Source: Lujinxingiaceae bacterium (GTDB taxonomy: Bacteria; Myxococcota_A; Bradymonadia; Bradymonadales; Bradymonadaceae). From it: a DNA stretch of 64,000 nt. The notes under the pieces are model-generated. The model was not told the DNA's origin. It worked only from the letters and a program-made list of their open reading frames with translations, and did not search any database. Shown here in pieces: positions 1 through 64,000 of this stretch. The stretch covers positions 1-64,000 of the forward strand of contig JACCWM010000201.1 of assembly GCA_013697635.1 (NCBI GenBank), in the 5' to 3' direction. The stretch's first letter is position 1, and the number at the start of each line of letters is the position of its first letter. Made by a program: the position numbers and the translations under genes.

Positions 1-125
1 AAAGAGAAGCGCCGCGGTGGACTGTTCAAACCGGTGGAGGAGACCTCCGTCTCAACCACCTAAAATCAACCAAGGGGGTCAATTCTTCGTGTCGCAGAGG
101 GGTCAATTCTTGATGTCGTTTGACA
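1..125. mobile_element. Probable terminal end of an IS21-like insertion sequence, truncated by window edge
   Basis: Two near-identical 20-bp direct repeats, ggggtcaattcttcgtgtcg (75-94) and ggggtcaattcttgatgtcg (99-118), run into tgtcgtttgaca ending in CA at 125. Short tandem GGGTCAATT-type repeats next to a TGTCGTTTGACA tip are typical of IS21-family ends, which serve as transposase-binding sites. No istA or istB sequence can be recognised in the 70 bases before the repeats, so the body of the element, if present, lies to the left of the window. The target duplication cannot be checked. It could also be an isolated remnant. Confidence 0.45.
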
Positions 126-239
126 ACAGCGATCGAGTTGCGCTGCGACCTGTGCGTCGGAGAGGCGCGCGCGGCGCTTGCCACTTGAACATAATCGACC
201 TAAGCTGGCCCCGATAAACCACATTGGAGCCCAAACTTT

Positions 240-1949
240 ATGTTCAATTCGAAAAACACCCTCCGACAACGCGCGATGCAGGTGCTCGCGTGGTTCGTCT
301 TTGGTTTTTGCACCGTCTTTATCATCACAGGCTATCTGGTGGGCACCACGACGCCATCGGTGGCTCAGGATGTCGGAACCGACGCCGAGCTTGGCGCCGA
401 CGTCGTGGCTGCGCCGGGCGAAAAGCCTGCCGAGATCGCGCCGGTTGAAGAGCCGGCGGTCGAGGCCGAAGCGGTCGCCCAGGCCGAGGCCGAAGCCGAG
501 CCAACAGCGGCGCCGATCAGCCTTCGCACGATCAAGAGCGACCAGGGCTCGAGCGTGCTGAGCAAGTCGGTGAGCTTTTTGGGGATTTTTGCGCTGATCT
601 TTGTCGCCTGGCTGCTCTCCAACAACCGCAAGCGCATCAACTGGCGGCTCGTCGCCATTGGCGTGGGCTTGCAGTTGACCTTCGCGGTCTTCATCTTCTA
701 CGTGCCCGGCGGCCAGTTCGTCTTCGAGTTCGCCACCGCAGCGGTGCAAAAGCTGCTCGATTTCACCGGCGTGGGAAGCGCCTTTATCTTCCAGAGCTTT
801 GTGACCGGCCAGTGGGAGATAGGGCTGATCAACTTCGCTTTTGCCGTGCTGCCCACGATCATCTTCTTTAGCGCGCTGATGACGATCATGTACCACCTGG
901 GCATCATGCAAAAGATCGTGCACTTCTTTGCCTGGGGCATGCAAAAGACGATGAACATCTCCGGCGCCGAGAGCATGTCGGCTGCGGCCAACATCTTTGT
1001 GGGCCAGACCGAGGCGCCGCTGGTGATCAAGCCCTATGTCAACGAGATGACCGAGTCCGAGCTGATGGTCGTGATGACCGGCGGCTTTGCCACGGTCGCC
1101 GGCGGCGTGCTCGCCATCTACGTGGGCATGTTGCAGCCCATGTTCCCCGACATCGCCGGCCACCTGCTCGCTGCAAGCGTGATGAGCGCGCCGGCCGCCC
1201 TGGTCATCGCCAAGATCATGTTCCCCGAGATTGGCACGCCCGTGACCATGGGCCAGCTCAAGATGGAGTCGGAAAAAGAGGACGTCAACGTGCTCGACGC
1301 CGCCAGCCGCGGCGCCGCCGAAGGCCTCAAGTTGGCCCTCAACGTCGGCGCGATGCTGCTCGCCTTCATCGCGCTCGTGGCGCTCGTCAACTATATCCTG
1401 GGAATCCCCGGCCTCATCTACAACAAGGGCCTGCTCAGCACCCTGATCGAGCACTTCACGGCCAACGCGCTGGCGATCCCCGAGGGCTGCGCTGCTGCCG
1501 CCGACGAGGCCGTCACCGGCTGCATTCAGGCCATGCAGGGAGCAGCCGGCGCGCCGCAGAGCTGGATCGCGCCGATCATCACCATGCAGGACATCTTCGG
1601 CATCGTGTTTTGGCCCTTTGCCTGGATCATGGGCGTTCCCACCGAAGACTGCTACCTGATCGGGCGCCTTCTCGGCGAGAAGATGGTGATCAACGAGCTC
1701 GTTGCCTATTCGAGCTTGCAGGGATTGCTCTCCGACCCCAACGTCGTGCTCCAAGATCGCTCCGTGATCATCGCCACCTACGCGCTTTGCGGCTTTGCCA
1801 ACTTCGGCTCGATCGGCATCCAGCTCGGCGGCATCGGCGGCATCGCCCCCAGCCGCAAACAAGACCTCGCCCGCATCGCGCTCAAGGCCATGATCGGCGG
1901 CACGTTGGCCGCCTTCATGACCGCGACCATCGCCGGCATCCTCGTTTAG
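240..1949 (+). CDS. CNT-family (NupC-type) concentrative nucleoside transporter with N-terminal extension
   Basis: Inner-membrane cation-coupled nucleoside importer of 569 residues. The canonical core begins near residue 105 (GIFALIFVAWLL). It holds the gate and substrate region with the family signature GQTEAPL near residue 254 and the C-terminal transport domain with FGIVFWPFAWIMGVP and CGFANFGSIGIQ. Ahead of the core sits an unusual extension: a hydrophobic helix (about 13-33) followed by an Ala/Glu/Pro-rich acidic linker (about 45-95). A second insertion with several alanines and two cysteines lies around residues 410-435. It is the first gene of a nucleoside salvage operon with purine nucleoside phosphorylase 30 bases downstream, then cytidine deaminase, so imported nucleosides feed directly into both enzymes. 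GGAG lies upstream of the ATG at a long spacing, so the start is moderately sure. Confidence 0.9.
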   Translation: MFNSKNTLRQRAMQVLAWFVFGFCTVFIITGYLVGTTTPSVAQDVGTDAELGADVVAAPGEKPAEIAPVEEPAVEAEAVAQAEAEAEPTAAPISLRTIKSDQGSSVLSKSVSFLGIFALIFVAWLLSNNRKRINWRLVAIGVGLQLTFAVFIFYVPGGQFVFEFATAAVQKLLDFTGVGSAFIFQSFVTGQWEIGLINFAFAVLPTIIFFSALMTIMYHLGIMQKIVHFFAWGMQKTMNISGAESMSAAANIFVGQTEAPLVIKPYVNEMTESELMVVMTGGFATVAGGVLAIYVGMLQPMFPDIAGHLLAASVMSAPAALVIAKIMFPEIGTPVTMGQLKMESEKEDVNVLDAASRGAAEGLKLALNVGAMLLAFIALVALVNYILGIPGLIYNKGLLSTLIEHFTANALAIPEGCAAAADEAVTGCIQAMQGAAGAPQSWIAPIITMQDIFGIVFWPFAWIMGVPTEDCYLIGRLLGEKMVINELVAYSSLQGLLSDPNVVLQDRSVIIATYALCGFANFGSIGIQLGGIGGIAPSRKQDLARIALKAMIGGTLAAFMTATIAGILV

Positions 1950-1979
1950 AAAACGCCCATTTGATTGCAGGATAAAGAC

Positions 1980-2825
1980 GTGACTCAATTGCAGACCAAA
2001 GAATCGCTTTACGACCGCGCCCGCACCACCGCCGAGCTGCTCAAGAGCCGCATCAAGGAGCAGCCTAAGGTTGCCCTGATCTTGGGCAGCGGCCTGGGCG
2101 CCCTGGGTGACACACTCGAGGAGCGCATCGCCATTGATTACTCCGAGATCCCGGGCTTTCCCGTCTCCAAGGTCGAGGGCCACGCCGGCCAGTTGGCCTT
2201 TGGCCGCCTGGGCGGCGTGCCGGTGGCCGTGATGCAGGGCCGCGTGCACTACTACGAGGGCTGGGAGATGGAGGACGTCACCTTCCCCATCCGCGTCTTC
2301 GCCCTGCTCGGAATCAAAGACCTGGTCGTCACAAACTCGGCCGGCGGCATCAACGCCGATTACGTGCCCGGCGACCTGATGATCATAAGCGATCACCTCA
2401 ACCTCACCGGCGTCAACGTGCTGCGCGGCGACAACGACGAGCGCTTTGGCACCCGTTTCCCCGACATGAGCGACGCCTATACGACCGAGCTTCGCCAGCT
2501 CGCCCGCAAGGCCGCCGCCGATCTCGGCGTCGACGTCAAAGAGGGCGTCTATGCCGGCGTCGCCGGCCCAAGCTACGAGACGCCCGCCGAGGTGCGCATG
2601 ATCGGCAAGCTCGGCGGCGACGTCGTCGGCATGTCGACCGTGCCCGAGGTGATCGTCGCCAGCCACTGCAACATGCGCGTCGTCGGCATCAGCTGCATCA
2701 CCAACCTGGCCGCCGGCCTCAGCGCGCACAAGCTCACCCACGAAGAGGTCAAGATCACGGCCAACCAGGTCCGCGCGACCTTTGGCGCCCTGGTCCAAAA
2801 ACTCGTCGAATCGATCGGCCGCTAG
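1980..2825 (+). CDS. punA: Purine nucleoside phosphorylase (trimeric, PunA type)
   Basis: Cytosolic enzyme that cleaves purine ribonucleosides and deoxyribonucleosides with phosphate, giving base and (deoxy)ribose 1-phosphate. The 281-residue protein has the phosphate loop LGSGLGAL (about 35-42), GHAGQL, MQGRVHYYEGW and NSAGGI. The base-binding residues of the low-molecular-mass trimeric family are kept: Glu in GPSYETPAE and Asn in ITNLAAG. Together they predict preference for inosine and guanosine. The start chosen is GTG 1980, because AGGA (1969-1972) sits at proper distance. A TTG at 1965 in the same frame would add five residues but overlaps that ribosome site. It is second in the salvage operon, between transporter and cytidine deaminase. 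Confidence 0.95.
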   Translation: MTQLQTKESLYDRARTTAELLKSRIKEQPKVALILGSGLGALGDTLEERIAIDYSEIPGFPVSKVEGHAGQLAFGRLGGVPVAVMQGRVHYYEGWEMEDVTFPIRVFALLGIKDLVVTNSAGGINADYVPGDLMIISDHLNLTGVNVLRGDNDERFGTRFPDMSDAYTTELRQLARKAAADLGVDVKEGVYAGVAGPSYETPAEVRMIGKLGGDVVGMSTVPEVIVASHCNMRVVGISCITNLAAGLSAHKLTHEEVKITANQVRATFGALVQKLVESIGR

Positions 2826-2845
2826 ACCACCAGGTAAGGGGAGAT

Positions 2846-3274
2846 ATGGCAGACCACAAAGACATCGACGAACAGAGCTGGCAAGCCCTCGCCAGCGCCG
2901 CGATCACCGTGCGCGAGCGCGCCTATGCACCCTATTCGGCCTTTGCCGTTGGCGCCGCCATCCTCACCACCGACGGGCGCATCTTCACCGGCTGCAATGT
3001 CGAAAACGCCACCTACGGCGCCACCTCTTGCGCCGAGCGCACCGCCATTGGCAGCGCTGTAGCCGCCGGCGCCCGCGAGTTCAGCGCGCTTTGCGTGATC
3101 ACCGACGTCGAGCACCCCTCGGCGCCGTGCGGGATCTGCCGCCAGGTGATCGCCGAGTTCTGCGATGACCTGCCGATCATGATGATCAACCCCGCCGGCG
3201 CGCGCGCCTTCACCACGCTCGACGAGCTCTTGCCGCTTCGCTTCTCGGGGCGCGACTTCAAGTTTTCGAGATAG
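2846..3274 (+). CDS. cdd: Cytidine deaminase (homotetrameric type)
   Basis: Zinc enzyme converting cytidine and deoxycytidine to the uridine forms. The 142-residue length fits the small tetrameric class. The zinc site is visible: CNVENATYG, then CAERTAI (Cys ligand plus catalytic Glu), then PCGICRQV (two Cys ligands). An aggggaga ribosome site precedes the ATG. It closes the salvage operon started by the CNT transporter, 20 bases after the phosphorylase. Its last 17 bases overlap the end of convergent purN, so transcripts of the two strands are complementary over that stretch. Confidence 0.95.
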   Translation: MADHKDIDEQSWQALASAAITVRERAYAPYSAFAVGAAILTTDGRIFTGCNVENATYGATSCAERTAIGSAVAAGAREFSALCVITDVEHPSAPCGICRQVIAEFCDDLPIMMINPAGARAFTTLDELLPLRFSGRDFKFSR

Positions 3275-3893
3275 ACAAACCCAGCGCCAGATTGATCCCG
3301 ATTGGATACAGCCGGTGCTCCTGCACCTGTATGCGCGCGTGCAGGCTTCGCGCCGTATCATCGGACTCCACGGCGACGGCCGCCTGCGCGATGATCGGCC
3401 CGGCGTCCATCGCGGCGGTGACCACGTGCACCGTGCACCCCGAGATCTTGACGCCCGCGGCCAGGGCCTGCTCTACGGCGCGAAGGCCGCCAAAGGATGG
3501 CAGCAGGCTGGGGTGGATATTGAGGATGCGGCCCTCGTAGGCGTCGAGCAAGACGTCGGTGCAAAGGCGCATCCAGCCGGCCATGATCACCCAGTCGATC
3601 GCGTGCTTGCTGAGCAGTTGCACGATGCAGGCATCAAAGGCCTGACGTGATTTGTAGGCGCGGTGATCGACGAAAACACTGGGGACGGCGCGCTCGCTTG
3701 CGCGCGCGACGACGCCGGCATCCAAGACGTTGTGGATCACGCAGCAAATGCGCGCGTTGAGCTCGCCGCGCTCGATCGCGTCGCTGATCGCGGCAAAATT
3801 GCTGCCGCTGCCCGAGGCCAGCACGCAGAGCCTGGCCGGTGGGCCGGCGACCGGTGGGGATTGCTTCGGTGACAAGATGGCAGGCAGGTTCAT
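3258..3893 (-). CDS. purN: Phosphoribosylglycinamide formyltransferase 1
   Basis: Transfers the formyl group of 10-formyltetrahydrofolate to GAR in de novo purine synthesis. The 211-residue protein shows the N-terminal GSGSNF phosphate-binding loop, the catalytic core NIHPSLLPSF (Asn and His) and the catalytic Asp in DAGPIIAQ, with GCTVHVV before it. The length is normal for PurN. It lies 46 bases downstream of a Ser/Thr kinase on the same strand and converges on cdd, overlapping it by 17 bases. No other pur genes are in the window. The ribosome site before ATG 3893 is weak, but the reading frame and motifs leave little doubt. Confidence 0.95.
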   Translation of the reverse strand: MNLPAILSPKQSPPVAGPPARLCVLASGSGSNFAAISDAIERGELNARICCVIHNVLDAGVVARASERAVPSVFVDHRAYKSRQAFDACIVQLLSKHAIDWVIMAGWMRLCTDVLLDAYEGRILNIHPSLLPSFGGLRAVEQALAAGVKISGCTVHVVTAAMDAGPIIAQAAVAVESDDTARSLHARIQVQEHRLYPIGINLALGLSISKT

Positions 3894-3939
3894 GGTGTCG
3901 CTTGGATGGATTCGAAGAGGACTCGATGACGGGCCACGC

Positions 3940-5121
3940 TCAGACCGGTTGGCCCATCACCCACATCGAATACAAAGTGTAAATGATAATCACTACCAGA
4001 AGCATCAAGACAAGGCTGAGCGCGGCGACGATCGAAAAGGGCGCGATCACCGGCTCCTTGAAGACGCGGCGAATCAGCTCAGGCTCGCTCGCCCGCTCGT
4101 CTTCGTCGTCAAAGGCCAGGCTCGCCTCGGAGACGATCAGCGGCTCCTCGTCGAAGAAGAGCGGGCCCGCTACCGAGGGACGGTAAGGGCTTTGGTCGGG
4201 GAAGCGCTTGCGCAAGCCGCGGCCCATCAGCTCGAGGCGGTCGCGAACAAGGCGCGCGTCGGCCGGGCGGCGCTTGGGATCTTTTTCAAGCAGCTCGCTG
4301 GCAAGCTCGATCAGCTCTTCGGGCACGGTTGAGCCGACGAGCTGCTTGAGGCTGGGAAGGGCGAGCGTCTTGTGGGCGCGCATCAACTCCAGATCGTTGG
4401 CGGCCTTGAAGGGCGGATTGCCGCTGAGCGCCGTAAAGAGCAGCACGCCCATGCTGTAGAGATCGCTTCTTGGACCGGGCAGCTCGCCATCGACGAGCTC
4501 GGGCGCGATGATCCCCGGTGTGCCGGCCACCTGGCCGCCCAACGTGAGGTTGCCATCGCGCGAGAGCAGCTTGGCCACGCCAAAATCGAGCAGCTTGATC
4601 TGCAGCCGGCCGTCGCGCATGCGCACGAGCATGATGTTGTCGAACTTCAAATCGCGGTGGATGATCCCGCGCGCATGGGTCTCGATCAGGGCGTTGCTCG
4701 TCTGGGCGAAGACGTCGACAATCTCGCTCAAGGTGAGCTGGGTGTGCTTCAAGGCCTCGCGAAAGGTCATCCCCTCGACAAACTCCATGACCAGATAGGT
4801 CAGCCCGCTCGGATCTTGGCCCGAGTCGATCAGCGCCACGATGTTGGGATGGGTCAGCGAGGCGACCAGCTCGACCTCGAGCGAGAAGCGCTTGATCAGG
4901 GCCGGATCGCTGGTCAGCGTGGGCTTGAGCAGCTTGACGGCGACGCGGCGGCTCACGTTGAGCTGGGTCGCCTCGAAGATGATCCCCATGCCCCCGGCAT
5001 TGAGCACGCGCTCGAGCCGGTAGCGCTCATCGAGCACCCGCCCGATCAGGGTCTGGGGCGCATCGATGGGCTTTGTTGGCCGCCTCTTGCGGGGCGCCAT
5101 CGCGTTGGGTTGGGTCACCAT
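3940..5121 (-). CDS. Ser/Thr protein kinase with one C-terminal membrane helix
   Basis: Eukaryote-like (Hanks type) kinase of 393 residues. After a basic, Pro-rich lead comes the kinase domain with RVLNAGGMGIIFEA (glycine loop), AVKLLKP (ATP lysine), HRDLKFDNIML (catalytic loop), LDFGVAK (metal-binding DFG) and APELVDGE. A linker is followed by a single hydrophobic helix near the C-terminus (IVAALSLVLMLLVVIIIY) and about ten residues. The kinase is therefore membrane-tethered facing the cytoplasm, without a recognisable extracellular sensor. An upstream in-frame ATG at 5181 would add 20 residues; I prefer the ATG at 5121 because the extra stretch has no homologous look, but neither has a strong ribosome site. 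The substrate is unknown. Confidence 0.9.
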   Translation of the reverse strand: MVTQPNAMAPRKRRPTKPIDAPQTLIGRVLDERYRLERVLNAGGMGIIFEATQLNVSRRVAVKLLKPTLTSDPALIKRFSLEVELVASLTHPNIVALIDSGQDPSGLTYLVMEFVEGMTFREALKHTQLTLSEIVDVFAQTSNALIETHARGIIHRDLKFDNIMLVRMRDGRLQIKLLDFGVAKLLSRDGNLTLGGQVAGTPGIIAPELVDGELPGPRSDLYSMGVLLFTALSGNPPFKAANDLELMRAHKTLALPSLKQLVGSTVPEELIELASELLEKDPKRRPADARLVRDRLELMGRGLRKRFPDQSPYRPSVAGPLFFDEEPLIVSEASLAFDDEDERASEPELIRRVFKEPVIAPFSIVAALSLVLMLLVVIIIYTLYSMWVMGQPV

Positions 5122-5241
5122 CGTGCAAACTCGCGTCTGCCTGCCAAGGCCAGGTAGCAATGCAATCTGGTCTAAGAGCACTACACGATCTCATCGGCGA
5201 ACGCGAGTTGCAGTTAAGTAAAACTCAAGGCCCAAGGCCGC

Positions 5242-6462
5242 TCAAGTCGAGGCGGCGTGCCGCTCGTTGCCGCGAAGGATCGCCGCCGCGCCCGTCGACG
5301 AGGGCATCTGCTCGGCCGGCACCAGCACGACCTGGCCGCCGCGCAAGAACACCTGCTCGGCCAGCTCGTCGAGCAGCTCGATCACTTCGAGCGAGGGATC
5401 GTGCGCGCTCTCGGAGTGGATCTCGATGCGAGCGCTCTCCCAATCGACCCGGCCCCAGATGCTGCGCCCCTCATCGATCATCAGCAGATGAACGCGCCCC
5501 TCGAGCACCAGACGCGCGATGTTGGCCAGATCCATCTCCGCGCTGCCGTTGCCATAGCTGCGCTCCCAGAGCGCCAGCGCCCGCTCGATCTTCTTGCGGC
5601 TCTCGCGCTCGACGATCGGCCAGGCGGCCTCATGGATTGTCGCCTCGTTGAGGTATTGCACGCTGCCCTCGATGCCCCGCTCGGCCAGATGCGCCACCCG
5701 CGTCACAGCGCGGTAGATCGGGTGCAGATAATCGACGGCCGCGAGCACCAACACGCCCTGCTTGCCCTTGAGGTAGTCGTAGATGCCCGCGTCAACCAGG
5801 CTGAAGTACTCACGAATCCAGACCTTTTGCGACTCCTTGCCGCCGCCGTGATAGACCGGCGAGGCGGGGTTGTTGTGGGCCTGGCCGCGCGCGTCGGGCC
5901 GGCCCATGCGATCTTTGCTGCGAAAGTTCACGTCGCTGTGGCCCGTGCCCTCGAGATCGAACTTGAGCGCGTCTTGCAGATCTTTGGGCACGTTGTCCAG
6001 ATCGACCGCCTTGAGCCCGGCCGCCGTGCCCTCCCAAAAGTTCACCTCGTTTTGGCCGATCGCCAGCACCCAGTATTGCTGGGCCGTGGCAAGCTGGCGA
6101 AGCATCTCGCGGGTGTGAAAATTCTCGCCCACAACCACGCGCGCCTCGTGCGCCGCCGGCAAACGGTAGATGCGCTCAAAGCCCGGCGCCGCAAACACCG
6201 CCAAGCCCTGGCTCATCGAGGTCCAAAACGCCGCATCCTCGACCAGATCGCGCAGCCGCTCGAGCATCGGCGCATAGCTCGCCGGTTCATAGCGCTCGCC
6301 ATCCTTGAGCAGCGCGGCGGCCTCGTCGACCAGCGCCCGAAACTGCAGTCGCGTGGCCTTCTTCGTCAACTCCTGGCGCTCAATCGGCATGAATATCGAA
6401 ACCGCCGGCTGGCTCTCCTGCTCGATGAGCTCGCGAAGCTCCTCTTGTCCGAACGAATCCAT
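5242..6462 (-). CDS. baeRF family (bacterial archaeo-eukaryotic release factor-like) protein
   Basis: A 406-residue cytosolic protein that looks like the baeRF family 3 group, distant relatives of eRF1 and Pelota. Visible traits are the N-terminal VSIFMPIERQ segment, the stretch around RLPAAHEARVVVGENFHTR, a central conserved block GQAHNNPASPVYHGGGKES, and a C-terminal region with VHLLMIDEGRSIWGRVD and GGQVVLVPAEQMP. baeRF proteins are proposed to act in ribosome rescue or stress responses; the reaction is not established. It is first of a minus-strand run (baeRF, kinase, purN). The ATG is preceded by aaggag in the sense strand at good distance. Confidence 0.75.
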   Translation of the reverse strand: MDSFGQEELRELIEQESQPAVSIFMPIERQELTKKATRLQFRALVDEAAALLKDGERYEPASYAPMLERLRDLVEDAAFWTSMSQGLAVFAAPGFERIYRLPAAHEARVVVGENFHTREMLRQLATAQQYWVLAIGQNEVNFWEGTAAGLKAVDLDNVPKDLQDALKFDLEGTGHSDVNFRSKDRMGRPDARGQAHNNPASPVYHGGGKESQKVWIREYFSLVDAGIYDYLKGKQGVLVLAAVDYLHPIYRAVTRVAHLAERGIEGSVQYLNEATIHEAAWPIVERESRKKIERALALWERSYGNGSAEMDLANIARLVLEGRVHLLMIDEGRSIWGRVDWESARIEIHSESAHDPSLEVIELLDELAEQVFLRGGQVVLVPAEQMPSSTGAAAILRGNERHAAST

Positions 6463-6683
6463 AAAACTCCTTAACTGATGGGTTCAGCGAAACGCTGTCA
6501 GCCTCTCGCGTCTGGCGTTTTGAGTAATAAGGACGCCGAGCGCGGCGACAAGCGCGTGCCGTGACACTATCGGCAGAGCGCGCCGGGGCTGCATCCGATC
6601 GCGTGAACCGATCGGCGCACCATGGCGATACCTTTGCTGGATCCGGATACCGCCTCAGCGCTCTGTGCCGGCGCTACTATTCG

Positions 6684-6728
6684 GACCGGATACTGCACCG
6701 GCGAGGCGCGCCGGTGCAGTATCCGGTC
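6684..6728. repeat. Perfect 20-bp hairpin within the repeat block
   Basis: The arm starting gaccggatactgcaccggcg (6684-6703) is matched by its exact reverse complement at 6709-6728, leaving only the loop aggcg. It is not followed by a T tract on either strand, so it is not a normal terminator. It sits at the junction of the two 80-bp direct repeats, which suggests it is a part of the mobile or repetitive element. Confidence 0.8.
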
Positions 6729-6890
6729 GCGTGAGCCCGTCGGCGCACCGTTGCGATACCCTTTTGGGATCCGGATACCGCGTCGGCGCGCTCTGCGCTC
6801 TGCCGATGTACTCTCGGGGATTTTTTAGGCGCTGAGCGCGAAAGCGCTGAACGCGAACGGCGCGAAACGCGAACGGCGCGAAACGCGAAT

Positions 6891-7145
6891 CGCAAAACGC
6901 GAATCGCTAAAGATGCCGCGAAACTGCGCGAATGCGCGAAGAGAAAGTCTATCCCCGAGAGGGACCACACCCTTTTGATGAGCCCGCATCGGCTGTGCTC
7001 TTAGAGACACCCGGTGGACGATCGGATGGCAGCTCCTCGCATTTGCACCATGCTCAGACCCGCAGCCAGCCAGGGGGGCTCAAGATGTTCTTTTCTTCGC
7101 GTATTCGCGCAGTTTCGCGGCATCTTTAGCGATTCGCGTTTTGCG
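6891..7145. repeat. Perfect 43-bp inverted repeat with 169-bp spacer
   Basis: Bases 6891-6933 and 7103-7145 are exact reverse complements. Imperfect similarity extends on both sides (into the GCGAA-rich tandem units on the outside and about 15 bp inward). The spacer (6934-7102) has no convincing ORF. The arms are built from CGCGAA/TTCGCG words. Confidence 0.85.
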
Positions 7146-7225
7146 GTTCGCGTTTCGTGCTGTTCGCGCTCAGCGCCTTCGTGCTCAGCGCCTTCGTGCT
7201 CAGCGCCTTCGATAGCGGTCGAGTA

Positions 7226-8473
7226 CTACGGCATAGGCCCGCGGTCGAGCGGCGTCTCGAAGTAGAGCGACTGGCTGGGGAAGGCAAATGAGGTGCCGGC
7301 CGCCTCGACGATGCCCATGACCTTCAAATAGACGTCCTGGCGCGTGTCGAACCACTGCTTCCACTCGGTGGTGGTGGCAAAGGCGTGGATGAGGATGTCG
7401 AGCGAGGAGTCGCCAAAGCCGGTGAAGTTGACCATGAAGAAGCTCTGGTCGATGCCTTCGTGCTCGGAGAGCATCTGCCGGATATTGGTGATCACCTCGG
7501 TCATCTGGGCCTCGCTGGTGCTGTAGACCAGGCCGATCGTGGACTTGATGTGGCGAACCGGGATCTTCGAGAGGTTTTCGACCGGGGCCGTGGCGATGTC
7601 AGCGTTGGGTACGGTGATGATCGTGCGGGCAAAGGTGCGGATCTTGGTCGAGCGCAGGCCGATCTCCTCGACCGTGCCCTCGCCGTGGGTGCTCTTGACG
7701 AGATCGCCGACCTTGAAGGGGCGATCGGTCAAGATCATCACCGAGCCAAACCAGTTCGACAGCGTCGACTGGGCGGCCAGCGCAAAGGCCAGGCCGCCGA
7801 TGCCCAGACCGGCCACCAGACTCGTGACGTCGTAGCCCCACTGCTGGATGATCATGATCAGCGTGATCACCACGAGCACCACGCGCAAGACGCGCTTGAC
7901 CAGGGGCACGAGGTGGTCGTCGAGCTCGGTCTCGGTCTTCTCGGCCATCACCTGGAGGATGCTGGCCATCGCGTCGACGATGTTGAAGACCATCCAGGCG
8001 GCGAAGACCGTGCCCACCGTCTTGAGGATGAGCACCGTGGCGCCCTGGATGCCCGCGGGCAGCTCCAAGAGCAGCACGGCGAAGTACAGCGCGATCATGT
8101 TCACCAGCCAGCCCAGTGGCTTTCGCACGGCCGCGAGCAGCTGGTCGTCGGCGTCGGTCTTCGTCTTGGAGACGATCAGGTGCACCGGCGTCAGGAGCTT
8201 GTTGAGCAGGTGGGTGCGTAAAAAGATCCCGAGCAAGAGGATCGCGCAGGCCGCCCCGATGCGCCAAAGCGGGATTTCGAAGAAGTTGAGCGTGAGCACC
8301 TCGTCGATGAACTGCTCATAGCCCGGCAGTGGACCCTCATTTGACGCGGAACCCTCAGCCGTCGCCACCGCCGCCGCCGCGCCTTCCTCGCCTTGAGCCC
8401 ACGCCCTCGCGCTCGCCAGCCCAACCCAAAGGCCGCACAGCAACTTCGCCGCCCATCTCGTGCTTGTGTTCAT
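7226..8473 (-). CDS. MscS-family mechanosensitive ion channel
   Basis: Small-conductance channel relative of 415 residues acting in the inner membrane during osmotic downshock. It starts with a probable signal peptide ending near AWAQ (about 26), a charged linker and four or five membrane helices. The pore-lining helix carries the family hallmark GLGIGGLAFALAAQ (about 217-230), followed by NWFGSV and RPFKVGDLV of the beta domain and a C-terminal alpha/beta domain. ATG 8473 is chosen because it gives a clean signal peptide. An open frame extends upstream to 8752, but that would translate the tRNA-Leu gene and its terminator, so it is rejected. It lies downstream of tRNA-Leu on the same strand, isolated from it by a strong terminator. 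Confidence 0.9.
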   Translation of the reverse strand: MNTSTRWAAKLLCGLWVGLASARAWAQGEEGAAAAVATAEGSASNEGPLPGYEQFIDEVLTLNFFEIPLWRIGAACAILLLGIFLRTHLLNKLLTPVHLIVSKTKTDADDQLLAAVRKPLGWLVNMIALYFAVLLLELPAGIQGATVLILKTVGTVFAAWMVFNIVDAMASILQVMAEKTETELDDHLVPLVKRVLRVVLVVITLIMIIQQWGYDVTSLVAGLGIGGLAFALAAQSTLSNWFGSVMILTDRPFKVGDLVKSTHGEGTVEEIGLRSTKIRTFARTIITVPNADIATAPVENLSKIPVRHIKSTIGLVYSTSEAQMTEVITNIRQMLSEHEGIDQSFFMVNFTGFGDSSLDILIHAFATTTEWKQWFDTRQDVYLKVMGIVEAAGTSFAFPSQSLYFETPLDRGPMP

Positions 8474-8580
8474 CGTGTCAGCATCCGCAAGACCAGTAAG
8501 CCGGTAAAAGACCACGCCAAAGCCCGTATAGTGGGATAAATACGCCGTTCGGGCAAGTAGGGTTGGTCGCAGCGCCCGGT

Positions 8581-8626
8581 AAACAAAAAGCCCCCGAGCT
8601 CTTATGAGCTCGGGGGCTTTTTGTTT
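8581..8626 (-). terminator. Strong intrinsic terminator downstream of tRNA-Leu
   Basis: A perfect 21-bp stem (8581-8601 / 8606-8626) with loop ttat, flanked by A and T runs, so it can stop transcription in both directions. It stands 17 bases beyond the tRNA 3' end and before the MscS gene, separating the two transcripts. Confidence 0.9.
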
Positions 8627-8642
8627 CTTGCAAAGCTTTGAT

Positions 8643-8727
8643 GCGGAAGGGGGGACTCGAACCCCCACGCCGTTTAAAAGGCACTGGATCCTTAGTCCAG
8701 CGCGTCTACCAATTCCGCCACTTCCGC
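8643..8727 (-). tRNA. tRNA-Leu, anticodon AAG
   Basis: An 85-nt class II tRNA. The acceptor stem GCGGAAG pairs with CTTCCGC. The D arm is GGCGGAATTGGTAGACGC, the anticodon stem-loop is CTGGA-CTAAGGA-TCCAG with anticodon AAG at positions 34-36, a long variable arm follows, and the T arm is GGGGG-TTCGAGT-CCCCC. CCA is not encoded. The long variable arm and the A and G discriminating features fit leucine. The AAG anticodon (reading CUU, and CUC/CUA if A34 becomes inosine) is uncommon in bacteria, which normally use GAG. Confidence 0.93.
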
Positions 8728-8787
8728 GTAGCTCGGTCGAGAACAACCCCAATCAACACAAAGTTGTGCTCTCGAAACCGGAGAGCT

Positions 8788-8816
8788 GTATAAGATGTTG
8801 CGCCACCAGTGTCAAC
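8788..8816 (-). promoter_or_regulatory. Consensus sigma-70 promoter of tRNA-Leu
   Basis: Read on the minus strand: TTGACA (8816-8811), exactly 17 bases, then TATACA (8793-8788). The predicted start lies about 50 bases before the mature tRNA 5' end at 8727. It is one of the best promoter matches in the window. Confidence 0.8.
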
Positions 8817-8960
8817 GAAAACTCACTTTGCACGCGTGGTGATTTTCGTGGTCGCTGGATCCGATGCGTTAGGCATTGTCTCGTGGGCAGTGAGCGGCTA
8901 GGATCAGCGGCCATTGAGATGCTTTTTTGATGAAAACCGTGGTGACGCCGAGGATTTAAC

Positions 8961-11825
8961 GTGTATCGATTTCGCTTCATGCCCTTTGTCCTGATTTTTC
9001 TGCTCGCAGCGTGCTCCGATCCCGAGGGTCCGACTAAGACGCCCGATGCTACCCACGGCGCCGATGTCGCAGACGACGTGCTGGCTGCTGATACCTTGAC
9101 GCCAGACAGCGGCCTCGAGGTCGGCGTTGACGTGGCGCCCGATGGGGTCGATTCACAGGCCTGCGCGCTGCAGGGCGACTGCGCCAAAGGGCTCTTTTGC
9201 CATCATGGCACCTGCGAGCAGGCGCCCACGTGCCAGACGCTGGCTGACTGGCGCACGTGTATCCTCGCCTTCAACACGATCGAGCAGGGTCTGGGGCGAA
9301 GCGCGGTCTGTCGCGACGAAGTCTGCGAGATCGCCTGCCTGATCGACGCGGACTGCGCCGAGGGGCTGACCTGCAGCGATCATGGCCATTGCATCCGCTT
9401 TGACGGCGATCTCAGCGGCCCGCTGCCCGGCGGCGCGGCGCGAACCGACCTTCGCGCGGGCGCCTCCAATGTGCTGATGAACTTTCCGATCGGTTTGTCG
9501 ATGGGCGGCTACGGCTCGCGTGCCGGCTCCAACATGGGCCGCTATGTCAAGAGCCTGCGGCCAAGCCACGGCCAGCTGCATGGGCTGTTTGCGCGCGCCC
9601 TGGCGCTCGACAATGGCGAGCGTGAGCTGATCTTTATCCGCCTGCCGATCATCTTTCCGACCATGGCGCTGCACGAGGCCGTCGCGCGCAAGCTGCAGGA
9701 GCAGACCGGGCGCGACTGGCGCGACAGCCTGGTGATCTCGGGCACGCACACGCACTCCGGGCCGACGCGCTACTGGCATCTGCCCGATGACGCAGCGCTG
9801 CCTCTGGGCGCGCTGGGCACCGACGAGTTCAGCCAGGTCGCCTTTGACTGGCTGGTCGATACCACCGTCGAGGCCGCCTCGCAGGCGCGCGCCGCCTTTG
9901 AGCCGGCGCGCATGGGCTGGGACATCATGGAGGCCTTTGACACCGACGATCTGATCGCCAGCGACCGTTGGGGCGAGACGCCGCCGTTTGACGACAACCG
10001 GCTGCTGACCTTGCGCGTCGACGACGCCGCCGGCGTACCGCTTGCCATCCTCTTTAGCCACGGCACCCACGGCACGCACAACTCGAGCGACTATTTCACC
10101 GGCGATGCGATAGCCGGTGTTGAGCGCGCCGTCGAGGCCGCCTTCAGCGAGCATGCCGGGCGTTTTGTGCCAAGCCTGTTTTTCAACCAGAACGGCGGCT
10201 CGATGTCACCTCGCGGCGACAACTTCGGCCACCGCGAGGCACACACCTATGAGAACCTCGGCTATCGCTTCGTCGAGCGCACCCTGGCGCGCATGATGGC
10301 GATCGAGACCACGGCGACCTGGCAGCTCGATGCGCGCACGCACCGCTTTCCGATCACCTACGAGTACCTGGGCTATGCCCCCGGCGAGTGGAGCTTTGGG
10401 CGCCTTGGCACCTCGAACAACGACTACATCTATGGCGGACTGCAGTGCATGGGCAGCGGCGTGGCCGACAACGATTATGCCACCCACGCCGATCCGGACA
10501 AGATCGGCTGCCTGGGCCTGCACCAGCTCAGCCACCACCGGCCGGTCTCCATGTTGGCCCGAAGCCAGATCACGACCCTGCAGCTCAACGATCTGACGAT
10601 CGTGACGCTGCCCGGCGAGCCGGCCATGGAGCTTGGCTGGCAGGTGTTGCGCGAGATTCGCGACAAGTACGGCGTCGATCCGATGAAGTCCTTCATCTTC
10701 GGCTACGCCCAGGCCCATCTGCTCTACATCACGCCGACCAATCTGCGCGGCGAGCTGCCGCCGTTTCCGGGCATCTCGACGCCCATGGCGCCCGACGATT
10801 ATCCCGACTTCGCCTTCAGCTATCTGCAAGGCGGCTACGAGGCCAGCTCCACGCCCTGGGGCTTTCGCATGGGCGACTTCATCATCGCGCGCGCCGCCGA
10901 GGCCACCGGGCTGATGCTCGGCGAGACCGTCGAGCTGACGCTGCCGGCGGCCTTGCCCGCGCAGTACACACGCGGCGAGGATACGCCCTTTGCGATCGAC
11001 CTGAGCGCGGCCGCCCGGGTGGGCACGATCGTGCTCGACATGCCCGCCCAGATCGCGCGCCTCGAGACGGTGCACTTTGGCTGGATTGGCGGAGATCCGG
11101 GCGCCGAGATGCCTCAGGCGCCGCGCGTTGTGCTCGAGCGTGAGCTGAGCGCAAACAATTTTGCGCCGGTGATCACCCAGAGCCACCTCGATTACGACAA
11201 CCGCGAGCCGCTCATCCTCACGCGCACGCGCCAAAACGGCGACGACTGGGAGTGGGTGATCTATTGGGAGGAGCTCAAGGACTTTCCGGCCGGCAACTAC
11301 CGCTTTCGCGTCGAAGGACATTTTCAGGAGAGCGCCGGCCCGACGGGTCGAAAGCCCTACACCACGACGAGCCGCGTCTTTGAGCTGGTGCCAACCTCTG
11401 AGGTCACGGTCAACCTCGTGGCTGGCGCCGAGCAGATCTCCGGCACGCTGGCCTATCCGGCCGCCGAGCAGCTTCGTTTCGCGCGCATCCAGGGCGATCC
11501 GGGCAACATCGTGGGCAGCTACCGCATGCGCCATCACGACGTGGGCAGCAACATCCCCGATCCGTTGTTCGCGGATCAGGATCTGACCACCGCCGGCCTG
11601 ACCGCTCGCATCAAGCTTGCCGGCGACACCGTTCTTACCTTGAGCGGCGCCGATTTCACCCTCGTCACCGCGCCCGAGACCAGCCATGGACGAAACAACG
11701 TGCCGGTCACGCGCTTTTCGGCCGCGCTCGCTGGGCTTGCGGCCGGCTCCTACGTCGTCGAGCTCGATGTCAGCGATTTGCACGCCAACCACGGCACGGC
11801 AAGCGTGACCTTCGACGTGCCTTGA
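8961..11825 (+). CDS. Neutral/alkaline ceramidase-like lipoprotein
   Basis: A 954-residue secreted lipoprotein; lipobox LLAAC puts the lipidated Cys at residue 18. A Asp/Thr-rich linker and two short Cys-rich units (about 67-150, CALQGDCAKGLFC and CLIDADCAEGLTC type) precede the catalytic part. That part resembles neutral ceramidase: SGTHTHSGP near residue 260 (zinc His residues), FSHGTHGTHN near 357 and QNGGSMSPRG near 413, which matches the region of the catalytic Ser in ceramidases. The family cleaves N-acyl sphingosines to sphingosine and fatty acid; the real substrate here is unproven. The protein is longer than usual because of the C-terminal beta-rich region. Start is GTG with AGGA ten bases upstream. 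The next small lipoprotein gene starts 11 bases after its stop. Confidence 0.7.
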   Translation: MYRFRFMPFVLIFLLAACSDPEGPTKTPDATHGADVADDVLAADTLTPDSGLEVGVDVAPDGVDSQACALQGDCAKGLFCHHGTCEQAPTCQTLADWRTCILAFNTIEQGLGRSAVCRDEVCEIACLIDADCAEGLTCSDHGHCIRFDGDLSGPLPGGAARTDLRAGASNVLMNFPIGLSMGGYGSRAGSNMGRYVKSLRPSHGQLHGLFARALALDNGERELIFIRLPIIFPTMALHEAVARKLQEQTGRDWRDSLVISGTHTHSGPTRYWHLPDDAALPLGALGTDEFSQVAFDWLVDTTVEAASQARAAFEPARMGWDIMEAFDTDDLIASDRWGETPPFDDNRLLTLRVDDAAGVPLAILFSHGTHGTHNSSDYFTGDAIAGVERAVEAAFSEHAGRFVPSLFFNQNGGSMSPRGDNFGHREAHTYENLGYRFVERTLARMMAIETTATWQLDARTHRFPITYEYLGYAPGEWSFGRLGTSNNDYIYGGLQCMGSGVADNDYATHADPDKIGCLGLHQLSHHRPVSMLARSQITTLQLNDLTIVTLPGEPAMELGWQVLREIRDKYGVDPMKSFIFGYAQAHLLYITPTNLRGELPPFPGISTPMAPDDYPDFAFSYLQGGYEASSTPWGFRMGDFIIARAAEATGLMLGETVELTLPAALPAQYTRGEDTPFAIDLSAAARVGTIVLDMPAQIARLETVHFGWIGGDPGAEMPQAPRVVLERELSANNFAPVITQSHLDYDNREPLILTRTRQNGDDWEWVIYWEELKDFPAGNYRFRVEGHFQESAGPTGRKPYTTTSRVFELVPTSEVTVNLVAGAEQISGTLAYPAAEQLRFARIQGDPGNIVGSYRMRHHDVGSNIPDPLFADQDLTTAGLTARIKLAGDTVLTLSGADFTLVTAPETSHGRNNVPVTRFSAALAGLAAGSYVVELDVSDLHANHGTASVTFDVP

Positions 11826-11836
11826 GGAGAGTTCAT

Positions 11837-12448
11837 TTGCATCGACGACGTACGATCCACGGCCTGAGCGCGGCCGCCTTGTTCGCTATCCTGGCCGGTG
11901 GCGGCTGCGCCTCGGTCGGCTGCAATGCCAACGGCTGCTCTAACTCCGATGGCGCCAAAGCAGCCGAAATCACCCCCGAGCTGCTCGTTGGCACCTATCG
12001 GCTCACCGGCCACACGAGGGCTGTCGGCAACTGCGAGCAGCCCAGCGATGGCCCGGCTGCCAACGATGGCACCCTGCTCAAGATCGAGCGTGCTCAAAGC
12101 GGCGAGGACACCGTCTTGAGCTATCAATTGTGCGATTCGACCAGCGGCTGTCCCCATGACGCGCTGCTCGAGCGCGTCTTGCAATGGAATCCGACGCGCC
12201 GGCTCGCCGCCTACGATCTGCCCCAGGCCAGCCAGGAGCCCGGCCGCTTCGAGAACGTCTGCCAACTGGTCCGCCACCAGGCCTCGCTCGAGGCCACCAC
12301 AGACGGCGTGCGCATCATCCATCGCACCTTCCGGCTGAGCGCCGTGCTCGAGGGCGACGAGCCCTGCGCGCCGGCCCAGGCCGAGGCGCGCGCCGATTCG
12401 CTGGAGTGCGTGGCCTTTGAGGAGTTCGTGGCGCAAAGGCAGCCCTGA
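11837..12448 (+). CDS. Small secreted, probable lipoprotein of unknown function
   Basis: A 203-residue protein with a basic N-terminus, a hydrophobic stretch (LSAAALFAILAGG) and a Cys that could be lipidated (GGGCASVGC). I do not recognise the family. The mature part starts with ITPELLVGTYRLTGHT, contains six or more cysteines spaced through the chain and looks like a beta-rich domain. TTG 11837 is preferred because GAGGAGA lies 7 bases upstream; the TTG at 11822 overlaps the ribosome site. It follows the ceramidase-like gene by 11 bases, so the two are probably co-transcribed and end at the terminator at 12462-12495. Confidence 0.6.
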   Translation: MHRRRTIHGLSAAALFAILAGGGCASVGCNANGCSNSDGAKAAEITPELLVGTYRLTGHTRAVGNCEQPSDGPAANDGTLLKIERAQSGEDTVLSYQLCDSTSGCPHDALLERVLQWNPTRRLAAYDLPQASQEPGRFENVCQLVRHQASLEATTDGVRIIHRTFRLSAVLEGDEPCAPAQAEARADSLECVAFEEFVAQRQP

Positions 12449-12461
12449 GTTGGTCAAAAAC

Positions 12462-12495
12462 AAAGCGCCCGTCCTGATGTCAGGACGGGCGCTTT
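12462..12495. terminator. Bidirectional terminator between convergent genes
   Basis: Stem aaagcgcccgtcctga / complement (12462-12477 / 12480-12495) with a two-base apex and T runs outside, located between the small lipoprotein gene and the Cys-rich lipoprotein gene that converge here. Confidence 0.85.
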
Positions 12496-12519
12496 TTCGT
12501 TTGGGCTCGTCAGCAGCGG

Positions 12520-13794
12520 TTAGCCGCAGAAGCCTTCGGTGCAGGCCTGGCCGCTGGGGCAGCCGCAGGAGTTCTCGCAGGCCATCGGCTGAGGCGTGCC
12601 GGTGACCGGCTCGGGCTCGAGGCAGACGCCGCTGAGGATGTCGCAAATCTCGCCGGAGGAGCAGTCCTGGTTGCAGCTGCAGGGCGACTCGCAGCTTCCC
12701 TCAAGGCAGATCGCGTCGCGGGCACACTCGGCGGTGCTGCGGCAGGCGACGCCGGGGTCGGCCACGCAGTAGCCGGTCTGGCAGAGGAAGCCATCGGAGC
12801 ACTCGTTGTTGTTGGCGCAAGCCTTCTCGCACTTGGCGTCGACGCAGAGGTTACCGGCCGAGCAGTCTGCGCTGCGGCGGCACTCGATCGACTCGCACAG
12901 GTTCTGGCGGCAGTGCTCGTTGGGGCCGCAATCGGCGGTTGCCTGACAGGAGGCCACGCACTTGCCGTTGACGCAGGCACCGTTGTCGCACTCGGAGTTG
13001 AACACGCAGCTGTCGTTTTGGCCGATGCAGGCGCCGTCGACGCACAGCTCGCTGGACTGACAGTCGCTTCGCGTCAAGCACTGCGGGCTGGTGCTGTCCT
13101 CGCACTTGAAGTTGCGGCACTCCTTGCCAGCGGCGCAGGGACGGTTGGCGGCGCACTCGGAGTTCTCCGGGCCCTTGCATACGTTGTTGACGCAGCTCTC
13201 ACCGAGTGAGCAGTCGTTGGCACGCACACACTGAAGGTCGGGACCGGAGTTGCAGGTGCGCTTCTCGTTGGTTCCCTTGATCGGCAGGCACTGTGCCGGC
13301 ACGCCGGGCTCGTCGCTGATGTTGACGCACTCAAAGCCGGTGGCGCAGTCGTGGTTGTAATCGCAGTCACGAGCGCAGACCTTCTCGCCGGTGTTGGAGA
13401 CCGGATCGAAGTTGAGGCGAATGCAGCGCGCGTCGGCCTCGACACAGTCATGGCGCGTCTCGCAGGCCTGGCACAGGCCGCTGACGCCGCGATCGTTGGT
13501 GTCCTGGCGCTGGCAGGTGTCGTTGATGCAGATCGTGTCGCCACCGCAGTCCAGATCGCTGTAGCATTGTTTGGTGCTCGGGATGTAGGGCGCATCACAG
13601 GTGTTCGAGCAGTTCGTCTGCCAGGTGCACTCGTCCCAGCACTGCCAAGGATCGCACCATGTCTCACAGACCTCGTAGTCATAACAGCTGCTGCAGCTGT
13701 CCGTCGTGTTGCTCTCCGAGATGATCAAACAGCCCGGCAAAAACAAGGCGGCCACGATGAGGGCCATCATACAGTAGAGGTGCGTGCGGTTCAT
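12520..13794 (-). CDS. Cysteine-rich repeat (Dickkopf-like) lipoprotein
   Basis: A 424-residue lipoprotein (lipobox FLPGC, Cys at about 22). After an Asp/Cys/Trp-rich lead (CETWCDPWQCWDECTW) come roughly a dozen units of the pattern C-x5-C-x6-C-x4-C, for example CLTRSDCQSSELCVDGAC. Such repeats are common in surface lipoproteins of Myxococcota; the disulfide-bonded units probably form a rod-like or adhesive surface. Function is unknown. ATG 13794 is chosen because AGGAG lies 7 bases before it and a proper signal peptide follows; the frame is open to 13848 but that extension has no signal. It shares its architecture with the much longer protein at 37256-40153. Confidence 0.8.
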   Translation of the reverse strand: MNRTHLYCMMALIVAALFLPGCLIISESNTTDSCSSCYDYEVCETWCDPWQCWDECTWQTNCSNTCDAPYIPSTKQCYSDLDCGGDTICINDTCQRQDTNDRGVSGLCQACETRHDCVEADARCIRLNFDPVSNTGEKVCARDCDYNHDCATGFECVNISDEPGVPAQCLPIKGTNEKRTCNSGPDLQCVRANDCSLGESCVNNVCKGPENSECAANRPCAAGKECRNFKCEDSTSPQCLTRSDCQSSELCVDGACIGQNDSCVFNSECDNGACVNGKCVASCQATADCGPNEHCRQNLCESIECRRSADCSAGNLCVDAKCEKACANNNECSDGFLCQTGYCVADPGVACRSTAECARDAICLEGSCESPCSCNQDCSSGEICDILSGVCLEPEPVTGTPQPMACENSCGCPSGQACTEGFCG

Positions 13795-14199
13795 TGTAGC
13801 CTCCTGACGTTTTCTAATCATTTCCAGCATCGAGGGAATCATCTTCAAGTTGAGCTTCCGTGTCTAGGACGCGCTTCTTTTCCAGCTTATTCATAATTAA
13901 TTCTGATCTGCGCTCCCGACGCAAGTGCGACCAAATCCACGCGAATGTGCTGAAAGCCTTCTCAAGGCGTCTTCGGTCAAAAAAGATCTACCATGTCGCT
14001 CAACTCCCCCGTAGAGTGGCTGCGAGCCGCTCACCGAGGGCCATGAATGTGGGTGAGTTGACTACGAAGCCAGACCCTTCTATATTTCGCTGCCTTAAGT
14101 GGCAGGCCGTATAAGGCTTCGTGCTTGCAGAATGAGACTGACGTTCTTTTTGTGATGTTGAAGAACCTGGAAGATGTGAACAACCGTTAAGGGCGCACG
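13795..14199. other. Divergent intergenic region
   Basis: It separates the minus-strand Cys-rich gene from the plus-strand ASH-domain gene. The only strong signal is the sigma-70 promoter at 14058-14086 for the plus-strand gene. No RNA gene or coding frame is convincing. Confidence 0.6.
14058..14086 (+). promoter_or_regulatory. Sigma-70 promoter of the ASH-domain lipoprotein gene
   Basis: TTGACT (14058-14063), 17-base spacer, TATATT (14081-14086). The expected transcript starts near 14093, about 107 bases before the ATG, giving a moderately long leader. Confidence 0.65.
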
Positions 14200-16173
14200 A
14201 TGAGACGAGAGACTGAGCGGCATTTTCGATTCCTGGGCTGGAGCCGCATGGCATTGGCTGGACTGTGTGTGATGGGCCTGGCCTTGGGAGCCTGCGGCGA
14301 CGATGAAAATCCCGAAGACGGCAACATCATCGGCCTGGAATCGCCGACATTGGTCGTCAGTCCTCCCTCGCTGGACTTCGATCAGATAAGCATCGGCTCA
14401 GAGAATCAAAAGACGCTGACGATCACCAACACGGGCCGCGGTGAGCTGAAAATCACCAGCCTTCAGATGATCGAAAATAACGAGGACAACATCGTCGAGT
14501 TTCACAAGGAGGGAGCCTGGGCCGTTAAGACGCTGGGCTTCAACCAGTCGATGGAGCTCGTGGTCAGCTACCGACCGGAGAACCAGACACCGGACTCGGG
14601 CGTCATTCGCATCATCAGCAACGATCCTCGCCCTGGCTTTGGCCAGTTTGACGTGCCGCTTCGCACGCCCCAGCTCGAGCCGGAGATCTTCTCACCGGAG
14701 ACGGTGGTGTTCAACCGCGTGGCGCCGGGCCAAACCGAGTGGCAAGTCACGCGGGTGCACAACATCGGCCATGCATCGCTGACCTTTGAGGACGTCGCGT
14801 TCTCGGGAAGCGCGGATTTTGCGATCTCCTTTCCCACACTGGTCGACGATCCCCCGATCGCCGACGACAGCCAGAGCTGGCCGACGGTGCTCGCGCCGGA
14901 CAATTCGTTTCCGATGCGCGTCACCTTCTCGCCGCAAGACGACGAGCCGGCCAAGGCCGAGGTGGTCTTCTATACCAACGATCCGAACAAGCCGACCTAC
15001 AAGGTGTTGCTCAGTGGCAACAGCGGCTCGCCATGCATGGCGATCACCGACGAGAATGGTATTGATTTTAGCTTGAGCTCGATCGGCCAGACCTCCAATC
15101 GCACGATCACGATCGAGAACTGCAGCCGCACCGCCGAGCTTCGCGTCAGCGCCATCGAGATCAGCAATGACGGTGGGGGCGTCTTCGAGCTTCGGCCCGA
15201 GTCGCTGCCCGGCGGTCTGCCCGACGAGGCTGCCGTGATCACCGCGCGTGATTCGGCCAACTTCGTGCTCACCTACACGCCGATCGACGAGTCGGCCAGC
15301 ACCGGTGAGCTGCTGCTTCGAAGCAATGACCCGGCCAAGACCACGCTGCGTGTGCCGATTCTTGGTAAGGGATCGTTTACCGTTTGCCCGATCGCTGTCG
15401 CCGAAGGCCGCGTCACCACCTCTGGCGGCAGCTACCGTCAGGAAATCTCGGCGCGTCCGTTGCAGCATATCGAGTTCAGCGGGCTTCAAAGCACCGACCC
15501 TGACGGCACGGCGCTTCGCTACGAGTGGAGCGTCGTCAGTCGTCCGCAGGGCTCACAGTCGAATTTGTCGCCCAACAATTCGATCGTCGATCCTCGCCTC
15601 TACCTCGATATCGCGGGCACCTACGAGGTCGAGCTGGTCGTTTACGACGCCACCGGCCTGGCGAGCTGTCAGTCGTCGATCGTGACCATCTATGTCATTC
15701 CTGGCGACGAGATTCACATCCAGCTCGTCTGGGATGCCCCGGCCGTACCTCGGCCACAACAGGGCCACGGCACCGATCTCGACCTTCACTACTTGCATCC
15801 GCTGGGCCGCTGGAATGCGACCAACAACAACTACGACGTCTTCTGGCAAAACCGCCAGGCCAACTGGGGCACGCAGGCAAGCCCGAGCATCGCAAGCCTC
15901 GACATCGACGATGTCTATGGCGTCGGCCCCGAGAACGTCAATCACAAGAATCCGGTCAGCGGCCTCAACTACTCGGTGGGTGTGTTCTACTTCCACGACA
16001 ACGGCTTTGGCCCAGCCGACGCCACCGTGCGCATCTACGTGCACGGCCAGCTCGCCATGGAGATCCGCGATCGCCGCCTGCCCGGTACCGGCTACTTCTG
16101 GAATGTCGCCGCCATCCAATGGCCCAGCGGCAACATCGTTCAACGCAATTCGATCAGCTTCAACTTCCCCTGA
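14200..16173 (+). CDS. Lipoprotein with ASH-type (choice-of-anchor D) domains, PKD-like domain and a DLDLH-motif C-terminal domain
   Basis: A 657-residue lipoprotein (signal helix, lipobox LALGAC). Three successive Ig-like ASH/HYDIN-type domains follow: SPPSLDFDQISIGS onward, FSPETVVFNRVAPG onward and DENGIDFSLSSIGQ onward, each ending in a SNDP or TNDP turn. A PKD-like domain (about 400-500, STDPDGTALRYEWSV) comes next. The last 150 residues contain IQLVWDAP and GTDLDLHYLHP, resembling the DvDLHv motif of DUF2135-type beta domains. All parts are extracellular binding modules with no catalytic motif. It is transcribed alone from a strong promoter and ends at a hairpin at 16212-16241. Its role may be surface adhesion or envelope scaffolding; that is inference. 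Confidence 0.75.
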   Translation: MRRETERHFRFLGWSRMALAGLCVMGLALGACGDDENPEDGNIIGLESPTLVVSPPSLDFDQISIGSENQKTLTITNTGRGELKITSLQMIENNEDNIVEFHKEGAWAVKTLGFNQSMELVVSYRPENQTPDSGVIRIISNDPRPGFGQFDVPLRTPQLEPEIFSPETVVFNRVAPGQTEWQVTRVHNIGHASLTFEDVAFSGSADFAISFPTLVDDPPIADDSQSWPTVLAPDNSFPMRVTFSPQDDEPAKAEVVFYTNDPNKPTYKVLLSGNSGSPCMAITDENGIDFSLSSIGQTSNRTITIENCSRTAELRVSAIEISNDGGGVFELRPESLPGGLPDEAAVITARDSANFVLTYTPIDESASTGELLLRSNDPAKTTLRVPILGKGSFTVCPIAVAEGRVTTSGGSYRQEISARPLQHIEFSGLQSTDPDGTALRYEWSVVSRPQGSQSNLSPNNSIVDPRLYLDIAGTYEVELVVYDATGLASCQSSIVTIYVIPGDEIHIQLVWDAPAVPRPQQGHGTDLDLHYLHPLGRWNATNNNYDVFWQNRQANWGTQASPSIASLDIDDVYGVGPENVNHKNPVSGLNYSVGVFYFHDNGFGPADATVRIYVHGQLAMEIRDRRLPGTGYFWNVAAIQWPSGNIVQRNSISFNFP

Positions 16174-16211
16174 ACCCGCGCTCGAATACGTCTAGTTCGT
16201 CGTAAACTGCC

Positions 16212-16241
16212 AAGGGCGCCCTCTCAAACGGGGGCGCCCTT
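16212..16241 (+). terminator. Hairpin terminator after the ASH-domain gene
   Basis: Arms aagggcgccc (16212-16221) and gggcgccctt (16232-16241) with a 10-base loop, followed by a weak T-rich stretch. It separates the lipoprotein gene from kal. Confidence 0.65.
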
Positions 16242-16262
16242 CATTACTTTTGAGGAGAGTCG

Positions 16263-16652
16263 ATGAGTTCCCAACAAGCGATCATCCGTATGCGTATCGG
16301 TATGGAGCAGGCCCACTATGCGGGCAACCTCGTCGATGGTGCCTTCATGCTCAAGCTCTTTGGCGACGTGGCCACCGAACTGTTGATCCGCCACGACGGC
16401 GACGAGGGGCTGTTTCGTGCTTACGACAGCGTGGAGTTTCTGGCGCCGGTCGAGGCCGGTGATTACATCGAGGCGGTCGGACACATCGTCTCGGTGGGCA
16501 ATACCAGCCGCAAGATGGCGTTTGAGGCGCGCAAGGTCATCCGTCTGAGCAAGAACCCACAAACCCCCACGGCGGCCGAGGTGCTCGATGAGCCGATCGT
16601 GGTCTGCCGGGCCTCAGGGACCTGCGTGGTGCCCAAGGAGCGGCAACGATGA
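16263..16652 (+). CDS. kal: 3-aminobutyryl-CoA ammonia-lyase
   Basis: Hot-dog fold enzyme of 129 residues that removes ammonia from L-3-aminobutyryl-CoA to give crotonyl-CoA in anaerobic lysine fermentation. The sequence carries the block typical of Kal: [59 protein letters not shown] and [17 protein letters not shown]. The length fits. GAGGAGAG precedes the ATG. Its stop overlaps the kce start (ATGA at 16649-16652), so the pair is translationally coupled. Confidence 0.9.
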
Positions 16653-17461
16653 ATCCGTTGATCATCACCGCCGCGATCGTCGGCGCCGAGGTCATGCGCG
16701 AGCATACGCCGTTTATCCCGTACACGCCGGCCGAGATCGCCGCTGAGGCCGTGCGCTGTCGCGAAGTGGGCGCGGCCATGGTGCATGTGCACGGCCGGCG
16801 AGACGACGGCGCACCGACCCAGGACAAGCAAACCTTCGCACAGATATTGTCGTTGATTCGCGCTCAAAGCGACGTGCTCGTACAGTTCTCTACCGGTGGC
16901 GCGGTGGGCATGAGCGTCGAGGAGCGCATCGAGGGGCTCGTGCTTTGCCCGGACATGGCCACGCTGACCACCGGTACCGTCAATTTTGGCGAGGACATCT
17001 TTAGCAACAGCCTGCCGACCATTCGCGCGATCGCCGCGCGGCTCAAGGAGCTGGGCGTTCGCCCCGAAATCGAGATCTTCGATACCGGCATGGTCGACAC
17101 TGCGCTTCGACTCGAAGGCGAGGGGCTGCTCGAGGGGCCGCTGCACTTTGATTTTGTGCTCGGCGTGCCCGGAGGCATGGGCGCGCGCCCGGAAAATCTC
17201 GATTTCCTCGTCGCCATGATCCCGGCCGACAGCACCTGGTCGGTGGCCGGCATGGGTCGACACGAGCTGCCGCTGGCCCGGCGTGCGATTGAGCTCGGAG
17301 GTCATGTGCGCGTCGGTCTCGAGGACAATATCTTCATCGAAAAGGGAAAACTCGCCCGAGGGAGCTGGGAGCTGGTCGAAAAAGTTGCAGATTACGCTCA
17401 AGAGCATGGTCGAGCACTGGCCGACCCCGTCACAGCCGCACAGTTGCTAAAGATCGGATAA
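16649..17461 (+). CDS. kce: 3-keto-5-aminohexanoate cleavage enzyme (BKACE family, DUF849)
   Basis: Zinc-dependent condensing and cleaving enzyme that joins 3-keto-5-aminohexanoate and acetyl-CoA to give L-3-aminobutyryl-CoA and acetoacetate. That product is the substrate of Kal, encoded just upstream. The 270-residue protein shows the zinc ligands in VHVHGR, then [45 protein letters not shown] and [11 protein letters not shown]. Family length is normal. BKACE enzymes vary in substrate, but the neighbouring kal makes the lysine-pathway assignment likely. The aminomutases (kamA, kamDE) and dehydrogenase (kdd) of the full pathway are not in this window. Confidence 0.88.
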
Positions 17462-17583
17462 TTCAAGAGGAAAATGCACGCCTTTTCCACAATCCCGTCC
17501 ATCGGGTTCCGACGAACGCGGAAATTGGCAGCAAGTGTGCCGAAAAGCGCGTTGATAAATGCGCAAAGGCGCATAAATATGGC

Positions 17584-17612
17584 TTGACATCGAATCGGGG
17601 CGCTCCTATTCT
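17584..17612 (+). promoter_or_regulatory. Sigma-70 promoter of the HU gene
   Basis: TTGACA (17584-17589), 17-base spacer, TATTCT (17607-17612). The transcript would begin near 17619, leaving a leader of about 115 bases before the HU ATG. Confidence 0.7.
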
Positions 17613-17733
17613 CCCCCCCGTCTTCGATGCCGAACGTACGAGTGATTCTAGAAGTTCCATAGGCAGTAATGTCTATTGATTAGCTGGTTGTTTTTTTGTC
17701 GTAAACATTGTCTTTTTGCAAGGGGTTATCGTC

Positions 17734-18021
17734 ATGACCAAATCTGAACTGATCAATGCTGTAAACAGCGCCGCTGATGCCAAGGGAATCGTGCTCACCA
17801 AGAAAGACACCGGTGAAGTTATCGACATCCTGTTCGACACGATCGCTGCCGCTATCCAGGAGACCGAGCGTTTCTCCTACCCGAACTTCGGCACCTTCTC
17901 GGTCAAGCACCGCAAGGCACGCGAGGGTCGCAACCCCCGCACCGGTTCGCCGATCAAGATCGAGTCCTCGAAGTCGGTGAGCTTCAAGCCGGCTCCGAAC
18001 CTTCGCGACCGCGTCAACTGA
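17734..18021 (+). CDS. HU/IHF-family DNA-binding protein
   Basis: Histone-like nucleoid protein of 95 residues: MTKSELINAVNSAAD start, dimer helices, then NFGTFSVKHRKAREGRNPRTG, the beta arm entry with the family signature, and SKSVSFKPAPNLRDRVN. ATG 17734 is chosen since AGGGG lies 8 bases before it; an in-frame TTG at 17716 lies further upstream. It has its own strong promoter and terminator, so it is a single-gene unit. The window has a second, distinct paralogue at 41052-41336. Confidence 0.95.
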   Translation: MTKSELINAVNSAADAKGIVLTKKDTGEVIDILFDTIAAAIQETERFSYPNFGTFSVKHRKAREGRNPRTGSPIKIESSKSVSFKPAPNLRDRVN

Positions 18022-18057
18022 GCTACCGGGTTATTCGTTAAGAGTAACCAGAACAAC

Positions 18058-18094
18058 AAAAAAGCCCGCAGGCCACAAGCCTGCGGGCTTTTTT
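18058..18094. terminator. Bidirectional terminator between HU and murJ
   Basis: Stem aaaaaagcccgcaggc with its complement (18058-18073 / 18079-18094), loop cacaa, and A/T runs on both sides. It ends HU transcription and probably also that of murJ from the other strand, touching the murJ stop codon. Confidence 0.88.
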
Positions 18095-19686
18095 TATGCG
18101 CGCTTTCGTCGGAGCCGGGCACGCAGCCGGCTGATGATAAAATCGAGCTCGGGCGGGCGCATCAGCGCGGCCAGAACCATCATCACCAGGCCAAAGACCA
18201 AGCCCATCGCAACTAGCATCACCATGCGACCGGGCAGACCCCAGGCGGCCAGCGGGGCATCGAGCCATTGGCCCAGACCCCAGGCGGCGGTGCCGCAGCT
18301 CACGGCAAAGATCAGGCCGCGGCCCAGGCCGGCACCGATCGGCCCAAGCGGCAAGGTGCGCCCGCGCATGCGGTAGACCACGGCCGTGACCGCGACGTTG
18401 ATCGAGATGCCCAGAGACGTCGCCGCTGCCAGGCCCACAAGCGAGAAGGTCGCGTTGAGTCCATAATAGATTGGCAGCGCGACCAGGGCGACGAGCGTGC
18501 CGATGACCATCGGTGTCAAGGTATCCTGGCGCGCATAAAAGCCGCGCACCATCACGGTCTGTGCGCACCAGGCGATCAGGCCAAACGAGAAGAACACCAA
18601 CAAGTTGGCCGTCATGTCGGCGTCGGCGTCGCTGAACTCGCCGTGGCGAAAGACCAGATAGACCAGCGGATGGGCGATGGCGATCAGCCCGGCTGCGCCG
18701 ATCGCCGACAAAAATGCCACGCGCTGCAGGCTCTGGGAGAGCATTTGGCCCATCTCGGCCTCTTTGCCCTCATGGAACAAGCGACTCAAAAAGGGCAGGG
18801 CCGCCTGTCCGGCGGCCTGGCCGATCACGGCAAAGAGCACCAGCATCAACTTGCGCGAGTGGTTGAGCCAGGTGATCGCGCCCTTCTCGTGCAGCGAACC
18901 AAAGTACTTGAGCAGCCACTCGTCGACGGTGACCAGGCTCACGCCCACCATCAGCGGTAGTGTCAGCCACAAAAAGGCCTTGAAATCGGCATCGCGCGGT
19001 GCGAAGCGAAACTGATAGCGCACCACGCGCCGCGAGGCCCAAAGCGGCAAGGCTAGCGGGCCGAGCAGGGCGCCCACGACCACGCCTATCGAGAAGCCCT
19101 GGATGCCAAACCAGGGCGCCAGCAACAAGCCACCGAGGATGATACAGGCGTTGTAGATCAGCGGCGCGATCGCCGACGGCCAGAAGATCTCGCGCACAAA
19201 GAGCGTGGCCTGGAGCAGCCCGCCCAGATAAAAGGCGATCTGGGCCGGAATCACGATGCGCGTCATCGTCACGGCCATCTGAAGCTGCTCGGCGTCGGTG
19301 AAGCCCGGGTTGAGCAGCGCGACGAGCCCAGGCGCGAGCACGATGCCTACAACGCTCACGCCCACCAGCGCCAGGCCCATGGTCGTGGCTACCGTCGAGA
19401 ACAGTCGCCAGCCGCCCTCTTCGTCATCGCGTGCAAGGTAGGAGGAGAACAGCGGAATGAAGGTGATCGAGAGCGTGCCGCCGGCCAGAAAGTAGTTCAT
19501 CAGATCGGGCAGCGTGAAGGCGGCATAGTAGGCGTCGGTCATCGCGCTGGCGCCGTGCTGGTTTGCGATCACCGCGTCACGCAAAAAGCCCAGGATGCGG
19601 CTGAGCAAGATGCTCACCGACAAGATGATCGCTGCCAGCCCCATACGCTGGCCAACACTTCGCCCTGATTTTTCTGATGTCGACAT
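18094..19686 (-). CDS. murJ: Lipid II flippase MurJ (MviN)
   Basis: Polytopic inner-membrane protein of 530 residues (about 14 helices) that moves lipid II across the membrane for peptidoglycan synthesis. The N-terminus has the MurJ stretch SILLSRILGFLRD (about 24-36), then DAYYAAFTLPDLMNYFLAGG and FIPLFSSYLA. Further conserved blocks are PAQIAFYLGGLLQATLFVR, and FYARQDTLTPM near residue 385. The C-terminus is a short Arg-rich tail. Length is typical. It is transcribed alone, convergent with HU, and its last codon abuts the shared hairpin. Confidence 0.95.
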   Translation of the reverse strand: MSTSEKSGRSVGQRMGLAAIILSVSILLSRILGFLRDAVIANQHGASAMTDAYYAAFTLPDLMNYFLAGGTLSITFIPLFSSYLARDDEEGGWRLFSTVATTMGLALVGVSVVGIVLAPGLVALLNPGFTDAEQLQMAVTMTRIVIPAQIAFYLGGLLQATLFVREIFWPSAIAPLIYNACIILGGLLLAPWFGIQGFSIGVVVGALLGPLALPLWASRRVVRYQFRFAPRDADFKAFLWLTLPLMVGVSLVTVDEWLLKYFGSLHEKGAITWLNHSRKLMLVLFAVIGQAAGQAALPFLSRLFHEGKEAEMGQMLSQSLQRVAFLSAIGAAGLIAIAHPLVYLVFRHGEFSDADADMTANLLVFFSFGLIAWCAQTVMVRGFYARQDTLTPMVIGTLVALVALPIYYGLNATFSLVGLAAATSLGISINVAVTAVVYRMRGRTLPLGPIGAGLGRGLIFAVSCGTAAWGLGQWLDAPLAAWGLPGRMVMLVAMGLVFGLVMMVLAALMRPPELDFIISRLRARLRRKRA

Positions 19687-20045
19687 GGTTGGTCGCTATA
19701 CGCAGCAATGGCCATCGGCCCTTCAGGCCGCCCTTATCCATAGCGCGCTGCCGGTCAAATAACCATCACGGAGTTGCACATTACCCCTTGTATGCGCTAG
19801 ATTGCGCGCAAGTGTCCTCATCTTGCCCAATGCATCAAGACCAGTTATCTGCGTTGGTCTGTGGCTGGCTTGGTGAGGTTTCAAGTCTCCACATTAATTG
19901 CGCCAGGATGGCGCGCTCGGCAGACTTGAGACGGCGCAATCGAAGGCGCGCCCACGAATAGCGAAGTTTATTTCGTTGTGGAATGGAACTTGCTGGTTTA
20001 TCTGGCTAGCTAATTACTGCATTTAGATTACGTGTTGAGGCATCA
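19687..20045. other. Divergent intergenic region with overlapping dyads
   Basis: It lies between murJ and the first Tad-like gene. It contains an 11-bp dyad (19878-19888 / 19922-19932, one G-T pair), an 8-bp dyad attgcgcc / ggcgcaat (19897-19904 / 19933-19940) interleaved with it, and a 5-bp hairpin inside (19900-19904 / 19910-19914). The interleaving makes two mutually exclusive foldings possible. A weak promoter-like pair TTGTGG-17-TATCTG lies at about 19976-20004. No coding frame is convincing. Confidence 0.4.
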
Positions 20046-21155
20046 ATGATGGATACCCCCAAAACACCCCAGCGCCGTTTGCTTCGCACCAGCCCGCTTG
20101 GCACAGCCGCTCAAGTCGGCGTCCATGGCTCCATGGTGTTGTTGCTGGCCGGTCTAATCGCCTGGGCCATATTGCCAACGCGTGCGTTGGTCAGCCTGAT
20201 GCACTACAACCTGGCCGTTCCCGATATTCGGGCGATGAACCTCAGCGAGTTGGTGATCCAGCTCGGTCTTGCGGCCTGTCTGTGGGCGCTGATCGTGATC
20301 GTCTTCAAGCTGGCCGCCCTGCGGCGCACCGAGGGTTTGAGCGGGCGCCTGGTCCGGGCTCGCGGCTCGATCATCACCGAGTTTCTGGTGATTTTGCCCA
20401 CCTTCTTGCTGCTGATGTTTGGCATGGCCCAGCTCTCGATCAACAACATCGCTGGCATGCTCGCCAACGTCGCCGTCTACGAGGCGGCGCGCTCGGTCTG
20501 GGTATGGCACCCGGAGGTCGAAAGTGGCCGCGCCGGCACAGCCAGCGCCACGGACCGCGGGCGTATCGCAGCAGCGCTTGTGATGACGCCGATCGCGCCG
20601 GGCCAGTTCACGGTTTTGCCAATGGAAGATCTCACGCCGGCCTTTCAGGCCAGTCGTCGCATCATGTTGTACTCGCAGCTTCCCGTTGAGGGAATACTGC
20701 CCGACACGGTCACCGAATTCATTGACGACTATGGCTCGCTGCAGTTGGCGCCGCCGGTTCAGGGTAACCTGAGCCTGGCTGCTGGCCTCGATGACGATCC
20801 ATTTATTCGGCGCACGCTGACCAAGTATACCCATGCCTACCTGGCGACCACGGTCGAGTTGGTCACCGAGGGCGGTCTGGGAGCAAAATTGACCTACAGG
20901 CACAATCAAGTCATGCCGGTGGTCGGACGGGTCTTCGTCAGCAATGTGACCTGGCAGGGACCGGGCCTGCGCCCCGGTCGCTACAGCGAGTACGTGCGCA
21001 CCTATACGCTCAAGGCGCAATCCTGGCAGCCCAACGCGGCAATGCCCGACAATGGATACGCCGGTGGCAACCTCACAGCGTCGGAGCAACCTGGCACGCC
21101 TAATGAAGGCGACATCAACAGTGGCGCCCAAAACCAAGTTGATACCAACCCTTGA
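20046..21155 (+). CDS. TadE-like pseudopilin-type protein with extra membrane helices
   Basis: A 369-residue protein with two N-terminal helices (about 28-50 and 70-92), then a TadE-like segment: RGSIITEFLVILPTFLLLM (about 105-123) in which the Glu after the short basic stretch is the hallmark, followed by NVAVYEAARSVWVWHP. The remaining part is predicted outside the membrane, beta-rich, without catalytic motifs. Classical TadE proteins are shorter and lack the first two helices. The gene heads a four-gene run of related proteins. GAGG precedes two adjacent ATG codons (20046, 20049). Confidence 0.65.
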   Translation: MMDTPKTPQRRLLRTSPLGTAAQVGVHGSMVLLLAGLIAWAILPTRALVSLMHYNLAVPDIRAMNLSELVIQLGLAACLWALIVIVFKLAALRRTEGLSGRLVRARGSIITEFLVILPTFLLLMFGMAQLSINNIAGMLANVAVYEAARSVWVWHPEVESGRAGTASATDRGRIAAALVMTPIAPGQFTVLPMEDLTPAFQASRRIMLYSQLPVEGILPDTVTEFIDDYGSLQLAPPVQGNLSLAAGLDDDPFIRRTLTKYTHAYLATTVELVTEGGLGAKLTYRHNQVMPVVGRVFVSNVTWQGPGLRPGRYSEYVRTYTLKAQSWQPNAAMPDNGYAGGNLTASEQPGTPNEGDINSGAQNQVDTNP

Positions 21156-21176
21156 CGCTCGCGTGGTCGAAGCACC

Positions 21177-21193
21177 CCGGCCTAAAAGGCCGG
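21177..21193 (+). other. Short intercistronic hairpin
   Basis: Arms ccggcct / aggccgg (7 bp) with a 3-base loop lie between the first and second Tad-like genes. There is no T tract, so it is more likely a processing or stability element than a terminator. Confidence 0.35.
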
Positions 21194-21239
21194 CCTCTAG
21201 CGAATGTGAAGCTTACGTCATAAAGTAAGGAATGGACCC

Positions 21240-22619
21240 ATGAACATGCCAACGGTAAGCAAAGGGCTTCGGCTGCGCCTCGAACAGTTTCACGGCCACC
21301 AGGGCGGCGCCGTCGCCTTGCTCGTCATGGCTGCGATCTTGATCTGTTTTATGATCGCGCTGGTCATCTACGATGCCGGAACCGCCTCGCGCGACAAGAT
21401 CACGGTCTCGGCTGCTGCTGACGCCGCGGCTTGGAGCCAGTCGGCGGTCGAAGCGCGCTCGATGAACATGCTGGCTTTCACCAACGTGGCCAAGCGCATC
21501 ACCTTTGGCATGACCTCCTATTATATCGCGTTGTGGATGGCCTTCGTGGCCCTGCTCGTCATCGCGATTGCCGCTGCCGTGGCCTGTTGGCTCTTGAATA
21601 TCCCGGCATTCGGAGCGCTCACGGCGCTCTGTAACCAGCTTACAGAGTTTGCGATCAAGACAGGCATAATCATGGGCAAGGAGGCCAAAGATCTAGGGAT
21701 CTTTGCCTCCGATCTAAACAGCGGTTACTTCAAAGACGATATGGTCGCCCTTGATAAATATCAGGCGTACATGATCTCGCTCACCCCCTGGTGGAGCTGG
21801 TCCGAGCAATTCTTGCGTGGCAACCGCAACGGCGCGACCGTGACGGCGTCCTTTCCTGCACCCGCGTTGCTCCCGAGCTCGATCAGCGGCACCGCCGGCC
21901 AGTCCGGGCGTACCGACATGCTCCCGGTAGAGAAGAACGTCGGGCGCGGCTACGACAACATGTGCAGACGCGTGTTTACGGACTACGATATCGTCATTCA
22001 TCTGGCCGACTTCGGGATCAAAAGCGGCCCCAACGAATGCAAGAGCGGTGGATGGCAGCCGCCGGTGATCTGTGCGCTCACCAGTTTGATGGCCGTGCCC
22101 CTGGTGCTCGCTGCCTGCGAGCTTCAGGAGGACACCTTTGGCGATGAGGGCGCGCCCTACGAGATGCGTACCTACGCCAATGCTGCACAATTTCAGCTCG
22201 AGACCTCCAATCTGGTGTTTGCCTACAAGGCATCCGATGGGCGCATGAGCACCGATCGCAAGAAGTTCGGTTTTGTGAAGAAGGATTATAAGTCGATGAT
22301 TCCCCTGGTGCACAAGGCCAGCGGATACTGGGCGCTGTCGCGCTCGGAGATCTCGTTTCAAGAGGGCGCGCCCAACCTGTGGTATCCCTCCTGGACGGCG
22401 CGTATGCGCCCGGTTGCGTTGCCCGGCGAGTGGGCAAACTCCGGTGTCACACTCAGGGCAGCCTGGCGCGATGCCATGCCTTATATGATCGTGACCGCCG
22501 CACTCACCGGTCTGATCAATGGCACGATTTCGCTGGAATCGGCTGCGGCGGATATCTTGCGCATCGAATTCAGCGCGGCAGCAATGAACAATGCGAACAT
22601 GGATGGGGTTAGCCGATGA
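21240..22619 (+). CDS. TadG-like (Tad domain) membrane-anchored protein
   Basis: A 459-residue protein with the TadG/Tad-domain start: GGAVALLVMAAILICFMIAL helix (about 23-43) followed by DKITVSAAADAAAWSQS, the alignment point of flp pilus assembly TadG-like proteins. A second hydrophobic pair lies near 95-125. The large outer region has scattered Cys and Trp residues and no von Willebrand motif that I can see. Its stop overlaps the next start (ATGA, 22616-22619), so the two are translationally coupled. Confidence 0.65.
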   Translation: MNMPTVSKGLRLRLEQFHGHQGGAVALLVMAAILICFMIALVIYDAGTASRDKITVSAAADAAAWSQSAVEARSMNMLAFTNVAKRITFGMTSYYIALWMAFVALLVIAIAAAVACWLLNIPAFGALTALCNQLTEFAIKTGIIMGKEAKDLGIFASDLNSGYFKDDMVALDKYQAYMISLTPWWSWSEQFLRGNRNGATVTASFPAPALLPSSISGTAGQSGRTDMLPVEKNVGRGYDNMCRRVFTDYDIVIHLADFGIKSGPNECKSGGWQPPVICALTSLMAVPLVLAACELQEDTFGDEGAPYEMRTYANAAQFQLETSNLVFAYKASDGRMSTDRKKFGFVKKDYKSMIPLVHKASGYWALSRSEISFQEGAPNLWYPSWTARMRPVALPGEWANSGVTLRAAWRDAMPYMIVTAALTGLINGTISLESAAADILRIEFSAAAMNNANMDGVSR

Positions 22620-23599
22620 AATTATTAAGAGACACGATTATCGACGGGTTTCATCGCGACCAGAAGGGCTCGGCGATGACCGAGTTCGTCATGTTCCTGC
22701 CGATCTGGCTGACGGTCTTTATTGGCGTGGTTGCCCTGGGCACGATTGGCGTCGAGACGACCAAAGTACAGATGTCCGCTCAAAAGAAAGTGTGGGACAT
22801 GGCCATCGACTCGACGACCAGTGGCCTGGGCCCCGACCTGGCGACGCCGGTGGGCGGTGGAGGGATTGCAGGCGCAAAGGCCGCCGAGTTGGGCCGCGGT
22901 ATTGGCGATGGCGCTGAAGCCATCGTCAACATCACCGGTTTGGCCATTGGTGGCCACTGGGGCGAGTCCTACGAGCGCGTCGTTTTGCTCGACGCCGTCT
23001 TTGACACCGGTATCGAAGACTTGAGCTACCTGGCAACAGGCGTCATCGGCGACGACGCCAAATACCCTCGATACATCGTGGATGACTCGGCGGCCGGCAT
23101 CAAGAATGCCGCCTCTGGTGACGACACGAGCATCGGCAAGCTGCTAGCCTCGTTCTTCGCCGCAACCGGCTATGTGGCCGCGGCGGGCGCAGGTATTCGT
23201 TATGGCATGGCCCATGGCATCGACACGCAGACCTTCAATGTTGCCGGCGGGCGTTCGATCAGCGCAAAGTTCCACTACGACATGCTCGTCTCGCCCAGCC
23301 CGTTGACGGGCACTTTGGGCAAACGAGCACCGATTGCGATTGCCCGACTGATGGCCGAATCGGAGGATAATTACAATGTGATGATGAACTTTGGCGAATC
23401 GGAGTGGGAAGGTTCGGGATCGAACTCGGGATCGAACAATTTGGGCATCAACACCGACTTCGGTACGGGGGGCGCCAAAGAGCCAGCCGATAATAAAGAC
23501 AAGATCGCGAAGGAAAAGAAGAAGTGCACCGATAATGGCGGCACAATTGTAGGCGAAAATTGTGTCATGCCGCCTCCGCCACCGCCGCCAAACCCCTGA
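22616..23599 (+). CDS. TadE-like pseudopilin-type protein
   Basis: A 327-residue protein with the TadE-type start: QKGSAMTEFVMFLPIWL (about 17-33), including the conserved Glu at the fifth position of the processed region, then a hydrophobic helix and KVQMSAQKKVWDMAI. The outer domain is Gly-rich and ends with a Cys-containing tail and a run of prolines (PPPPPPPNP). It is coupled to the TadG-like gene upstream. A prepilin peptidase, ATPase or platform protein is not encoded nearby. Confidence 0.65.
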   Translation: MKLLRDTIIDGFHRDQKGSAMTEFVMFLPIWLTVFIGVVALGTIGVETTKVQMSAQKKVWDMAIDSTTSGLGPDLATPVGGGGIAGAKAAELGRGIGDGAEAIVNITGLAIGGHWGESYERVVLLDAVFDTGIEDLSYLATGVIGDDAKYPRYIVDDSAAGIKNAASGDDTSIGKLLASFFAATGYVAAAGAGIRYGMAHGIDTQTFNVAGGRSISAKFHYDMLVSPSPLTGTLGKRAPIAIARLMAESEDNYNVMMNFGESEWEGSGSNSGSNNLGINTDFGTGGAKEPADNKDKIAKEKKKCTDNGGTIVGENCVMPPPPPPPNP

Positions 23600-23664
23600 G
23601 AAATCACGGCTGCGCCCTGAGCTGATGACGAGCACTTGATTCAATGCAAATATAAGGTAAAGCG

Positions 23665-24702
23665 ATGAAATTAAATCTGAAGGCGATAGTCTGGAACAGC
23701 CTCAAGTTCGTCGGTGCGTGCGCGATCATTGTCGCGATCGCCGCGTTGATTCTGGTCGTCAAAGATCCGCGCGAACCGGTGATCGCCGAGGCCGAGGCCG
23801 ATATCTTTTGGGGCGTCTTCTCGCCCAAGACCAATCAACAGCGCTTCACCAACTCCTTGTTGGAGGAGGGCTTTGCCAAGCCACGCTCTTACGATTGGAA
23901 CGGTAACAAGTTCTTCTTCTCGATGATGAATACCACGGAGACTCCGATCGAGGTCATGGCCCGTCTGCAAGAGGGTTTCGTGCGCAACGGCATCAACAAG
24001 CAGGCCTACCTTGCCGAGGCCCCGGCGCTGAGCGGTGACATGGTGAATCCAGGTGCGGGCGAAGTTGCCAGCCTCATGCGAAACTTCAATCAGTTTGGTG
24101 AGTTTGTCACCGGTGGCATCGTTCCCGTCCAAGTCAAGCCAGGCTATGTCGCAATGAGCGGCACGTTGACCAAGAACGAAGCATCCTCGCAAACAGAGTT
24201 CATGAGCGAGGTTGCCAAAGCCGGTGGCCTCCAAGAAGCGGTCAAGGCCATGCGCTACATCGAAGCCTGGGAGAACAAGGAGTCCGGTTTGACCACAGTC
24301 ACGGCCGCATGGAGCGATGAGCAGCTCGACTTCAGCAAGTGGCACGGCCGCGGTGAGCGCAAGGATCTCTCGGTTGACCCCGGAATCCCGGCCTGTGTGG
24401 GCTGCAATCGCACGATGCGCTTTGCCGGCGAGGGCTCCGAGTCGGGCTACGTCCAGACGGTCTACTCCGGCCATAACACGACGGACAGCACGGCAAACTT
24501 CTATGAGCGTGCTCTTGGCACGCGCGGCTGGAAGCACACCGGCTCGGGCGAGGTCATGAGCCAGCTTCGCGAGATGGGCGTTATGGAAGATGACGGCGTT
24601 GAGCTATCAACCTATGCGCGCGGCAAAGACTTCGTCTCCGTGCTCGTCTACCCCGACCAGCGCAGCGGACGCGCGATCACCCACGTCTTCGAAGCTCCCT
24701 GA
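23665..24702 (+). CDS. Membrane-anchored protein of unknown function in the Tad-like cluster
   Basis: A 345-residue protein with one N-terminal helix (about 13-33, FVGACAIIVAIAALILVV) and an outer domain I do not recognise. It holds one CxxC pair (CVGCNR, about 248-251), which could bind a metal or form a disulfide. The repeated alpha/beta-looking segments, such as NSLLEEGFAKPRSYDWNG and FYERALGTRGWKH, look like two related lobes. It follows the TadE-like gene by 65 bases and is followed by a terminator, so it is probably the last gene of the same unit. Confidence 0.55.
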   Translation: MKLNLKAIVWNSLKFVGACAIIVAIAALILVVKDPREPVIAEAEADIFWGVFSPKTNQQRFTNSLLEEGFAKPRSYDWNGNKFFFSMMNTTETPIEVMARLQEGFVRNGINKQAYLAEAPALSGDMVNPGAGEVASLMRNFNQFGEFVTGGIVPVQVKPGYVAMSGTLTKNEASSQTEFMSEVAKAGGLQEAVKAMRYIEAWENKESGLTTVTAAWSDEQLDFSKWHGRGERKDLSVDPGIPACVGCNRTMRFAGEGSESGYVQTVYSGHNTTDSTANFYERALGTRGWKHTGSGEVMSQLREMGVMEDDGVELSTYARGKDFVSVLVYPDQRSGRAITHVFEAP

Positions 24703-24726
24703 GCTTTGGCGCAACGTCGGCAATTC

Positions 24727-24760
24727 AAAAGGCCTCGAGTTTCTCGAGGCCTCTTTTTTT
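24727..24760 (+). terminator. Intrinsic terminator of the Tad-like cluster
   Basis: Stem ggcctcgag / ctcgaggcc (24731-24739 / 24743-24751) with a 3-base loop, then cttttttt. It closes the run of genes from 20046 to 24702. Confidence 0.85.
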
Positions 24761-24874
24761 GGCCGCTGCCTTGGCAGCCACATGCCAACGATTAGTTTCA
24801 TCGCGCGCTTGCCACCCGCTCGGGCATGTGTCACAGAGTGGCTCTTGGGTGAGCCGTCGAGATTTGGAGGCGTC

Positions 24875-25084
24875 ATGGAGCTGCATATAAACGGTGAGAA
24901 ACGCCGCTTTTCTCAAAGCGAGACGATCAATGTCTCCGATCTGCTCGACGCCCTTGCGGTCGAGCAGCGTCGCGGCCTGGCCGTCGCGATCAACGAGCGG
25001 GTAATTCCAAAGAGTCGATGGAGCGAGTTTCTGGTCAATGACGGTGATGCCGTCGAGATCATCCGCGCCACGCAGGGCGGTTGA
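24875..25084 (+). CDS. thiS: Sulfur carrier protein ThiS
   Basis: A 69-residue ubiquitin-like protein whose C-terminal Gly-Gly (ATQGG) accepts sulfur as a thiocarboxylate for thiazole synthesis. The start [10 protein letters not shown] and the IxV-DLL-L helix match ThiS. GGAGG at about 24866-24870 precedes ATG 24875; a longer open frame begins at 24590 but it would read through the previous gene and its terminator. thiG follows by 10 bases. No TPP riboswitch can be seen upstream. Confidence 0.93.
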
Positions 25085-25094
25085 GGAGAAGTCG

Positions 25095-25880
25095 ATGAGT
25101 GAAGACCAACTGCGCGTAGGCCCCTATAGCTTTTCGAGCCGTTTGCTCGTGGGCACGGCGCGCTATCCCAATTATCAGGTCATGCTCGAGGCGATCGAGC
25201 AAAGCGGCGCCGAGCTGGTGACGGTGGCGATCAGGCGCCTCGACTTGGCGGCCTCCAAGGAGTCGGGCGTGCTCGAGTTGCTCGCCGGGCGCTACACGCT
25301 GCTGCCCAACACGGCCGGCTGCTACACGGCGCGCGACGCCGTCTTGACCGCCCAGCTCGCCCGCGAGGCGCTCGAGACCGATCTGATCAAGCTTGAGGTC
25401 ATCGCCGACGATCAGACGTTGCTGCCCGACTCCGAGGAGTTGCTCGTGGCGGCGCGCGAGCTTGTCGCCGACGGCTTCGTCGTGATGGCCTATGCCAACG
25501 ACGATCCCGTGCTGTGTCGCAAGCTCCAGGATGTGGGCTGCGCGGCGGTGATGCCGCTGGGCTCGCCCATTGGCAGCGGCATGGGGATACGCAATCCCTA
25601 CAATTTTCAGATCATCCGAGAGCTGCTCGAGGTGCCCATGTTGCTCGATGCCGGCGTGGGTACGGCCTCGGATGCCGTCTTGGCCATGGAGCTTGGCTGC
25701 GATGGTGTGCTGCTCAACACGGCCATCTCCGGGGCGAAGAAGCCGGTGCAGATGGCGCAAGCCTTTCGTCTGGCCGTTGAGAGCGGGCGCGCGGCCTGGC
25801 AGGCGGGACGCATCCCGCGCCGGCTCTATGCCGATCCATCGTCTCCCAGTGCCGGCTTGATCAAGAGTCGTGGACAATAA
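25095..25880 (+). CDS. thiG: Thiazole synthase
   Basis: TIM-barrel enzyme of 261 residues making the thiamin thiazole phosphate ring from deoxyxylulose 5-phosphate, dehydroglycine and ThiS-thiocarboxylate. The catalytic Lys is in LIKLEVI, with [12 protein letters not shown] before it and [20 protein letters not shown] and [11 protein letters not shown] after it, all typical. GAGGAGAA precedes the ATG. It overlaps thiE by 11 bases. The source of dehydroglycine (thiH or thiO) and the adenylating enzyme thiF are not adjacent. Confidence 0.96.
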
Positions 25881-26571
25881 TCACGGTCTGAAAACAATGC
25901 CTAGCCTGCCACGCCTGTATGTGATCACGGATCGAGCGCGTGCCCGCTGCGGGCTGGGTTCGGTTGCGTTGGTCGTGCAGGCCGCGGCGATGGCCGGTGC
26001 GCGCATGTTCGGGCTTCGTGACAAGGGCGTGAGCAGCGCCGAGGCGATGCAGCTTGGCCACGAGGTCGCCGGGCTGGCGGCGGCCTTTGGTGGGCTGCTG
26101 CTCGTCAATGACCGCGCAGACCTGGCGCTGGAGCTGGCAGCCGATGGCGTTCATCGGCCATCGAGCGGGCTGACTTTCGACGCGCTTCGTCGCCTGCTCG
26201 GTCAGCACGCGCTCATCGGCGCCTCCGCCCACAGCCTCGACGAAGCGCGCGCGGCCCAACAGGCCGGCGCGAGCTTTGTTACGCTGAGCCCGATCTTCGA
26301 GTCCGCGTCCAAGCCAGGCTATGGACCAACGCTTGGTCTGGAGGAGCTCGCACGCGTGGCCGACGAGCTCGCGATACCGATCTATGCGCTCGGTGGCGTG
26401 CGCGTTGAAGACGTGGGCGACTGCCTGGCGGCGGGTGCTTTTGGCGTCGCCGTAATGGGTGGAATCATGGCAGCCCAAGACCCGCAGGCGGCCACCGCCA
26501 GCTATCTCGAGGCGATCGATGCCTACTTCAGTTCGGTTGTGCGCTCGAGCGAGTCATCAGCGACTGAGTGA
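25870..26571 (+). CDS. thiE: Thiamin-phosphate synthase
   Basis: Joins HMP-pyrophosphate and thiazole phosphate to thiamin phosphate. The (beta/alpha)8 barrel of up to 233 residues shows [14 protein letters not shown] (normally QLRxK), [37 protein letters not shown] and ALGGV. The stated start is GTG 25870, overlapping thiG; ATG 25897 in the same frame gives [12 protein letters not shown] and is equally possible. The gene ends in a 44-base overlap with the convergent glycosyltransferase gene. Confidence 0.92.
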
Positions 26572-28039
26572 CGCTGAGGCTTGCGACGTAGAAAAAACCG
26601 AATTGAAAGAGCATCAAGAAGGGCAAGCTGTACAGGTTGTAGCGCCCGTCGACGAACACCGTCCAGATGGCGTAGGAAAACCACAAACCAAGCGCGAACT
26701 CGAGCAACGGCATCAAAGTGGTCTTGCGAATGTAGAGCTTGGAGGTCCAACTCTCGCCGCCTCGGCGCTCAATGGCGTACTTGGGCGTGCGCACAAAGGG
26801 GGTCTTGTAGCCGACGAGGGCTTCGACCACGGCCTTGGCATTGTTGAGTGAAACACCGATTCCAATACCCAAGACGGCCGGGATCAGACGCACGATCTCG
26901 AGGCGGTCGCGGCCAATCTCGCGCTGCGAAACCCAGTAGAAATAACAAACCGAGAAGGTCGCGCTGATAAAGATCGGCAGATCGAGGATCATCACCTCGT
27001 ACCAGCCGTGCTGGATGCGCACCAAAGTGGCCAGGGGCATCAAGACGGCGAGCACGACGAGCAAGAGGTACGCGAGGTTGCCGGTGAGATGGTGAAAGGC
27101 CTCGAGCTTGACCTTGAAGGGCAGAGGGCTCTTCAAGACGCGCGGCAGCAGCTTGATCGCGGTCTGCAACGAGCCTTTGGCCCAGCGGTGTTGCTGGGCT
27201 TTGAAGGCGTTCATCTCGACGGGGATCTCACTTGGCACGACCACATCGCGCAGGAAGATGAATTGCCAGCCCTTGAGCTGGGCGCGATACGAGAGATCGA
27301 GGTCTTCGGTGAGCGTGTGGTGCTCCCAGCCACCGGCCTCCTCGATGGCCGTGCGCCTCCACATGCCGGCGGTGCCGTTGAAGTTGAAGAAGCGCCCGGA
27401 GCGATTGCGCGCGGTGTGCTCAAGCACGAAATGGCCATCGAGCAGCACAGCCTGCGCGCGCGTAAGCAGGCTATAGTCACGGTTGATGTAGCCCCAGCGC
27501 GCCTGAACCATGCCCACTTTGGGATCGGTGAAGTGGTCGATGGTCAAGCGCAAAAACTCCGGCTGGGGCACGAAGTCGGCATCGAAGACGGCGATCAGTT
27601 CGCCGCGCGCGACGGCCATGCCGGCCTGCAGCGCGCCGGCTTTATAACCGGTGCGGTCGGTGCGATGGAGCACCTTGATGTCGATGCCTTGCGCTCGAAA
27701 GCGCTCGGCGAGCTCGAGCGCCAATGCAGTGGTGTCGTCGGTAGAGTCGTCAAGTATTTGAATTTCAAGGCGATCGAGGGGATAGTCGATCTGGCAGGTC
27801 GCCTCGATCAGGCGCTCGACGACATAGCGCTCGTTGAACAGGGGCAGCTGAATCGTGACGATTGGAAGCAAGGCATCCTCAAAGCGTGCTTTGGGAGTGG
27901 GGTCGCCACCGCCGTATTTACGATACAGATACACCATCAAGTAGCGATGCGATCCGTAAAACGACAGCAAGAGCAGCGTCAAGAAGTAGGCCATCAAGAT
28001 GGCGACTTTCCAAAGCGTTTGGTCGAGATCTATCCACAT
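26528..28039 (-). CDS. Processive family 2 glycosyltransferase (cellulose-synthase-like)
   Basis: Membrane glycosyltransferase of 503 residues. One helix (about 10-28), then the GT2 domain with PLFNERYVVERL, LDDSTDD (first Asp), FDADFVP (DxD), TEDLDL (catalytic Asp) and QQHRW (the QxxRW acceptor motif of processive synthases), and four or five C-terminal helices. This resembles CslA/BcsA-type synthases that polymerise hexoses and export the chain. There is no PilZ domain, so c-di-GMP control is not apparent. The product is unknown. It diverges from the UbiA-Mla operon with 272 bases between the starts, and overlaps the end of thiE on the other strand. Confidence 0.88.
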   Translation of the reverse strand: MWIDLDQTLWKVAILMAYFLTLLLLSFYGSHRYLMVYLYRKYGGGDPTPKARFEDALLPIVTIQLPLFNERYVVERLIEATCQIDYPLDRLEIQILDDSTDDTTALALELAERFRAQGIDIKVLHRTDRTGYKAGALQAGMAVARGELIAVFDADFVPQPEFLRLTIDHFTDPKVGMVQARWGYINRDYSLLTRAQAVLLDGHFVLEHTARNRSGRFFNFNGTAGMWRRTAIEEAGGWEHHTLTEDLDLSYRAQLKGWQFIFLRDVVVPSEIPVEMNAFKAQQHRWAKGSLQTAIKLLPRVLKSPLPFKVKLEAFHHLTGNLAYLLLVVLAVLMPLATLVRIQHGWYEVMILDLPIFISATFSVCYFYWVSQREIGRDRLEIVRLIPAVLGIGIGVSLNNAKAVVEALVGYKTPFVRTPKYAIERRGGESWTSKLYIRKTTLMPLLEFALGLWFSYAIWTVFVDGRYNLYSLPFLMLFQFGFFYVASLSVTQSLMTRSSAQPN

Positions 28040-28311
28040 GGCTCAAAGCACGGCTGGAGCTCAGCTTGGCCAAACATGGCCAAAGGCCACGGCGTCGCTG
28101 GGTGCTCGTTACAACTCAGGGCGCTTGACGTGCGCCCAAACGATGGCTCTAGTACGGTGTGGCGGGCGGCTCGTATTGAAAATACACTAGGCTCACGCAG
28201 AATAGCCGTGTTATCAGAAGGTTCGATGCGGGCAGCGCCTGGCTCGCACCTTCGATAGCGTCCATGGCGCCATTTAACAATAGCGGGATTACAATCACCA
28301 GCGAATTGTGA

Positions 28312-29328
28312 ATGTCCAGCACCGAACCGACAAGCGCGATTAGCGCAGACCACTCCACCGCCGGGCCACCGTCTGCGGCGGGTAGCCCCGCGTTGGGTGC
28401 CGGCGAGGAGCTGCGCCAGGCGAGCGTGGCTGAGCTCATGCGTGCGCTCATGCGCAGCCTGCGGCCGCAGCAGTGGATCAAGAATCTGTTCGTGCTCGCG
28501 CCGCTGTTCTTCTCCAAAACCTTCTTGATCCCATCGAAGCTCGCGCTGGGATTTGGCGCGGCGTTTTTGTTTTGTATGACGGCGGGCACGGTCTATTTGC
28601 TCAATGACATCTTCGATGTCGCCAAGGACCGCGCCCATCCGGTCAAGCGCCACCGCCCGATCGCCAGCGGCGCGCTTCCGTTGAGCGTTGCCCGAATGAG
28701 CGCGGTGACCCTGGGGCTTGGCAGCGTGGCTTGCGCGCTGCTCGTCGACCTCGGCTTTGCGCTGGTGCTCGGCGGCTACCTGCTCATGAATCTGGCCTAC
28801 TCGATGCAACTCAAGCATCTGGCCTTTATCGACGTGAGCATCATCGCCGTGGGTTTTGTCTTGCGCGTGGTGGCCGGAGCGCTGGCAATCGACGTCTACA
28901 TCTCCGAGTGGCTGCTCGCGTGCACGTTTTTTCTCGCGCTTTATCTGGGGCTTGGCAAACGGCAGCATGAGCTCAACATGTTTTTGGCAGGTGAGGTGTC
29001 CAAGACGCGCAAAGTGCTCGAACGATACCGCGCCGAGCACCTGGACTTTGGCGTGTTGTTCGTCGCCGGCATGACGATCGCCGTGTACACGATCTACACG
29101 CTGACGGCGGCACTGCCCGATCAACCCTTGCGCACACACCAAACGCCCTTTGCCAGCGCTTATCTTCCCATCACTATTCCCTTCGCCGTCTTTGGGATCA
29201 CGCGCTTCTACCAGCTGATCAAAAAGGACTCGCCCTACAGCCCCACGGATCTGCTGCTTCGGGATTGGCCCTTTATCGTCAATTTGGCGCTTTGGGGTGT
29301 GGTGATGTCCGTCTTGAGCTTTCTATGA
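28312..29328 (+). CDS. UbiA-family prenyltransferase, decaprenyl-phosphate phosphoribosyltransferase-like
   Basis: Polytopic membrane enzyme of 338 residues. The first Asp motif is NDIFDVAKDR (about 102-111), and the second conserved region is YSMQLKHLAFIDVSI. SLRPQQWIKNLFV before the first helix and KRQHEL later are typical of the DPPR-synthase branch, which transfers phosphoribosyl from PRPP to a polyprenyl phosphate. The start is preceded by a Ser/Ala/Gly-rich region of about 35 residues. Its stop overlaps the permease start (ATGA at 29325-29328), so it is translationally coupled to a lipid transporter. That suggests a common lipid or polyprenyl-linked product, but this is inference. Confidence 0.82.
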   Translation: MSSTEPTSAISADHSTAGPPSAAGSPALGAGEELRQASVAELMRALMRSLRPQQWIKNLFVLAPLFFSKTFLIPSKLALGFGAAFLFCMTAGTVYLLNDIFDVAKDRAHPVKRHRPIASGALPLSVARMSAVTLGLGSVACALLVDLGFALVLGGYLLMNLAYSMQLKHLAFIDVSIIAVGFVLRVVAGALAIDVYISEWLLACTFFLALYLGLGKRQHELNMFLAGEVSKTRKVLERYRAEHLDFGVLFVAGMTIAVYTIYTLTAALPDQPLRTHQTPFASAYLPITIPFAVFGITRFYQLIKKDSPYSPTDLLLRDWPFIVNLALWGVVMSVLSFL

Positions 29329-30440
29329 GCGTGGCCACCGACGCTATCGCGGTTCAGTCCACCCAAGTTGTCGCGCCGCAGGGAGATTTGAACGTTCACA
29401 ACGCGGCGCAACTCTACGAGCAACTCGACGTGCTGGCGGGCCGAGGCGACGTGAGCGCGGTGGTCGTCGACTTCTCCCAGGTGCGCGCGATGGATTCGTC
29501 GGCCGTGGCCGTCGTTGCCCTGGCCAAAGGCCTGTTTGAGTCGGCCGGCAAGCGCTTTGACGTGCGCAGCCTCTCGGCGGAGCATCGGCAGACCTTTGCG
29601 CTGATGCCCATGCGATCGGTGGCCACGGGCAAGGTCGAGGCGAGCGAGCATCCGCTTGAGTGGGCCGGCCAGCAGGTGCTGGCCAGTTGGGCCGGAATGC
29701 AACGCTTTCTAGACCTGCTCACCGATACGATTTTCGTGGTCCTGGGCATGTTTCGCCGGCGCATGCCGCCCAAAGGCGCGATCACCGAGCAGGCCGTGGC
29801 GATCGGCGTCAACGCCCTTGGCATCGTGGCGCTGTTGACCTTTTTGTTGGGTCTGATCATGGCCTTTCAGGCCGCCCATCAGCTGCGCCAGTTCGGGGCG
29901 AACATCTTCGTGGCCAACCTGGTGGGCATCTCGATGGTGCGCGAGTTCGGTCCGATGATGACCGCCATCATCGTGGCCGGGCGCACCGGCTCGGCGATCG
30001 CCGCCGAGTTGGGCACGATGCAGGTCCAAGAGGAGATCGACGCGCTTCGCGCGATGGGTCTTGACCCCAATCGCTACTTGCTCTTGCCCCGGCTGGTGGC
30101 GATCACCTTGATGCAGCCGGCGCTGACCCTGATGGCCAACGCCGTGGGCATCTTCGGGGGCTTTTTGATCGGCACGATGTATCTGGATCTGTCCGCGCCA
30201 GCTTATATCAATCAGACCATCGAAGCGCTCTCAATGGGTGATGTGCTCAATGGTCTGACGAAGAGCGTCGTCTTTGCCTGGATCATCGGTTTGGTAGGCT
30301 GCTACTGCGGCTTCAATATCGAAGGTGGCGCAAGCGGCGTGGGCCGTGCAACCACGCGCGCGGTGGTCACGAGCATCTTTCTCATCATTGTCGCCGACAG
30401 TATCTTTACGACGGCGTCCACGGTCTTGAAGATGGGGTAG
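29325..30440 (+). CDS. mlaE: MlaE-type ABC permease with N-terminal STAS (MlaB-like) domain
   Basis: A 371-residue fusion. Residues about 15-95 form a STAS domain (VVVDFSQVRAMDSSAVAVVA, with the Ser-Ser near the regulatory position), and the rest is the MCE-system permease with FRRRMPPKGAITEQ, ANLVGISMVREFGPMMTAII, GRTGSAIAAELGTM and RYLLLPRLVAITLM. In E. coli these parts are separate proteins (MlaB, MlaE). The complex moves phospholipids between membranes. ATG 29325 is chosen for its overlap with the UbiA stop; an in-frame upstream start lies within UbiA. The ATPase, MCE protein and auxiliary lipoprotein genes follow. Confidence 0.92.
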   Translation: MSVATDAIAVQSTQVVAPQGDLNVHNAAQLYEQLDVLAGRGDVSAVVVDFSQVRAMDSSAVAVVALAKGLFESAGKRFDVRSLSAEHRQTFALMPMRSVATGKVEASEHPLEWAGQQVLASWAGMQRFLDLLTDTIFVVLGMFRRRMPPKGAITEQAVAIGVNALGIVALLTFLLGLIMAFQAAHQLRQFGANIFVANLVGISMVREFGPMMTAIIVAGRTGSAIAAELGTMQVQEEIDALRAMGLDPNRYLLLPRLVAITLMQPALTLMANAVGIFGGFLIGTMYLDLSAPAYINQTIEALSMGDVLNGLTKSVVFAWIIGLVGCYCGFNIEGGASGVGRATTRAVVTSIFLIIVADSIFTTASTVLKMG

Positions 30441-30444
30441 GCAG

Positions 30445-31281
30445 TTGGCAGAGCATGGCGAGCGGTTGGAAAAGCGGGAGGTGGTCATCTCCCTGGAGAA
30501 CGTGGTCGCGGGCTACGGCAAGACGCCGATCTTGCGCGATCTCAACCTCGAGTTGGAGCGTGGCCAGATCACGGCGCTCCTGGGCGGCTCGGGGTCTGGG
30601 AAGTCGACCTTGCTCAAGACGATGACCGGTTTGTTGCCGCCGCTCGAGGGCACGGTTCGCCTGCTCGGCCACGAGATGTATCGCCTCGATCAGGCGGAGC
30701 GCTCGGCCTTGCTGCGCCGAACCGGCATGTTGTTTCAGTATGGCGCGCTGTTTGGCTCACGCACGGTCTTTGACAATATTGCGCTGCCGCTTCGTGAGCA
30801 CACGGCCTTGCCAGAGTCGGTGATCGCTGAGATGGTGCGCATGAAGCTCGCGCTGGTCGGCCTCGAGGGGCTCGAGGCGCGCCTGCCCTCAGAGATCTCC
30901 GGCGGTCAGCGAAAACGCGTCGCGCTCGCGCGTGCCTCGATCCTCGATCCCGAGGTGATCTTTTGCGATGAGCCCTCGGCCGGCCTCGACCCGATCGTTG
31001 CCGCCGGGCTTGACGATACCTTGCGCCGCTTCCAGAGCTTGTTTGGAATGTCGCTGGTGGTCGTCACCCATGAGCTCGAGAGCATCAAGTTTCTGGCCGA
31101 TCGCGTCATCATGCTTGCGGGCAATGCCGTGGTTGCCGTGGGCACCGTCGAGGAGCTCTCAAAGAGTGCGATCAAGAATGTGTATGACTTCTTTCACCGT
31201 GTGCCGCCCGACTACGTGACGGCAGGCTCGAGCATGCTCGAGTGGGTGGAAAAACAAGGCGAGCCCAAAGCAGACGGTTGA
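30445..31281 (+). CDS. mlaF: MlaF-type ABC transporter ATPase
   Basis: A 278-residue ATPase driving the MCE lipid transporter. Walker A GGSGSGKST (about 51-59), Q loop FQYGALFGSRTVFDNI (typical of MlaF), signature SGGQRKR, Walker B VIFCDEPSAGLDP and the H-loop VVTHEL are all visible. A C-terminal extension contains FFHRVPPDY. The probable start is TTG 30445 with GGGG 7 bases upstream, four bases after the permease stop. The pieces lie in the order permease, ATPase, MCE protein, lipoprotein. Confidence 0.92.
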   Translation: MAEHGERLEKREVVISLENVVAGYGKTPILRDLNLELERGQITALLGGSGSGKSTLLKTMTGLLPPLEGTVRLLGHEMYRLDQAERSALLRRTGMLFQYGALFGSRTVFDNIALPLREHTALPESVIAEMVRMKLALVGLEGLEARLPSEISGGQRKRVALARASILDPEVIFCDEPSAGLDPIVAAGLDDTLRRFQSLFGMSLVVVTHELESIKFLADRVIMLAGNAVVAVGTVEELSKSAIKNVYDFFHRVPPDYVTAGSSMLEWVEKQGEPKADG

Positions 31282-31290
31282 GAGCGAAGT

Positions 31291-32313
31291 ATGGCCACAC
31301 GTGCGCAGAAAATGCAGTTGGGAATCTTCGTAGCGGTCGCCACCGCCCTGTTTGTCTTGACCCTGGTCGTCTTGACGGGCATGCAGTTTTGGGAAACGCG
31401 CGACGAATACACGATTCGAATTGCCGAGAGCGTCAGCGGTCTCGAGGTGGGCGCACCGGTGAAGTTTCGCGGTGTGCGTGTGGGCACCGTCGGGGCGATT
31501 CGCGTCATGCCGGGCAACGTCGAGGAGATCGAGATCCGCGTGCTCGTCGACGCGACCACGCCGATCAAAGTCGATACCGAAGCGGTCGTCTCCACTCAGG
31601 GGATCACCGGATTGAAGTACATCGAGTTGATGAGCGGCACGGAGAGTGCCGCCGAGCTGCCCTCCGGTGGTGAGATCAAGGCCGGTCTGAGCGTCTTCGA
31701 TCAGCTCTCCGGGCGCGCTCAAGACTTGAGCGTCAAGGCCGAGCAGTTGCTCAACAACTTGCTGGTGATCACGCGCCCTGAGAATCAGCAACGCTTGGAT
31801 TCGATCCTCATGCAGGTCGACACCTTTTGGGGTCATCTCAATCGGCTCACCGCCGAGATCGTCGAGACCACGGTGCTGGTGCGCACGATCCTGGAGGACA
31901 ACCGCGCGCCGATCAACAGCGCTTTCAAGAGCATCGAGCAGACCAGCCTTAGCATTCAGCAGGTTGCCGTGCGCGTCGATGACACGCTGGCCTCGATGAA
32001 CACCTTGATGCAAAGGCTGCAACTTGGTGAGGCGGTGGCCGAGTTTCGCGAGACCAATCGCATGGTGCAATCGCGTCTGGCGGAACTCGACGTCAAACAG
32101 GCCGTCGACGATGTCAGCGCCGCGCTTGGCGCTTTGAATATCTTGCTGGAAAACATCAATCAGACGGTCAGCCAGAATCAAGACCAGTTGCGCGCAACGC
32201 TCTACAACCTGCGTCTTGCCAGCGATAGCTTCAAAGAATTCAGTCGCACGCTGCAAAACCGCCCATCGCGCATGTTCTTCGATGACCAGCCTACGGAGCG
32301 CGTCCTTCCATGA
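31291..32313 (+). CDS. mlaD: MlaD-family MCE lipid-binding protein
   Basis: A 340-residue periplasmic protein with one N-terminal anchor (about 10-30). The MCE domain (about 38-125) contains VSGLEVGAPVKFRGVRVG and TQGITGLKYIELMSG, the expected conserved turns. A long helical part of about 190 residues (coiled-coil-like) follows, much longer than in E. coli MlaD and more like PqiB or Mce tunnel subunits, so it may build a helical channel toward the outer membrane. Its stop overlaps the next start (32310-32313). Confidence 0.9.
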   Translation: MATRAQKMQLGIFVAVATALFVLTLVVLTGMQFWETRDEYTIRIAESVSGLEVGAPVKFRGVRVGTVGAIRVMPGNVEEIEIRVLVDATTPIKVDTEAVVSTQGITGLKYIELMSGTESAAELPSGGEIKAGLSVFDQLSGRAQDLSVKAEQLLNNLLVITRPENQQRLDSILMQVDTFWGHLNRLTAEIVETTVLVRTILEDNRAPINSAFKSIEQTSLSIQQVAVRVDDTLASMNTLMQRLQLGEAVAEFRETNRMVQSRLAELDVKQAVDDVSAALGALNILLENINQTVSQNQDQLRATLYNLRLASDSFKEFSRTLQNRPSRMFFDDQPTERVLP

Positions 32314-32942
32314 GATCTTCAATGTACAATTGGTCCGTGTGGGCTGGGCTTGCGCTGCTGGTGAGTCTGGCCGCGGGGTGCTCGACAAGCCAGGAGATTC
32401 GCCACTATCAACTCCATCTGGCGCCGGCGCCGAGCGAGCGTGCGAGCACGTCGACAGGCGTCGTGCTCGCCCTCGATCCGTTCGTGACCGACGCGGCCTA
32501 CGATGATCAGCGCATGGTCTATCGTACCAGCCTCTATCGGCTCGACTATTACCACTACCACCGCTGGTCGGCGTCGCCGGGCATGATGGTCACAGACTAT
32601 CTGCGTCGCGCTTATAGCGACTTGGGCGTGTTCGAAGCGGTTGTCTCGGGCTATTCCTCGCTGAGCCACGTCGTGCTGAGCGGTCGCGTTGTCGCCCTCG
32701 AGGAGGTCGATCTCGAACCGACTCAGTGGATCGCGCGCGTGACGCTGGAGTTGCAGCTTCGCGAGACAGCGAGCGGTCGCCTGATCTGGTCACGCAGCTA
32801 TGGTGAGGAGCAAACCATGGATCAGCGCACACCGGAGGGTCTGGCCACGGCCTTGAGCGTGGCCATGACACGCATCGTCAAGCGCAGCGCCTTGGAGATC
32901 GTCGAGGCGGCCAAGAACACCTCGCGTGGTGGCCAGCCTTAA
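32310..32942 (+). CDS. ABC-type transport auxiliary lipoprotein (PqiC-like)
   Basis: A 210-residue lipoprotein (lipobox SLAAGC, Cys about 24) of the PqiC/ABC-transporter auxiliary family. STSQEIRHYQL at the start, YRTSLYRLDYYHYHRW, LRRAYSDLGVFEAV and GSVVA-like strands later fit the family. Such proteins sit in the outer membrane next to MCE tunnels. It completes the operon and its stop overlaps the convergent kinase gene by 4 bases. Confidence 0.85.
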   Translation: MRSSMYNWSVWAGLALLVSLAAGCSTSQEIRHYQLHLAPAPSERASTSTGVVLALDPFVTDAAYDDQRMVYRTSLYRLDYYHYHRWSASPGMMVTDYLRRAYSDLGVFEAVVSGYSSLSHVVLSGRVVALEEVDLEPTQWIARVTLELQLRETASGRLIWSRSYGEEQTMDQRTPEGLATALSVAMTRIVKRSALEIVEAAKNTSRGGQP

Positions 32943-35224
32943 TCCGGTAGGGTGACCTTTTCGGTGACTTCGAAGGCGATGATCTCGGTCTGGTGCAGCA
33001 AGTAGATGCAGCGGTAGACCAGCTCGCTTTGCTCGGCCGAGAAGCGGCGCAAAAGCGAGGTCAGATTCTCGCCCGAGGAGAGCTGTGTGTAGATGCGCAA
33101 TTCCTTTGCGCGAAGGCGCAGTCGATCGATGTGAATCGTGGGGGGCTGGCGCAGATACATTGCCACGTGCATGCGGTTGGCGTAGAAATCCTTGATGCGC
33201 GCCACGCTGATGCGATCGCGGCAGCCTTCGACGATCGTGTTGTAGGTGTCCAAATCGAGGGCGTAGCCCTGGGTGTTGGGCTCCTGGTTCTCGTAGTAGC
33301 CGTAGTAGCCGGTGTCCCAGGTGAAGATATCGAGTAACTTCTCGGCCATCTGCAAGGAGAGGTGATTGAACACCTCATGGGCAGGTATGGCGCCGATGGC
33401 AACGAGCGCATCGCCGAGGCGGCCGCCCCACTCGTTGAGACGCGCGAGCGCCTCGCTGAGCTGGGCCTGTGTGATCAGCTTGCGGGTGAGCAGGAAGTGG
33501 CCAAGCAGCTCTTCCTTTTTGTTGGAGTCGACGAAGATCGGCTCTCCGAGACGAAAGAAGATCGACTTTTCGATCCCATCGACCTTGACGAGCAGCCTGC
33601 CTGTGCCTCGCGAGCGGTGCAAACGGGCGAGAATGCGCGCAAAGGAGACATCGCGAAGCTCGCCCTCGTGAATCGCGTATTGATTTTTGAGTTCCTGGAA
33701 GGTCTCACCGGCCAGAGCGCCCTCTGAGAGTGGTCGAACCGCTGGAGCGGAGTGCGAGACCGGCGAGCTGTGGTCGAGTCCCTCCGAGGAATCCATCGCG
33801 AGCGCGATGGGGGGGGCGGCGTCGAGCCCGCTCTGTGGGCTCTCCGCAGAAACCATGCTCGCCTCTTCCATGGAGTTGATGGCGCGCTTGAGATCTCGGA
33901 TGACGTCGGTGTCGCGGGCCTGGATGGCGCCGCTTCGCTCGCCTCCCAGTGACGCGGCTTCCGCGTGTTCCGGGCTATGGCGCTGTTGTGGGCGCACGAT
34001 TCCGGCGCCAAGCGGCACCTGACGGGTATCGGGGATTGGCTCGCTGAGCGAATCTTCGACGGCGGTCGGAGTGAGCGCTTTGGCCGCCGGCTGGTCCTTC
34101 TTGGGCACGGCCTGCAGTGCGGCTGCCGTATCGGTAATCGGTATGCCGTCGCGCTGACGGTCGACCCGGCGGCGATCGTCTTTGGGCGGCAAAGGCTTCG
34201 CACCAGCGCCCGCCTTACCGGGCTCGGAGCGGCGCAGATTCTTCTCGTGCTCGATCTCATCGGCGAAGAGCCGACGCATGAAGCTGGAGAGATCACTGCC
34301 ATTGACCTTGACGCCGTGCTGGAAACAAAAGTCGACCAGCGCCTGATAGAACTCGCCGGCGGTCTGGTAGCGCTCCTCACGGTGGCGGGCCAGGCCGCGA
34401 TAAATGATCGATTTGAGTGTGCTCGGAAGCGGCTCGGCCTTGGCCATGCTCGTGGAGATGTCGGCGTCACGCACGCGCAACATCACGTCGAGATCGGAGC
34501 CGCCGACGAAGAGCCGGCTCATGCTCAAGGCCTCGAAGAAGACGATGCATGCCGAGAAGATATCGCTGCGTGAGTCGATGTCCTCGCCCATGACCTGCTC
34601 GGGGCTCATGTAGCCAACCTTGCCCTTGAGCGTGCCGCTCTCGGTCATGTTGCGTTGGATGGCGGCCTTGGCCACGCCAAAGTCGCCGACTTTGACGTCT
34701 CCAGCATAGCTGATCAGGATGTTCGAGGGGCTGACGTCACGGTGGATGATCTTGAGGTCGTCACCATAGGGATCTTTGGCGCGATGGGCAAAATCCAGGC
34801 CTTTGAGCATCTCCATGGCCACAAAGAGCACCAGATTGAGTGGGATCTTGATGTTCATCTCGGCGCAGCGCGCTAAAACATCGAGCAAGTCCTTGCCATG
34901 GACGAACTCCATGGCGATGTAGTACTGGTGGTCCATCTCGCCCAGGTCGAAGACCTGAACGACGTTGGTGTGGTAGAGGCTGACCGCAATCTTTGCCTCA
35001 TTGATGAACATGTCGACAAATTCAACGTCGTTGACCAGACTCGGCAAGATGAGCTTGATCGCGAACTCTTTCTCAAAGCCGGCCGCTCCGAAGGTCTTGG
35101 CGCGAAAGATCTCGGCCATGCCACCGCTGCCGATCTTGTCGAGTAGCGCGTACCTCCCAAATTTTGTCCATTCACGTACGTTGTCTGCCACAGGATTGCC
35201 TACGTCACCTGGGTAAGAGTCCAA
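32939..35224 (-). CDS. Ser/Thr protein kinase with C-terminal DUF4388 domain
   Basis: A 761-residue cytosolic protein. The kinase domain (about 22-290) has DKIGSGGMAEIFRAK, FAIKLI, HRDVSPSNIL, VGDFGVAK, and KVGYMSPEQVMGE, all complete. A long polar and low-complexity linker (about 305-515) leads to a DUF4388 (PATAN-type) segment starting near ELKNQYAIHEGELRDVSFAR, with LLVKVDGIEKSIFFRLGEP and LGHFLLTRKLITQAQLSEAL. DUF4388 is a frequent partner of kinases in deltaproteobacteria. The given start is TTG 35224; an in-frame GTG near residue 12 is also possible. The target is unknown. Confidence 0.88.
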   Translation of the reverse strand: MDSYPGDVGNPVADNVREWTKFGRYALLDKIGSGGMAEIFRAKTFGAAGFEKEFAIKLILPSLVNDVEFVDMFINEAKIAVSLYHTNVVQVFDLGEMDHQYYIAMEFVHGKDLLDVLARCAEMNIKIPLNLVLFVAMEMLKGLDFAHRAKDPYGDDLKIIHRDVSPSNILISYAGDVKVGDFGVAKAAIQRNMTESGTLKGKVGYMSPEQVMGEDIDSRSDIFSACIVFFEALSMSRLFVGGSDLDVMLRVRDADISTSMAKAEPLPSTLKSIIYRGLARHREERYQTAGEFYQALVDFCFQHGVKVNGSDLSSFMRRLFADEIEHEKNLRRSEPGKAGAGAKPLPPKDDRRRVDRQRDGIPITDTAAALQAVPKKDQPAAKALTPTAVEDSLSEPIPDTRQVPLGAGIVRPQQRHSPEHAEAASLGGERSGAIQARDTDVIRDLKRAINSMEEASMVSAESPQSGLDAAPPIALAMDSSEGLDHSSPVSHSAPAVRPLSEGALAGETFQELKNQYAIHEGELRDVSFARILARLHRSRGTGRLLVKVDGIEKSIFFRLGEPIFVDSNKKEELLGHFLLTRKLITQAQLSEALARLNEWGGRLGDALVAIGAIPAHEVFNHLSLQMAEKLLDIFTWDTGYYGYYENQEPNTQGYALDLDTYNTIVEGCRDRISVARIKDFYANRMHVAMYLRQPPTIHIDRLRLRAKELRIYTQLSSGENLTSLLRRFSAEQSELVYRCIYLLHQTEIIAFEVTEKVTLPD

Positions 35225-35561
35225 ACTTGGTGGTCAGCTCGGATAAGCTTGCCGGTCGGGATGCTCCGTAGGGCAAACTAAGGGCGCACCTGCTCGATTG
35301 GTCAGCGGGCTTTCTATATCTCGTGTTGCAATCCATTAAATTTAGGAAACGTCGTCAAGACGTGCCGAGTGTAACATACAGTGCGCAATCCGATCTACTA
35401 AGCAGTGTGTCATTAGCACGGCTTCAGACAAATAGTCTGCTCTTGGCGCCAGCGCGCTCGCCAGGCACGCAGGTTGCGCAATTGGTCAAAGCGTGGATAC
35501 TCAGCCAGACGCAGCGACCGGGGTCTTGTCGCTGCTTTGTTCGCACTTTTTTGAGAAGATC
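35225..35561. other. Divergent intergenic region between kinase-DUF4388 and TetR genes
   Basis: About 340 bases with AT-rich patches (ttaaatttaggaaac). No convincing gene, RNA or strong promoter is visible. It must hold the promoters of both flanking genes and probably the operator of the TetR regulator, but I find no clear palindrome. Confidence 0.5.
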
Positions 35562-36164
35562 ATGACCCGACACCTCAGTCCCGACGAGCGCATCGACCAG
35601 ATCCTGACGGCGGCACGCACGTGCTTTTTGGCCAAGGGCTACTTTGCCACCAAGATGGACGAGATCGCGCGCGAATCCGGCCTCTCCAAGGGCGGCATTT
35701 ATTTTCACTTTGCCTCCAAGCGCGAGATCTTTCGCAGCCTGGTGCAACAAGAGTACGATGCCGCCATGGCGTTTATCGACGGCGTTCAGGCGCTGGGCGG
35801 TGATGTGATAGGCATGCTCGTTCAACTCGGCGAGCATTTCGTCGAGCAGTTTGCTGCCGACAGGGAGCAGCCGCGTTTCATGGTGATCATCGGCGAGATG
35901 GCACTGCGCGACGAGGCGATCCAGGAGATGCTGCTCGAGTTGCAACAGAGCTATATCGATCGCATTGCGACGATTTTGGAGCTTGGCATGGCCCAAGGCC
36001 AGTTGCGCGTGGTCGACGCTCGCTCAATCGCGGTGATGCTCAAGGCGCTGATCGACGGGATTCAAGCAACCTTTGCCGTCGGCTTTGAGCCCGATCTCGA
36101 GACCTTGCTGCCGGCGACGATGGACATCCTGATGCGCGGATTGGTCGTCGACCCCAAGGCCTGA
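35562..36164 (+). CDS. TetR-family transcriptional regulator
   Basis: A 200-residue repressor-type regulator. The N-terminal helix-turn-helix reads AARTCFLAKGYFATKMDEIA and SGLSKGGIYFHFASKREIF, a typical TetR signature. The C-terminal ligand-binding helices include TGFAVGFEPDLETLLPA-like regions (QATFAVGFEPDL) also seen in the TetR/AcrR C-terminal families. ATG 35562 is chosen for GAGAAG upstream; 23 further in-frame residues from 35493 lack homology. The ligand and targets are unknown. The neighbouring 50-residue membrane protein and the HugZ-like gene point the other way. Confidence 0.9.
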   Translation: MTRHLSPDERIDQILTAARTCFLAKGYFATKMDEIARESGLSKGGIYFHFASKREIFRSLVQQEYDAAMAFIDGVQALGGDVIGMLVQLGEHFVEQFAADREQPRFMVIIGEMALRDEAIQEMLLELQQSYIDRIATILELGMAQGQLRVVDARSIAVMLKALIDGIQATFAVGFEPDLETLLPATMDILMRGLVVDPKA

Positions 36165-36197
36165 GCAGGCCGGGCGGCGCGCTTAGTTGGCAAGCGC

Positions 36198-36350
36198 TTA
36201 GTTGGCGGGCGCTTCGGTGGCGGGTTGTTCGGCTGCGGGCGCGTCGGCGGGGCCGTGCGAGAGCTGAAAGCCGATAAACGAGCCGATCGAGACGACGCAG
36301 ACGATCGCCAACAGCCCGATCACAATTCCTTGAATGATTTCCCGTGTCAT
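36198..36350 (-). CDS. 50-residue single-helix membrane protein
   Basis: A short frame of 50 codons plus stop. It begins MTREIIQGIVIGLLAIVCVV and has a hydrophobic helix of about 20 residues (IVIGLLAIVCVVSIGSFIGF) followed by an Ala/Pro/Glu-rich tail ending EAPAN. AGG lies seven bases upstream of the ATG. The codon use is normal for the window. It lies downstream of the convergent TetR gene. I do not recognise it; it could be a real small protein or chance. The helix and the ribosome site favour real. Confidence 0.5.
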   Translation of the reverse strand: MTREIIQGIVIGLLAIVCVVSIGSFIGFQLSHGPADAPAAEQPATEAPAN

Positions 36351-36493
36351 GAGCTACCTGTAGAACAACGTGTCAGGGCAGTGGGTGGCGTCATGATGGA
36401 CGTCTCCCAAGAGGCTTGAGGCTACCGTCAAGCTGCATAGTACATCGGGGCGCGCCGTGCAACTTTGATCGGCTGGCCAAGCGATCAGGACGA

Positions 36494-37042
36494 TCAGGAC
36501 AGTCGGGAGTGGGACTGAGAAAAGGGCGCGGCCGGCGCCGCATTGGCTGCGACAAAGGTTGCCCGATCGATCCAACCCATCTCGGCGAAGCCTCCAATGT
36601 AGCGCACACGCTCGACGTTGAGGCGGTAGATCGCGAAGTCGGAGAAGGCCGCATAGCTCGCCGCATGCGGATGCAAAGCGACATAGGCTTGTTGGAGGGC
36701 GCCGACATCATGCTCGACGCGCGCGATGGTGCCAAGCAGCGTGGCGCGTTTGAGCGAGAGCGGCGCGTCGGTGGGCACGGCTTCGGTGACCACCAGCGAG
36801 ACGCGCGCGTCTTGGGCAAAATTGCGCGTGTGCTCGGCCAGAGTGCTCAGCAAAAAGACCACGTCGCCGTTCTCGAGCGGCAGAAACTCCACGATCGAGC
36901 CGTAGGGATAGCCCTCGGCTTGTTCGATCGTGGACAAAACGCCGGCGTGTGTGGCGAGCAGCAGCGTGCGCGAAAGGCGCGCAAACTCGCGTGCACGCTC
37001 GTTGGCGTCAGGCATCGAGGGGGAAACGATTTTCTCGCTCAT
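36494..37042 (-). CDS. Pyridoxamine 5'-phosphate oxidase-fold protein, HugZ/CREG-like
   Basis: A 182-residue protein with a split-barrel flavin-type fold. GVLSTIEQAEGYPYGSIVEF and LEHTRN-type segment (LAEHTRNFAQDARVSLVV) match the PNPOx core, and RYIGGFAEMGWID at the C-terminus is typical of the heme-utilising HugZ branch. Such proteins bind flavin or heme; HugZ members degrade or handle heme. Which of the two applies here cannot be told. It is transcribed alone; AGGCTATT-type spacing precedes the ATG. Confidence 0.75.
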   Translation of the reverse strand: MSEKIVSPSMPDANERAREFARLSRTLLLATHAGVLSTIEQAEGYPYGSIVEFLPLENGDVVFLLSTLAEHTRNFAQDARVSLVVTEAVPTDAPLSLKRATLLGTIARVEHDVGALQQAYVALHPHAASYAAFSDFAIYRLNVERVRYIGGFAEMGWIDRATFVAANAAPAAPFSQSHSRLS

Positions 37043-37173
37043 GGCAATAGCCTCAAAGAAAAATGGGGGAAATCATCGGGCTCAGCGGCCCGGCGCGAAG
37101 CGCACAGTGGACATCATAGGGACCAAGGAGTCGCGCGCCAAGAGTGCCAAGAGTGTATAAGAGCGTGCATTGT

Positions 37174-37202
37174 TTGAAGCCACATAATCCCTGTGTTATC
37201 GT
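37174..37202 (+). promoter_or_regulatory. Possible sigma-70 promoter of the Cys-rich lipoprotein gene
   Basis: TTGAAG (37174-37179), 17 bases, TATCGT (37197-37202), about 55 bases before the start codon. The match is moderate. Confidence 0.4.
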
Positions 37203-37255
37203 GCGGGCGGGTAATGCTGACAACTTGAATTGCTGTGCATCAGGTAGGCTATCGA

Positions 37256-40153
37256 ATGTTTCGACCACACATCACGTTTCTGGGTCTCTTGTTGTGCCTG
37301 AGCACAATGGCGATCTTCTTGGGTAGTTGCGGGCGCTCCGTTTTGGCCGAGCGATGTGGCGGGGATCTTGATTGTCCCGGTGAGTCGTTGTGTCTAGGTG
37401 GCTATTGCTCCGAGCCGATTTCGTGCTCGGATTCAATCGATTGCCCGGGCAGCGAGTTGTGTGTCAGCGGCCAGTGCGTGCCACCGGCGCAGTGCACCAA
37501 CGACACGCAATGTCGGCTTGGTCAGGTGTGCGTCAGTGGCCAGTGCCGGGCGGCGCCGCCGCAATGCGAGTCCGCGGATGACTGTGTCGCCGGCCAGCTC
37601 TGCCGCTCGGGTGAGTGCATCGAGACATGCTCCAACGATCAAGAGTGTGAGCCGGGCGAGGTGTGCATCGACGGTGGTTGTGTCGACCCGTGCGAGTGCA
37701 CAGACTCGGGCGACTGCGGCGCGGGTCGATTGTGTAACGAGAGCTGCTCGTGCGTTGATGCCGGTGATTGCAACATCGACTCCGATTGTCCGGCCGTGCC
37801 CGTGGGCCACACGATCTGCATCGAGGGCAAATGCAACTGGCTGGAGTGCACGAGCAACCTGGACTGCGGCAGCGATCAGGCCTGCGTCAACAACGCCTGC
37901 GTCGAGGTTGTGGAGTGCGCAAGCGATCTCGATTGCCAGGACGGTTTTCTCTGTCTCGATGGCAAGTGCTCGCTGGTCGAACCCGAGTGCAGCACCGATA
38001 GCGAGTGTGCGCCCGGCGAGTACTGCTTCGAGGGCACCTGTCATGCCGAGGGTGGCGAGTGCGAGAGCAGCGTCGACTGCCCGACCAACTACAGCTGCGA
38101 GAACAAGTATTGCATATTTCAGGGCGAATGCCTGACCAATGACGAATGCGCGCCTGGCCTGATCTGCGTGGCGACGACCTGCGTGCGTCCTCAGTGCACG
38201 GTCAACTCCGACTGCGGCCTGGGCGGCAGCTGCGTGGACAACAAATGCCAATACGCGACGTGTACGACCAGCAGTGATTGCGCATTGGGCCAGGTCTGCC
38301 AGAGCGGCGTGTGTGTACCCGATACGCTGAGTTGCACCAGCCACACCGACTGTCCGCTTCAACACCAATGCGTCAACGGCGTCTGCCTGCCCAATGCCCC
38401 GGCTTGCTTTAGCGACTTCGACTGCGAGGTGGGCAAGGTATGCGTCAACGGTCAGTGTACGGGCTCAGGGCCCACGTGCGCGCGTGACAGCGACTGTTTG
38501 CCCAGCGAGATCTGTCGCACCGGTCAGTGTGTGCCCGCCGGTGGCTGTCGCGCCGACAACGACTGTGGTGCGGCCGAGATCTGTCTGAGCGGCACCTGCT
38601 ACTTCGTGGGTGATTGCCGCACGAACAACGACTGCCGGGCCAACGAGATTTGCTCGAACTTTCGCTGTGAGGTGGTCGACTCCTGTCAAAACATCGTCTG
38701 CCCGCCGGGCGAGTATTGCGATCGCGGCGCCTGCAAGTCTGCCGGCCAATGCAGCGTCGACATGGACTGCCCAGCCTCGATGCTTTGTCAAAACGGCGTA
38801 TGCACCCCGCGCCCTGACCAGTGCAGAACCAACTCCGACTGCCCGGCCAACGAGGTATGCTTCAACAATCAGTGTTTGTTTCCTGGCGATTGCCGCAACA
38901 ACAGCGAGTGCCGTGCCGGTGAGATTTGCAAGAACAACTATTGTGTCATTGAGGAGCAAGGCTGTCGCTTGGACAGCGATTGCCCGGCCGGCCAAGAGTG
39001 TGAGCCAATCAAACGCCAATGTCAGGCCAAGGTGCAGTGCAGCTCCTCGCTCGATTGTCAGGACGGCTTCTTGTGTCTGGACAACCGCTGCATCGATTTT
39101 CGCGAGTGCACCGTCGATGCGCAGTGTCCGCCCGGTTCGATCTGCAATGGCTTCTTCTGTCAGGCTCGCCCGACGTGCCGTGTCGACAGCGAGTGCGCGG
39201 CTACCGAGCGTTGCGACGCCGGCAATTGCGTTCCGATGAGCTGCTCGAACAACGCGCAGTGCCCGCCGGCCTGGGAGTGTCTGGCCCAGCGCTGCGTCCC
39301 GCCCTTTGTCTGTGGAAGTGACGCCGACTGCCCGCTTCCCAATCTTCAGTGCATCAACAACGTTTGCACCAACCCCACAGGCTGCACGAGCAGCGCTCAG
39401 TGCGGGCCGTTTTTGAGCTGTGTCGCCGGAATTTGTCTTCCGCTGCCTCCGCCGCAGTGCCGCAACGATGCAGGCTGTCCGGCCAATCGCATCTGTGAGT
39501 TCGGGCTGTGCGTGCCCAAGCCGCCTTGCACCTTCGACAGCGATTGTGCCGCCGGTGAGCGCTGCTTGAATTACACCTGCCAGGCGGTTGCCCAGTGCAC
39601 GATCGACGCCCATTGCCCGCCCGGCACGCAGTGCCAGTCCGGCCAGTGCGTAGTTCCACCGCAGTGCACCAATGACAATCAGTGCCCCAACAACCAGGTC
39701 TGCCAGAATGGCCAATGTGTCGCCCCACCGGGGTGCTTCAGCGATCTCAACTGCGCACCCGATGAGGTATGCATCGACACCAAGTGCGTGCCTGCTCCGC
39801 AGTGCGTCGCCAACATTGATTGCCCCGGTGATCAACGCTGCGAGCAGGGAAGCTGCGTGCCAAACCAGCAGAGTTGCACGGTCGACGCCAATTGTCCGGC
39901 CGGCAAGGAGTGCAATTGGGGCATCTGTGAGGACAAGGCCCCCCCCAAGGAATGCCGCATCAACGCCGAGTGTGACGGCGGACAGTTGTGCATCGCGGGC
40001 ACCTGCCAGGGCGGTATCGAGTGTTTGGCGAATGACGACTGCGAGGGAATCAAGGAGTGCCACCAGAACCGATGCCTGCAGCCGCCCAGCTGCGAGCGCA
40101 ATTCGGATTGCCCCTCCGGGCGTACTTGTGAGATGGGTTACTGCCTGCTGTAA
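37256..40153 (+). CDS. Large cysteine-rich lipoprotein with about 40 Dickkopf-like repeats
   Basis: A 965-residue lipoprotein (signal helix, lipobox FLGSC). Nearly the entire mature protein is a chain of about 40 units of the form C-x5-C-x6-C-x4-C with a short linker, for example CTNDTQCRLGQVCVSGQC and CRTNSDCPANEVCFNNQC. Each unit has four Cys and an acidic Asp-Cys core, so it could carry two disulfides and perhaps calcium. Such tandem arrays are usual in surface proteins of Myxococcota and relatives; their ligand is not known. ATG 37256 is preferred with AGG ten bases upstream; GTG 37235 in frame adds seven residues. It is transcribed alone. Confidence 0.85.
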   Translation: MFRPHITFLGLLLCLSTMAIFLGSCGRSVLAERCGGDLDCPGESLCLGGYCSEPISCSDSIDCPGSELCVSGQCVPPAQCTNDTQCRLGQVCVSGQCRAAPPQCESADDCVAGQLCRSGECIETCSNDQECEPGEVCIDGGCVDPCECTDSGDCGAGRLCNESCSCVDAGDCNIDSDCPAVPVGHTICIEGKCNWLECTSNLDCGSDQACVNNACVEVVECASDLDCQDGFLCLDGKCSLVEPECSTDSECAPGEYCFEGTCHAEGGECESSVDCPTNYSCENKYCIFQGECLTNDECAPGLICVATTCVRPQCTVNSDCGLGGSCVDNKCQYATCTTSSDCALGQVCQSGVCVPDTLSCTSHTDCPLQHQCVNGVCLPNAPACFSDFDCEVGKVCVNGQCTGSGPTCARDSDCLPSEICRTGQCVPAGGCRADNDCGAAEICLSGTCYFVGDCRTNNDCRANEICSNFRCEVVDSCQNIVCPPGEYCDRGACKSAGQCSVDMDCPASMLCQNGVCTPRPDQCRTNSDCPANEVCFNNQCLFPGDCRNNSECRAGEICKNNYCVIEEQGCRLDSDCPAGQECEPIKRQCQAKVQCSSSLDCQDGFLCLDNRCIDFRECTVDAQCPPGSICNGFFCQARPTCRVDSECAATERCDAGNCVPMSCSNNAQCPPAWECLAQRCVPPFVCGSDADCPLPNLQCINNVCTNPTGCTSSAQCGPFLSCVAGICLPLPPPQCRNDAGCPANRICEFGLCVPKPPCTFDSDCAAGERCLNYTCQAVAQCTIDAHCPPGTQCQSGQCVVPPQCTNDNQCPNNQVCQNGQCVAPPGCFSDLNCAPDEVCIDTKCVPAPQCVANIDCPGDQRCEQGSCVPNQQSCTVDANCPAGKECNWGICEDKAPPKECRINAECDGGQLCIAGTCQGGIECLANDDCEGIKECHQNRCLQPPSCERNSDCPSGRTCEMGYCLL

Positions 40154-40315
40154 AGACCGCTCGCTCGCTGGTCGGGGAAGAGTGTAGGCTGCAGGTTGTT
40201 GATTAAAGTGCTGATTGCGCGCTCGCCCGTGGCGGCGCGCGTCATGGATGAAGGCGCAAGAGAGTCGCGATGGAGGCGGCGATCTTGCGCTTCGTCGTTT
40301 TCATGAGAAGTAACG

Positions 40316-41008
40316 ATGGATTTCAAGACACCGCAAACCGGTGAGCTGCCCCCGCCAGAAGCGCCGATGCGCGAGCGGCGAAGCTGGCTTCGCCTGACCG
40401 AGATCTTCTACAGCATCCAGGGCGAATCGAGCTATTCGGGTATGCCCTGCACTTTTGTGCGTCTGTCGCGCTGCAACCTGCGCTGCACCTGGTGCGATAC
40501 GACCTATTCATTCAACGGCGGCGAGAAGGTCGAGATCGAGGCGATCATCGCCCATGTCGAGTCACTGGGCTGCAAGCTGGTGGAGATCACCGGCGGCGAG
40601 CCGCTGCTCCAGCCGGCTGTGCACGATCTGATGAGCCAGCTGTGTGATCGAGGCTATGAGGTGCTGATCGAGACCTCCGGCTCGCTCGACATCAGCACGA
40701 TCGATGCGCGCGTGCACGTGATCATGGATCTCAAGGCGCCTGGAAGCGGGGAGGTGGACAAGAATCGCTTTGAAAACATCGCCCATCTGAGGGCCAAAGA
40801 CGAGGTCAAGATCGTGATCGCCGATCGGGTCGACTACGACTGGGCTGTGGCCAGCGTGCGCGAGCACGGCGTGCTCGAGCGCTGCCCGGTGATCTTCTCA
40901 CCGGTGCATGGTCAGATGCCCGCCCCGCAGCTTGCAGCTTGGATATTGGAAGAGAAGCTGCCTGTGCGCTTGGGATTGCAAATCCACAAATTTCTCGGCG
41001 TCGAGTAG
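40316..41008 (+). CDS. queE: 7-carboxy-7-deazaguanine synthase
   Basis: Radical SAM enzyme of 230 residues making 7-carboxy-7-deazaguanine from 6-carboxytetrahydropterin in queuosine synthesis. The N-terminal FYSIQGES, the cluster motif CNLRCTWCDT (Cys-x3-Cys-x2-Cys) and EITGGEPLLQ are clear, and IDLK-like MDLKAPGSG follows. Queuosine genes queC, queD and queF are not adjacent. GAGAAG precedes the ATG. Confidence 0.93.
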   Translation: MDFKTPQTGELPPPEAPMRERRSWLRLTEIFYSIQGESSYSGMPCTFVRLSRCNLRCTWCDTTYSFNGGEKVEIEAIIAHVESLGCKLVEITGGEPLLQPAVHDLMSQLCDRGYEVLIETSGSLDISTIDARVHVIMDLKAPGSGEVDKNRFENIAHLRAKDEVKIVIADRVDYDWAVASVREHGVLERCPVIFSPVHGQMPAPQLAAWILEEKLPVRLGLQIHKFLGVE

Positions 41009-41024
41009 TCAGGCCGCTGTGTGA

Positions 41025-41044
41025 GCGCCCCTGATTTGGGGCGC
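41025..41044. terminator. Short hairpin between convergent queE and HU-like genes
   Basis: Stem gcgcccc / ggggcgc (41025-41031 / 41038-41044) with a 6-base loop. T-rich sequence follows on the plus side (ctctttatt). It probably serves both genes. Confidence 0.5.
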
Positions 41045-41051
41045 CAGCTCT

Positions 41052-41336
41052 TTATTGGTTGAGGGTGTCGACGCGGTCGCGAAGTTCCTTGCCGACCTTG
41101 AAGTGCACCGACTTCTTCTTGTCGACCTGCACTTCGCTGCCCGTGCGCGGGTTGCGTCCCTTGCGGGCGCGGTACTTGCGAATCGAGAAGCTGCCAAAGC
41201 CGCGAACTTCGATGCGTTGATCGGCGAGAAGAGCGTCGGTCATGGCGTCAAATACGGCATTCACAACGTCTTCGGCGCGATTTTTGGGCACATCGATCTT
41301 GCTGGAAACCGCCTCGATAAGCTCAGACTTTGTCAT
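41052..41336 (-). CDS. HU/IHF-family DNA-binding protein, second copy
   Basis: A 94-residue histone-like protein: MTKSELIEAVSSKIDVPK, then VRGFGSFSIRKYRARKGR, NPRTG and VDKKKSVHFKVGKELRDRV. The IEVRGFGSF and RARKGRNPRTG blocks resemble IHF beta more than the HU at 17734. It is transcribed alone, convergent with queE. A perfect TTGACA lies on the minus strand at 41486-41481, but no matching -10 box follows at 17 bases, so the promoter is unsure. Confidence 0.93.
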   Translation of the reverse strand: MTKSELIEAVSSKIDVPKNRAEDVVNAVFDAMTDALLADQRIEVRGFGSFSIRKYRARKGRNPRTGSEVQVDKKKSVHFKVGKELRDRVDTLNQ

Positions 41337-41515
41337 GCGAATCTCTTAAAAAAACCAGACAGTGAACAGAATCAACCCAACCACGACAAAACTGGCGGTG
41401 ACGACAGAAAAATGGGAACGGTTACAAGGACATGCGCCAGATGCGACCATTGATCAGTAAATGACACGCGCTCCCGAAGATGTCAACCCACTGATCGGTC
41501 AAAATGGTAGCTAAC

Positions 41516-42928
41516 TCAGCGTTTTTTATTGTCGTAGTGGACGCGAAAGAGTTGCTGACCCATGAAAATATAGTCCTTGTGCTCCAACTTGGTCTTCTCC
41601 CAGAGCTTGATCCAGGTGCCGTTGGAGGAGTTGAGATCGACCAGATAGCAGTGTCCATCTTCGCCGGTGTAGATCTGGGCGTGACGGCTGGACATGAACT
41701 TGTCGTGCGGGAAGATGATGTCGCCCTTCTCGCGTCCAAGTACGGCACCGGTCTCGGGCAAGCAGTAGATGTTTTGGATCACGCCGCCGATGCCGATCTG
41801 AAGGATCTTGAAGTTGCCGCCGGGTGCCGGGCTTCCCATGTAGCGGGTACCGTCGGAGGACTTGGTCTTGGGGGTGATCGACTGCTCGAAGCGCTCAAAG
41901 CGCAGCACCTGGCGTCCCATCAAGATCGTGTCGCCCGGCGTCAGGCGTGTCTCGTCGCGCAGCTTGAGGAAGGTGCCATTGAGGCTGTAGAGATCTTCGA
42001 TCGCGACGTCGCCCTTGTCGATGTGGAAGCGGGCGTGTTTGGGACTCAAGAAGGCGTCGGTGGGAAAGCGCGTATCGCCGTCACGGCCGACGGTGGTCTC
42101 GAGGTACTCGAGCGGGATCGAGGAGCCGTCGGTGCCATCCTCGTTGATCGAAATGAGCCGGATAGCCCAGGGGTTCTCCTGGCGCGCAAGCTTCGAGGCT
42201 GGCGGCGGATCGCGAGGCACGAGCTCGATCGACGAGAGCGGTTTGGTGGGCGCGACGGGCGCGCGTGCCACGCTCGCCATCAGGCCGCCGCCGCACTGCA
42301 CGCAAAAGCGCATGCCCGGCGGGTTGGCTGCATGGCAGGAAGGGCAGTTGAGCTCGGCCAGCTGGCCCTCGCTGGCTGACGAGATCGGTTCGACATCGAC
42401 CAGTGCCTTCAAGAGTGGTTCGACATCGAGCATCGGAAGTTCGGGCAGGGTGCCGCTATGATCTGAGGAGACGCGCTGGGTGTCGTCGGGAAGCTCCTCG
42501 AATTCGTAGGGGTCTTCCTTGGCCACGGGCTTGGCCACGGGCTTGGCCACGGGCTTGACAGCCTCTTTGGCAGGCGTTGGCGGCGCCTCTTGGACGATCT
42601 CCTGGGGCTCGGAAGCGTCCAGCGCGTCGAGCAAAAAATCGGCGAGATCGCCGCTGGCCAGCGTATCGGCCGCGGCGCCCTTGCTGTCGAGGCTGTCGAG
42701 GCTGGCCGTATCCTTGCCGGAAGAGCCCTTCAGCGAACTCGACGAACGAAAGCGCTTGGCGACGTGATCGAGCGCCTCGTCATCTTCTGGAACAAAGGCC
42801 GCCAGGTCTGCGTTGCCACTGGACGGGGCACGAAAGCGCCCGCTACCAAGCTTGAGACCTGGCCGGGCACTTTCGTCAGCGGCCGAAGCCGGTGGCGTGC
42901 CTTGCGATGACAGTTTTCCGTCACTCAC
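41516..42928 (-). CDS. Double-FHA protein with zinc ribbon
   Basis: A 470-residue cytosolic protein. A long disordered acidic and Ala-Pro-Lys-rich lead (1-200, with a PVAKPVAKPVAK repeat) is followed by a zinc ribbon (CPSCHAANPPGMRFCVQCG). The two C-terminal FHA domains have VGRDGDTRF, SPKHARFHI, SLNGTFLKL and LGREKGDIIF, SSRHAQIY, SSNGTWIKL. FHA domains bind phosphothreonine, so it is a likely reader of the Ser/Thr kinases encoded in the window. The start is GTG 42928 with GGAGGAG upstream. Confidence 0.88.
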   Translation of the reverse strand: MSDGKLSSQGTPPASAADESARPGLKLGSGRFRAPSSGNADLAAFVPEDDEALDHVAKRFRSSSSLKGSSGKDTASLDSLDSKGAAADTLASGDLADFLLDALDASEPQEIVQEAPPTPAKEAVKPVAKPVAKPVAKEDPYEFEELPDDTQRVSSDHSGTLPELPMLDVEPLLKALVDVEPISSASEGQLAELNCPSCHAANPPGMRFCVQCGGGLMASVARAPVAPTKPLSSIELVPRDPPPASKLARQENPWAIRLISINEDGTDGSSIPLEYLETTVGRDGDTRFPTDAFLSPKHARFHIDKGDVAIEDLYSLNGTFLKLRDETRLTPGDTILMGRQVLRFERFEQSITPKTKSSDGTRYMGSPAPGGNFKILQIGIGGVIQNIYCLPETGAVLGREKGDIIFPHDKFMSSRHAQIYTGEDGHCYLVDLNSSNGTWIKLWEKTKLEHKDYIFMGQQLFRVHYDNKKR

Positions 42929-43347
42929 GGAACTCCTCCAAACGGGTATTCGAATCGTTACAAAGGGTGTCGAACACCACTTCGAGCGACCTGATGGAAA
43001 TTACGGATGAAGCCGGCTCAATCTACAAGAGCTGATGCGTCAATTCAAGGTAACAAGCGCGCCGCCGGCCCACAGAAGCGCAAACCAGCATCAGTCTTTA
43101 CAAGCTCATGGGTCGGGCTCGTGAACTACTTGACAATGCGAGTCCCTGCTGGCAGTGTTCCCGCTCCGAAATGCGCGGTCTTGCGGATCGCACAAACACT
43201 GGCACAGTGTAAGTCCCGCAAGGTCATCTGTCATGTAAGGAATGCAATAACTTGCAGCAAAAAGCGCTTTACCATTCACAACGTCCGGTTGTTTTTCACG
43301 ATCTTAGAAGAGCCGGCAGCAAGTTTTTCGATCCAAGGAGCAGAGTC
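42929..43347. other. Intergenic region upstream of rpmB
   Basis: About 420 bases between the FHA gene and rpmB. It has a TTGACA at 43130-43135 without a good -10 box, and no obvious hairpin, RNA gene or ORF. Promoter for rpmB must lie here, and it may have a long leader. Confidence 0.45.
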
Positions 43348-43590
43348 ATGGCCCGCAAATGCACATTGTCCGGTAAGAAGCCGCTCGTCGGCAATCGCGT
43401 CTCCCACGCCAACAACAAGTCCAAGATGCGCCAGCTGCCGAATCTGCAGAACAAGCGCATCTACATCCCCGAAGAAGATCGCTGGGTTCGCGTGCGTTTG
43501 TCGACGCGCGCGCTTCGCACGGTGAGCAAGAAGGGCCTGTTGCAGTACGTCAAAGACGAAGGCCTTCGCCTCGAAGACGTCGCCCGCTAA
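43348..43590 (+). CDS. rpmB: 50S ribosomal protein L28
   Basis: An 80-residue ribosomal protein: MARKCTLSGKKPLVGNRVSH, then NNKSKMRQLPNLQNKRIY and VRLSTRALRTVSKKGL, full family length. AAGGAG lies 7 bases before ATG 43348. It stands alone; rpmG is not adjacent. The Cys at residue 5 is a lone zinc-type residue remnant. Confidence 0.95.
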   Translation: MARKCTLSGKKPLVGNRVSHANNKSKMRQLPNLQNKRIYIPEEDRWVRVRLSTRALRTVSKKGLLQYVKDEGLRLEDVAR

Positions 43591-43685
43591 GCGCGCGAGC
43601 TCTTCGGTGGGCCCTGCTCCCGCCGCTATGATCCCACCTGCAGGTGTGCTACGCTTTGCCCAGATGCCTTGGCCCTGGTGAAGTG

Positions 43686-45620
43686 ATGAGCGAAGACCTC
43701 GTACAAAGATACAGCGAGCACAAAAGCGCCAGTGGGGCCTATCCTGCCGTCAGCGCACCGGTCGATCTCGACGCTTTGCTCTATGGCTCCGAGCAATTTT
43801 TGGAGCAGCGCCTCGAGGCGCTCACGCCGGCCGAGCAGGCTCGCCTCTTCAGGCAGGTCCGCGGGCTCTTTCATCAGCAAGAGGCGCGCTTTGCCTGCAT
43901 GCTCGATATCAGTACGGCGCTTGGGACCACGCACAACCGCGACGAGTTCATCGAGCTGCTGATGAGCAAGATCACGCAGATGATGAACGCCGAGCGCTCG
44001 ACGCTCTTTTTGGTCGACCCGCGTACGGGCGATCTGTGGAGCAAGGTCACACAGGGCATGGTCAACACCGAGATCACGCTCAAGGCCGGTCAGGGCGTGG
44101 CCGGTTGGGTGGCTCAAAGCGGCAAGAGCATCAACATCCGTGACGCCTACCTCGATGCGCGCTTTGATCCCAATGTCGACGTCAAGACCGGCTTTCGCAC
44201 CCACAGCATGGTTTGTCAGCCGCTTCGAAACCTCGATGGGGCGACCATCGGCGTGGTGCAGGTGCTCAACAGCGCCTCGGGCAACTTCAGCGACGAGGAC
44301 GAGAACCTGCTGAGCGCGATCGCAAGCCAGGCGGCCGTGGCGATCGAGAACAGCACCTTGTATCTGAGCATGCTCGAAAAAAACGCCGAGCTGCTCGAGA
44401 TCAAGGACAAGCTCGAGCACAAGATAGCCGAGCTCGATTTGCTCTTTGACATTCAGCGCGAGCTCAGCCGGCCAAGTGATCTGGACAGCCTGGTCAAGTC
44501 GATCACGCGCAAGACGCTCAAGCTGATCAACGGTCAATGCTCGGCGCTCACGCTCATCGAGGGCGCCAATCAGCGTGTCTACGTGCTGACCGACAAGGGC
44601 TCGCAGATCGGGCGCTGGCACTTCTATACGCGGCTTTTGGCCGACAACGATACGATCGCGCTTCGCGTGATCGAGAGCGGCGAGCCTTACGTCTGCCAGG
44701 ACGCCAACTGTAAGCTCGTGCCGGGGCCGACGAGCGAGGCCTCAGGCATGGAGATCCACAACATGATCGCCGTGCCGCTCTTCGACGAGGGCAAGTGTAT
44801 CGGCGCGCTCGAGGTCTTCAACCTGGTCTTGCCCGAGGTCTCTGATGGCGGTGCGTTCGGCTTTACCGACGACGACGTCAAGGTGCTCAGCTTGATCGCC
44901 CAGCAGATCGCCTCGACAGTGGCCTCGCGCAGTCGCCGCGATGCCGAGGAGAAGGAGAATCGGCTGGCCTCGATAGGCCAGATGATCTCGGGTGTTTTGC
45001 ACGACTTCAAGACGCCTTTTGCCGTGATCTCCGGCTACGTGCAGCTCATGGCCGAGACCGACGAGAAAACCACGCGCCAGCAGTTCGCCTCCAATACGGT
45101 CAACCAGTTCAAGCAGCTCAATCAGATGACGCGTGAGCTCTTGATGTTCGCGCGCGGTGACACGAACATCTTGCTTCGCAAGGTCTTCGTGCACCGCTTC
45201 ATGGACGAGGTCGCCGAGCTGCTCGAGAAGGAGCTAGGCGATCGCAGCGTCAAGCTCGAGATCGCCTTGAAGTACCGCGGCGAGGCGCGCCTGGACACGG
45301 TGAAGATGAAGCGCGCGATCTTGAATCTGGCGCGAAACGCCGCCGACGCGATGCCTGACGGCGGCGTGTTTCGTATCGGCACCGAGCTCGACGGCGACGA
45401 TCAGCTCGTGTTCTCGTTTGGTGACACGGGCATCGGCATTCCCACCGCGATCTATGACAGCCTGTTCGAGTCGTTCGTGACCGAGGGAAAACCCCAAGGC
45501 ACCGGCCTGGGTCTGGCCGTGGTCAAAAAGATCGTCGACGACCACGCCGGCACCATCACCTTTGAGTCGAGCCTGGGCAAGGGCACGACCTTCTTTATCC
45601 GGATACCTTACAAATCATGA
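43686..45620 (+). CDS. Soluble GAF-domain histidine kinase
   Basis: A 644-residue cytosolic sensor kinase without membrane helices. Two GAF domains (about 70-215 and 280-430), a His-containing dimerisation segment (GVLHDFKTPFAVISGYVQL; H-box), then the ATPase part with LNLARNAADAMPDGG (N box), FGDTGIGIP (G1) and GTGLGLAVVKKIVDDHAG (G2). It resembles NtrY/PAS-GAF kinases that act on a response regulator; none is adjacent. GAF domains may bind cyclic nucleotides or other small ligands. ATG 43686 is chosen for the GGTGAAG upstream. Its stop overlaps the start of the next gene (45617-45620). Confidence 0.9.
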   Translation: MSEDLVQRYSEHKSASGAYPAVSAPVDLDALLYGSEQFLEQRLEALTPAEQARLFRQVRGLFHQQEARFACMLDISTALGTTHNRDEFIELLMSKITQMMNAERSTLFLVDPRTGDLWSKVTQGMVNTEITLKAGQGVAGWVAQSGKSINIRDAYLDARFDPNVDVKTGFRTHSMVCQPLRNLDGATIGVVQVLNSASGNFSDEDENLLSAIASQAAVAIENSTLYLSMLEKNAELLEIKDKLEHKIAELDLLFDIQRELSRPSDLDSLVKSITRKTLKLINGQCSALTLIEGANQRVYVLTDKGSQIGRWHFYTRLLADNDTIALRVIESGEPYVCQDANCKLVPGPTSEASGMEIHNMIAVPLFDEGKCIGALEVFNLVLPEVSDGGAFGFTDDDVKVLSLIAQQIASTVASRSRRDAEEKENRLASIGQMISGVLHDFKTPFAVISGYVQLMAETDEKTTRQQFASNTVNQFKQLNQMTRELLMFARGDTNILLRKVFVHRFMDEVAELLEKELGDRSVKLEIALKYRGEARLDTVKMKRAILNLARNAADAMPDGGVFRIGTELDGDDQLVFSFGDTGIGIPTAIYDSLFESFVTEGKPQGTGLGLAVVKKIVDDHAGTITFESSLGKGTTFFIRIPYKS

Positions 45621-46594
45621 GTTGCAAAACGTACGCGCGCGCTTCCAATCGCCTCGTCATCATCGTCTGCGCCCTGTGCCTGCTCGCGGCCGGCTCATTG
45701 GGCTGCGAGTCCAAGGGCTCGTCTTCGATTCCTGCGGTGACCATCGGCGGCAAGAGTGGCGCGCCCGTTGAGGCGCCAGCCGAGGGGGCGATCGTCGCCG
45801 ACGACGGCCCGATCGAGCTCGGACCGGGCACCAAGGAGCAGGAGAAGTTGTTGATCGAGGCCAAGAAGGCCTTTCTGACCGACGACTACGAGGAGGCTGA
45901 GAAACACTTTTTAGCGCTCTCCAAGAAGGAGCCGATCTCGGGTCCAACGGTGACCGCCGCGCTGGCGCTCGGCCAGATCTACATCGATGCCAAGCGCAAG
46001 GACGAGGCGCTGGCGCTCTACCAGTTGCTCGTCGAGCGTGTGCCGCATGTGGCCGAGGTGCAGCTCGTCGTCGCGCGCTCCTTTGTGGGCGCCGGTGAGA
46101 CCACGCACGCCATTCGCGGCTTCAAGCGCACGCTTGAGCTGCAGCCGGACTTCGTCTTCGTGCACGCCGAGCTGGGCACGCTGCTCGCCCAGGCCGGACG
46201 AGGCGAGGAGGCCAGCGCCTCATTTTTAAAGTACGAGCAGGGGATCTATGCGATGGCCAAGGCCCTCGAGAACGCCCAGACGCCCGATGACGAGCGTTTG
46301 CGCATCGTGGAGACCTTCGCGCTGATCACCGACGACCGGGCCACGCAGGCCCTGGTCGCAGCCCTTGGGGACAAGCACCCGCATGTGCGCATGATGGCGG
46401 CCACGACCCTGGGCGAGCTCAACGTCAGCGCCGCCATGGGCGAGCTTGAGCGCATGGCGATCGAAGATCCGGAGTTGCAGGTGCGCATGGCCGCCAAGAG
46501 CTCGCTGACGAGCCTCAAAGAGGCGCCCGCCGACTCGGGCGCGACCCTGCGCCCGACGCAGGTGGCCAGTCCCGACGAGCTGCCCGAGAACTGA
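45617..46594 (+). CDS. Lipoprotein with TPR and HEAT-like repeats
   Basis: A 325-residue lipoprotein (signal helix, lipobox GSLGC). Three or four TPR-type helix pairs (DDYEEAEKHFLALSK, AALALGQIYIDAKRKDEALAL, AELGTLLAQAGRGEEASA) are followed by HEAT-like repeats (ATQALVAALGDKHPHVRMMA). Such domains mediate protein contacts. It is translationally coupled to the soluble histidine kinase although its predicted location is the envelope. The meaning of this pairing is unknown. Confidence 0.8.
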   Translation: MSCKTYARASNRLVIIVCALCLLAAGSLGCESKGSSSIPAVTIGGKSGAPVEAPAEGAIVADDGPIELGPGTKEQEKLLIEAKKAFLTDDYEEAEKHFLALSKKEPISGPTVTAALALGQIYIDAKRKDEALALYQLLVERVPHVAEVQLVVARSFVGAGETTHAIRGFKRTLELQPDFVFVHAELGTLLAQAGRGEEASASFLKYEQGIYAMAKALENAQTPDDERLRIVETFALITDDRATQALVAALGDKHPHVRMMAATTLGELNVSAAMGELERMAIEDPELQVRMAAKSSLTSLKEAPADSGATLRPTQVASPDELPEN

Positions 46595-46597
46595 GGA

Positions 46598-49033
46598 TCA
46601 GCGCAGCGTGCGCGCGCCTTCCTGGGGTTGTGCGAGGTTTTGGATCGAGACAAAGTCCGCCGTGCCGTCCGGGGCGATCAAAAAGTGGCCCTGGGGCAGG
46701 TTGCGCAAGAAGAGCACCTGGCTTGGCAGGGGCGTGCGGCTTTCATAGCGCTCAGCCACGAAGTTGCGCTCGACCTGGAAGCTATAGCTCATGTCGCGTA
46801 CCGGATCGAGCTCGCCCTCGTGGATGCGAAAGTCGAGGTAAGGCCCGGAGAAGCTCTCGCCGGTGCGCGCGCGCGCGTTGGCGCGGCCGAACTCGGCGCC
46901 GGGGCGAGCAACGCACTCGCCGCCGACATTCTCGTGCTCGGGGATCAAGCCGCTGCGCTCGCCGACGACAAGCCATTGATCGACCGGGCGGATGTTGTAG
47001 CGAAGTCCGCGATTAAAGGCTGCGCATGCGCGCGAGGGCAGTTGGTCGACAAAGCCCAGCTCTTCATCTTCGATGACGGCGAGCTCGAGGTACTCGGCGC
47101 TCAGGCCGACGATCTCGTAGGTGAGAAAGTCGGCGCGCGTGGTGTCGTCGCTGACATAGGCCGCGCACGAAGCCGGCACGGCTCCGTCGATCTCGGGGCG
47201 CCCGAGGATCGTGAGGCGATCGCCTGGCTGAACGCCGGCGGCGCACAGATCGATGCCGCCGCCCTGGAAGCGCGCGTCGACGTCTCGGTCGACGACGCCG
47301 CGGTCGATGCGGGCCGTGGCCGGCAAGACGCCCTCATAGGTGACCGTCCAGCTCTCGTCGCGCAGACGAAGGTCGAAGGGCTCGCTTCGCACCCCTTCGC
47401 GCACCGTCGTGGACGTGCCTTCCGGGGGCAAAAGCACGAGCGAGCGTTGCGCGAGCAGCGTTGCGCGCGGGATCTCGGCCAGGCTTGTCGGCACGCTGGC
47501 GCCTTCCTGTAGGCTGGTCGGCTGAGGCAGCACGGGCGATCCACAGCTCAAGGTCGCGGCACCGGTAAGCTCGCTGGCCCGAGCGATCAGGGCCTCCGGC
47601 AGCTGGCAGCTCGCGCGGCCGACGAGGCGGCCGCTGGCAGCGCGCGCATCGCGCGGTGCGAAGGTGGGATTGATCGCGACGCGGGCGTTGGCGTCCACGA
47701 AGAGGCGATGATCGAGCGTGTCGTCGTTGGCCTCAGCGAGCGGAAATTCGGGCACCGTCAAACAGCTTTGCTCCGGGGAGGCGGCGCGCGCGGCGTGATC
47801 GTTGTAGAAGGCGCGCGCCGAGAGCAGCTCGCCTGTGTGCTCGAGCTCGCAGTGGGCGTTCATCGCCTCGACGAAGTAAATCGAGCCGTTGTCGGAGGCG
47901 ACATAGGCGCCATAGGCGTAGCGAATCAGCGAGCGGCCATTGCCAGACCACAGCACATTGCGCGAGACGTCGCCGGTGACGACGATGGGCGAGCGGGTGA
48001 CGCCGGCGCCGAGCAGCGTTGAGAAGGGCATCGCCGGCGGCTCGGTGGCCAGGGCGGCGTCGACGAGCTCGCGGCGCGCGGCGTCGACGAAGAGCACCTG
48101 GTTGTTGGCGCGATCGACGACGTAGACAAACTTACCCAGCGGATCGATGCCGATAGCCGAGAAACCCCAGCTCGGCGCGAGCGGCTCGGCCAGGGCGATA
48201 CGGCCAAGTTCGCAGGGAGCCTGGCTGCAGGCGGCGTCGTCGCCTTCGAGCGCGGCGGTCGTCAAGCCGATGACCGACATCGCGTTGAGATCGGAGTAGA
48301 CGACGTAGGCCACGCTACCATCGGGCGCAACGGCTAAGTCGGCGACCGAAGCGGGCAAATCCAGCGTAGTGGCCTCACCAAGCTCGCTGCAGCCGGCGTC
48401 GGCGCGGTGTGTGCGACGATCGCTGACGTTGGTCGGCTGCTCGCAGCGCATGGCATCGCGAAGCTGCAGGCGTGAGGGGCTGGCGAGCGCGACGACGAGC
48501 TGCTCGACCTGGCCTTCGCTGGCCGAGGCGATCGCCACGCGGCGTGGAATGCCTTCGAGGGGCTGCGCGCTCATGGGGCGAAGCAGCCACAGGTTGAGCG
48601 GCGTGAGCGTGCGGTCGAGCTGGTTGATCACGTAGGCCACGGTGCCGTCGTTGCCGGCCGCGACGCCGACCGGATGGCGCCCCACCGGGATATGGGCGAC
48701 GCCGGGCGTGGTGGAGTCGAGATTGACGAGCTGGGCGCGTCGCCCGGAGAGATCGGCTACGGCGACGTTGTCGGTCTGCTCGTTGACGATCAGGGCGATT
48801 GCCCCTTGTTGTCCGCTCTCGCAGCGCAGCAGCGCGCCGCGGCCGATCGTTGCGAAATCGGCGCTGACCGGGGGCAGGCAAACCTCGCCCTGGGCGACGG
48901 CGATGGCGCGCGGGGCGCGAAGGCTGGCCGGCAGAATCGGTTCGGGTTCGCTGCAGGCCGGCGCGGCCAGGGCAAAGCCAAGAACCAGAGCCGAGAGCGT
49001 GGCGCGGTGGCGCTTGTCGTTTATAAACGTCAT
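46598..49033 (-). CDS. Large YncE-like beta-propeller lipoprotein
   Basis: An 811-residue lipoprotein (signal peptide with lipobox LAAPAC). Seven or more propeller blades of the YncE/surface-layer type can be seen, e.g. VNLDSTTPGVAHIPVGRHPV, GTVAYVINQLDRTLTP, and GKFVYVVDRANNQVLFVDA. A C-terminal part (from about 500) is different and Cys-containing. No catalytic motif. It is next to a second YncE-like lipoprotein on the same strand, with 40 bases between, so they are probably co-transcribed. Its role is probably binding in the envelope. Confidence 0.75.
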   Translation of the reverse strand: MTFINDKRHRATLSALVLGFALAAPACSEPEPILPASLRAPRAIAVAQGEVCLPPVSADFATIGRGALLRCESGQQGAIALIVNEQTDNVAVADLSGRRAQLVNLDSTTPGVAHIPVGRHPVGVAAGNDGTVAYVINQLDRTLTPLNLWLLRPMSAQPLEGIPRRVAIASASEGQVEQLVVALASPSRLQLRDAMRCEQPTNVSDRRTHRADAGCSELGEATTLDLPASVADLAVAPDGSVAYVVYSDLNAMSVIGLTTAALEGDDAACSQAPCELGRIALAEPLAPSWGFSAIGIDPLGKFVYVVDRANNQVLFVDAARRELVDAALATEPPAMPFSTLLGAGVTRSPIVVTGDVSRNVLWSGNGRSLIRYAYGAYVASDNGSIYFVEAMNAHCELEHTGELLSARAFYNDHAARAASPEQSCLTVPEFPLAEANDDTLDHRLFVDANARVAINPTFAPRDARAASGRLVGRASCQLPEALIARASELTGAATLSCGSPVLPQPTSLQEGASVPTSLAEIPRATLLAQRSLVLLPPEGTSTTVREGVRSEPFDLRLRDESWTVTYEGVLPATARIDRGVVDRDVDARFQGGGIDLCAAGVQPGDRLTILGRPEIDGAVPASCAAYVSDDTTRADFLTYEIVGLSAEYLELAVIEDEELGFVDQLPSRACAAFNRGLRYNIRPVDQWLVVGERSGLIPEHENVGGECVARPGAEFGRANARARTGESFSGPYLDFRIHEGELDPVRDMSYSFQVERNFVAERYESRTPLPSQVLFLRNLPQGHFLIAPDGTADFVSIQNLAQPQEGARTLR

Positions 49034-49073
49034 GAAAAGAACCTCTATGAGTCGCAGATCGCGAGCACGCTTG

Positions 49074-50354
49074 TCAGCGAATCTTCGCGATGACCTGATG
49101 GTATGTGGGGCTGGCCGGGTCGAGATCGATCACGGCGACCGCGCCGCAACCGTTCTCCACATCGTCGCAGCGCAACGCGGCGCTGCCCGTATCGTTGAAC
49201 AAGGAGACGTAGCCCCGGCAGCTATCGCCGGGGTAGCGGCAACGATCAGGGCTCTGGTCGATCACGAGCTGGTAAGGGCTGCTGCCCACAGCGATCGTAT
49301 CGACGAGCACGCCGGCGCGCGGATCGATGACCTCGATGATCCCGTCGTTGTAGCCTGTGACGTAGACGAGCTCGTCGCCGTTGGCGTCGCTGTGAACGAC
49401 CACATCCGAGGGGCGCCCGCCAAGCGAGATGGTCGATACGATCTCATGGCGTGCGTTGTTGGGGTCGATCGCGATCACGTGCAAGGTGTTCGGTCGGCGC
49501 GTGGCGACGTAGAGGCGGCGGCCGGACTGGCCAAACGCCAGTCCACGTGCGTCGACGGCCTCGATGCCGTTGCTCAATGCGATCGCGCCGCGTCGCACGA
49601 TCGCCTCGACCTGGCCGGCCGGGTTGACGTAGGGCTGAAAGTACACGACCTGATTGGTCGAGCGCCCGGCGACATAGAAGTCCAGGCTGCCCGGGCGCAC
49701 GGCGATCTGATTGCCACCGGCGACAAGCGCGGCGCTTCGCATCGAAGCGGCGCCGATCTCACCGTTGGGAAAGGCGATCGTCGTGACCTGAGAGCCGCGC
49801 AAGTGGCTGACGTTGACCAGATCGATCAGCGTCTGATCGCCGTTGGCTTCGGTGCGCGTGATCGTTGCAACCTCGAGGCCGAAGGGATCCGATCCCAGCA
49901 CCGCTCCGCCTTGTACGTCAGGAACACGGCCCACACGGCAGGTATCCGGGTCCGAGGAGCGAACGCCGCCAGGCGTCAGACATGAGAGCGCCTGGCCCTG
50001 GCCGGCGACATCGAGCACGATGACCTCGTTGGCGTGGCGCGTGGTCACGTAGGCGCGCGTGGCATCGCGGTTGAGCTTGATGTAGCCGCCAAACGACGGG
50101 ATGTAGGGCGTCACCGCAGGCAAGATTTGCAGCGTCTCGGTGTCGATCACGGACACCGTGCCCCCGACCTCTTCTCGGTGGCTCATGTCGAAGTTGCTGT
50201 TGACCACGTACAAAAACCGCCCATCGGGATGCAGCGCAAGGCCGATCGGGTAGTTGAGGCGGTCACGCGGCGGGAGCGTGCCCTTGTATTGATCCGAGCA
50301 TCCAAGGGCGCTGAACAGCCCGAAGAGCACGGCGATGGTTACCCAGGATTTCAT
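49074..50354 (-). CDS. YncE-like beta-propeller lipoprotein
   Basis: A 426-residue lipoprotein (helix, lipobox FSALGC). Blades include PPRDRLNYPIGLALHPDGRF, VVNSNFDMSHREEVGG, RATRAYVTTRHANEVIVLDV, and GRRLYVATRRPNTLHVIAID and similar. ATG 50354 is chosen because it starts a signal peptide; the frame is open to 50915 but without signal. It diverges from the alpha-2-macroglobulin gene and is upstream of the 811-residue paralogue. Confidence 0.8.
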   Translation of the reverse strand: MKSWVTIAVLFGLFSALGCSDQYKGTLPPRDRLNYPIGLALHPDGRFLYVVNSNFDMSHREEVGGTVSVIDTETLQILPAVTPYIPSFGGYIKLNRDATRAYVTTRHANEVIVLDVAGQGQALSCLTPGGVRSSDPDTCRVGRVPDVQGGAVLGSDPFGLEVATITRTEANGDQTLIDLVNVSHLRGSQVTTIAFPNGEIGAASMRSAALVAGGNQIAVRPGSLDFYVAGRSTNQVVYFQPYVNPAGQVEAIVRRGAIALSNGIEAVDARGLAFGQSGRRLYVATRRPNTLHVIAIDPNNARHEIVSTISLGGRPSDVVVHSDANGDELVYVTGYNDGIIEVIDPRAGVLVDTIAVGSSPYQLVIDQSPDRCRYPGDSCRGYVSLFNDTGSAALRCDDVENGCGAVAVIDLDPASPTYHQVIAKIR

Positions 50355-50569
50355 TGGTTTATGGCTTCCGTTGGGGAGGTAGAGTCGGCGGTTTTGACCT
50401 CGACCCATAGAAGGTGCAAGGCGCAAAGGACTTAACACCGTTGCACAGGGTTGCGCAAGCGGCGCCGGGAGCGCCGGGAGAGTCCGGCTCATGGAACTTT
50501 CGTGTTGAGTGCGCCTCCGATATAGGTTGAAGAGTAAATTGGCGAGCTCACGACGAGATGAGGGCAGAG

Positions 50570-53500
50570 ATGGGTTTGATGCTGTGGAATCGGTGGGTCG
50601 TGGTCGTGGGTTGCGCGGCGCTTGTGGCAGGGTGTACTGCGCGCGGTGGTGGCAGGGTGGTCGCGCAGCTCGAGGGTGGGGGCGTCGCAAAAGAGCATGC
50701 CGAGGCGGCCGCTGGCGCGAAGTCGGGCCTGGGGCCGCAGGGGCCCGACATTTTGGTGGGCCTGGCCAGCGCGGGGCGTGTGCGCCCGCATCTGGAGCGG
50801 GTGCCGGCGGCCGAAGAGGGGCTGCTGGTGGTGATCGATACGCCCTACGAGATCTTCGAGGAGCAGGGAACCTACATCCACGTGGGCGCGTGGCAGACCG
50901 ACGGGGCGCCCGCAATCGAGGCGAGCGTCTATATCGGGGAGAGCGAGGTGGGGCGCACCAATGCCTTTGGCAGTCTGGTGTTTTTGTATCCGCCCAAGGG
51001 TGCTGACGCCTCGATTTTGGGGCGCCACGAGATCACGGTGATCGACAAGAACAACCCGTACCTGCAAGGCCAGGTGGCGTTCTCGCCCTATATGCGCACG
51101 GCGAGCTTTGCCAGCGATCATGTGTACGTCTACACCGATCGGGGCATTTATCGGCCCGGTGAGTCCGTGCGGGTGCGCGCGATTGGCTGGCATCTGCGCG
51201 AAGACTACGGGCCGCTGCTCGATGCGACGATCGATTTCGTGCTCAAGGACGATCGCGGCGAGGTGGTCGCCGGGGGCCAGCGTGTCACCGACGAATTCGG
51301 TGTGACGTCGATCGATCTCAAGCTCGCGCGTACAGTGCGCGAGGGTCTGTACACGCTGGAGGTTGGCTACGAGCAGGAGCGCCAGACGGCGCGCATCCAG
51401 GTCAAGGAGTTCAAGACGCCGGCGATCAGCATCGAGCACACGCTGGGGCGCTTTTTTCCGAGCTATTTGAAGGAGTTGGGCTTTGATGTGACGCTCAAGC
51501 CGGGGCCGGGCGGGGCGATCGAGGGGGCACGTGTGTCGGCGTCGGCCAAGATCGGGGGCACCGAGCGCGAGAGTTTGTCGCTCGCGGTCAAAGGCCAGGG
51601 GCCGCACCGGCTGGTGTTTAGCGAGGCACAGATTACAAAGCTCAAGGACCTGCTTGGCGAAGGCCAGTTCTTGACGATGACGCTCTCGGTCGAGGATTCG
51701 GCCGGTCGGCGCGACAGCCTGGACCGGGAGATGCGCTTTACGAGCAACCCGTTTACGGCCGTGCTCGAGACCGACAAGGCGCAGTATACGACGGGCGATG
51801 CAGTGCAGATCATGGCCAAGCTCGGCGACCTCGATGGGGCGCCGGTGCGCACCAAAGATCTCGAGTTGCGCGTGGGCAAGGCCAAATTCAAGGCGCAGAC
51901 CAACGCCTCGGGTGTGGCGCGCTTTGCTTTGGTGATGCCGGCCGCGTCCGCACAGGTTTCGCTGCACGCCGAAGGCGTCAAGCAGGCCTTGGCCGAGAGC
52001 ACGCTCAACTGGGTGAAGCCGCGCGAGATGAGCTCGCACATCGCCGAGCCAGTGATCAAGGAGCGCGCCTTTGCCAGCGTCGTCGTCTATTTTCCAACCG
52101 AGGTCGAGCCGATCTCGCCGGTGGTGCACATGGACGTGGTCGACACCTCCGGGGCGATCGTCAACGCCGTCTTGCTGCACATCGAGAGGGTCGACGGCAA
52201 GTTTGTGGCCCGCGGGCAGTTCGAGGCGCCGTCGTGGGGTTCGATGCTGCTGACCTTCTTTGCGCTGGGCCGAGTCCGGGGCAGCGTCGATCCGGGCGAC
52301 GGCTCGCCGGCCCATCATCGCATCGGGCTGTTGACCGAAGGCCAAAACCTCGTCGTCGAGCCAAACAAAACGCTGACGATTACCCTCGGTGAGCTGCCCG
52401 CGAGCGCGCGGCCGGGCCAGGCGCTGGCCTTCAACGCCGCGATCACCAATCCGCGTGGCGAGCCGGTGCGGGCTTCCGTGGGCGCGGCGATCGTCGATGG
52501 GCGCATCATCGCGCTCAAAGATCCGCTCGAGGTGACGCCGATGGACCAGTTCTACCACCCGGCGCTTCGCACGATGAGCACCACGGGCGCGCAGATATTG
52601 ACCTGGCCGGTGGTCAGCCGCAACTGGGGCGCGGAGATGGACGACATCGCCTTGCCGCCGTTTCCATTTCACGAGGGCGGGCCGCTGGTCGCGGGCTATT
52701 ACGAAAGTGGCGCGAGCTACGGCATAGGTTCGATGGGCGCCGCCGAAATGAGCGCCGAAGTTGGCGGCCTCACCATGAAAGGATCGGGCGCAGGCGGTGG
52801 AGGCGTCGGCCAGAGTGCCGAGAGGACACGCCAGGGGCGGGGGGAGGAGCCTGCTCCGGTCACGATCACGGTGCGCACGCGCTTTGACGAGACCTCGCTG
52901 TGGGCGCCGAATCTGCGCGCAGACGGCACGGTCGAGATCAAGGCGACGCTTCCAGACAGCATCTCCGAGCAAGAGATCATCTTGATCGCGAGCGACGCAG
53001 CAGGCGGCGTGGGCGTGCTGCGCCGACGCATCGAGGTGACGACGCCGCTTTACGCGCACGCGGACTTTCCCAGGGTGTTGCGCGTCGGTGAGAGCGTCGA
53101 TGTCAACGTGTTCGTCGAGAACCGCAGCGGCGCAAGCCAGAAGCTGCTTGCTCAGGCCCATGGCGACGGGTTGCAGATCGATCAGGAGGAGCGCGCGCTG
53201 GTGATCGGCTCGGGGGCGGTGGCGCACGAAGTTTATACGGTGCGCGCGGACAAAGCCGGCACGGTGCGCTACGCCTTCAAGGTGAGCAATGGCGCGCTCG
53301 AAGATCTCGTCGAGGGCAGCGTGCGCGTGGTCCCAGCGGGCGCGCCGATGCTCGAGACGGTCGCAGGCCAGGCCAGCGAGGACAAGCCCTTTGTGGCGAG
53401 CTGGGTGATTGGCGAGCAGACCGCGGGCAACGACGCGTATCTCAACGTCGCCTTTCCCAGCATCACTGCGGCCTTTGTCGGCATCCAGGCTTTTGGCGCG

Positions 53501-54937
53501 ACGCTGCGTGATACGCCGCTGTCGATGGCCTCGGATCTGGTCTCGGCAGCGCTGTTGTTGCAGTACGCGCAGCGCTTCGAGGTGCGCTCAAAAGAGATCG
53601 AGGCGCTTCGCGAGCGCGTGATGTCGGCCACCTCGGGCTTGCAATTTGCTCAGCACAAAGACGGCGCGTTTGCCTTCTGGCGAAATGGCGCGACCAGCCC
53701 CTATGTGACGGCCTGGGCGCTCGAGGCGATGTTGGAGGTGGTCAAGCTGGACGTGCCCGTCGAGCCCCACGCCATAGAGCGCGCGGCCGACTGGCTTGCA
53801 CGAAACATCGCCGGCCATGCCTTGATCAGCGTCGACGACATCGCCTTTTGGCAAGGCGACAGCGCGGCGGTTCGCCTGGGTTTGACTGCGCAGGTCTTCG
53901 ACGTGCTCACGCGCGTGCCCGAGGAGCTTCGCACCTCGCATGTCCAGGAGGCGATCCGAGAGCTTGCGGCCTTCTACAAAGATTATCTGCTCACCCAGAG
54001 CAGCCCCGAGCCGCTGACGGCCGGCCACGCGCTGATGGGACTCGGGCGCCTGGGGCTGATCGACGCCGAGCAGACCCAGCTGATCGTGCAAAACATGGTG
54101 GAGCGTCGCGACCGCGGCCACTGGGAGCCGAGCTGGTTTCACGCTTACGGCGGCCGTATCGAGGCCACCGTGGCCGTGGTCGGTGCCCTGCACCAGATCA
54201 ATCCGAACGGCTTTCATGCCGAGAAGCGCGACGCGCTCAACTACATCCTCTCGACGCGCGATGCCTGGGGCAGCTGGCACAACGAGCGCGGTACGGCGGC
54301 CGCCATTCGCGCGCTGCTGCTCGTCGGCCAGCCCGGTGAGCAGGCCCGAGCGACGGTGACGGTGACCCTCGACGGCCACGTGATCAAGCAGGTCGAGCTC
54401 GACCCGGCCGATCCCTTCGGCTCGACGATCGCGCTCAGCCACCTCGATCTGGGCCAGAACCTGAGCGCGGGCCGCCACGAGGTCGAGGTGAAATACGACG
54501 GCAAGCTCTCCCCATCCGTGGTGCTGGCCAGCCGCACCTGGGTTGTGCCCGCCCCCGCCAAAGCCAGATCGGCCGGTTTTGGCCTTTGGCTCGAGGGTCC
54601 CAAGACAGTGCGCTCCGGTGAGCCCGTCGATCTGACGGTGCGCTTTGCCAATCACCGCTCCCGCGGCCAGGCCAGCGTGCTGATCACGCCCAGCGGCCTG
54701 CTCGAGGTGGACTTCGCGCGCCTCGAAGCGCTTGTGCTCGTCGGCGAGGTGCTGGCGAGTTACCGGGTGAGCGATCGCGGCCTGGAGCTCGACATTCGCC
54801 CGGGCTTTGACGCGGCCGAGTTCGTCGTGCCGTTTCAGGCCGTGCGAAGTGGTCGGGCGGCGCTGCCGGCTGTGGTTTTTCGCGGGAGCGACTTGGTCCG
54901 CACAGCCGGCGGTAAGGAGCTGGTCGTCAGTCGCTAA
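50570..54937 (+). CDS. Alpha-2-macroglobulin family lipoprotein lacking the thioester
   Basis: A 1455-residue lipoprotein (lipobox LVAGC) of the bacterial alpha-2-macroglobulin family. MG domains with YTDRGIYRPGESVRV (about 187-201) and FETSLWAPNLRADGTVEIKA-like A2M entry (RFDETSLWAPNLRADG) are clear, as is the helical TED region (AWALEAMLEVVK, GHALMGLGRLG, GRIEATVAVVGAL). The usual thioester motif CxEQ is missing: the aligned stretch is FGATLRDTPLS. The only Cys residues are the two in the signal/lipobox. A Gly/Ser-rich, protease-sensitive-looking segment (about 707-765) stands where a bait region is expected. It probably traps or protects by binding without a covalent bond. Start is ATG 50570 with AGGG; ATG 50558 is also possible. 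Confidence 0.85.
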   Translation: MGLMLWNRWVVVVGCAALVAGCTARGGGRVVAQLEGGGVAKEHAEAAAGAKSGLGPQGPDILVGLASAGRVRPHLERVPAAEEGLLVVIDTPYEIFEEQGTYIHVGAWQTDGAPAIEASVYIGESEVGRTNAFGSLVFLYPPKGADASILGRHEITVIDKNNPYLQGQVAFSPYMRTASFASDHVYVYTDRGIYRPGESVRVRAIGWHLREDYGPLLDATIDFVLKDDRGEVVAGGQRVTDEFGVTSIDLKLARTVREGLYTLEVGYEQERQTARIQVKEFKTPAISIEHTLGRFFPSYLKELGFDVTLKPGPGGAIEGARVSASAKIGGTERESLSLAVKGQGPHRLVFSEAQITKLKDLLGEGQFLTMTLSVEDSAGRRDSLDREMRFTSNPFTAVLETDKAQYTTGDAVQIMAKLGDLDGAPVRTKDLELRVGKAKFKAQTNASGVARFALVMPAASAQVSLHAEGVKQALAESTLNWVKPREMSSHIAEPVIKERAFASVVVYFPTEVEPISPVVHMDVVDTSGAIVNAVLLHIERVDGKFVARGQFEAPSWGSMLLTFFALGRVRGSVDPGDGSPAHHRIGLLTEGQNLVVEPNKTLTITLGELPASARPGQALAFNAAITNPRGEPVRASVGAAIVDGRIIALKDPLEVTPMDQFYHPALRTMSTTGAQILTWPVVSRNWGAEMDDIALPPFPFHEGGPLVAGYYESGASYGIGSMGAAEMSAEVGGLTMKGSGAGGGGVGQSAERTRQGRGEEPAPVTITVRTRFDETSLWAPNLRADGTVEIKATLPDSISEQEIILIASDAAGGVGVLRRRIEVTTPLYAHADFPRVLRVGESVDVNVFVENRSGASQKLLAQAHGDGLQIDQEERALVIGSGAVAHEVYTVRADKAGTVRYAFKVSNGALEDLVEGSVRVVPAGAPMLETVAGQASEDKPFVASWVIGEQTAGNDAYLNVAFPSITAAFVGIQAFGATLRDTPLSMASDLVSAALLLQYAQRFEVRSKEIEALRERVMSATSGLQFAQHKDGAFAFWRNGATSPYVTAWALEAMLEVVKLDVPVEPHAIERAADWLARNIAGHALISVDDIAFWQGDSAAVRLGLTAQVFDVLTRVPEELRTSHVQEAIRELAAFYKDYLLTQSSPEPLTAGHALMGLGRLGLIDAEQTQLIVQNMVERRDRGHWEPSWFHAYGGRIEATVAVVGALHQINPNGFHAEKRDALNYILSTRDAWGSWHNERGTAAAIRALLLVGQPGEQARATVTVTLDGHVIKQVELDPADPFGSTIALSHLDLGQNLSAGRHEVEVKYDGKLSPSVVLASRTWVVPAPAKARSAGFGLWLEGPKTVRSGEPVDLTVRFANHRSRGQASVLITPSGLLEVDFARLEALVLVGEVLASYRVSDRGLELDIRPGFDAAEFVVPFQAVRSGRAALPAVVFRGSDLVRTAGGKELVVSR

Positions 54938-55034
54938 CAAGCCTGCCCACCTGCCAAAAGTCGGGGTAAACGAGCAACGACGCCAAAGGTCGGGGTGCCA
55001 GGGCACCCGACTCTGCCGTTTTCGGGTGAGGGGC
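54938..55034 (+). other. Imperfect hairpin after the alpha-2-macroglobulin gene
   Basis: gtcggggtgc at about 54991-55000 pairs imperfectly with gcacccgac shortly after, and a related aaagtcggggt copy lies before it. The T tract is short (cgtttt), so it is a weak terminator candidate between convergent genes. Confidence 0.3.
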
Positions 55035-56150
55035 TCAGGGCTCCTTGGGACTGCTCGCCTTGATCTCGTCGGGCTTGTCGAAGCCCGGGCGGGTGATCTT
55101 CTGGCGTAGATCGGGCCGGCTCGACTGCTCGATGGGCTCGATGGCGACGGCCTTGCCGGTGCGGGCCGACTCGTAGATGGCCTCGATGATGCGTACGTCG
55201 GCCCATCCCTCGTAGCCGTCGGGCTCGGGGTGGCGGCCGTTGAGCACGCAGTCGGAGAAGTAAACGAGCTCGGGGCCGAACTGATCGCGTTTTTCAAAGG
55301 TGCGGGCGCGTGATTTGCCGTTGGCCTTGAGGGCGTAGCCCAGATGGGTGGCGTACTCGAAGGCCGGGTCCATGACGAGCTCGCCGTCGGTGCCGACGAG
55401 GCGGTAGGTCGAGACGGCGCCGGCGCCAAAACTCGAGGTGAAGCTTGCGATTCGCTCGCCGGCAAAGCGCATGACGACGCTGGTCATCTCGTCGCACTCG
55501 GCAAAGCGTGGGTCGCCCGCACGGCTCTCGCTGCGGGCGATGACCTCGATGGGCTCGTCACCAAAGAGGTAGCGTGCGGCGTTGATGCAGTAGATTCCCA
55601 TGTCGTAGACCGAGCCGCCGCCCTCAGCGAGCGGGCTGAGGCGGATGTCACCGTCCACGACGTTTTGGGAGAAGGTGCTGGTAAAGAAGCGCAGATCCCC
55701 GAGGTCTCCTCGGCGCGCGGCGTCGATCGCCTCGAGGTTGGCCGCGTCGAAGTGCAGGCGGTAGGCGATCATCAGGCGCACGTCGTTTTTCTCGGCGGCA
55801 GCGATCATGCGCTCGCACTGCTGCTCGGTGACGGCCATGGGTTTTTCGCAGAGCACGTGCAGCCCGGCGTTGGCCGCGCGCACGGTGTAGTCGCAGTGCA
55901 GATCGTTGGGTAGGGCGATGTAGACGGCGTCGACGAGCTTTTGCTCGAGCAGGCTGTCGAACTCGTCGTAGGTGAAGGCGTGCTCGAGGCCGTAGCGCGC
56001 GCAGATGGCGCGGCGCTTCTCGCCGTCGCCGGAGACGATGGCGACAAGCTCGCTGTTCTCGGCATTCTCAAAGGCCGGCAACACGGCCGCCTGAGCGATG
56101 TGTCCCAGGCCCACGACGGCGTAGCGGACCTTTTTGGGTGAATCAGCCAT
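55035..56150 (-). CDS. Gfo/Idh/MocA-family oxidoreductase
   Basis: NAD(P)-dependent sugar or polyol dehydrogenase-like protein of 371 residues. The Rossmann start YAVVGLGHIAQAAVLPAF and the family motif CEKPMA (about 97-102) are clear, followed by the C-terminal alpha/beta domain with AEGGGSVYDMGIYCINAARY. It resembles glucose-fructose oxidoreductase without the Tat signal. AAAGGAG is at good distance from ATG 56150. The substrate is unknown and no carbohydrate operon is adjacent. Confidence 0.9.
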   Translation of the reverse strand: MADSPKKVRYAVVGLGHIAQAAVLPAFENAENSELVAIVSGDGEKRRAICARYGLEHAFTYDEFDSLLEQKLVDAVYIALPNDLHCDYTVRAANAGLHVLCEKPMAVTEQQCERMIAAAEKNDVRLMIAYRLHFDAANLEAIDAARRGDLGDLRFFTSTFSQNVVDGDIRLSPLAEGGGSVYDMGIYCINAARYLFGDEPIEVIARSESRAGDPRFAECDEMTSVVMRFAGERIASFTSSFGAGAVSTYRLVGTDGELVMDPAFEYATHLGYALKANGKSRARTFEKRDQFGPELVYFSDCVLNGRHPEPDGYEGWADVRIIEAIYESARTGKAVAIEPIEQSSRPDLRQKITRPGFDKPDEIKASSPKEP

Positions 56151-56334
56151 GATTTACTCCTTTTGTTGCGTACGTAATGGACGAGCGGCCAGCGTGGCGC
56201 ACCGCGACTCTTCAATCTCGACACCTCCCGAAGCTCGCCAACGGTTCGAGGGGGCCAGACGTTGAAGCCGGCCTTGCCAAGATTACATTGAACTCCAAGA
56301 CCCAAGCGCAGCGCCCGATATTCTTGGACGGATC

Positions 56335-57924
56335 ATGTTCTCAACATCTTATGGCGGTGGCGCTGTGCGGCTGGCCGCAGCGAGCTTGTGGTTGTTGGTG
56401 CTCGCTATGGCCTGCGCCACGGCGGCGCCGCTTGAGCCCGACGAGGCGCTCGTGGGCGTACGTCAAGTGGTGGCGTCCGAGGCGGCGCGAGCGTTTGACG
56501 ACGTGGCCCTGCGCTTTCGGGTCTCGAGTTTTGCATCGCATTTTTGGGTCATCGACCAGCTCTCGCGCTGGGATGGGCGCCTGGCTGGGCCGCACTACCA
56601 GCGCTATTTCGACACGCGTTTTGGCCTCGGCGAGCAGGATCTGGCGGTTTTGGCAGCGTATGCCGAGGTGCGCCGCGCGCACTCCGGGGCGATGTTCGTG
56701 GACGCGCCGGACAGCGCGCGGCCGATCGATTTGCTCGCGCCCCCGCTGTCCTACGAGCACTTCGCGCTTTCCTTCTTGCAGGCCGGCGACGTCGAGCAGG
56801 CCGTGGCCACGCTCGAGCTTCGCGGCCGTGACGCGGCCAGTGTGCGCACGGTCTTTGGCCACTTCAAAGAGCGCATCGACGTCTTGTTATTGCAGGCCGA
56901 CCACCTGGACAGTGCCCGTGACAAGCTCGAGGCGTTGGGCGTGCGTGGCGAGTTGCGTGGGTATCTGGCGCGCATGGCGAGCTTTTTTGAGGTCGGTGAT
57001 CGCCTCGGCGCCGAGCTCGTCGTCGAGATCGTCTGGGCGCCCGACGGCTATGCCCAGGCCACTCAGTTTGGCCCGCACATGGTCATTCCGCTGCCCGTGA
57101 CGAGCGCGCTCGAGGAGGCCGATCTGGCCGGCTGGCTCGGTGTGGTCGTCCATGAGCTCGGCCATTTCTTTTTGAGTTGTATGGGAAGCGAGCAGCGCTG
57201 GCAGGCCAGCCAGCGCATCTTGAATGAGGTGGGCGTGGTCAACGCGCGCCGGGCCAACGTCGTTGACGAGGCCTTGGCCACGGCCCTTGGAAACATCGTC
57301 TTCATGGGCCGCGCCTTCCCCGAATACGTCAACGCTCACGTCTTCTACAGCTACGACCCCGACTACGAATACCCCTATGCGATCGACTCTCTGGCTCGCG
57401 CGTTGGCGCCGCACATCGAGGAGCGCATCAACGCCTGGGGCAGCTTCGACGCCGGCTTTGTCGAGCGCGTGATCGCGGTTCACCGTGAGGTTTTCTTGCC
57501 GATGCCTCGCCACCACACCCGCATTGCTCTGGTCTATGCCGACGACGCCCAGCACGCAAGCCACTTTGCCGGCCTGTTTCCCGGCATCAGCCAGTGGCAC
57601 CAGGTGGGCAATGAGGCGGCCTTCGCCGCCGATTCGACCAGGCGGGCAACACTGACGCGCTGGGTGCTGACGACGGCGTCGGGCGTGCTCGCTGATCCTG
57701 AGCGCACGCAGATCCTGGCGATTCCGCTGCTCGATCGCCTGGCGCGCCGCGTGCTCGCCGGCCGCGAGACGGCATGTCTGCAAGCGCAGCGGCGCTCCAC
57801 AAACGGTCCTTTTGATTTCGTCGCCGTGGGGCGAACAGCCGACGACGTGCGCCGCTTGCTGATCTATGCCCACACCCACGTCGGCATTCCGGCCGACGGC
57901 GCGATTTGCCTTGGCAACGATTGA
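56335..57924 (+). CDS. Secreted zinc metallopeptidase-like protein (HExxH)
   Basis: A 529-residue protein with an N-terminal export signal ending in LAMACAT (possible lipobox), then a helical, TPR-like part, and a HELGH zinc motif (VVVHELGHFFL, near residue 270) with a downstream Glu in VDEALATALG as a possible third ligand (gluzincin-like). I do not recognise the family. The C-terminal half is alpha/beta. The gene has no strong ribosome site at ATG 56335. Confidence 0.6.
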   Translation: MFSTSYGGGAVRLAAASLWLLVLAMACATAAPLEPDEALVGVRQVVASEAARAFDDVALRFRVSSFASHFWVIDQLSRWDGRLAGPHYQRYFDTRFGLGEQDLAVLAAYAEVRRAHSGAMFVDAPDSARPIDLLAPPLSYEHFALSFLQAGDVEQAVATLELRGRDAASVRTVFGHFKERIDVLLLQADHLDSARDKLEALGVRGELRGYLARMASFFEVGDRLGAELVVEIVWAPDGYAQATQFGPHMVIPLPVTSALEEADLAGWLGVVVHELGHFFLSCMGSEQRWQASQRILNEVGVVNARRANVVDEALATALGNIVFMGRAFPEYVNAHVFYSYDPDYEYPYAIDSLARALAPHIEERINAWGSFDAGFVERVIAVHREVFLPMPRHHTRIALVYADDAQHASHFAGLFPGISQWHQVGNEAAFAADSTRRATLTRWVLTTASGVLADPERTQILAIPLLDRLARRVLAGRETACLQAQRRSTNGPFDFVAVGRTADDVRRLLIYAHTHVGIPADGAICLGND

Positions 57925-58028
57925 GCCCCTACTCCCTTTGCCTTCGGGTCTAGCGCCCGGGCGTTGGGCCGCGTATGATGGCGCTCGATGATCATAGCCG
58001 GCGCGTTTTCAAGTCAGGGAGCACTTCA

Positions 58029-59558
58029 ATGGGTTGGTGGATACTTTTGGCAATTGTCGTCTTTTTTGCGGCGGTGGCGCTCTACGACGTCTTGCAGACC
58101 AAGCATGCGATCTTGCGCAACTACCCGATCATCGGGCATTTGCGCTACATCTTGGAGGCGGTGGGCCCGGAGCTTCGCCAGTACATCGTGACGAACAACG
58201 ACGAGGAGCGGCCCTTCTCGCGCGATGAGCGCCGGTGGGTCTACGCGTCGTCGAAAAAGCAGAACAACTACTTCGCCTTTGGTACGGACAACGATCCGGA
58301 GAAGTCGCCCAACTATCTCGTGCTCAAGCACGCCGTCTTTCCGTTTCCAGAGCCCGAGGCGGGCAGCGAGGGCTACGACGCGCTGCATCCGATCGCGTGT
58401 GGCAAGGTGCTGGGGGCGGCGCGCGGGCGAAAGCATGCCTTTCGGCCGGCCTCGGCGATCTACATCTCCGGGATGAGCTACGGCTCGTTGAGCGCGGCGG
58501 CGGTCGAGGCGATGAACCGGGGCGCCCAGGTCGCGGGCTGTCTGCAAAACACCGGTGAGGGCGGCATCTCGCCGCACCATCGCCACGGTGGGGAGCTGAT
58601 CTGGCAGGTGGGAACGGGCTATTTTGGATGCCGCGATCTCAAGGGCCACTTCAGCCTCGATGAGTTGCAAGAGCGCGTGGGTCAAAACAATGTCAAGGCG
58701 ATCGAGATCAAGCTCAGCCAGGGGGCAAAGCCCGGCCGGGGCGGTGTGCTGCCGGCCAGCAAGATTACGGCCGAGATTGCGGCGATCCGCGGCATATCGA
58801 TGGGCGCCGATTGCATCAGCCCGGCCCATCACACGGCCTTTCATGACGCCGACAGCATGCTCGACTTTGTCGAGCGCATCGCCGATGCAACCGGGCTGCC
58901 GGTGGGCATCAAGAGCGCGGTGGGCATGAATGAATTTTGGATTGAGCTGGCCGATTTGATGGCGAGCACCGGGCGCGGCGTCGACTATATCGCGATCGAC
59001 GGTGGTGAGGGCGGCACGGGGGCGGCGCCGCTGGTCTTCGCCGACCGGGTCTCGCTGCCCTTCAAGATTGGCTTTGCGCGCGTCTACAACATCTTTCACG
59101 AGCGCGGCCTGCAGGAACAAGTGGTCTTCGCCGGCTCGGGCAAGCTGGGCTTTCCCCACCTCTCGCTGTTCGCCTTCGCGATGGGCTGCGACATGGTCGG
59201 TGTTGCCCGCGAGCCGATGCTCTCGATCGGCTGCATTCAGGCGCAACGCTGTCACACCGGTCACTGCCCCACCGGTGTCGCCACCCAGAACAAGTGGTTG
59301 ATGCGCGGGCTCGACCCGACCGACAAGGCCGCGCGCCTGGCCAACTACATGGTCACGCTGCGAAAAGAAATCATGTGGTTGACCCGCGCCGCCGGCGTCG
59401 AGCACCCCTGCCAGGTGACCCTCGAGCACTTCGAAGTCTTGGATGAGTGTTTTGGTTCGCGCTCGGCGCACGACGTCTTTGGCTACCGCGGCCCCAGGCA
59501 TGTCGAGACGCCCGAGTCCGGCCGCCAGCTCAAGCGCCAACCTGACCTGGTGAGCTGA
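58029..59558 (+). CDS. FMN-binding glutamate synthase-family protein with N-terminal membrane helix
   Basis: A 509-residue protein of the GltB FMN-binding (archaeal-type) family. One N-terminal helix (about 1-22), then the TIM barrel with SGMSYGSLSAAAVEA, NTGEGGISP, KLSQGAKPGRGG, ADCISPAHHTAF, IDGGEGGTGAAP, and the iron-sulfur cluster motif CIQAQRCHTGHCPTGVATQ (C-x5-C-x4-C). No glutaminase domain is present. The electron donor and reaction in vivo are unknown. ATG 58029 has GGGAG 8 bases upstream. It converges with the next gene. Confidence 0.88.
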   Translation: MGWWILLAIVVFFAAVALYDVLQTKHAILRNYPIIGHLRYILEAVGPELRQYIVTNNDEERPFSRDERRWVYASSKKQNNYFAFGTDNDPEKSPNYLVLKHAVFPFPEPEAGSEGYDALHPIACGKVLGAARGRKHAFRPASAIYISGMSYGSLSAAAVEAMNRGAQVAGCLQNTGEGGISPHHRHGGELIWQVGTGYFGCRDLKGHFSLDELQERVGQNNVKAIEIKLSQGAKPGRGGVLPASKITAEIAAIRGISMGADCISPAHHTAFHDADSMLDFVERIADATGLPVGIKSAVGMNEFWIELADLMASTGRGVDYIAIDGGEGGTGAAPLVFADRVSLPFKIGFARVYNIFHERGLQEQVVFAGSGKLGFPHLSLFAFAMGCDMVGVAREPMLSIGCIQAQRCHTGHCPTGVATQNKWLMRGLDPTDKAARLANYMVTLRKEIMWLTRAAGVEHPCQVTLEHFEVLDECFGSRSAHDVFGYRGPRHVETPESGRQLKRQPDLVS

Positions 59559-59567
59559 GACACCGGC

Positions 59568-60527
59568 TCAGCGCAGCCGCTTGTCACTCGTTTTGACGCT
59601 CACCTTTTCATTTGCAACCTTGGCGCCGACGACCTTGTCGCCAAAGCGCTCGTAGTTGACCAGCCAGGAGGCGGCGTTCTTGACGTAGCGCCCGCTGCCG
59701 GCCGTATCCCAGCTCACGTAGAGGCGAGTGAAGGCGCCGTCGAGCACGGCACGCTTGCCGTCGCGGTCGTAGATCGCGGCGACGAGGTTGTCGGCCGAGC
59801 CGTGGATCAGCGGCGTGAGGTGCGGGTTGGGGGCGATGGTGGCAATCGTGACGCCCTCGTAGAGAAACTCCAGGCCGGTGGTGATGTCGTGGTTGAGCAT
59901 AAAGCCTTTCTTGCCGCTCTGCTCCTGGACGCTGACGACCTGCTGGCCGGGCAGATTGCCGCTCATCGTCACCCCGAGCAGGGCCTCGGCGACGTAGTTG
60001 GCGTCAGCATAGTAGGGCTCGTTGTCGCCCCAGATGTAGACGCCGCGGCCGCTGTCGAAGAACTTTTTGATCACCTTGAGGTGACCCTCGTTGAGCTTGC
60101 GGCTGCTGTCCGAGATCACCCAGAGCTGGCAGGCCTTGGCCAGTTGTTTCTCCAGCTCCTCGGGGCTTGGCGGCTCTTTGATCCAGCGATAGACCGAAAA
60201 TCCTTTCTCAGCGAGCGCGGCGCGCGGCAGGCTGAAATCGAAGGCCGAATCGACGTAGAGTTGGAGCACGGCGACCGTCTGGCCCTCAAAGGCCCCGTCG
60301 ACGGCCAGGTCGTATTTCGGGCTGTGTGGATTGCCGTGGGCGTCGGCCTGGGGTTTTTGCTCAACGATTCGTCGAGAGACGGTGCCGTCTTTGTCGCGGT
60401 ACTCGCGCTCGACGCTCTCCATGGGCGCGCTCTGGCCGCGCGCGGCGTTGAACTGGGCAAACGCCGAAGGGGCGAAGAACAAGACGGCGAGCAGGCAAAT
60501 CGGTGCGAGGGGGGCTTTGCGGTACAT
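59568..60527 (-). CDS. Secreted protein with a GATase-like fold, unknown function
   Basis: A 319-residue protein with a cleavable signal (LLAVLFFAPSAFAQ). The central part, from AVLQLYVDSAFDFSL through LWVISDSSRKLNEGHL and GRGVYIWGDNEPYYADANYV, looks like the class I glutamine-amidotransferase-like fold of DUF4350-type proteins, without the catalytic Cys. The function is unknown. AGGAG lies before the ATG. Confidence 0.6.
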   Translation of the reverse strand: MYRKAPLAPICLLAVLFFAPSAFAQFNAARGQSAPMESVEREYRDKDGTVSRRIVEQKPQADAHGNPHSPKYDLAVDGAFEGQTVAVLQLYVDSAFDFSLPRAALAEKGFSVYRWIKEPPSPEELEKQLAKACQLWVISDSSRKLNEGHLKVIKKFFDSGRGVYIWGDNEPYYADANYVAEALLGVTMSGNLPGQQVVSVQEQSGKKGFMLNHDITTGLEFLYEGVTIATIAPNPHLTPLIHGSADNLVAAIYDRDGKRAVLDGAFTRLYVSWDTAGSGRYVKNAASWLVNYERFGDKVVGAKVANEKVSVKTSDKRLR

Positions 60528-60633
60528 GAGCGGCTCCTACGGTGCGATTGGGGTGAATACTGACCCCGGTGTACACGTCGTGGGAGCGCAAAAGGATTTA
60601 AGAGAGTGAAAAAAAGGTGCGAAGCACAAAACG

Positions 60634-61049
60634 CCTCCCCACTTGTGGGGAGGATCAAGGAGGGGCGTAATTGGCACAGTCAACCAACGCTCACGGCGCT
60701 CTATTCAGACGAGTTGTTTCCGTCGGTGCTGATGCAATAAATCAAGAAAAGCAATAGGTAAAAACAGCAACAAGAACCAGCCCGAAAAGATTAGAGACAA
60801 CCCATCCACATTTATGCCATCGGGATCATGAAACTCGTTTTATGGATTGTGAATCCAAGCACCAATTATCACAAATAAAGAGAATGCACAGCTTAATACC
60901 GCCGCGCCAATCAGCAAAATGTAAGTCCTTGTTTTTAATCTCATTTCTGCTCTAAGAAGAACGCCTGCAATATCATAAATAGAGCAACGTGAGCGCTGGT
61001 TGACCGTGCCTACTACGCCCCTCCTTGATCCTCCCCACAAGTGGGGAGG
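60634..61049. mobile_element. AT-rich insert with 62-bp imperfect terminal inverted repeats
   Basis: The outer 62 bases on the left (60634-60695) are the reverse complement of those on the right (60988-61049) with four mismatches. Each arm ends in a CTCCCCAC/GTGGGGAG palindrome. The interior is AT-rich against GC-rich surroundings: 60841-60900 has 21 G or C of 60. It carries the interrupted frame at 60705-60944. No transposase is present, so it is a MITE- or REPIN-like non-autonomous element or cassette. No clear target duplication was found. Confidence 0.6.
60705..60944 (-). pseudogene. Two-helix small-protein frame interrupted by one TAA
   Basis: From ATG 60944 the frame runs 34 codons with a hydrophobic helix (YILLIGAAVLSCAFSLFVII), reaches TAA at 60842-60840, and continues in the same frame for 44 more codons to TGA at 60705. 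The continuation has a second helix (LSLIFSGWFLLLFLPIAFL) and a basic tail (HQHRRKQLV). The continuous 80-codon frame suggests a small two-helix membrane protein broken by one nonsense change, or alternatively two short peptides. It lies inside the AT-rich inverted-repeat insert. There is no strong ribosome site. Confidence 0.45.
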
Positions 61050-61061
61050 GGGACCGTACGG

Positions 61062-61883
61062 TCAGGCTTCGAGGCTTGCTTCGAGTGCGGCGGCCTTCGC
61101 CTCGCGGCGGCGAGTGAAGAACCAGGCGATGGCTACCGAGATCGCGTACAAGACGATCAGCGGGCCGGCCATCATGGCCTGGGTGACCACGTCGGGCGGG
61201 GTGAGCATGGCGGCGACGATGAAGCTTGCCACGAACGCCATGCGCCAGTGCTTGAGCAAGGTGCGATGGGTGATCACACCCATGGCCGAGAGGAACATGG
61301 CCACGACGGGCATCTCGAAGACCACGCCAAAGCCGAGCAAAAGCTTGGTGGTCATCGCGAAGTACTCGCTCATCATCAGGGTAGGCTGCGAGACCTGCAG
61401 CGAGAAGTCGAGCAGGAAGCGGTAGCCGTAGGGGATGACCAGAAAGTAGCAAAAGCTGCCGCCGACAAAAAAGAAAAACGTTGCCATGACCACAAAGGGC
61501 ACGACCATGCGCTTTTCGCCCGGGTAGAGACCGGGAGCGACGAACTTCCAGATGTTGTACAAGATCGCCGGGATCGCCAAGAAGATGCCGCCCACGATCG
61601 CCGTCTTGAGCAGCGTAAAGAAGGGCTCGGCCATGTCCTTGTGGTGCATCTGGGCGAGGCCGGCCTCGGGCGCGGCGACCTGCAGCGGGGCGAGCAGCCA
61701 TTGAAACAGATCGTGCACGAAGAACCAGCAGATCCCAAAGCCGATCGCGCCGGCGATCAAGCTGTAGACCAGGCGTCGGCGCAGATCGGCCAGGTGCTCG
61801 AGAAAGCTCATACGCGCTTGGGTGTAGGCGTCGAGCTCCGAGAGCTCTTCGGTCTGCTTGCTATCCTCGATCTCGATACTCAC
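61062..61883 (-). CDS. tatC: Twin-arginine translocase subunit TatC
   Basis: Six-helix inner-membrane receptor for Tat signal peptides, 273 residues. MSFLEHLADLRRRL near the start (the HL-LR motif), EPFFTLLKTAIVGG, and the conserved Glu in FGVVFEMPVV are typical; TPPDVVTQ near the end also fits. It overlaps tatB by 4 bases (ATGA 61880-61883). Confidence 0.95.
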   Translation of the reverse strand: MSIEIEDSKQTEELSELDAYTQARMSFLEHLADLRRRLVYSLIAGAIGFGICWFFVHDLFQWLLAPLQVAAPEAGLAQMHHKDMAEPFFTLLKTAIVGGIFLAIPAILYNIWKFVAPGLYPGEKRMVVPFVVMATFFFFVGGSFCYFLVIPYGYRFLLDFSLQVSQPTLMMSEYFAMTTKLLLGFGVVFEMPVVAMFLSAMGVITHRTLLKHWRMAFVASFIVAAMLTPPDVVTQAMMAGPLIVLYAISVAIAWFFTRRREAKAAALEASLEA

Positions 61884-62389
61884 GACGCAAACTCCTCTGC
61901 GCTCTGGGCGACTGCTAGATGGACGTCACGACAGCCCGGCGCGCCACCCTGCGCGTCGAGCGCGACCTGGCGAAGGGCTGGGCCGCTTCGCTGGGAGCGC
62001 AGCGCTATGCGGCGAAGCGGGCCATCGAGCTGGTAGGCCTGGGCCAGGGCCTGGTCGAAGGCCTGGTCGTCGAGCTGATCGAGCTCGTCGGTCGCGGCGG
62101 TGTTGGGCGCCGAGCTCTGCTTTGTGGGGTCGGGCACCACGCCCGAGGGGGTATGCACGACGCTGGAGGCCTCGCTGGCGCGCTCGATCGAGCGGGGCCG
62201 GCGCGTGCGGTGCTTGAGATGGTCGTCGTCGTCGATCATCAGCGTATCGCGCATCAAATTGCTCGCCCGGCGCACCTCGCGCAGGCCCTTGCCCACCCAG
62301 CGTGCGACTTCGGGCAGCTTCTCCGGGCCGAGAACGACCAGGACAAGCACGAAGATGATGACCAACTCGGGTAAAGAGATTCCAAACAT
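61880..62389 (-). CDS. tatB: Sec-independent translocase TatB (TatA/B-like)
   Basis: A 169-residue protein with the TatA/B start: MFGISLPELVIIFVLVLVVL helix, then the LGPEKLPEVAR hinge and an amphipathic helix, and a long disordered acidic tail. The Glu after the helix start (PEL) and length suit TatB. It is translationally coupled to tatC downstream. A separate TatA is not in the window, so this protein could do either role. Confidence 0.8.
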   Translation of the reverse strand: MFGISLPELVIIFVLVLVVLGPEKLPEVARWVGKGLREVRRASNLMRDTLMIDDDDHLKHRTRRPRSIERASEASSVVHTPSGVVPDPTKQSSAPNTAATDELDQLDDQAFDQALAQAYQLDGPLRRIALRSQRSGPALRQVALDAQGGAPGCRDVHLAVAQSAEEFAS

Positions 62390-62707
62390 GGTTAGGCCAC
62401 GTAGGTCGGGTTGAGGTGTCGGCAGGTCTTGTGATTTAAGACGTCACAGGTACAACATCGTGACAACTTGTTCCTCAGCCAGTGTTGGCGGCGCGATTTG
62501 GATCCCGGCTCTGGAATCGCGCTCATCGGCTCCGTACTATAACACCGCTGCGAACTCTATGATGCCAGACGCGTTTCGTCCAGCCCGCCGGGATGATTTG
62601 GGGGATGCTTTGAGAATCTGGACAGGCTATAGCAGGTGCACAGATTCAGCCTTAGACACGCAGCATCGACAATGACACGCCAGAATGATCGCTTTCGAGG
62701 AGAAGCC
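62390..62707. other. Divergent intergenic region between tatB and the small gene at 62708
   Basis: About 320 bases. A TATAGT hexamer lies on the minus strand near 62533 without a good -35 box. No RNA gene or convincing ORF is visible; a 71-codon frame from 62460 has no ribosome site and no recognisable domain. Confidence 0.45.
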
Positions 62708-62980
62708 ATGGAATCCAACAGTCAACCGTCAGTCGCCGCGGGCCGTTTGAGAATTCAAAGTCCCTATCCAGCGCTGCAGGCGTTGCTGCCTCGCCTCTCC
62801 AGTTTGAGCCCCTCGAAGAAGCGCGGGCCGGTGTTTCGCCAGCGCGAGGAGGCCGAGTTCTTCATTCGCAGCCTCACCGACAGCGTCGGCCAGGTGCTCG
62901 TGCCGGTGTGGGTGATCGACCACAACGATTTGCAAAACAGCAAGATCTTGAGCTGGTCGATCACCGTCGATCGCTGCTGA
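62708..62980 (+). CDS. Small hypothetical protein
   Basis: A 90-residue protein with good ribosome site (GAGGAGAAG just before ATG 62708). The sequence is unfamiliar: Ser/Ala-rich start, RIQSPYPALQALLPRL, then an acidic segment EEAEFFIRSLTDSVGQVLVPVWVIDH, ending in DRC. It overlaps the convergent M20 peptidase gene by 20 bases. No function can be assigned. Confidence 0.55.
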   Translation: MESNSQPSVAAGRLRIQSPYPALQALLPRLSSLSPSKKRGPVFRQREEAEFFIRSLTDSVGQVLVPVWVIDHNDLQNSKILSWSITVDRC

Positions 62981-63989
62981 GCACGGCCAGACCAAGGCGC
63001 TCATAAAGCGCGATGCCCTCGAGCAGCGAGCTCATCGCGATGTGCTCCTGATCGGAGTGGGCATGCTCGATATCGCCCGGACCTACCAGCCAGATCGGGC
63101 CCAGTGGCTGCAGGTAGGTCGCGTCGGTGTTGAAGGGCACCACACAGGTCGCCACGTCGGGCGGCACATCGAAGAAGACCGGGTCGTTGAAGACCGGGAT
63201 TTGTACCTCGGCCAAACCCTCACAAAGCGCTTCGACGCGCTCGAGCAGCTCGCTTGCCGAGCTGACGGCCCGAAAGATCAACTCCGCGCGCGCCGAGGGG
63301 GCAAAGACGTTGGCCGCCACACCGCCGGCGATCACGCCGATGTTGAGCGTGGTCGGCCCGAGCAGCGCGTCGGTGGGCCAGGTGGCCGTGCGAAGCGCTT
63401 GCAGCGCGTCGAGCAGCTTGGTCACGGCCGAGATGCCGCGCTCGGGAAAGGCCGAGTGGCCGGCCACGCCCGTGCTGCTCAGCGCAAATTTGAGCATTCC
63501 CTTTTGGGCGCTGACCACACGGTTGAGCGTGGGCTCACACAAAATGATGCGCTCGGCACGCAGCGCAAGCTCGCTGGCCTTCTTGGCGCCGATGTGATCG
63601 ACCTCCTCGCCAACAACAAACAGATAGCCCAGATCGCGGTGGCCGGCCTCGAGCAGGCGCAGGCCGGCCTGGGCCATGGCGACGATGCCGCCCTTGGTGT
63701 CGCAGGCGCCCCGGCCATAGATGCGCTCACCCTCCTCGCGCGGGGGTAAGTAGGGCGGCACCGTATCGACGTGGGTCGAGTACACCAGGCGCGGCTCGCG
63801 TTCGGTGCGCACCAGTAAGTTCCAACGATTGGCCACCACCGCCTGGCGCTCGCAGCGAAAGCCGTGGCCGATGAAGTAGCGCTCGAGCTCCTCCAAGAAG
63901 GCCGCCTCCTGGCCGCTGGTCGAGTCGATGGCGAGCCAGGAGATCAGTTGTCGGGCGATCGCGTCGGAGGAGGAGGAAGAAGATGGCAT
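62961..63989 (-). CDS. M20-family metallopeptidase (ArgE/DapE/ACY1 type)
   Basis: Two-zinc amidohydrolase of 342 residues. Zinc and catalytic residues: YSTHVDTVP (His and Asp), GRGACDTKGG (bridging Asp), GEEVDHIGAKKA (catalytic Glu pair), ILCEPT and the C-terminal HAHSDQEHI. It is the size of ArgE, DapE and LysK. Which amino-acid substrate it deacylates cannot be told from sequence; no arg or dap gene is adjacent. The gene begins near the end of the window. Confidence 0.9.
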   Translation of the reverse strand: MPSSSSSSDAIARQLISWLAIDSTSGQEAAFLEELERYFIGHGFRCERQAVVANRWNLLVRTEREPRLVYSTHVDTVPPYLPPREEGERIYGRGACDTKGGIVAMAQAGLRLLEAGHRDLGYLFVVGEEVDHIGAKKASELALRAERIILCEPTLNRVVSAQKGMLKFALSSTGVAGHSAFPERGISAVTKLLDALQALRTATWPTDALLGPTTLNIGVIAGGVAANVFAPSARAELIFRAVSSASELLERVEALCEGLAEVQIPVFNDPVFFDVPPDVATCVVPFNTDATYLQPLGPIWLVGPGDIEHAHSDQEHIAMSSLLEGIALYERLGLAVLSSDRR

Positions 63990-64000
63990 GAGGACTCGCA

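Follow-up and report, generated by a model that had tools for sequence, protein, structure and literature searches.

An alpha-2-macroglobulin-family gene for a probable lipoprotein without a thioester in a Lujinxingiaceae bacterium

What is left for an alpha-2-macroglobulin (A2M) to do once its reactive thioester has gone is the question raised by a gene in the window, a stretch of 64,000 nucleotides from a Lujinxingiaceae bacterium. Its product belongs to the A2M superfamily, with Pfam matches to MG2 (E 8e-20) and A2M (E 8.3e-14), each above the curated cut-off, and with a helical toroid (TED) after MG7/CUB in the predicted model; the TED_complement match stays below its cut-off (16.9 bits vs 22), and NCBIfam has no family for this protein or for the two orthologues tried. 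The frame is intact on the forward strand (Table 1), as a preliminary description of the locus had it. A second in-frame ATG lies upstream of the start, at 50558, and GAGGG is read by eye five bases 5' of 50570, while no promoter or terminator consensus was found near the start, where about none was expected. By the lipobox rule the protein is probably lipid-anchored. The flanking genes, a lactonase-like propeller and a GFO/IDH oxidoreductase, are on the opposite strand.

Table 1. Features of the thioester-free A2M gene and its product (positions in the window).
Feature	Residues	Positions	Strand	Basis
Thioester-free A2M-family gene for a probable lipoprotein		50570..54937	+	intact ORF, 1455 aa plus stop
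Signal peptide with lipobox V19-A20-G21-C22		50570..50635	+	sequence itself; lipobox rule
MG2 domain	185-278	51122..51403	+	Pfam match
Most conserved block of the family, overlapping linker start	651-700	52520..52669	+	conservation
Bait-position linker, Gly-rich	695-765	52652..52864	+	low pLDDT, variability
Post-bait motif RTRFDETSLW	769-778	52874..52903	+	family comparison
Pfam A2M domain (MG7)	775-858	52892..53143	+	Pfam match
Helical toroid (former thioester domain), C3d-like	966-1252	53465..54325	+	predicted model
Place of the lost thioester, FGATLRDTPLS	975-985	53492..53524	+	alignment
Beta domains past the toroid (CUB second half, C-terminal MG domain)	1261-1455	54350..54934	+	model secondary structure; names by analogy with structure matches

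The preliminary description proposed that FGATLRDTPLS replaces the CxEQ thioester, and the alignment of the protein with 27 other A2Ms agrees: the CLEQ of Escherichia coli YfhM falls on T982-P983-L984-S985, inside this stretch, and CxEQ occurs nowhere in the chain. Covalent trapping through a thioester is thus excluded, as had been claimed. The statement that no other cysteine exists is right for the mature chain, which has only the lipobox Cys22 (50633-50635), but overlooked Cys15 (50612-50614) in the signal peptide, the second of the two in the whole chain. A hidden thioester elsewhere is therefore rejected, and the internal CxEQ of the thioester-containing A2Ms (TEP subgroup) is missing. 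A low number of cysteines is usual among these A2Ms: five of the 11 family members counted have none in their last 1250 residues, and the seven CxEQ paralogues of the same genome have three there (6/7) or four (1/7). The cysteines of the family members L066 (969, 1219) and L067 (54, 543, 995, 1245) are not within a CxEQ either.

All 18 family members that cover the site lack CxEQ, and the 13 included in the tree form one branch (support 100/100) in which no row has the motif; hence the loss is old. Three further members (L093, L094 and L095) are outside the tree because their toroid region failed the region filter, and L015, L019 and L027 were left out as duplicates of L060, L061 and L062. A single clade of all 17 thioester-free rows is rejected (p-AU 7.5e-59), and well-supported branches force at least three changes, so the thioester changed more than once among the A2Ms compared. 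The missing reactive motif could also be taken as a sign of a decaying or non-functional copy, which we consider very improbable: the frame is open over 1455 codons, long frames remain open in all 13 tree rows despite the loss, and an orthologue still shares 49-55% identity over its C-terminal and N-terminal halves. Third codon positions diverge most from the G024 orthologue (61.7, 69.7 and 47.9% identity at positions 1, 2 and 3 over 1432 codons), a pattern such as purifying selection would be expected to give, and the family is conserved across genera.

Structure prediction, suggested earlier as a check, indicates that the helical thioester-domain fold is probably retained. In the AF2 model of residues 590-1455 (mean pLDDT 69.6, pTM 0.44), the toroid consists of 12 predicted helices and is C3d-like (Z 26.3, rmsd 3.3 and 277 residues aligned against C3dg 5nbq_B). 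Both AF2 models match C5 chains, with 13-15% identity there; since the two are modest (the other has mean pLDDT 65.1 and pTM 0.38, and both rest on six-sequence alignments), the relative placement of their domains is not trusted.

One rival reading is a C5-like or scaffold role. The inhibitor function may be gone, with the toroid and MG ring providing a surface for binding or adhesion, and linker cleavage at most baring a binding site; we regard this as possible though somewhat doubtful. Complement C5 is an animal precedent for a thioester-free role, and the general absence of CxEQ in the family, the seven CxEQ A2Ms already present in the genome, and the weak conservation of the former thioester site (0.36, residues 976-1025) next to well-conserved toroid stretches (0.60 at 1176-1200 and 0.62 at 1226-1250) are consistent with it. 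However, residues 851-875 and 1126-1175 are as weakly conserved (0.35-0.36) as the thioester site, and the two conserved stretches presumably correspond to ordinary core motifs of C3-type toroids, so the conservation pattern marks no new function. The linker, moreover, retains its bait position and its Arg pairs.

This linker was the second point of the preliminary description, which reported a Gly-rich bait-like segment. Such a segment is indeed present at the bait position, before RTRFDETSLW, and Gly makes up 17 of the 60 residues at 704-763 (28%, vs 10.0% in the whole chain), but marked Gly richness is not a family constant: the Gly content of 15 family linkers is 10-28%, and some are Lys-rich. 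A2Ms carry a motif of the RTRFDETSLW type after the bait, and a regular expression for it matches two of 16 other A2Ms. Among the same 15 members the linker ranges from 53 to 159 residues, and it adjoins the block with the strongest conservation (0.67, the maximum for the chain, in both 25-residue windows). Position and variability fit the bait region that lies between the MG6 halves in the superfamily; the Pfam bait-region domain PF07703 has no match in this protein at E 0.01. The linker may be disordered (pLDDT 22-40 by blocks in the AF2 model), although low pLDDT is no proof of this, since it is also seen in the best conserved block (648-694) and the alignment has six sequences.

An R-x(0-2)-R pair occurs in the last 20 linker residues of 11 of the 15 members, where shuffled sequences would lead one to expect 1.9 (0/5000 shuffles reach 11, for a pattern chosen post hoc and uncorrected for kinship). 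The Arg-Gly form known from YfhM is less clear than the Arg pairs: R-x(0-1)-G is found in 8/15 members, equalled by 121/3000 shuffles, and RG likewise in 8/15, equalled by 1/3000. At the like place YfhM has K955-R956-G957-G958...N963, of which R956, G958 and N963 are described, in the accessible part of PMC4498604, as cleaved-bait residues that touch the C-terminal MG domain. Richness in Gly is no bar to a bait role, because human A2M with a bait made wholly of Gly and Ser is still functional, but the same bait was uncut by all proteases tried (both from the available text of PMC8267569); with only four Lys/Arg and five aromatic residues among its 71, the linker may hence be a poor bait.

Our leading interpretation, held tentatively, is that the protein is secreted and lipid-anchored and works as a cleavage-triggered snap device without covalent chemistry. 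A protease would cut the flexible, exposed linker that separates the two MG6 halves, the bait end released in this way would dock again, and the toroid and C-terminal MG domain would shift. On the cell surface or within the periplasm, the protease may then be retained or screened off without a covalent bond. That a thioester is missing need not mean that there is no trap, since Pseudomonas aeruginosa MagD is reported to trap TEV protease without covalent linkage (PMC5764988, in part). On the other hand, the monomeric inhibitors A2ML1 and rat A1I3 require covalent conjugation, and TEV retained non-covalently on cleaved A2ML1 was judged non-specific (accessible sections of PMC9156758), which weakens the MagD precedent unless the present protein oligomerizes or forms complexes.

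A bait without a thioester had been presented as an oddity, but it is of a known kind: the type II proteins MagD and YfaS combine both features (PMC5764988, portions available). Descent from type II, with the operon partners lost or never present, would fit either mechanism. It agrees with the absence of CxEQ and the retained bait position, the topology test does not reject a tree in which YfaS groups with the clade of 13 rows (p-AU 0.22), and the family HMM scores slightly higher for YfaS (76.5 bits) than for YfhM (68.9 bits), so that YfhM as the sole comparison, as earlier proposed, is too narrow. YfaS is nevertheless represented by one sequence on a very long branch, which makes its placement weak. 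DUF1175 (YfaT), the one partner searched genome-wide, is absent from the genome itself (0/1, E 0.01) and from 377 Myxococcota genomes (0/377, E 1e-5), while the control is positive for E. coli and Thermotoga; no Yfa-type family occurs among the neighbours scanned. We therefore think type II descent unlikely, and the protein is not demonstrably a type II member.

No conserved partner gene appears among the matches listed in an all-against-all BLASTP of neighbour ORFs (E 1e-8) from 16 sources, namely 15 loci and the 30-64 kb part of the window. These matches comprise the A2M itself, its shadow frames on the antisense strand, the surroundings that the near relatives L093 and L095 share, and scattered pairs, among them a pair of kinase type and a single pair that links L049 (a VWA gene) with L050. 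Of 18 neighbour ORFs selected from relatives, 12 have a Pfam family and six have none, and no family recurs between loci.

The seven CxEQ A2Ms elsewhere in the genome (four at C178 and one each at C19, C120 and C173) have frames of 1899-2105 residues. The three that were scanned possess bMG10 and bait-region domains, whereas the thioester-free protein has neither at E 0.01. PbpC neighbours stand beside two of the seven, at C120 and C173, the only places with BiPBP_C. As a separate observation, a six-TM insert occupies the bait position of sister A2Ms, an arrangement stranger than that of the thioester-free protein.

Macroglobulins without a thioester are already known, and the relatives examined here share the absence; a literature search of limited depth found no paper on a thioester-free A2M of Myxococcota. 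As a more speculative suggestion, which could well prove wrong, the family may constitute a third bacterial A2M lineage besides types I and II, thioester-free and partnerless, with an animal-like MG count, scattered in Myxococcota, that keeps the bait together with an Arg element for re-docking and works as a purely mechanical, non-covalent snap trap alongside thioester A2Ms in the same cell. If trapping without thioester or partners were true, it would offer a simple system for asking whether the A2M shape change can by itself inhibit a protease. Published findings diverge on this point, with a trap claimed for MagD and the non-covalent retention on A2ML1 judged non-specific.

With the type I proteins YfhM (ECAM) and Salmonella A2M, the product shares the lipobox (LAGC in YfhM), the MG domains, Arg near the bait end and the toroid. 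Membership in type I is rejected, as both CxEQ and an adjacent pbpC are missing; PbpC is next door in type I, in contrast to the propeller and oxidoreductase here. Type I also has two extra N-terminal MG domains (PMC9156758, as far as accessible) that this protein lacks, its MG2 starting at residue 185, whereas the matching profile stretch of YfhM starts at residue 385. Salmonella A2M with its thioester inactivated failed to trap its protease (PMC5764988, accessible text), which counts against the snap device proposed here. With MagD and YfaS the protein has in common the lack of CxEQ, the bait position, and the MG and toroid domains, but the MagD gene belongs to an operon of six genes (magA-F) and its product lacks a lipobox (same source, in part), unlike the lipobox-bearing protein with its opposite-strand flanks. 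Complement C5, the precedent invoked for a scaffold, and chicken ovostatin likewise have the A2M fold without the thioester and change shape on cleavage (PMC8267569, available part); the likeness to ovostatin is by description only, and compared with C5 the present protein is bacterial and probably lipid-anchored.

The A2M-family protein of the window belongs to a conserved thioester-free lineage. Relatives at E <= 1e-30 occur in 16 of 377 Myxococcota genomes and in 6 of 57 genomes of its class (own genome counted in both), and a contig search yielded five loci, of which two (L066 and L067) lie outside these genomes. Of the family members long enough to include the thioester site, all 18 (the window protein, 15 others, L082 and L086) are without the CxEQ motif, although in L093, L094 and L095 the toroid is too diverged for the site to align well; L087, L089 and L091 end short of it and are outside the 18. 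Thirteen family rows form a single branch in a 45-row tree (100/100), and the thioester loss is old and common to the family. A single clade of the 17 thioester-free rows is rejected. The nearest relative, in genome G024, is 55% identical over its N-terminal half and 49% over its C-terminal one, followed by those of G006 and G009; identity to the G024 gene at codon positions 1, 2 and 3 is 61.7, 69.7 and 47.9%, the pattern that purifying selection would leave.

The preliminary description, which reported no cysteine beyond the lipobox, saw a real feature correctly save for one residue: the chain has Cys15 as well as Cys22, the former lying in the signal peptide. V19-A20-G21-C22 is by rule a lipobox, and the mature protein would therefore be cysteine-free apart from its anchor. 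With frames untrimmed to starts, a lipobox-like motif appears near the start of some relatives (L048, L088 and L090 among those listed) and is absent there in others, for example L066 and L067; hence lipid anchoring does not seem constant. TED_complement and MG4 are sub-threshold in Pfam, and the best PDB matches (phmmer) are TEP1 (E 7e-8), complement C5 (3e-7) and A2M (6e-7), with weak ones to CD109 (0.015) and C3 (0.029). The two propeller-like proteins are transcribed away from the A2M gene. BLASTP links the antisense frame to antisense frames in relatives, and it is most simply a shadow of the A2M coding frame.

Features of the window protein and of associated loci
Feature	Location	Strand	Remark
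A2M-family gene	window 50570-54937	+	1455 residues
MG2	residues 185-278		Pfam E 8e-20
Bait-position linker	residues 695-765		lies before RTRFDETSLW
A2M (MG7)	residues 775-858		Pfam E 8.3e-14
Toroid	residues 966-1252		12 helices, AF2 model
Propeller-like protein	window 46598-49033	-	Lactonase match below Pfam cut-off
Propeller-like protein	window 49074-50390	-	Lactonase match
Antisense open frame	window 50489-53227	-	912 codons
Tandem CxEQ A2Ms	C178, about 65-89 kb (L053, L054)		four genes, ~6 kb each
A2M with TM-like run	L057:9701-12868		own genome, C105
A2M with TM-like run	L058:9577-12717		own genome, C106
Related A2M	L060:5270-10954	-	genome G032
Related A2M	L061:5870-11614	-	genome G026
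Adjoining A2M copies	L062:5854-10677; L062:2-5698	-; -	genome G008
A2Ms with DPWG motif	L116:2-4912; L117:8-5164	+; +

In an alignment of the window protein with 27 A2Ms (12 family members, eight other relatives, six CxEQ paralogues of its genome and YfhM), T982-P983-L984-S985 occupies the position of the YfhM CLEQ. An AF2 model of residues 590-1455, built from six sequences (mean pLDDT 69.6, pTM 0.44), has pLDDT below 50 at 648-773 and at 964-979, the latter adjoining the former thioester. Its toroid can be matched to C3d-type domains over 277 residues (Z 26.3, rmsd 3.3), so the model retains the fold and has lost the reactive site alone. For the N-terminal part, the model (pLDDT 65.1, pTM 0.38) matches the beta chains of C5 and C3.

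PF00207 occurs at ten places in the genome: in the window gene, in four tandem genes on contig C178, once on each of C19, C120 and C173, and in two genes on C105 and C106 that contig ends truncate ahead of the toroid. CxEQ is present in all seven others that reach the thioester site; on C120 and on C173 the A2M adjoins PbpC, forming a type I pair, and the four tandem copies cluster together in the tree (100/100). Descent from type II, which also lacks CxEQ, is unlikely, and concerns kinship more than mechanism. DUF1175 (YfaT), which marks type II operons, was not found in a genome-wide search for this Mag/Yfa partner family (E 0.01) or in the 377 phylum genomes (E 1e-5), and the same searches detected it in the control genomes of E. 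coli and Thermotoga. Both flanking genes lie on the opposite strand, and no neighbour is conserved beside the relatives among the matches listed.

Across 15 members the linker spans 53-159 residues with 10-28% Gly, and conservation along the chain peaks in the stretch immediately ahead of it (0.67). Within the last 20 residues of the linker, 11 of 15 members have an R-x(0-2)-R pair against 1.9 in shuffles (0/5000), a pattern picked after the sequences were seen and a statistic that ignores relatedness. R followed by R or G likewise occurs in 11 of 15 (3.3 in shuffles; 0/3000), and R-x(0-1)-G in just 8 of 15 (4.5; reached by 121/3000). YfhM has K955-R956-G957-G958...N963 at a like place, and in its elastase-cut structure R956, G958 and N963 touch the C-terminal MG domain (PMC4498604). 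From position and composition, rather than an alignment of the loop, we infer that the linker-end Arg element may be a kept activation element. The Gly richness speaks both for and against a bait role: human A2M with a Gly-Ser bait stayed functional, yet no tested protease cut that bait (PMC8267569).

Eight other A2Ms (L057, L058, L112, L113, L114, L115, L118 and L119) carry a TM-like hydrophobic run at the bait position, before MG7. By hydropathy scan only, seven have six segments and L118 five; a linker follows and then, in seven, the post-bait motif, the pattern being unmatched in L115. CxEQ lies downstream in the six extending past the toroid (frames of 1575-1847 aa), L057 and L058 being outside the six, and in each of three scanned Pfam reports TED_complement, at about 1e-29 to 1e-32. 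Nothing on such a run at this position appeared among the literature matches listed. L060 and L061 have about four TM-like segments before MG7 and no CxEQ; in the tree they stand apart from the window protein's clade. The adjoining G008 copies are tree sisters (98/88), with CTEQ in one and FSES at the same place in the other; this suggests that the second lost the motif recently while its neighbour stayed intact. In L116 and L117, DPWGNRYW / DPWGQRWI between the bait-region domain and MG7 resembles the end of GspG-type pseudopilins; Pfam at E 0.01 gave no pseudopilin-type domain in this segment.

A covalent thioester trap, already deemed impossible in the preliminary description, is excluded for a protein without CxEQ. 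Our best, tentative reading is that it would act as a non-covalent snap without a thioester. Such a snap is conceivable: MagD is reported to work in this way (PMC5764988), and a shape change also takes place in the thioester-free C5 and ovostatin (PMC8267569). However, A2ML1 and rat A1I3, both monomeric, depend on the bond, and non-covalent TEV retention by A2ML1 was judged non-specific (PMC9156758); a Salmonella A2M lacking its thioester failed to trap (PMC5764988). A C5-like scaffold role, the main rival, is a serious possibility, if a somewhat doubtful one. The lineage extends a known kind of A2M by one variant and does not break the known rules.
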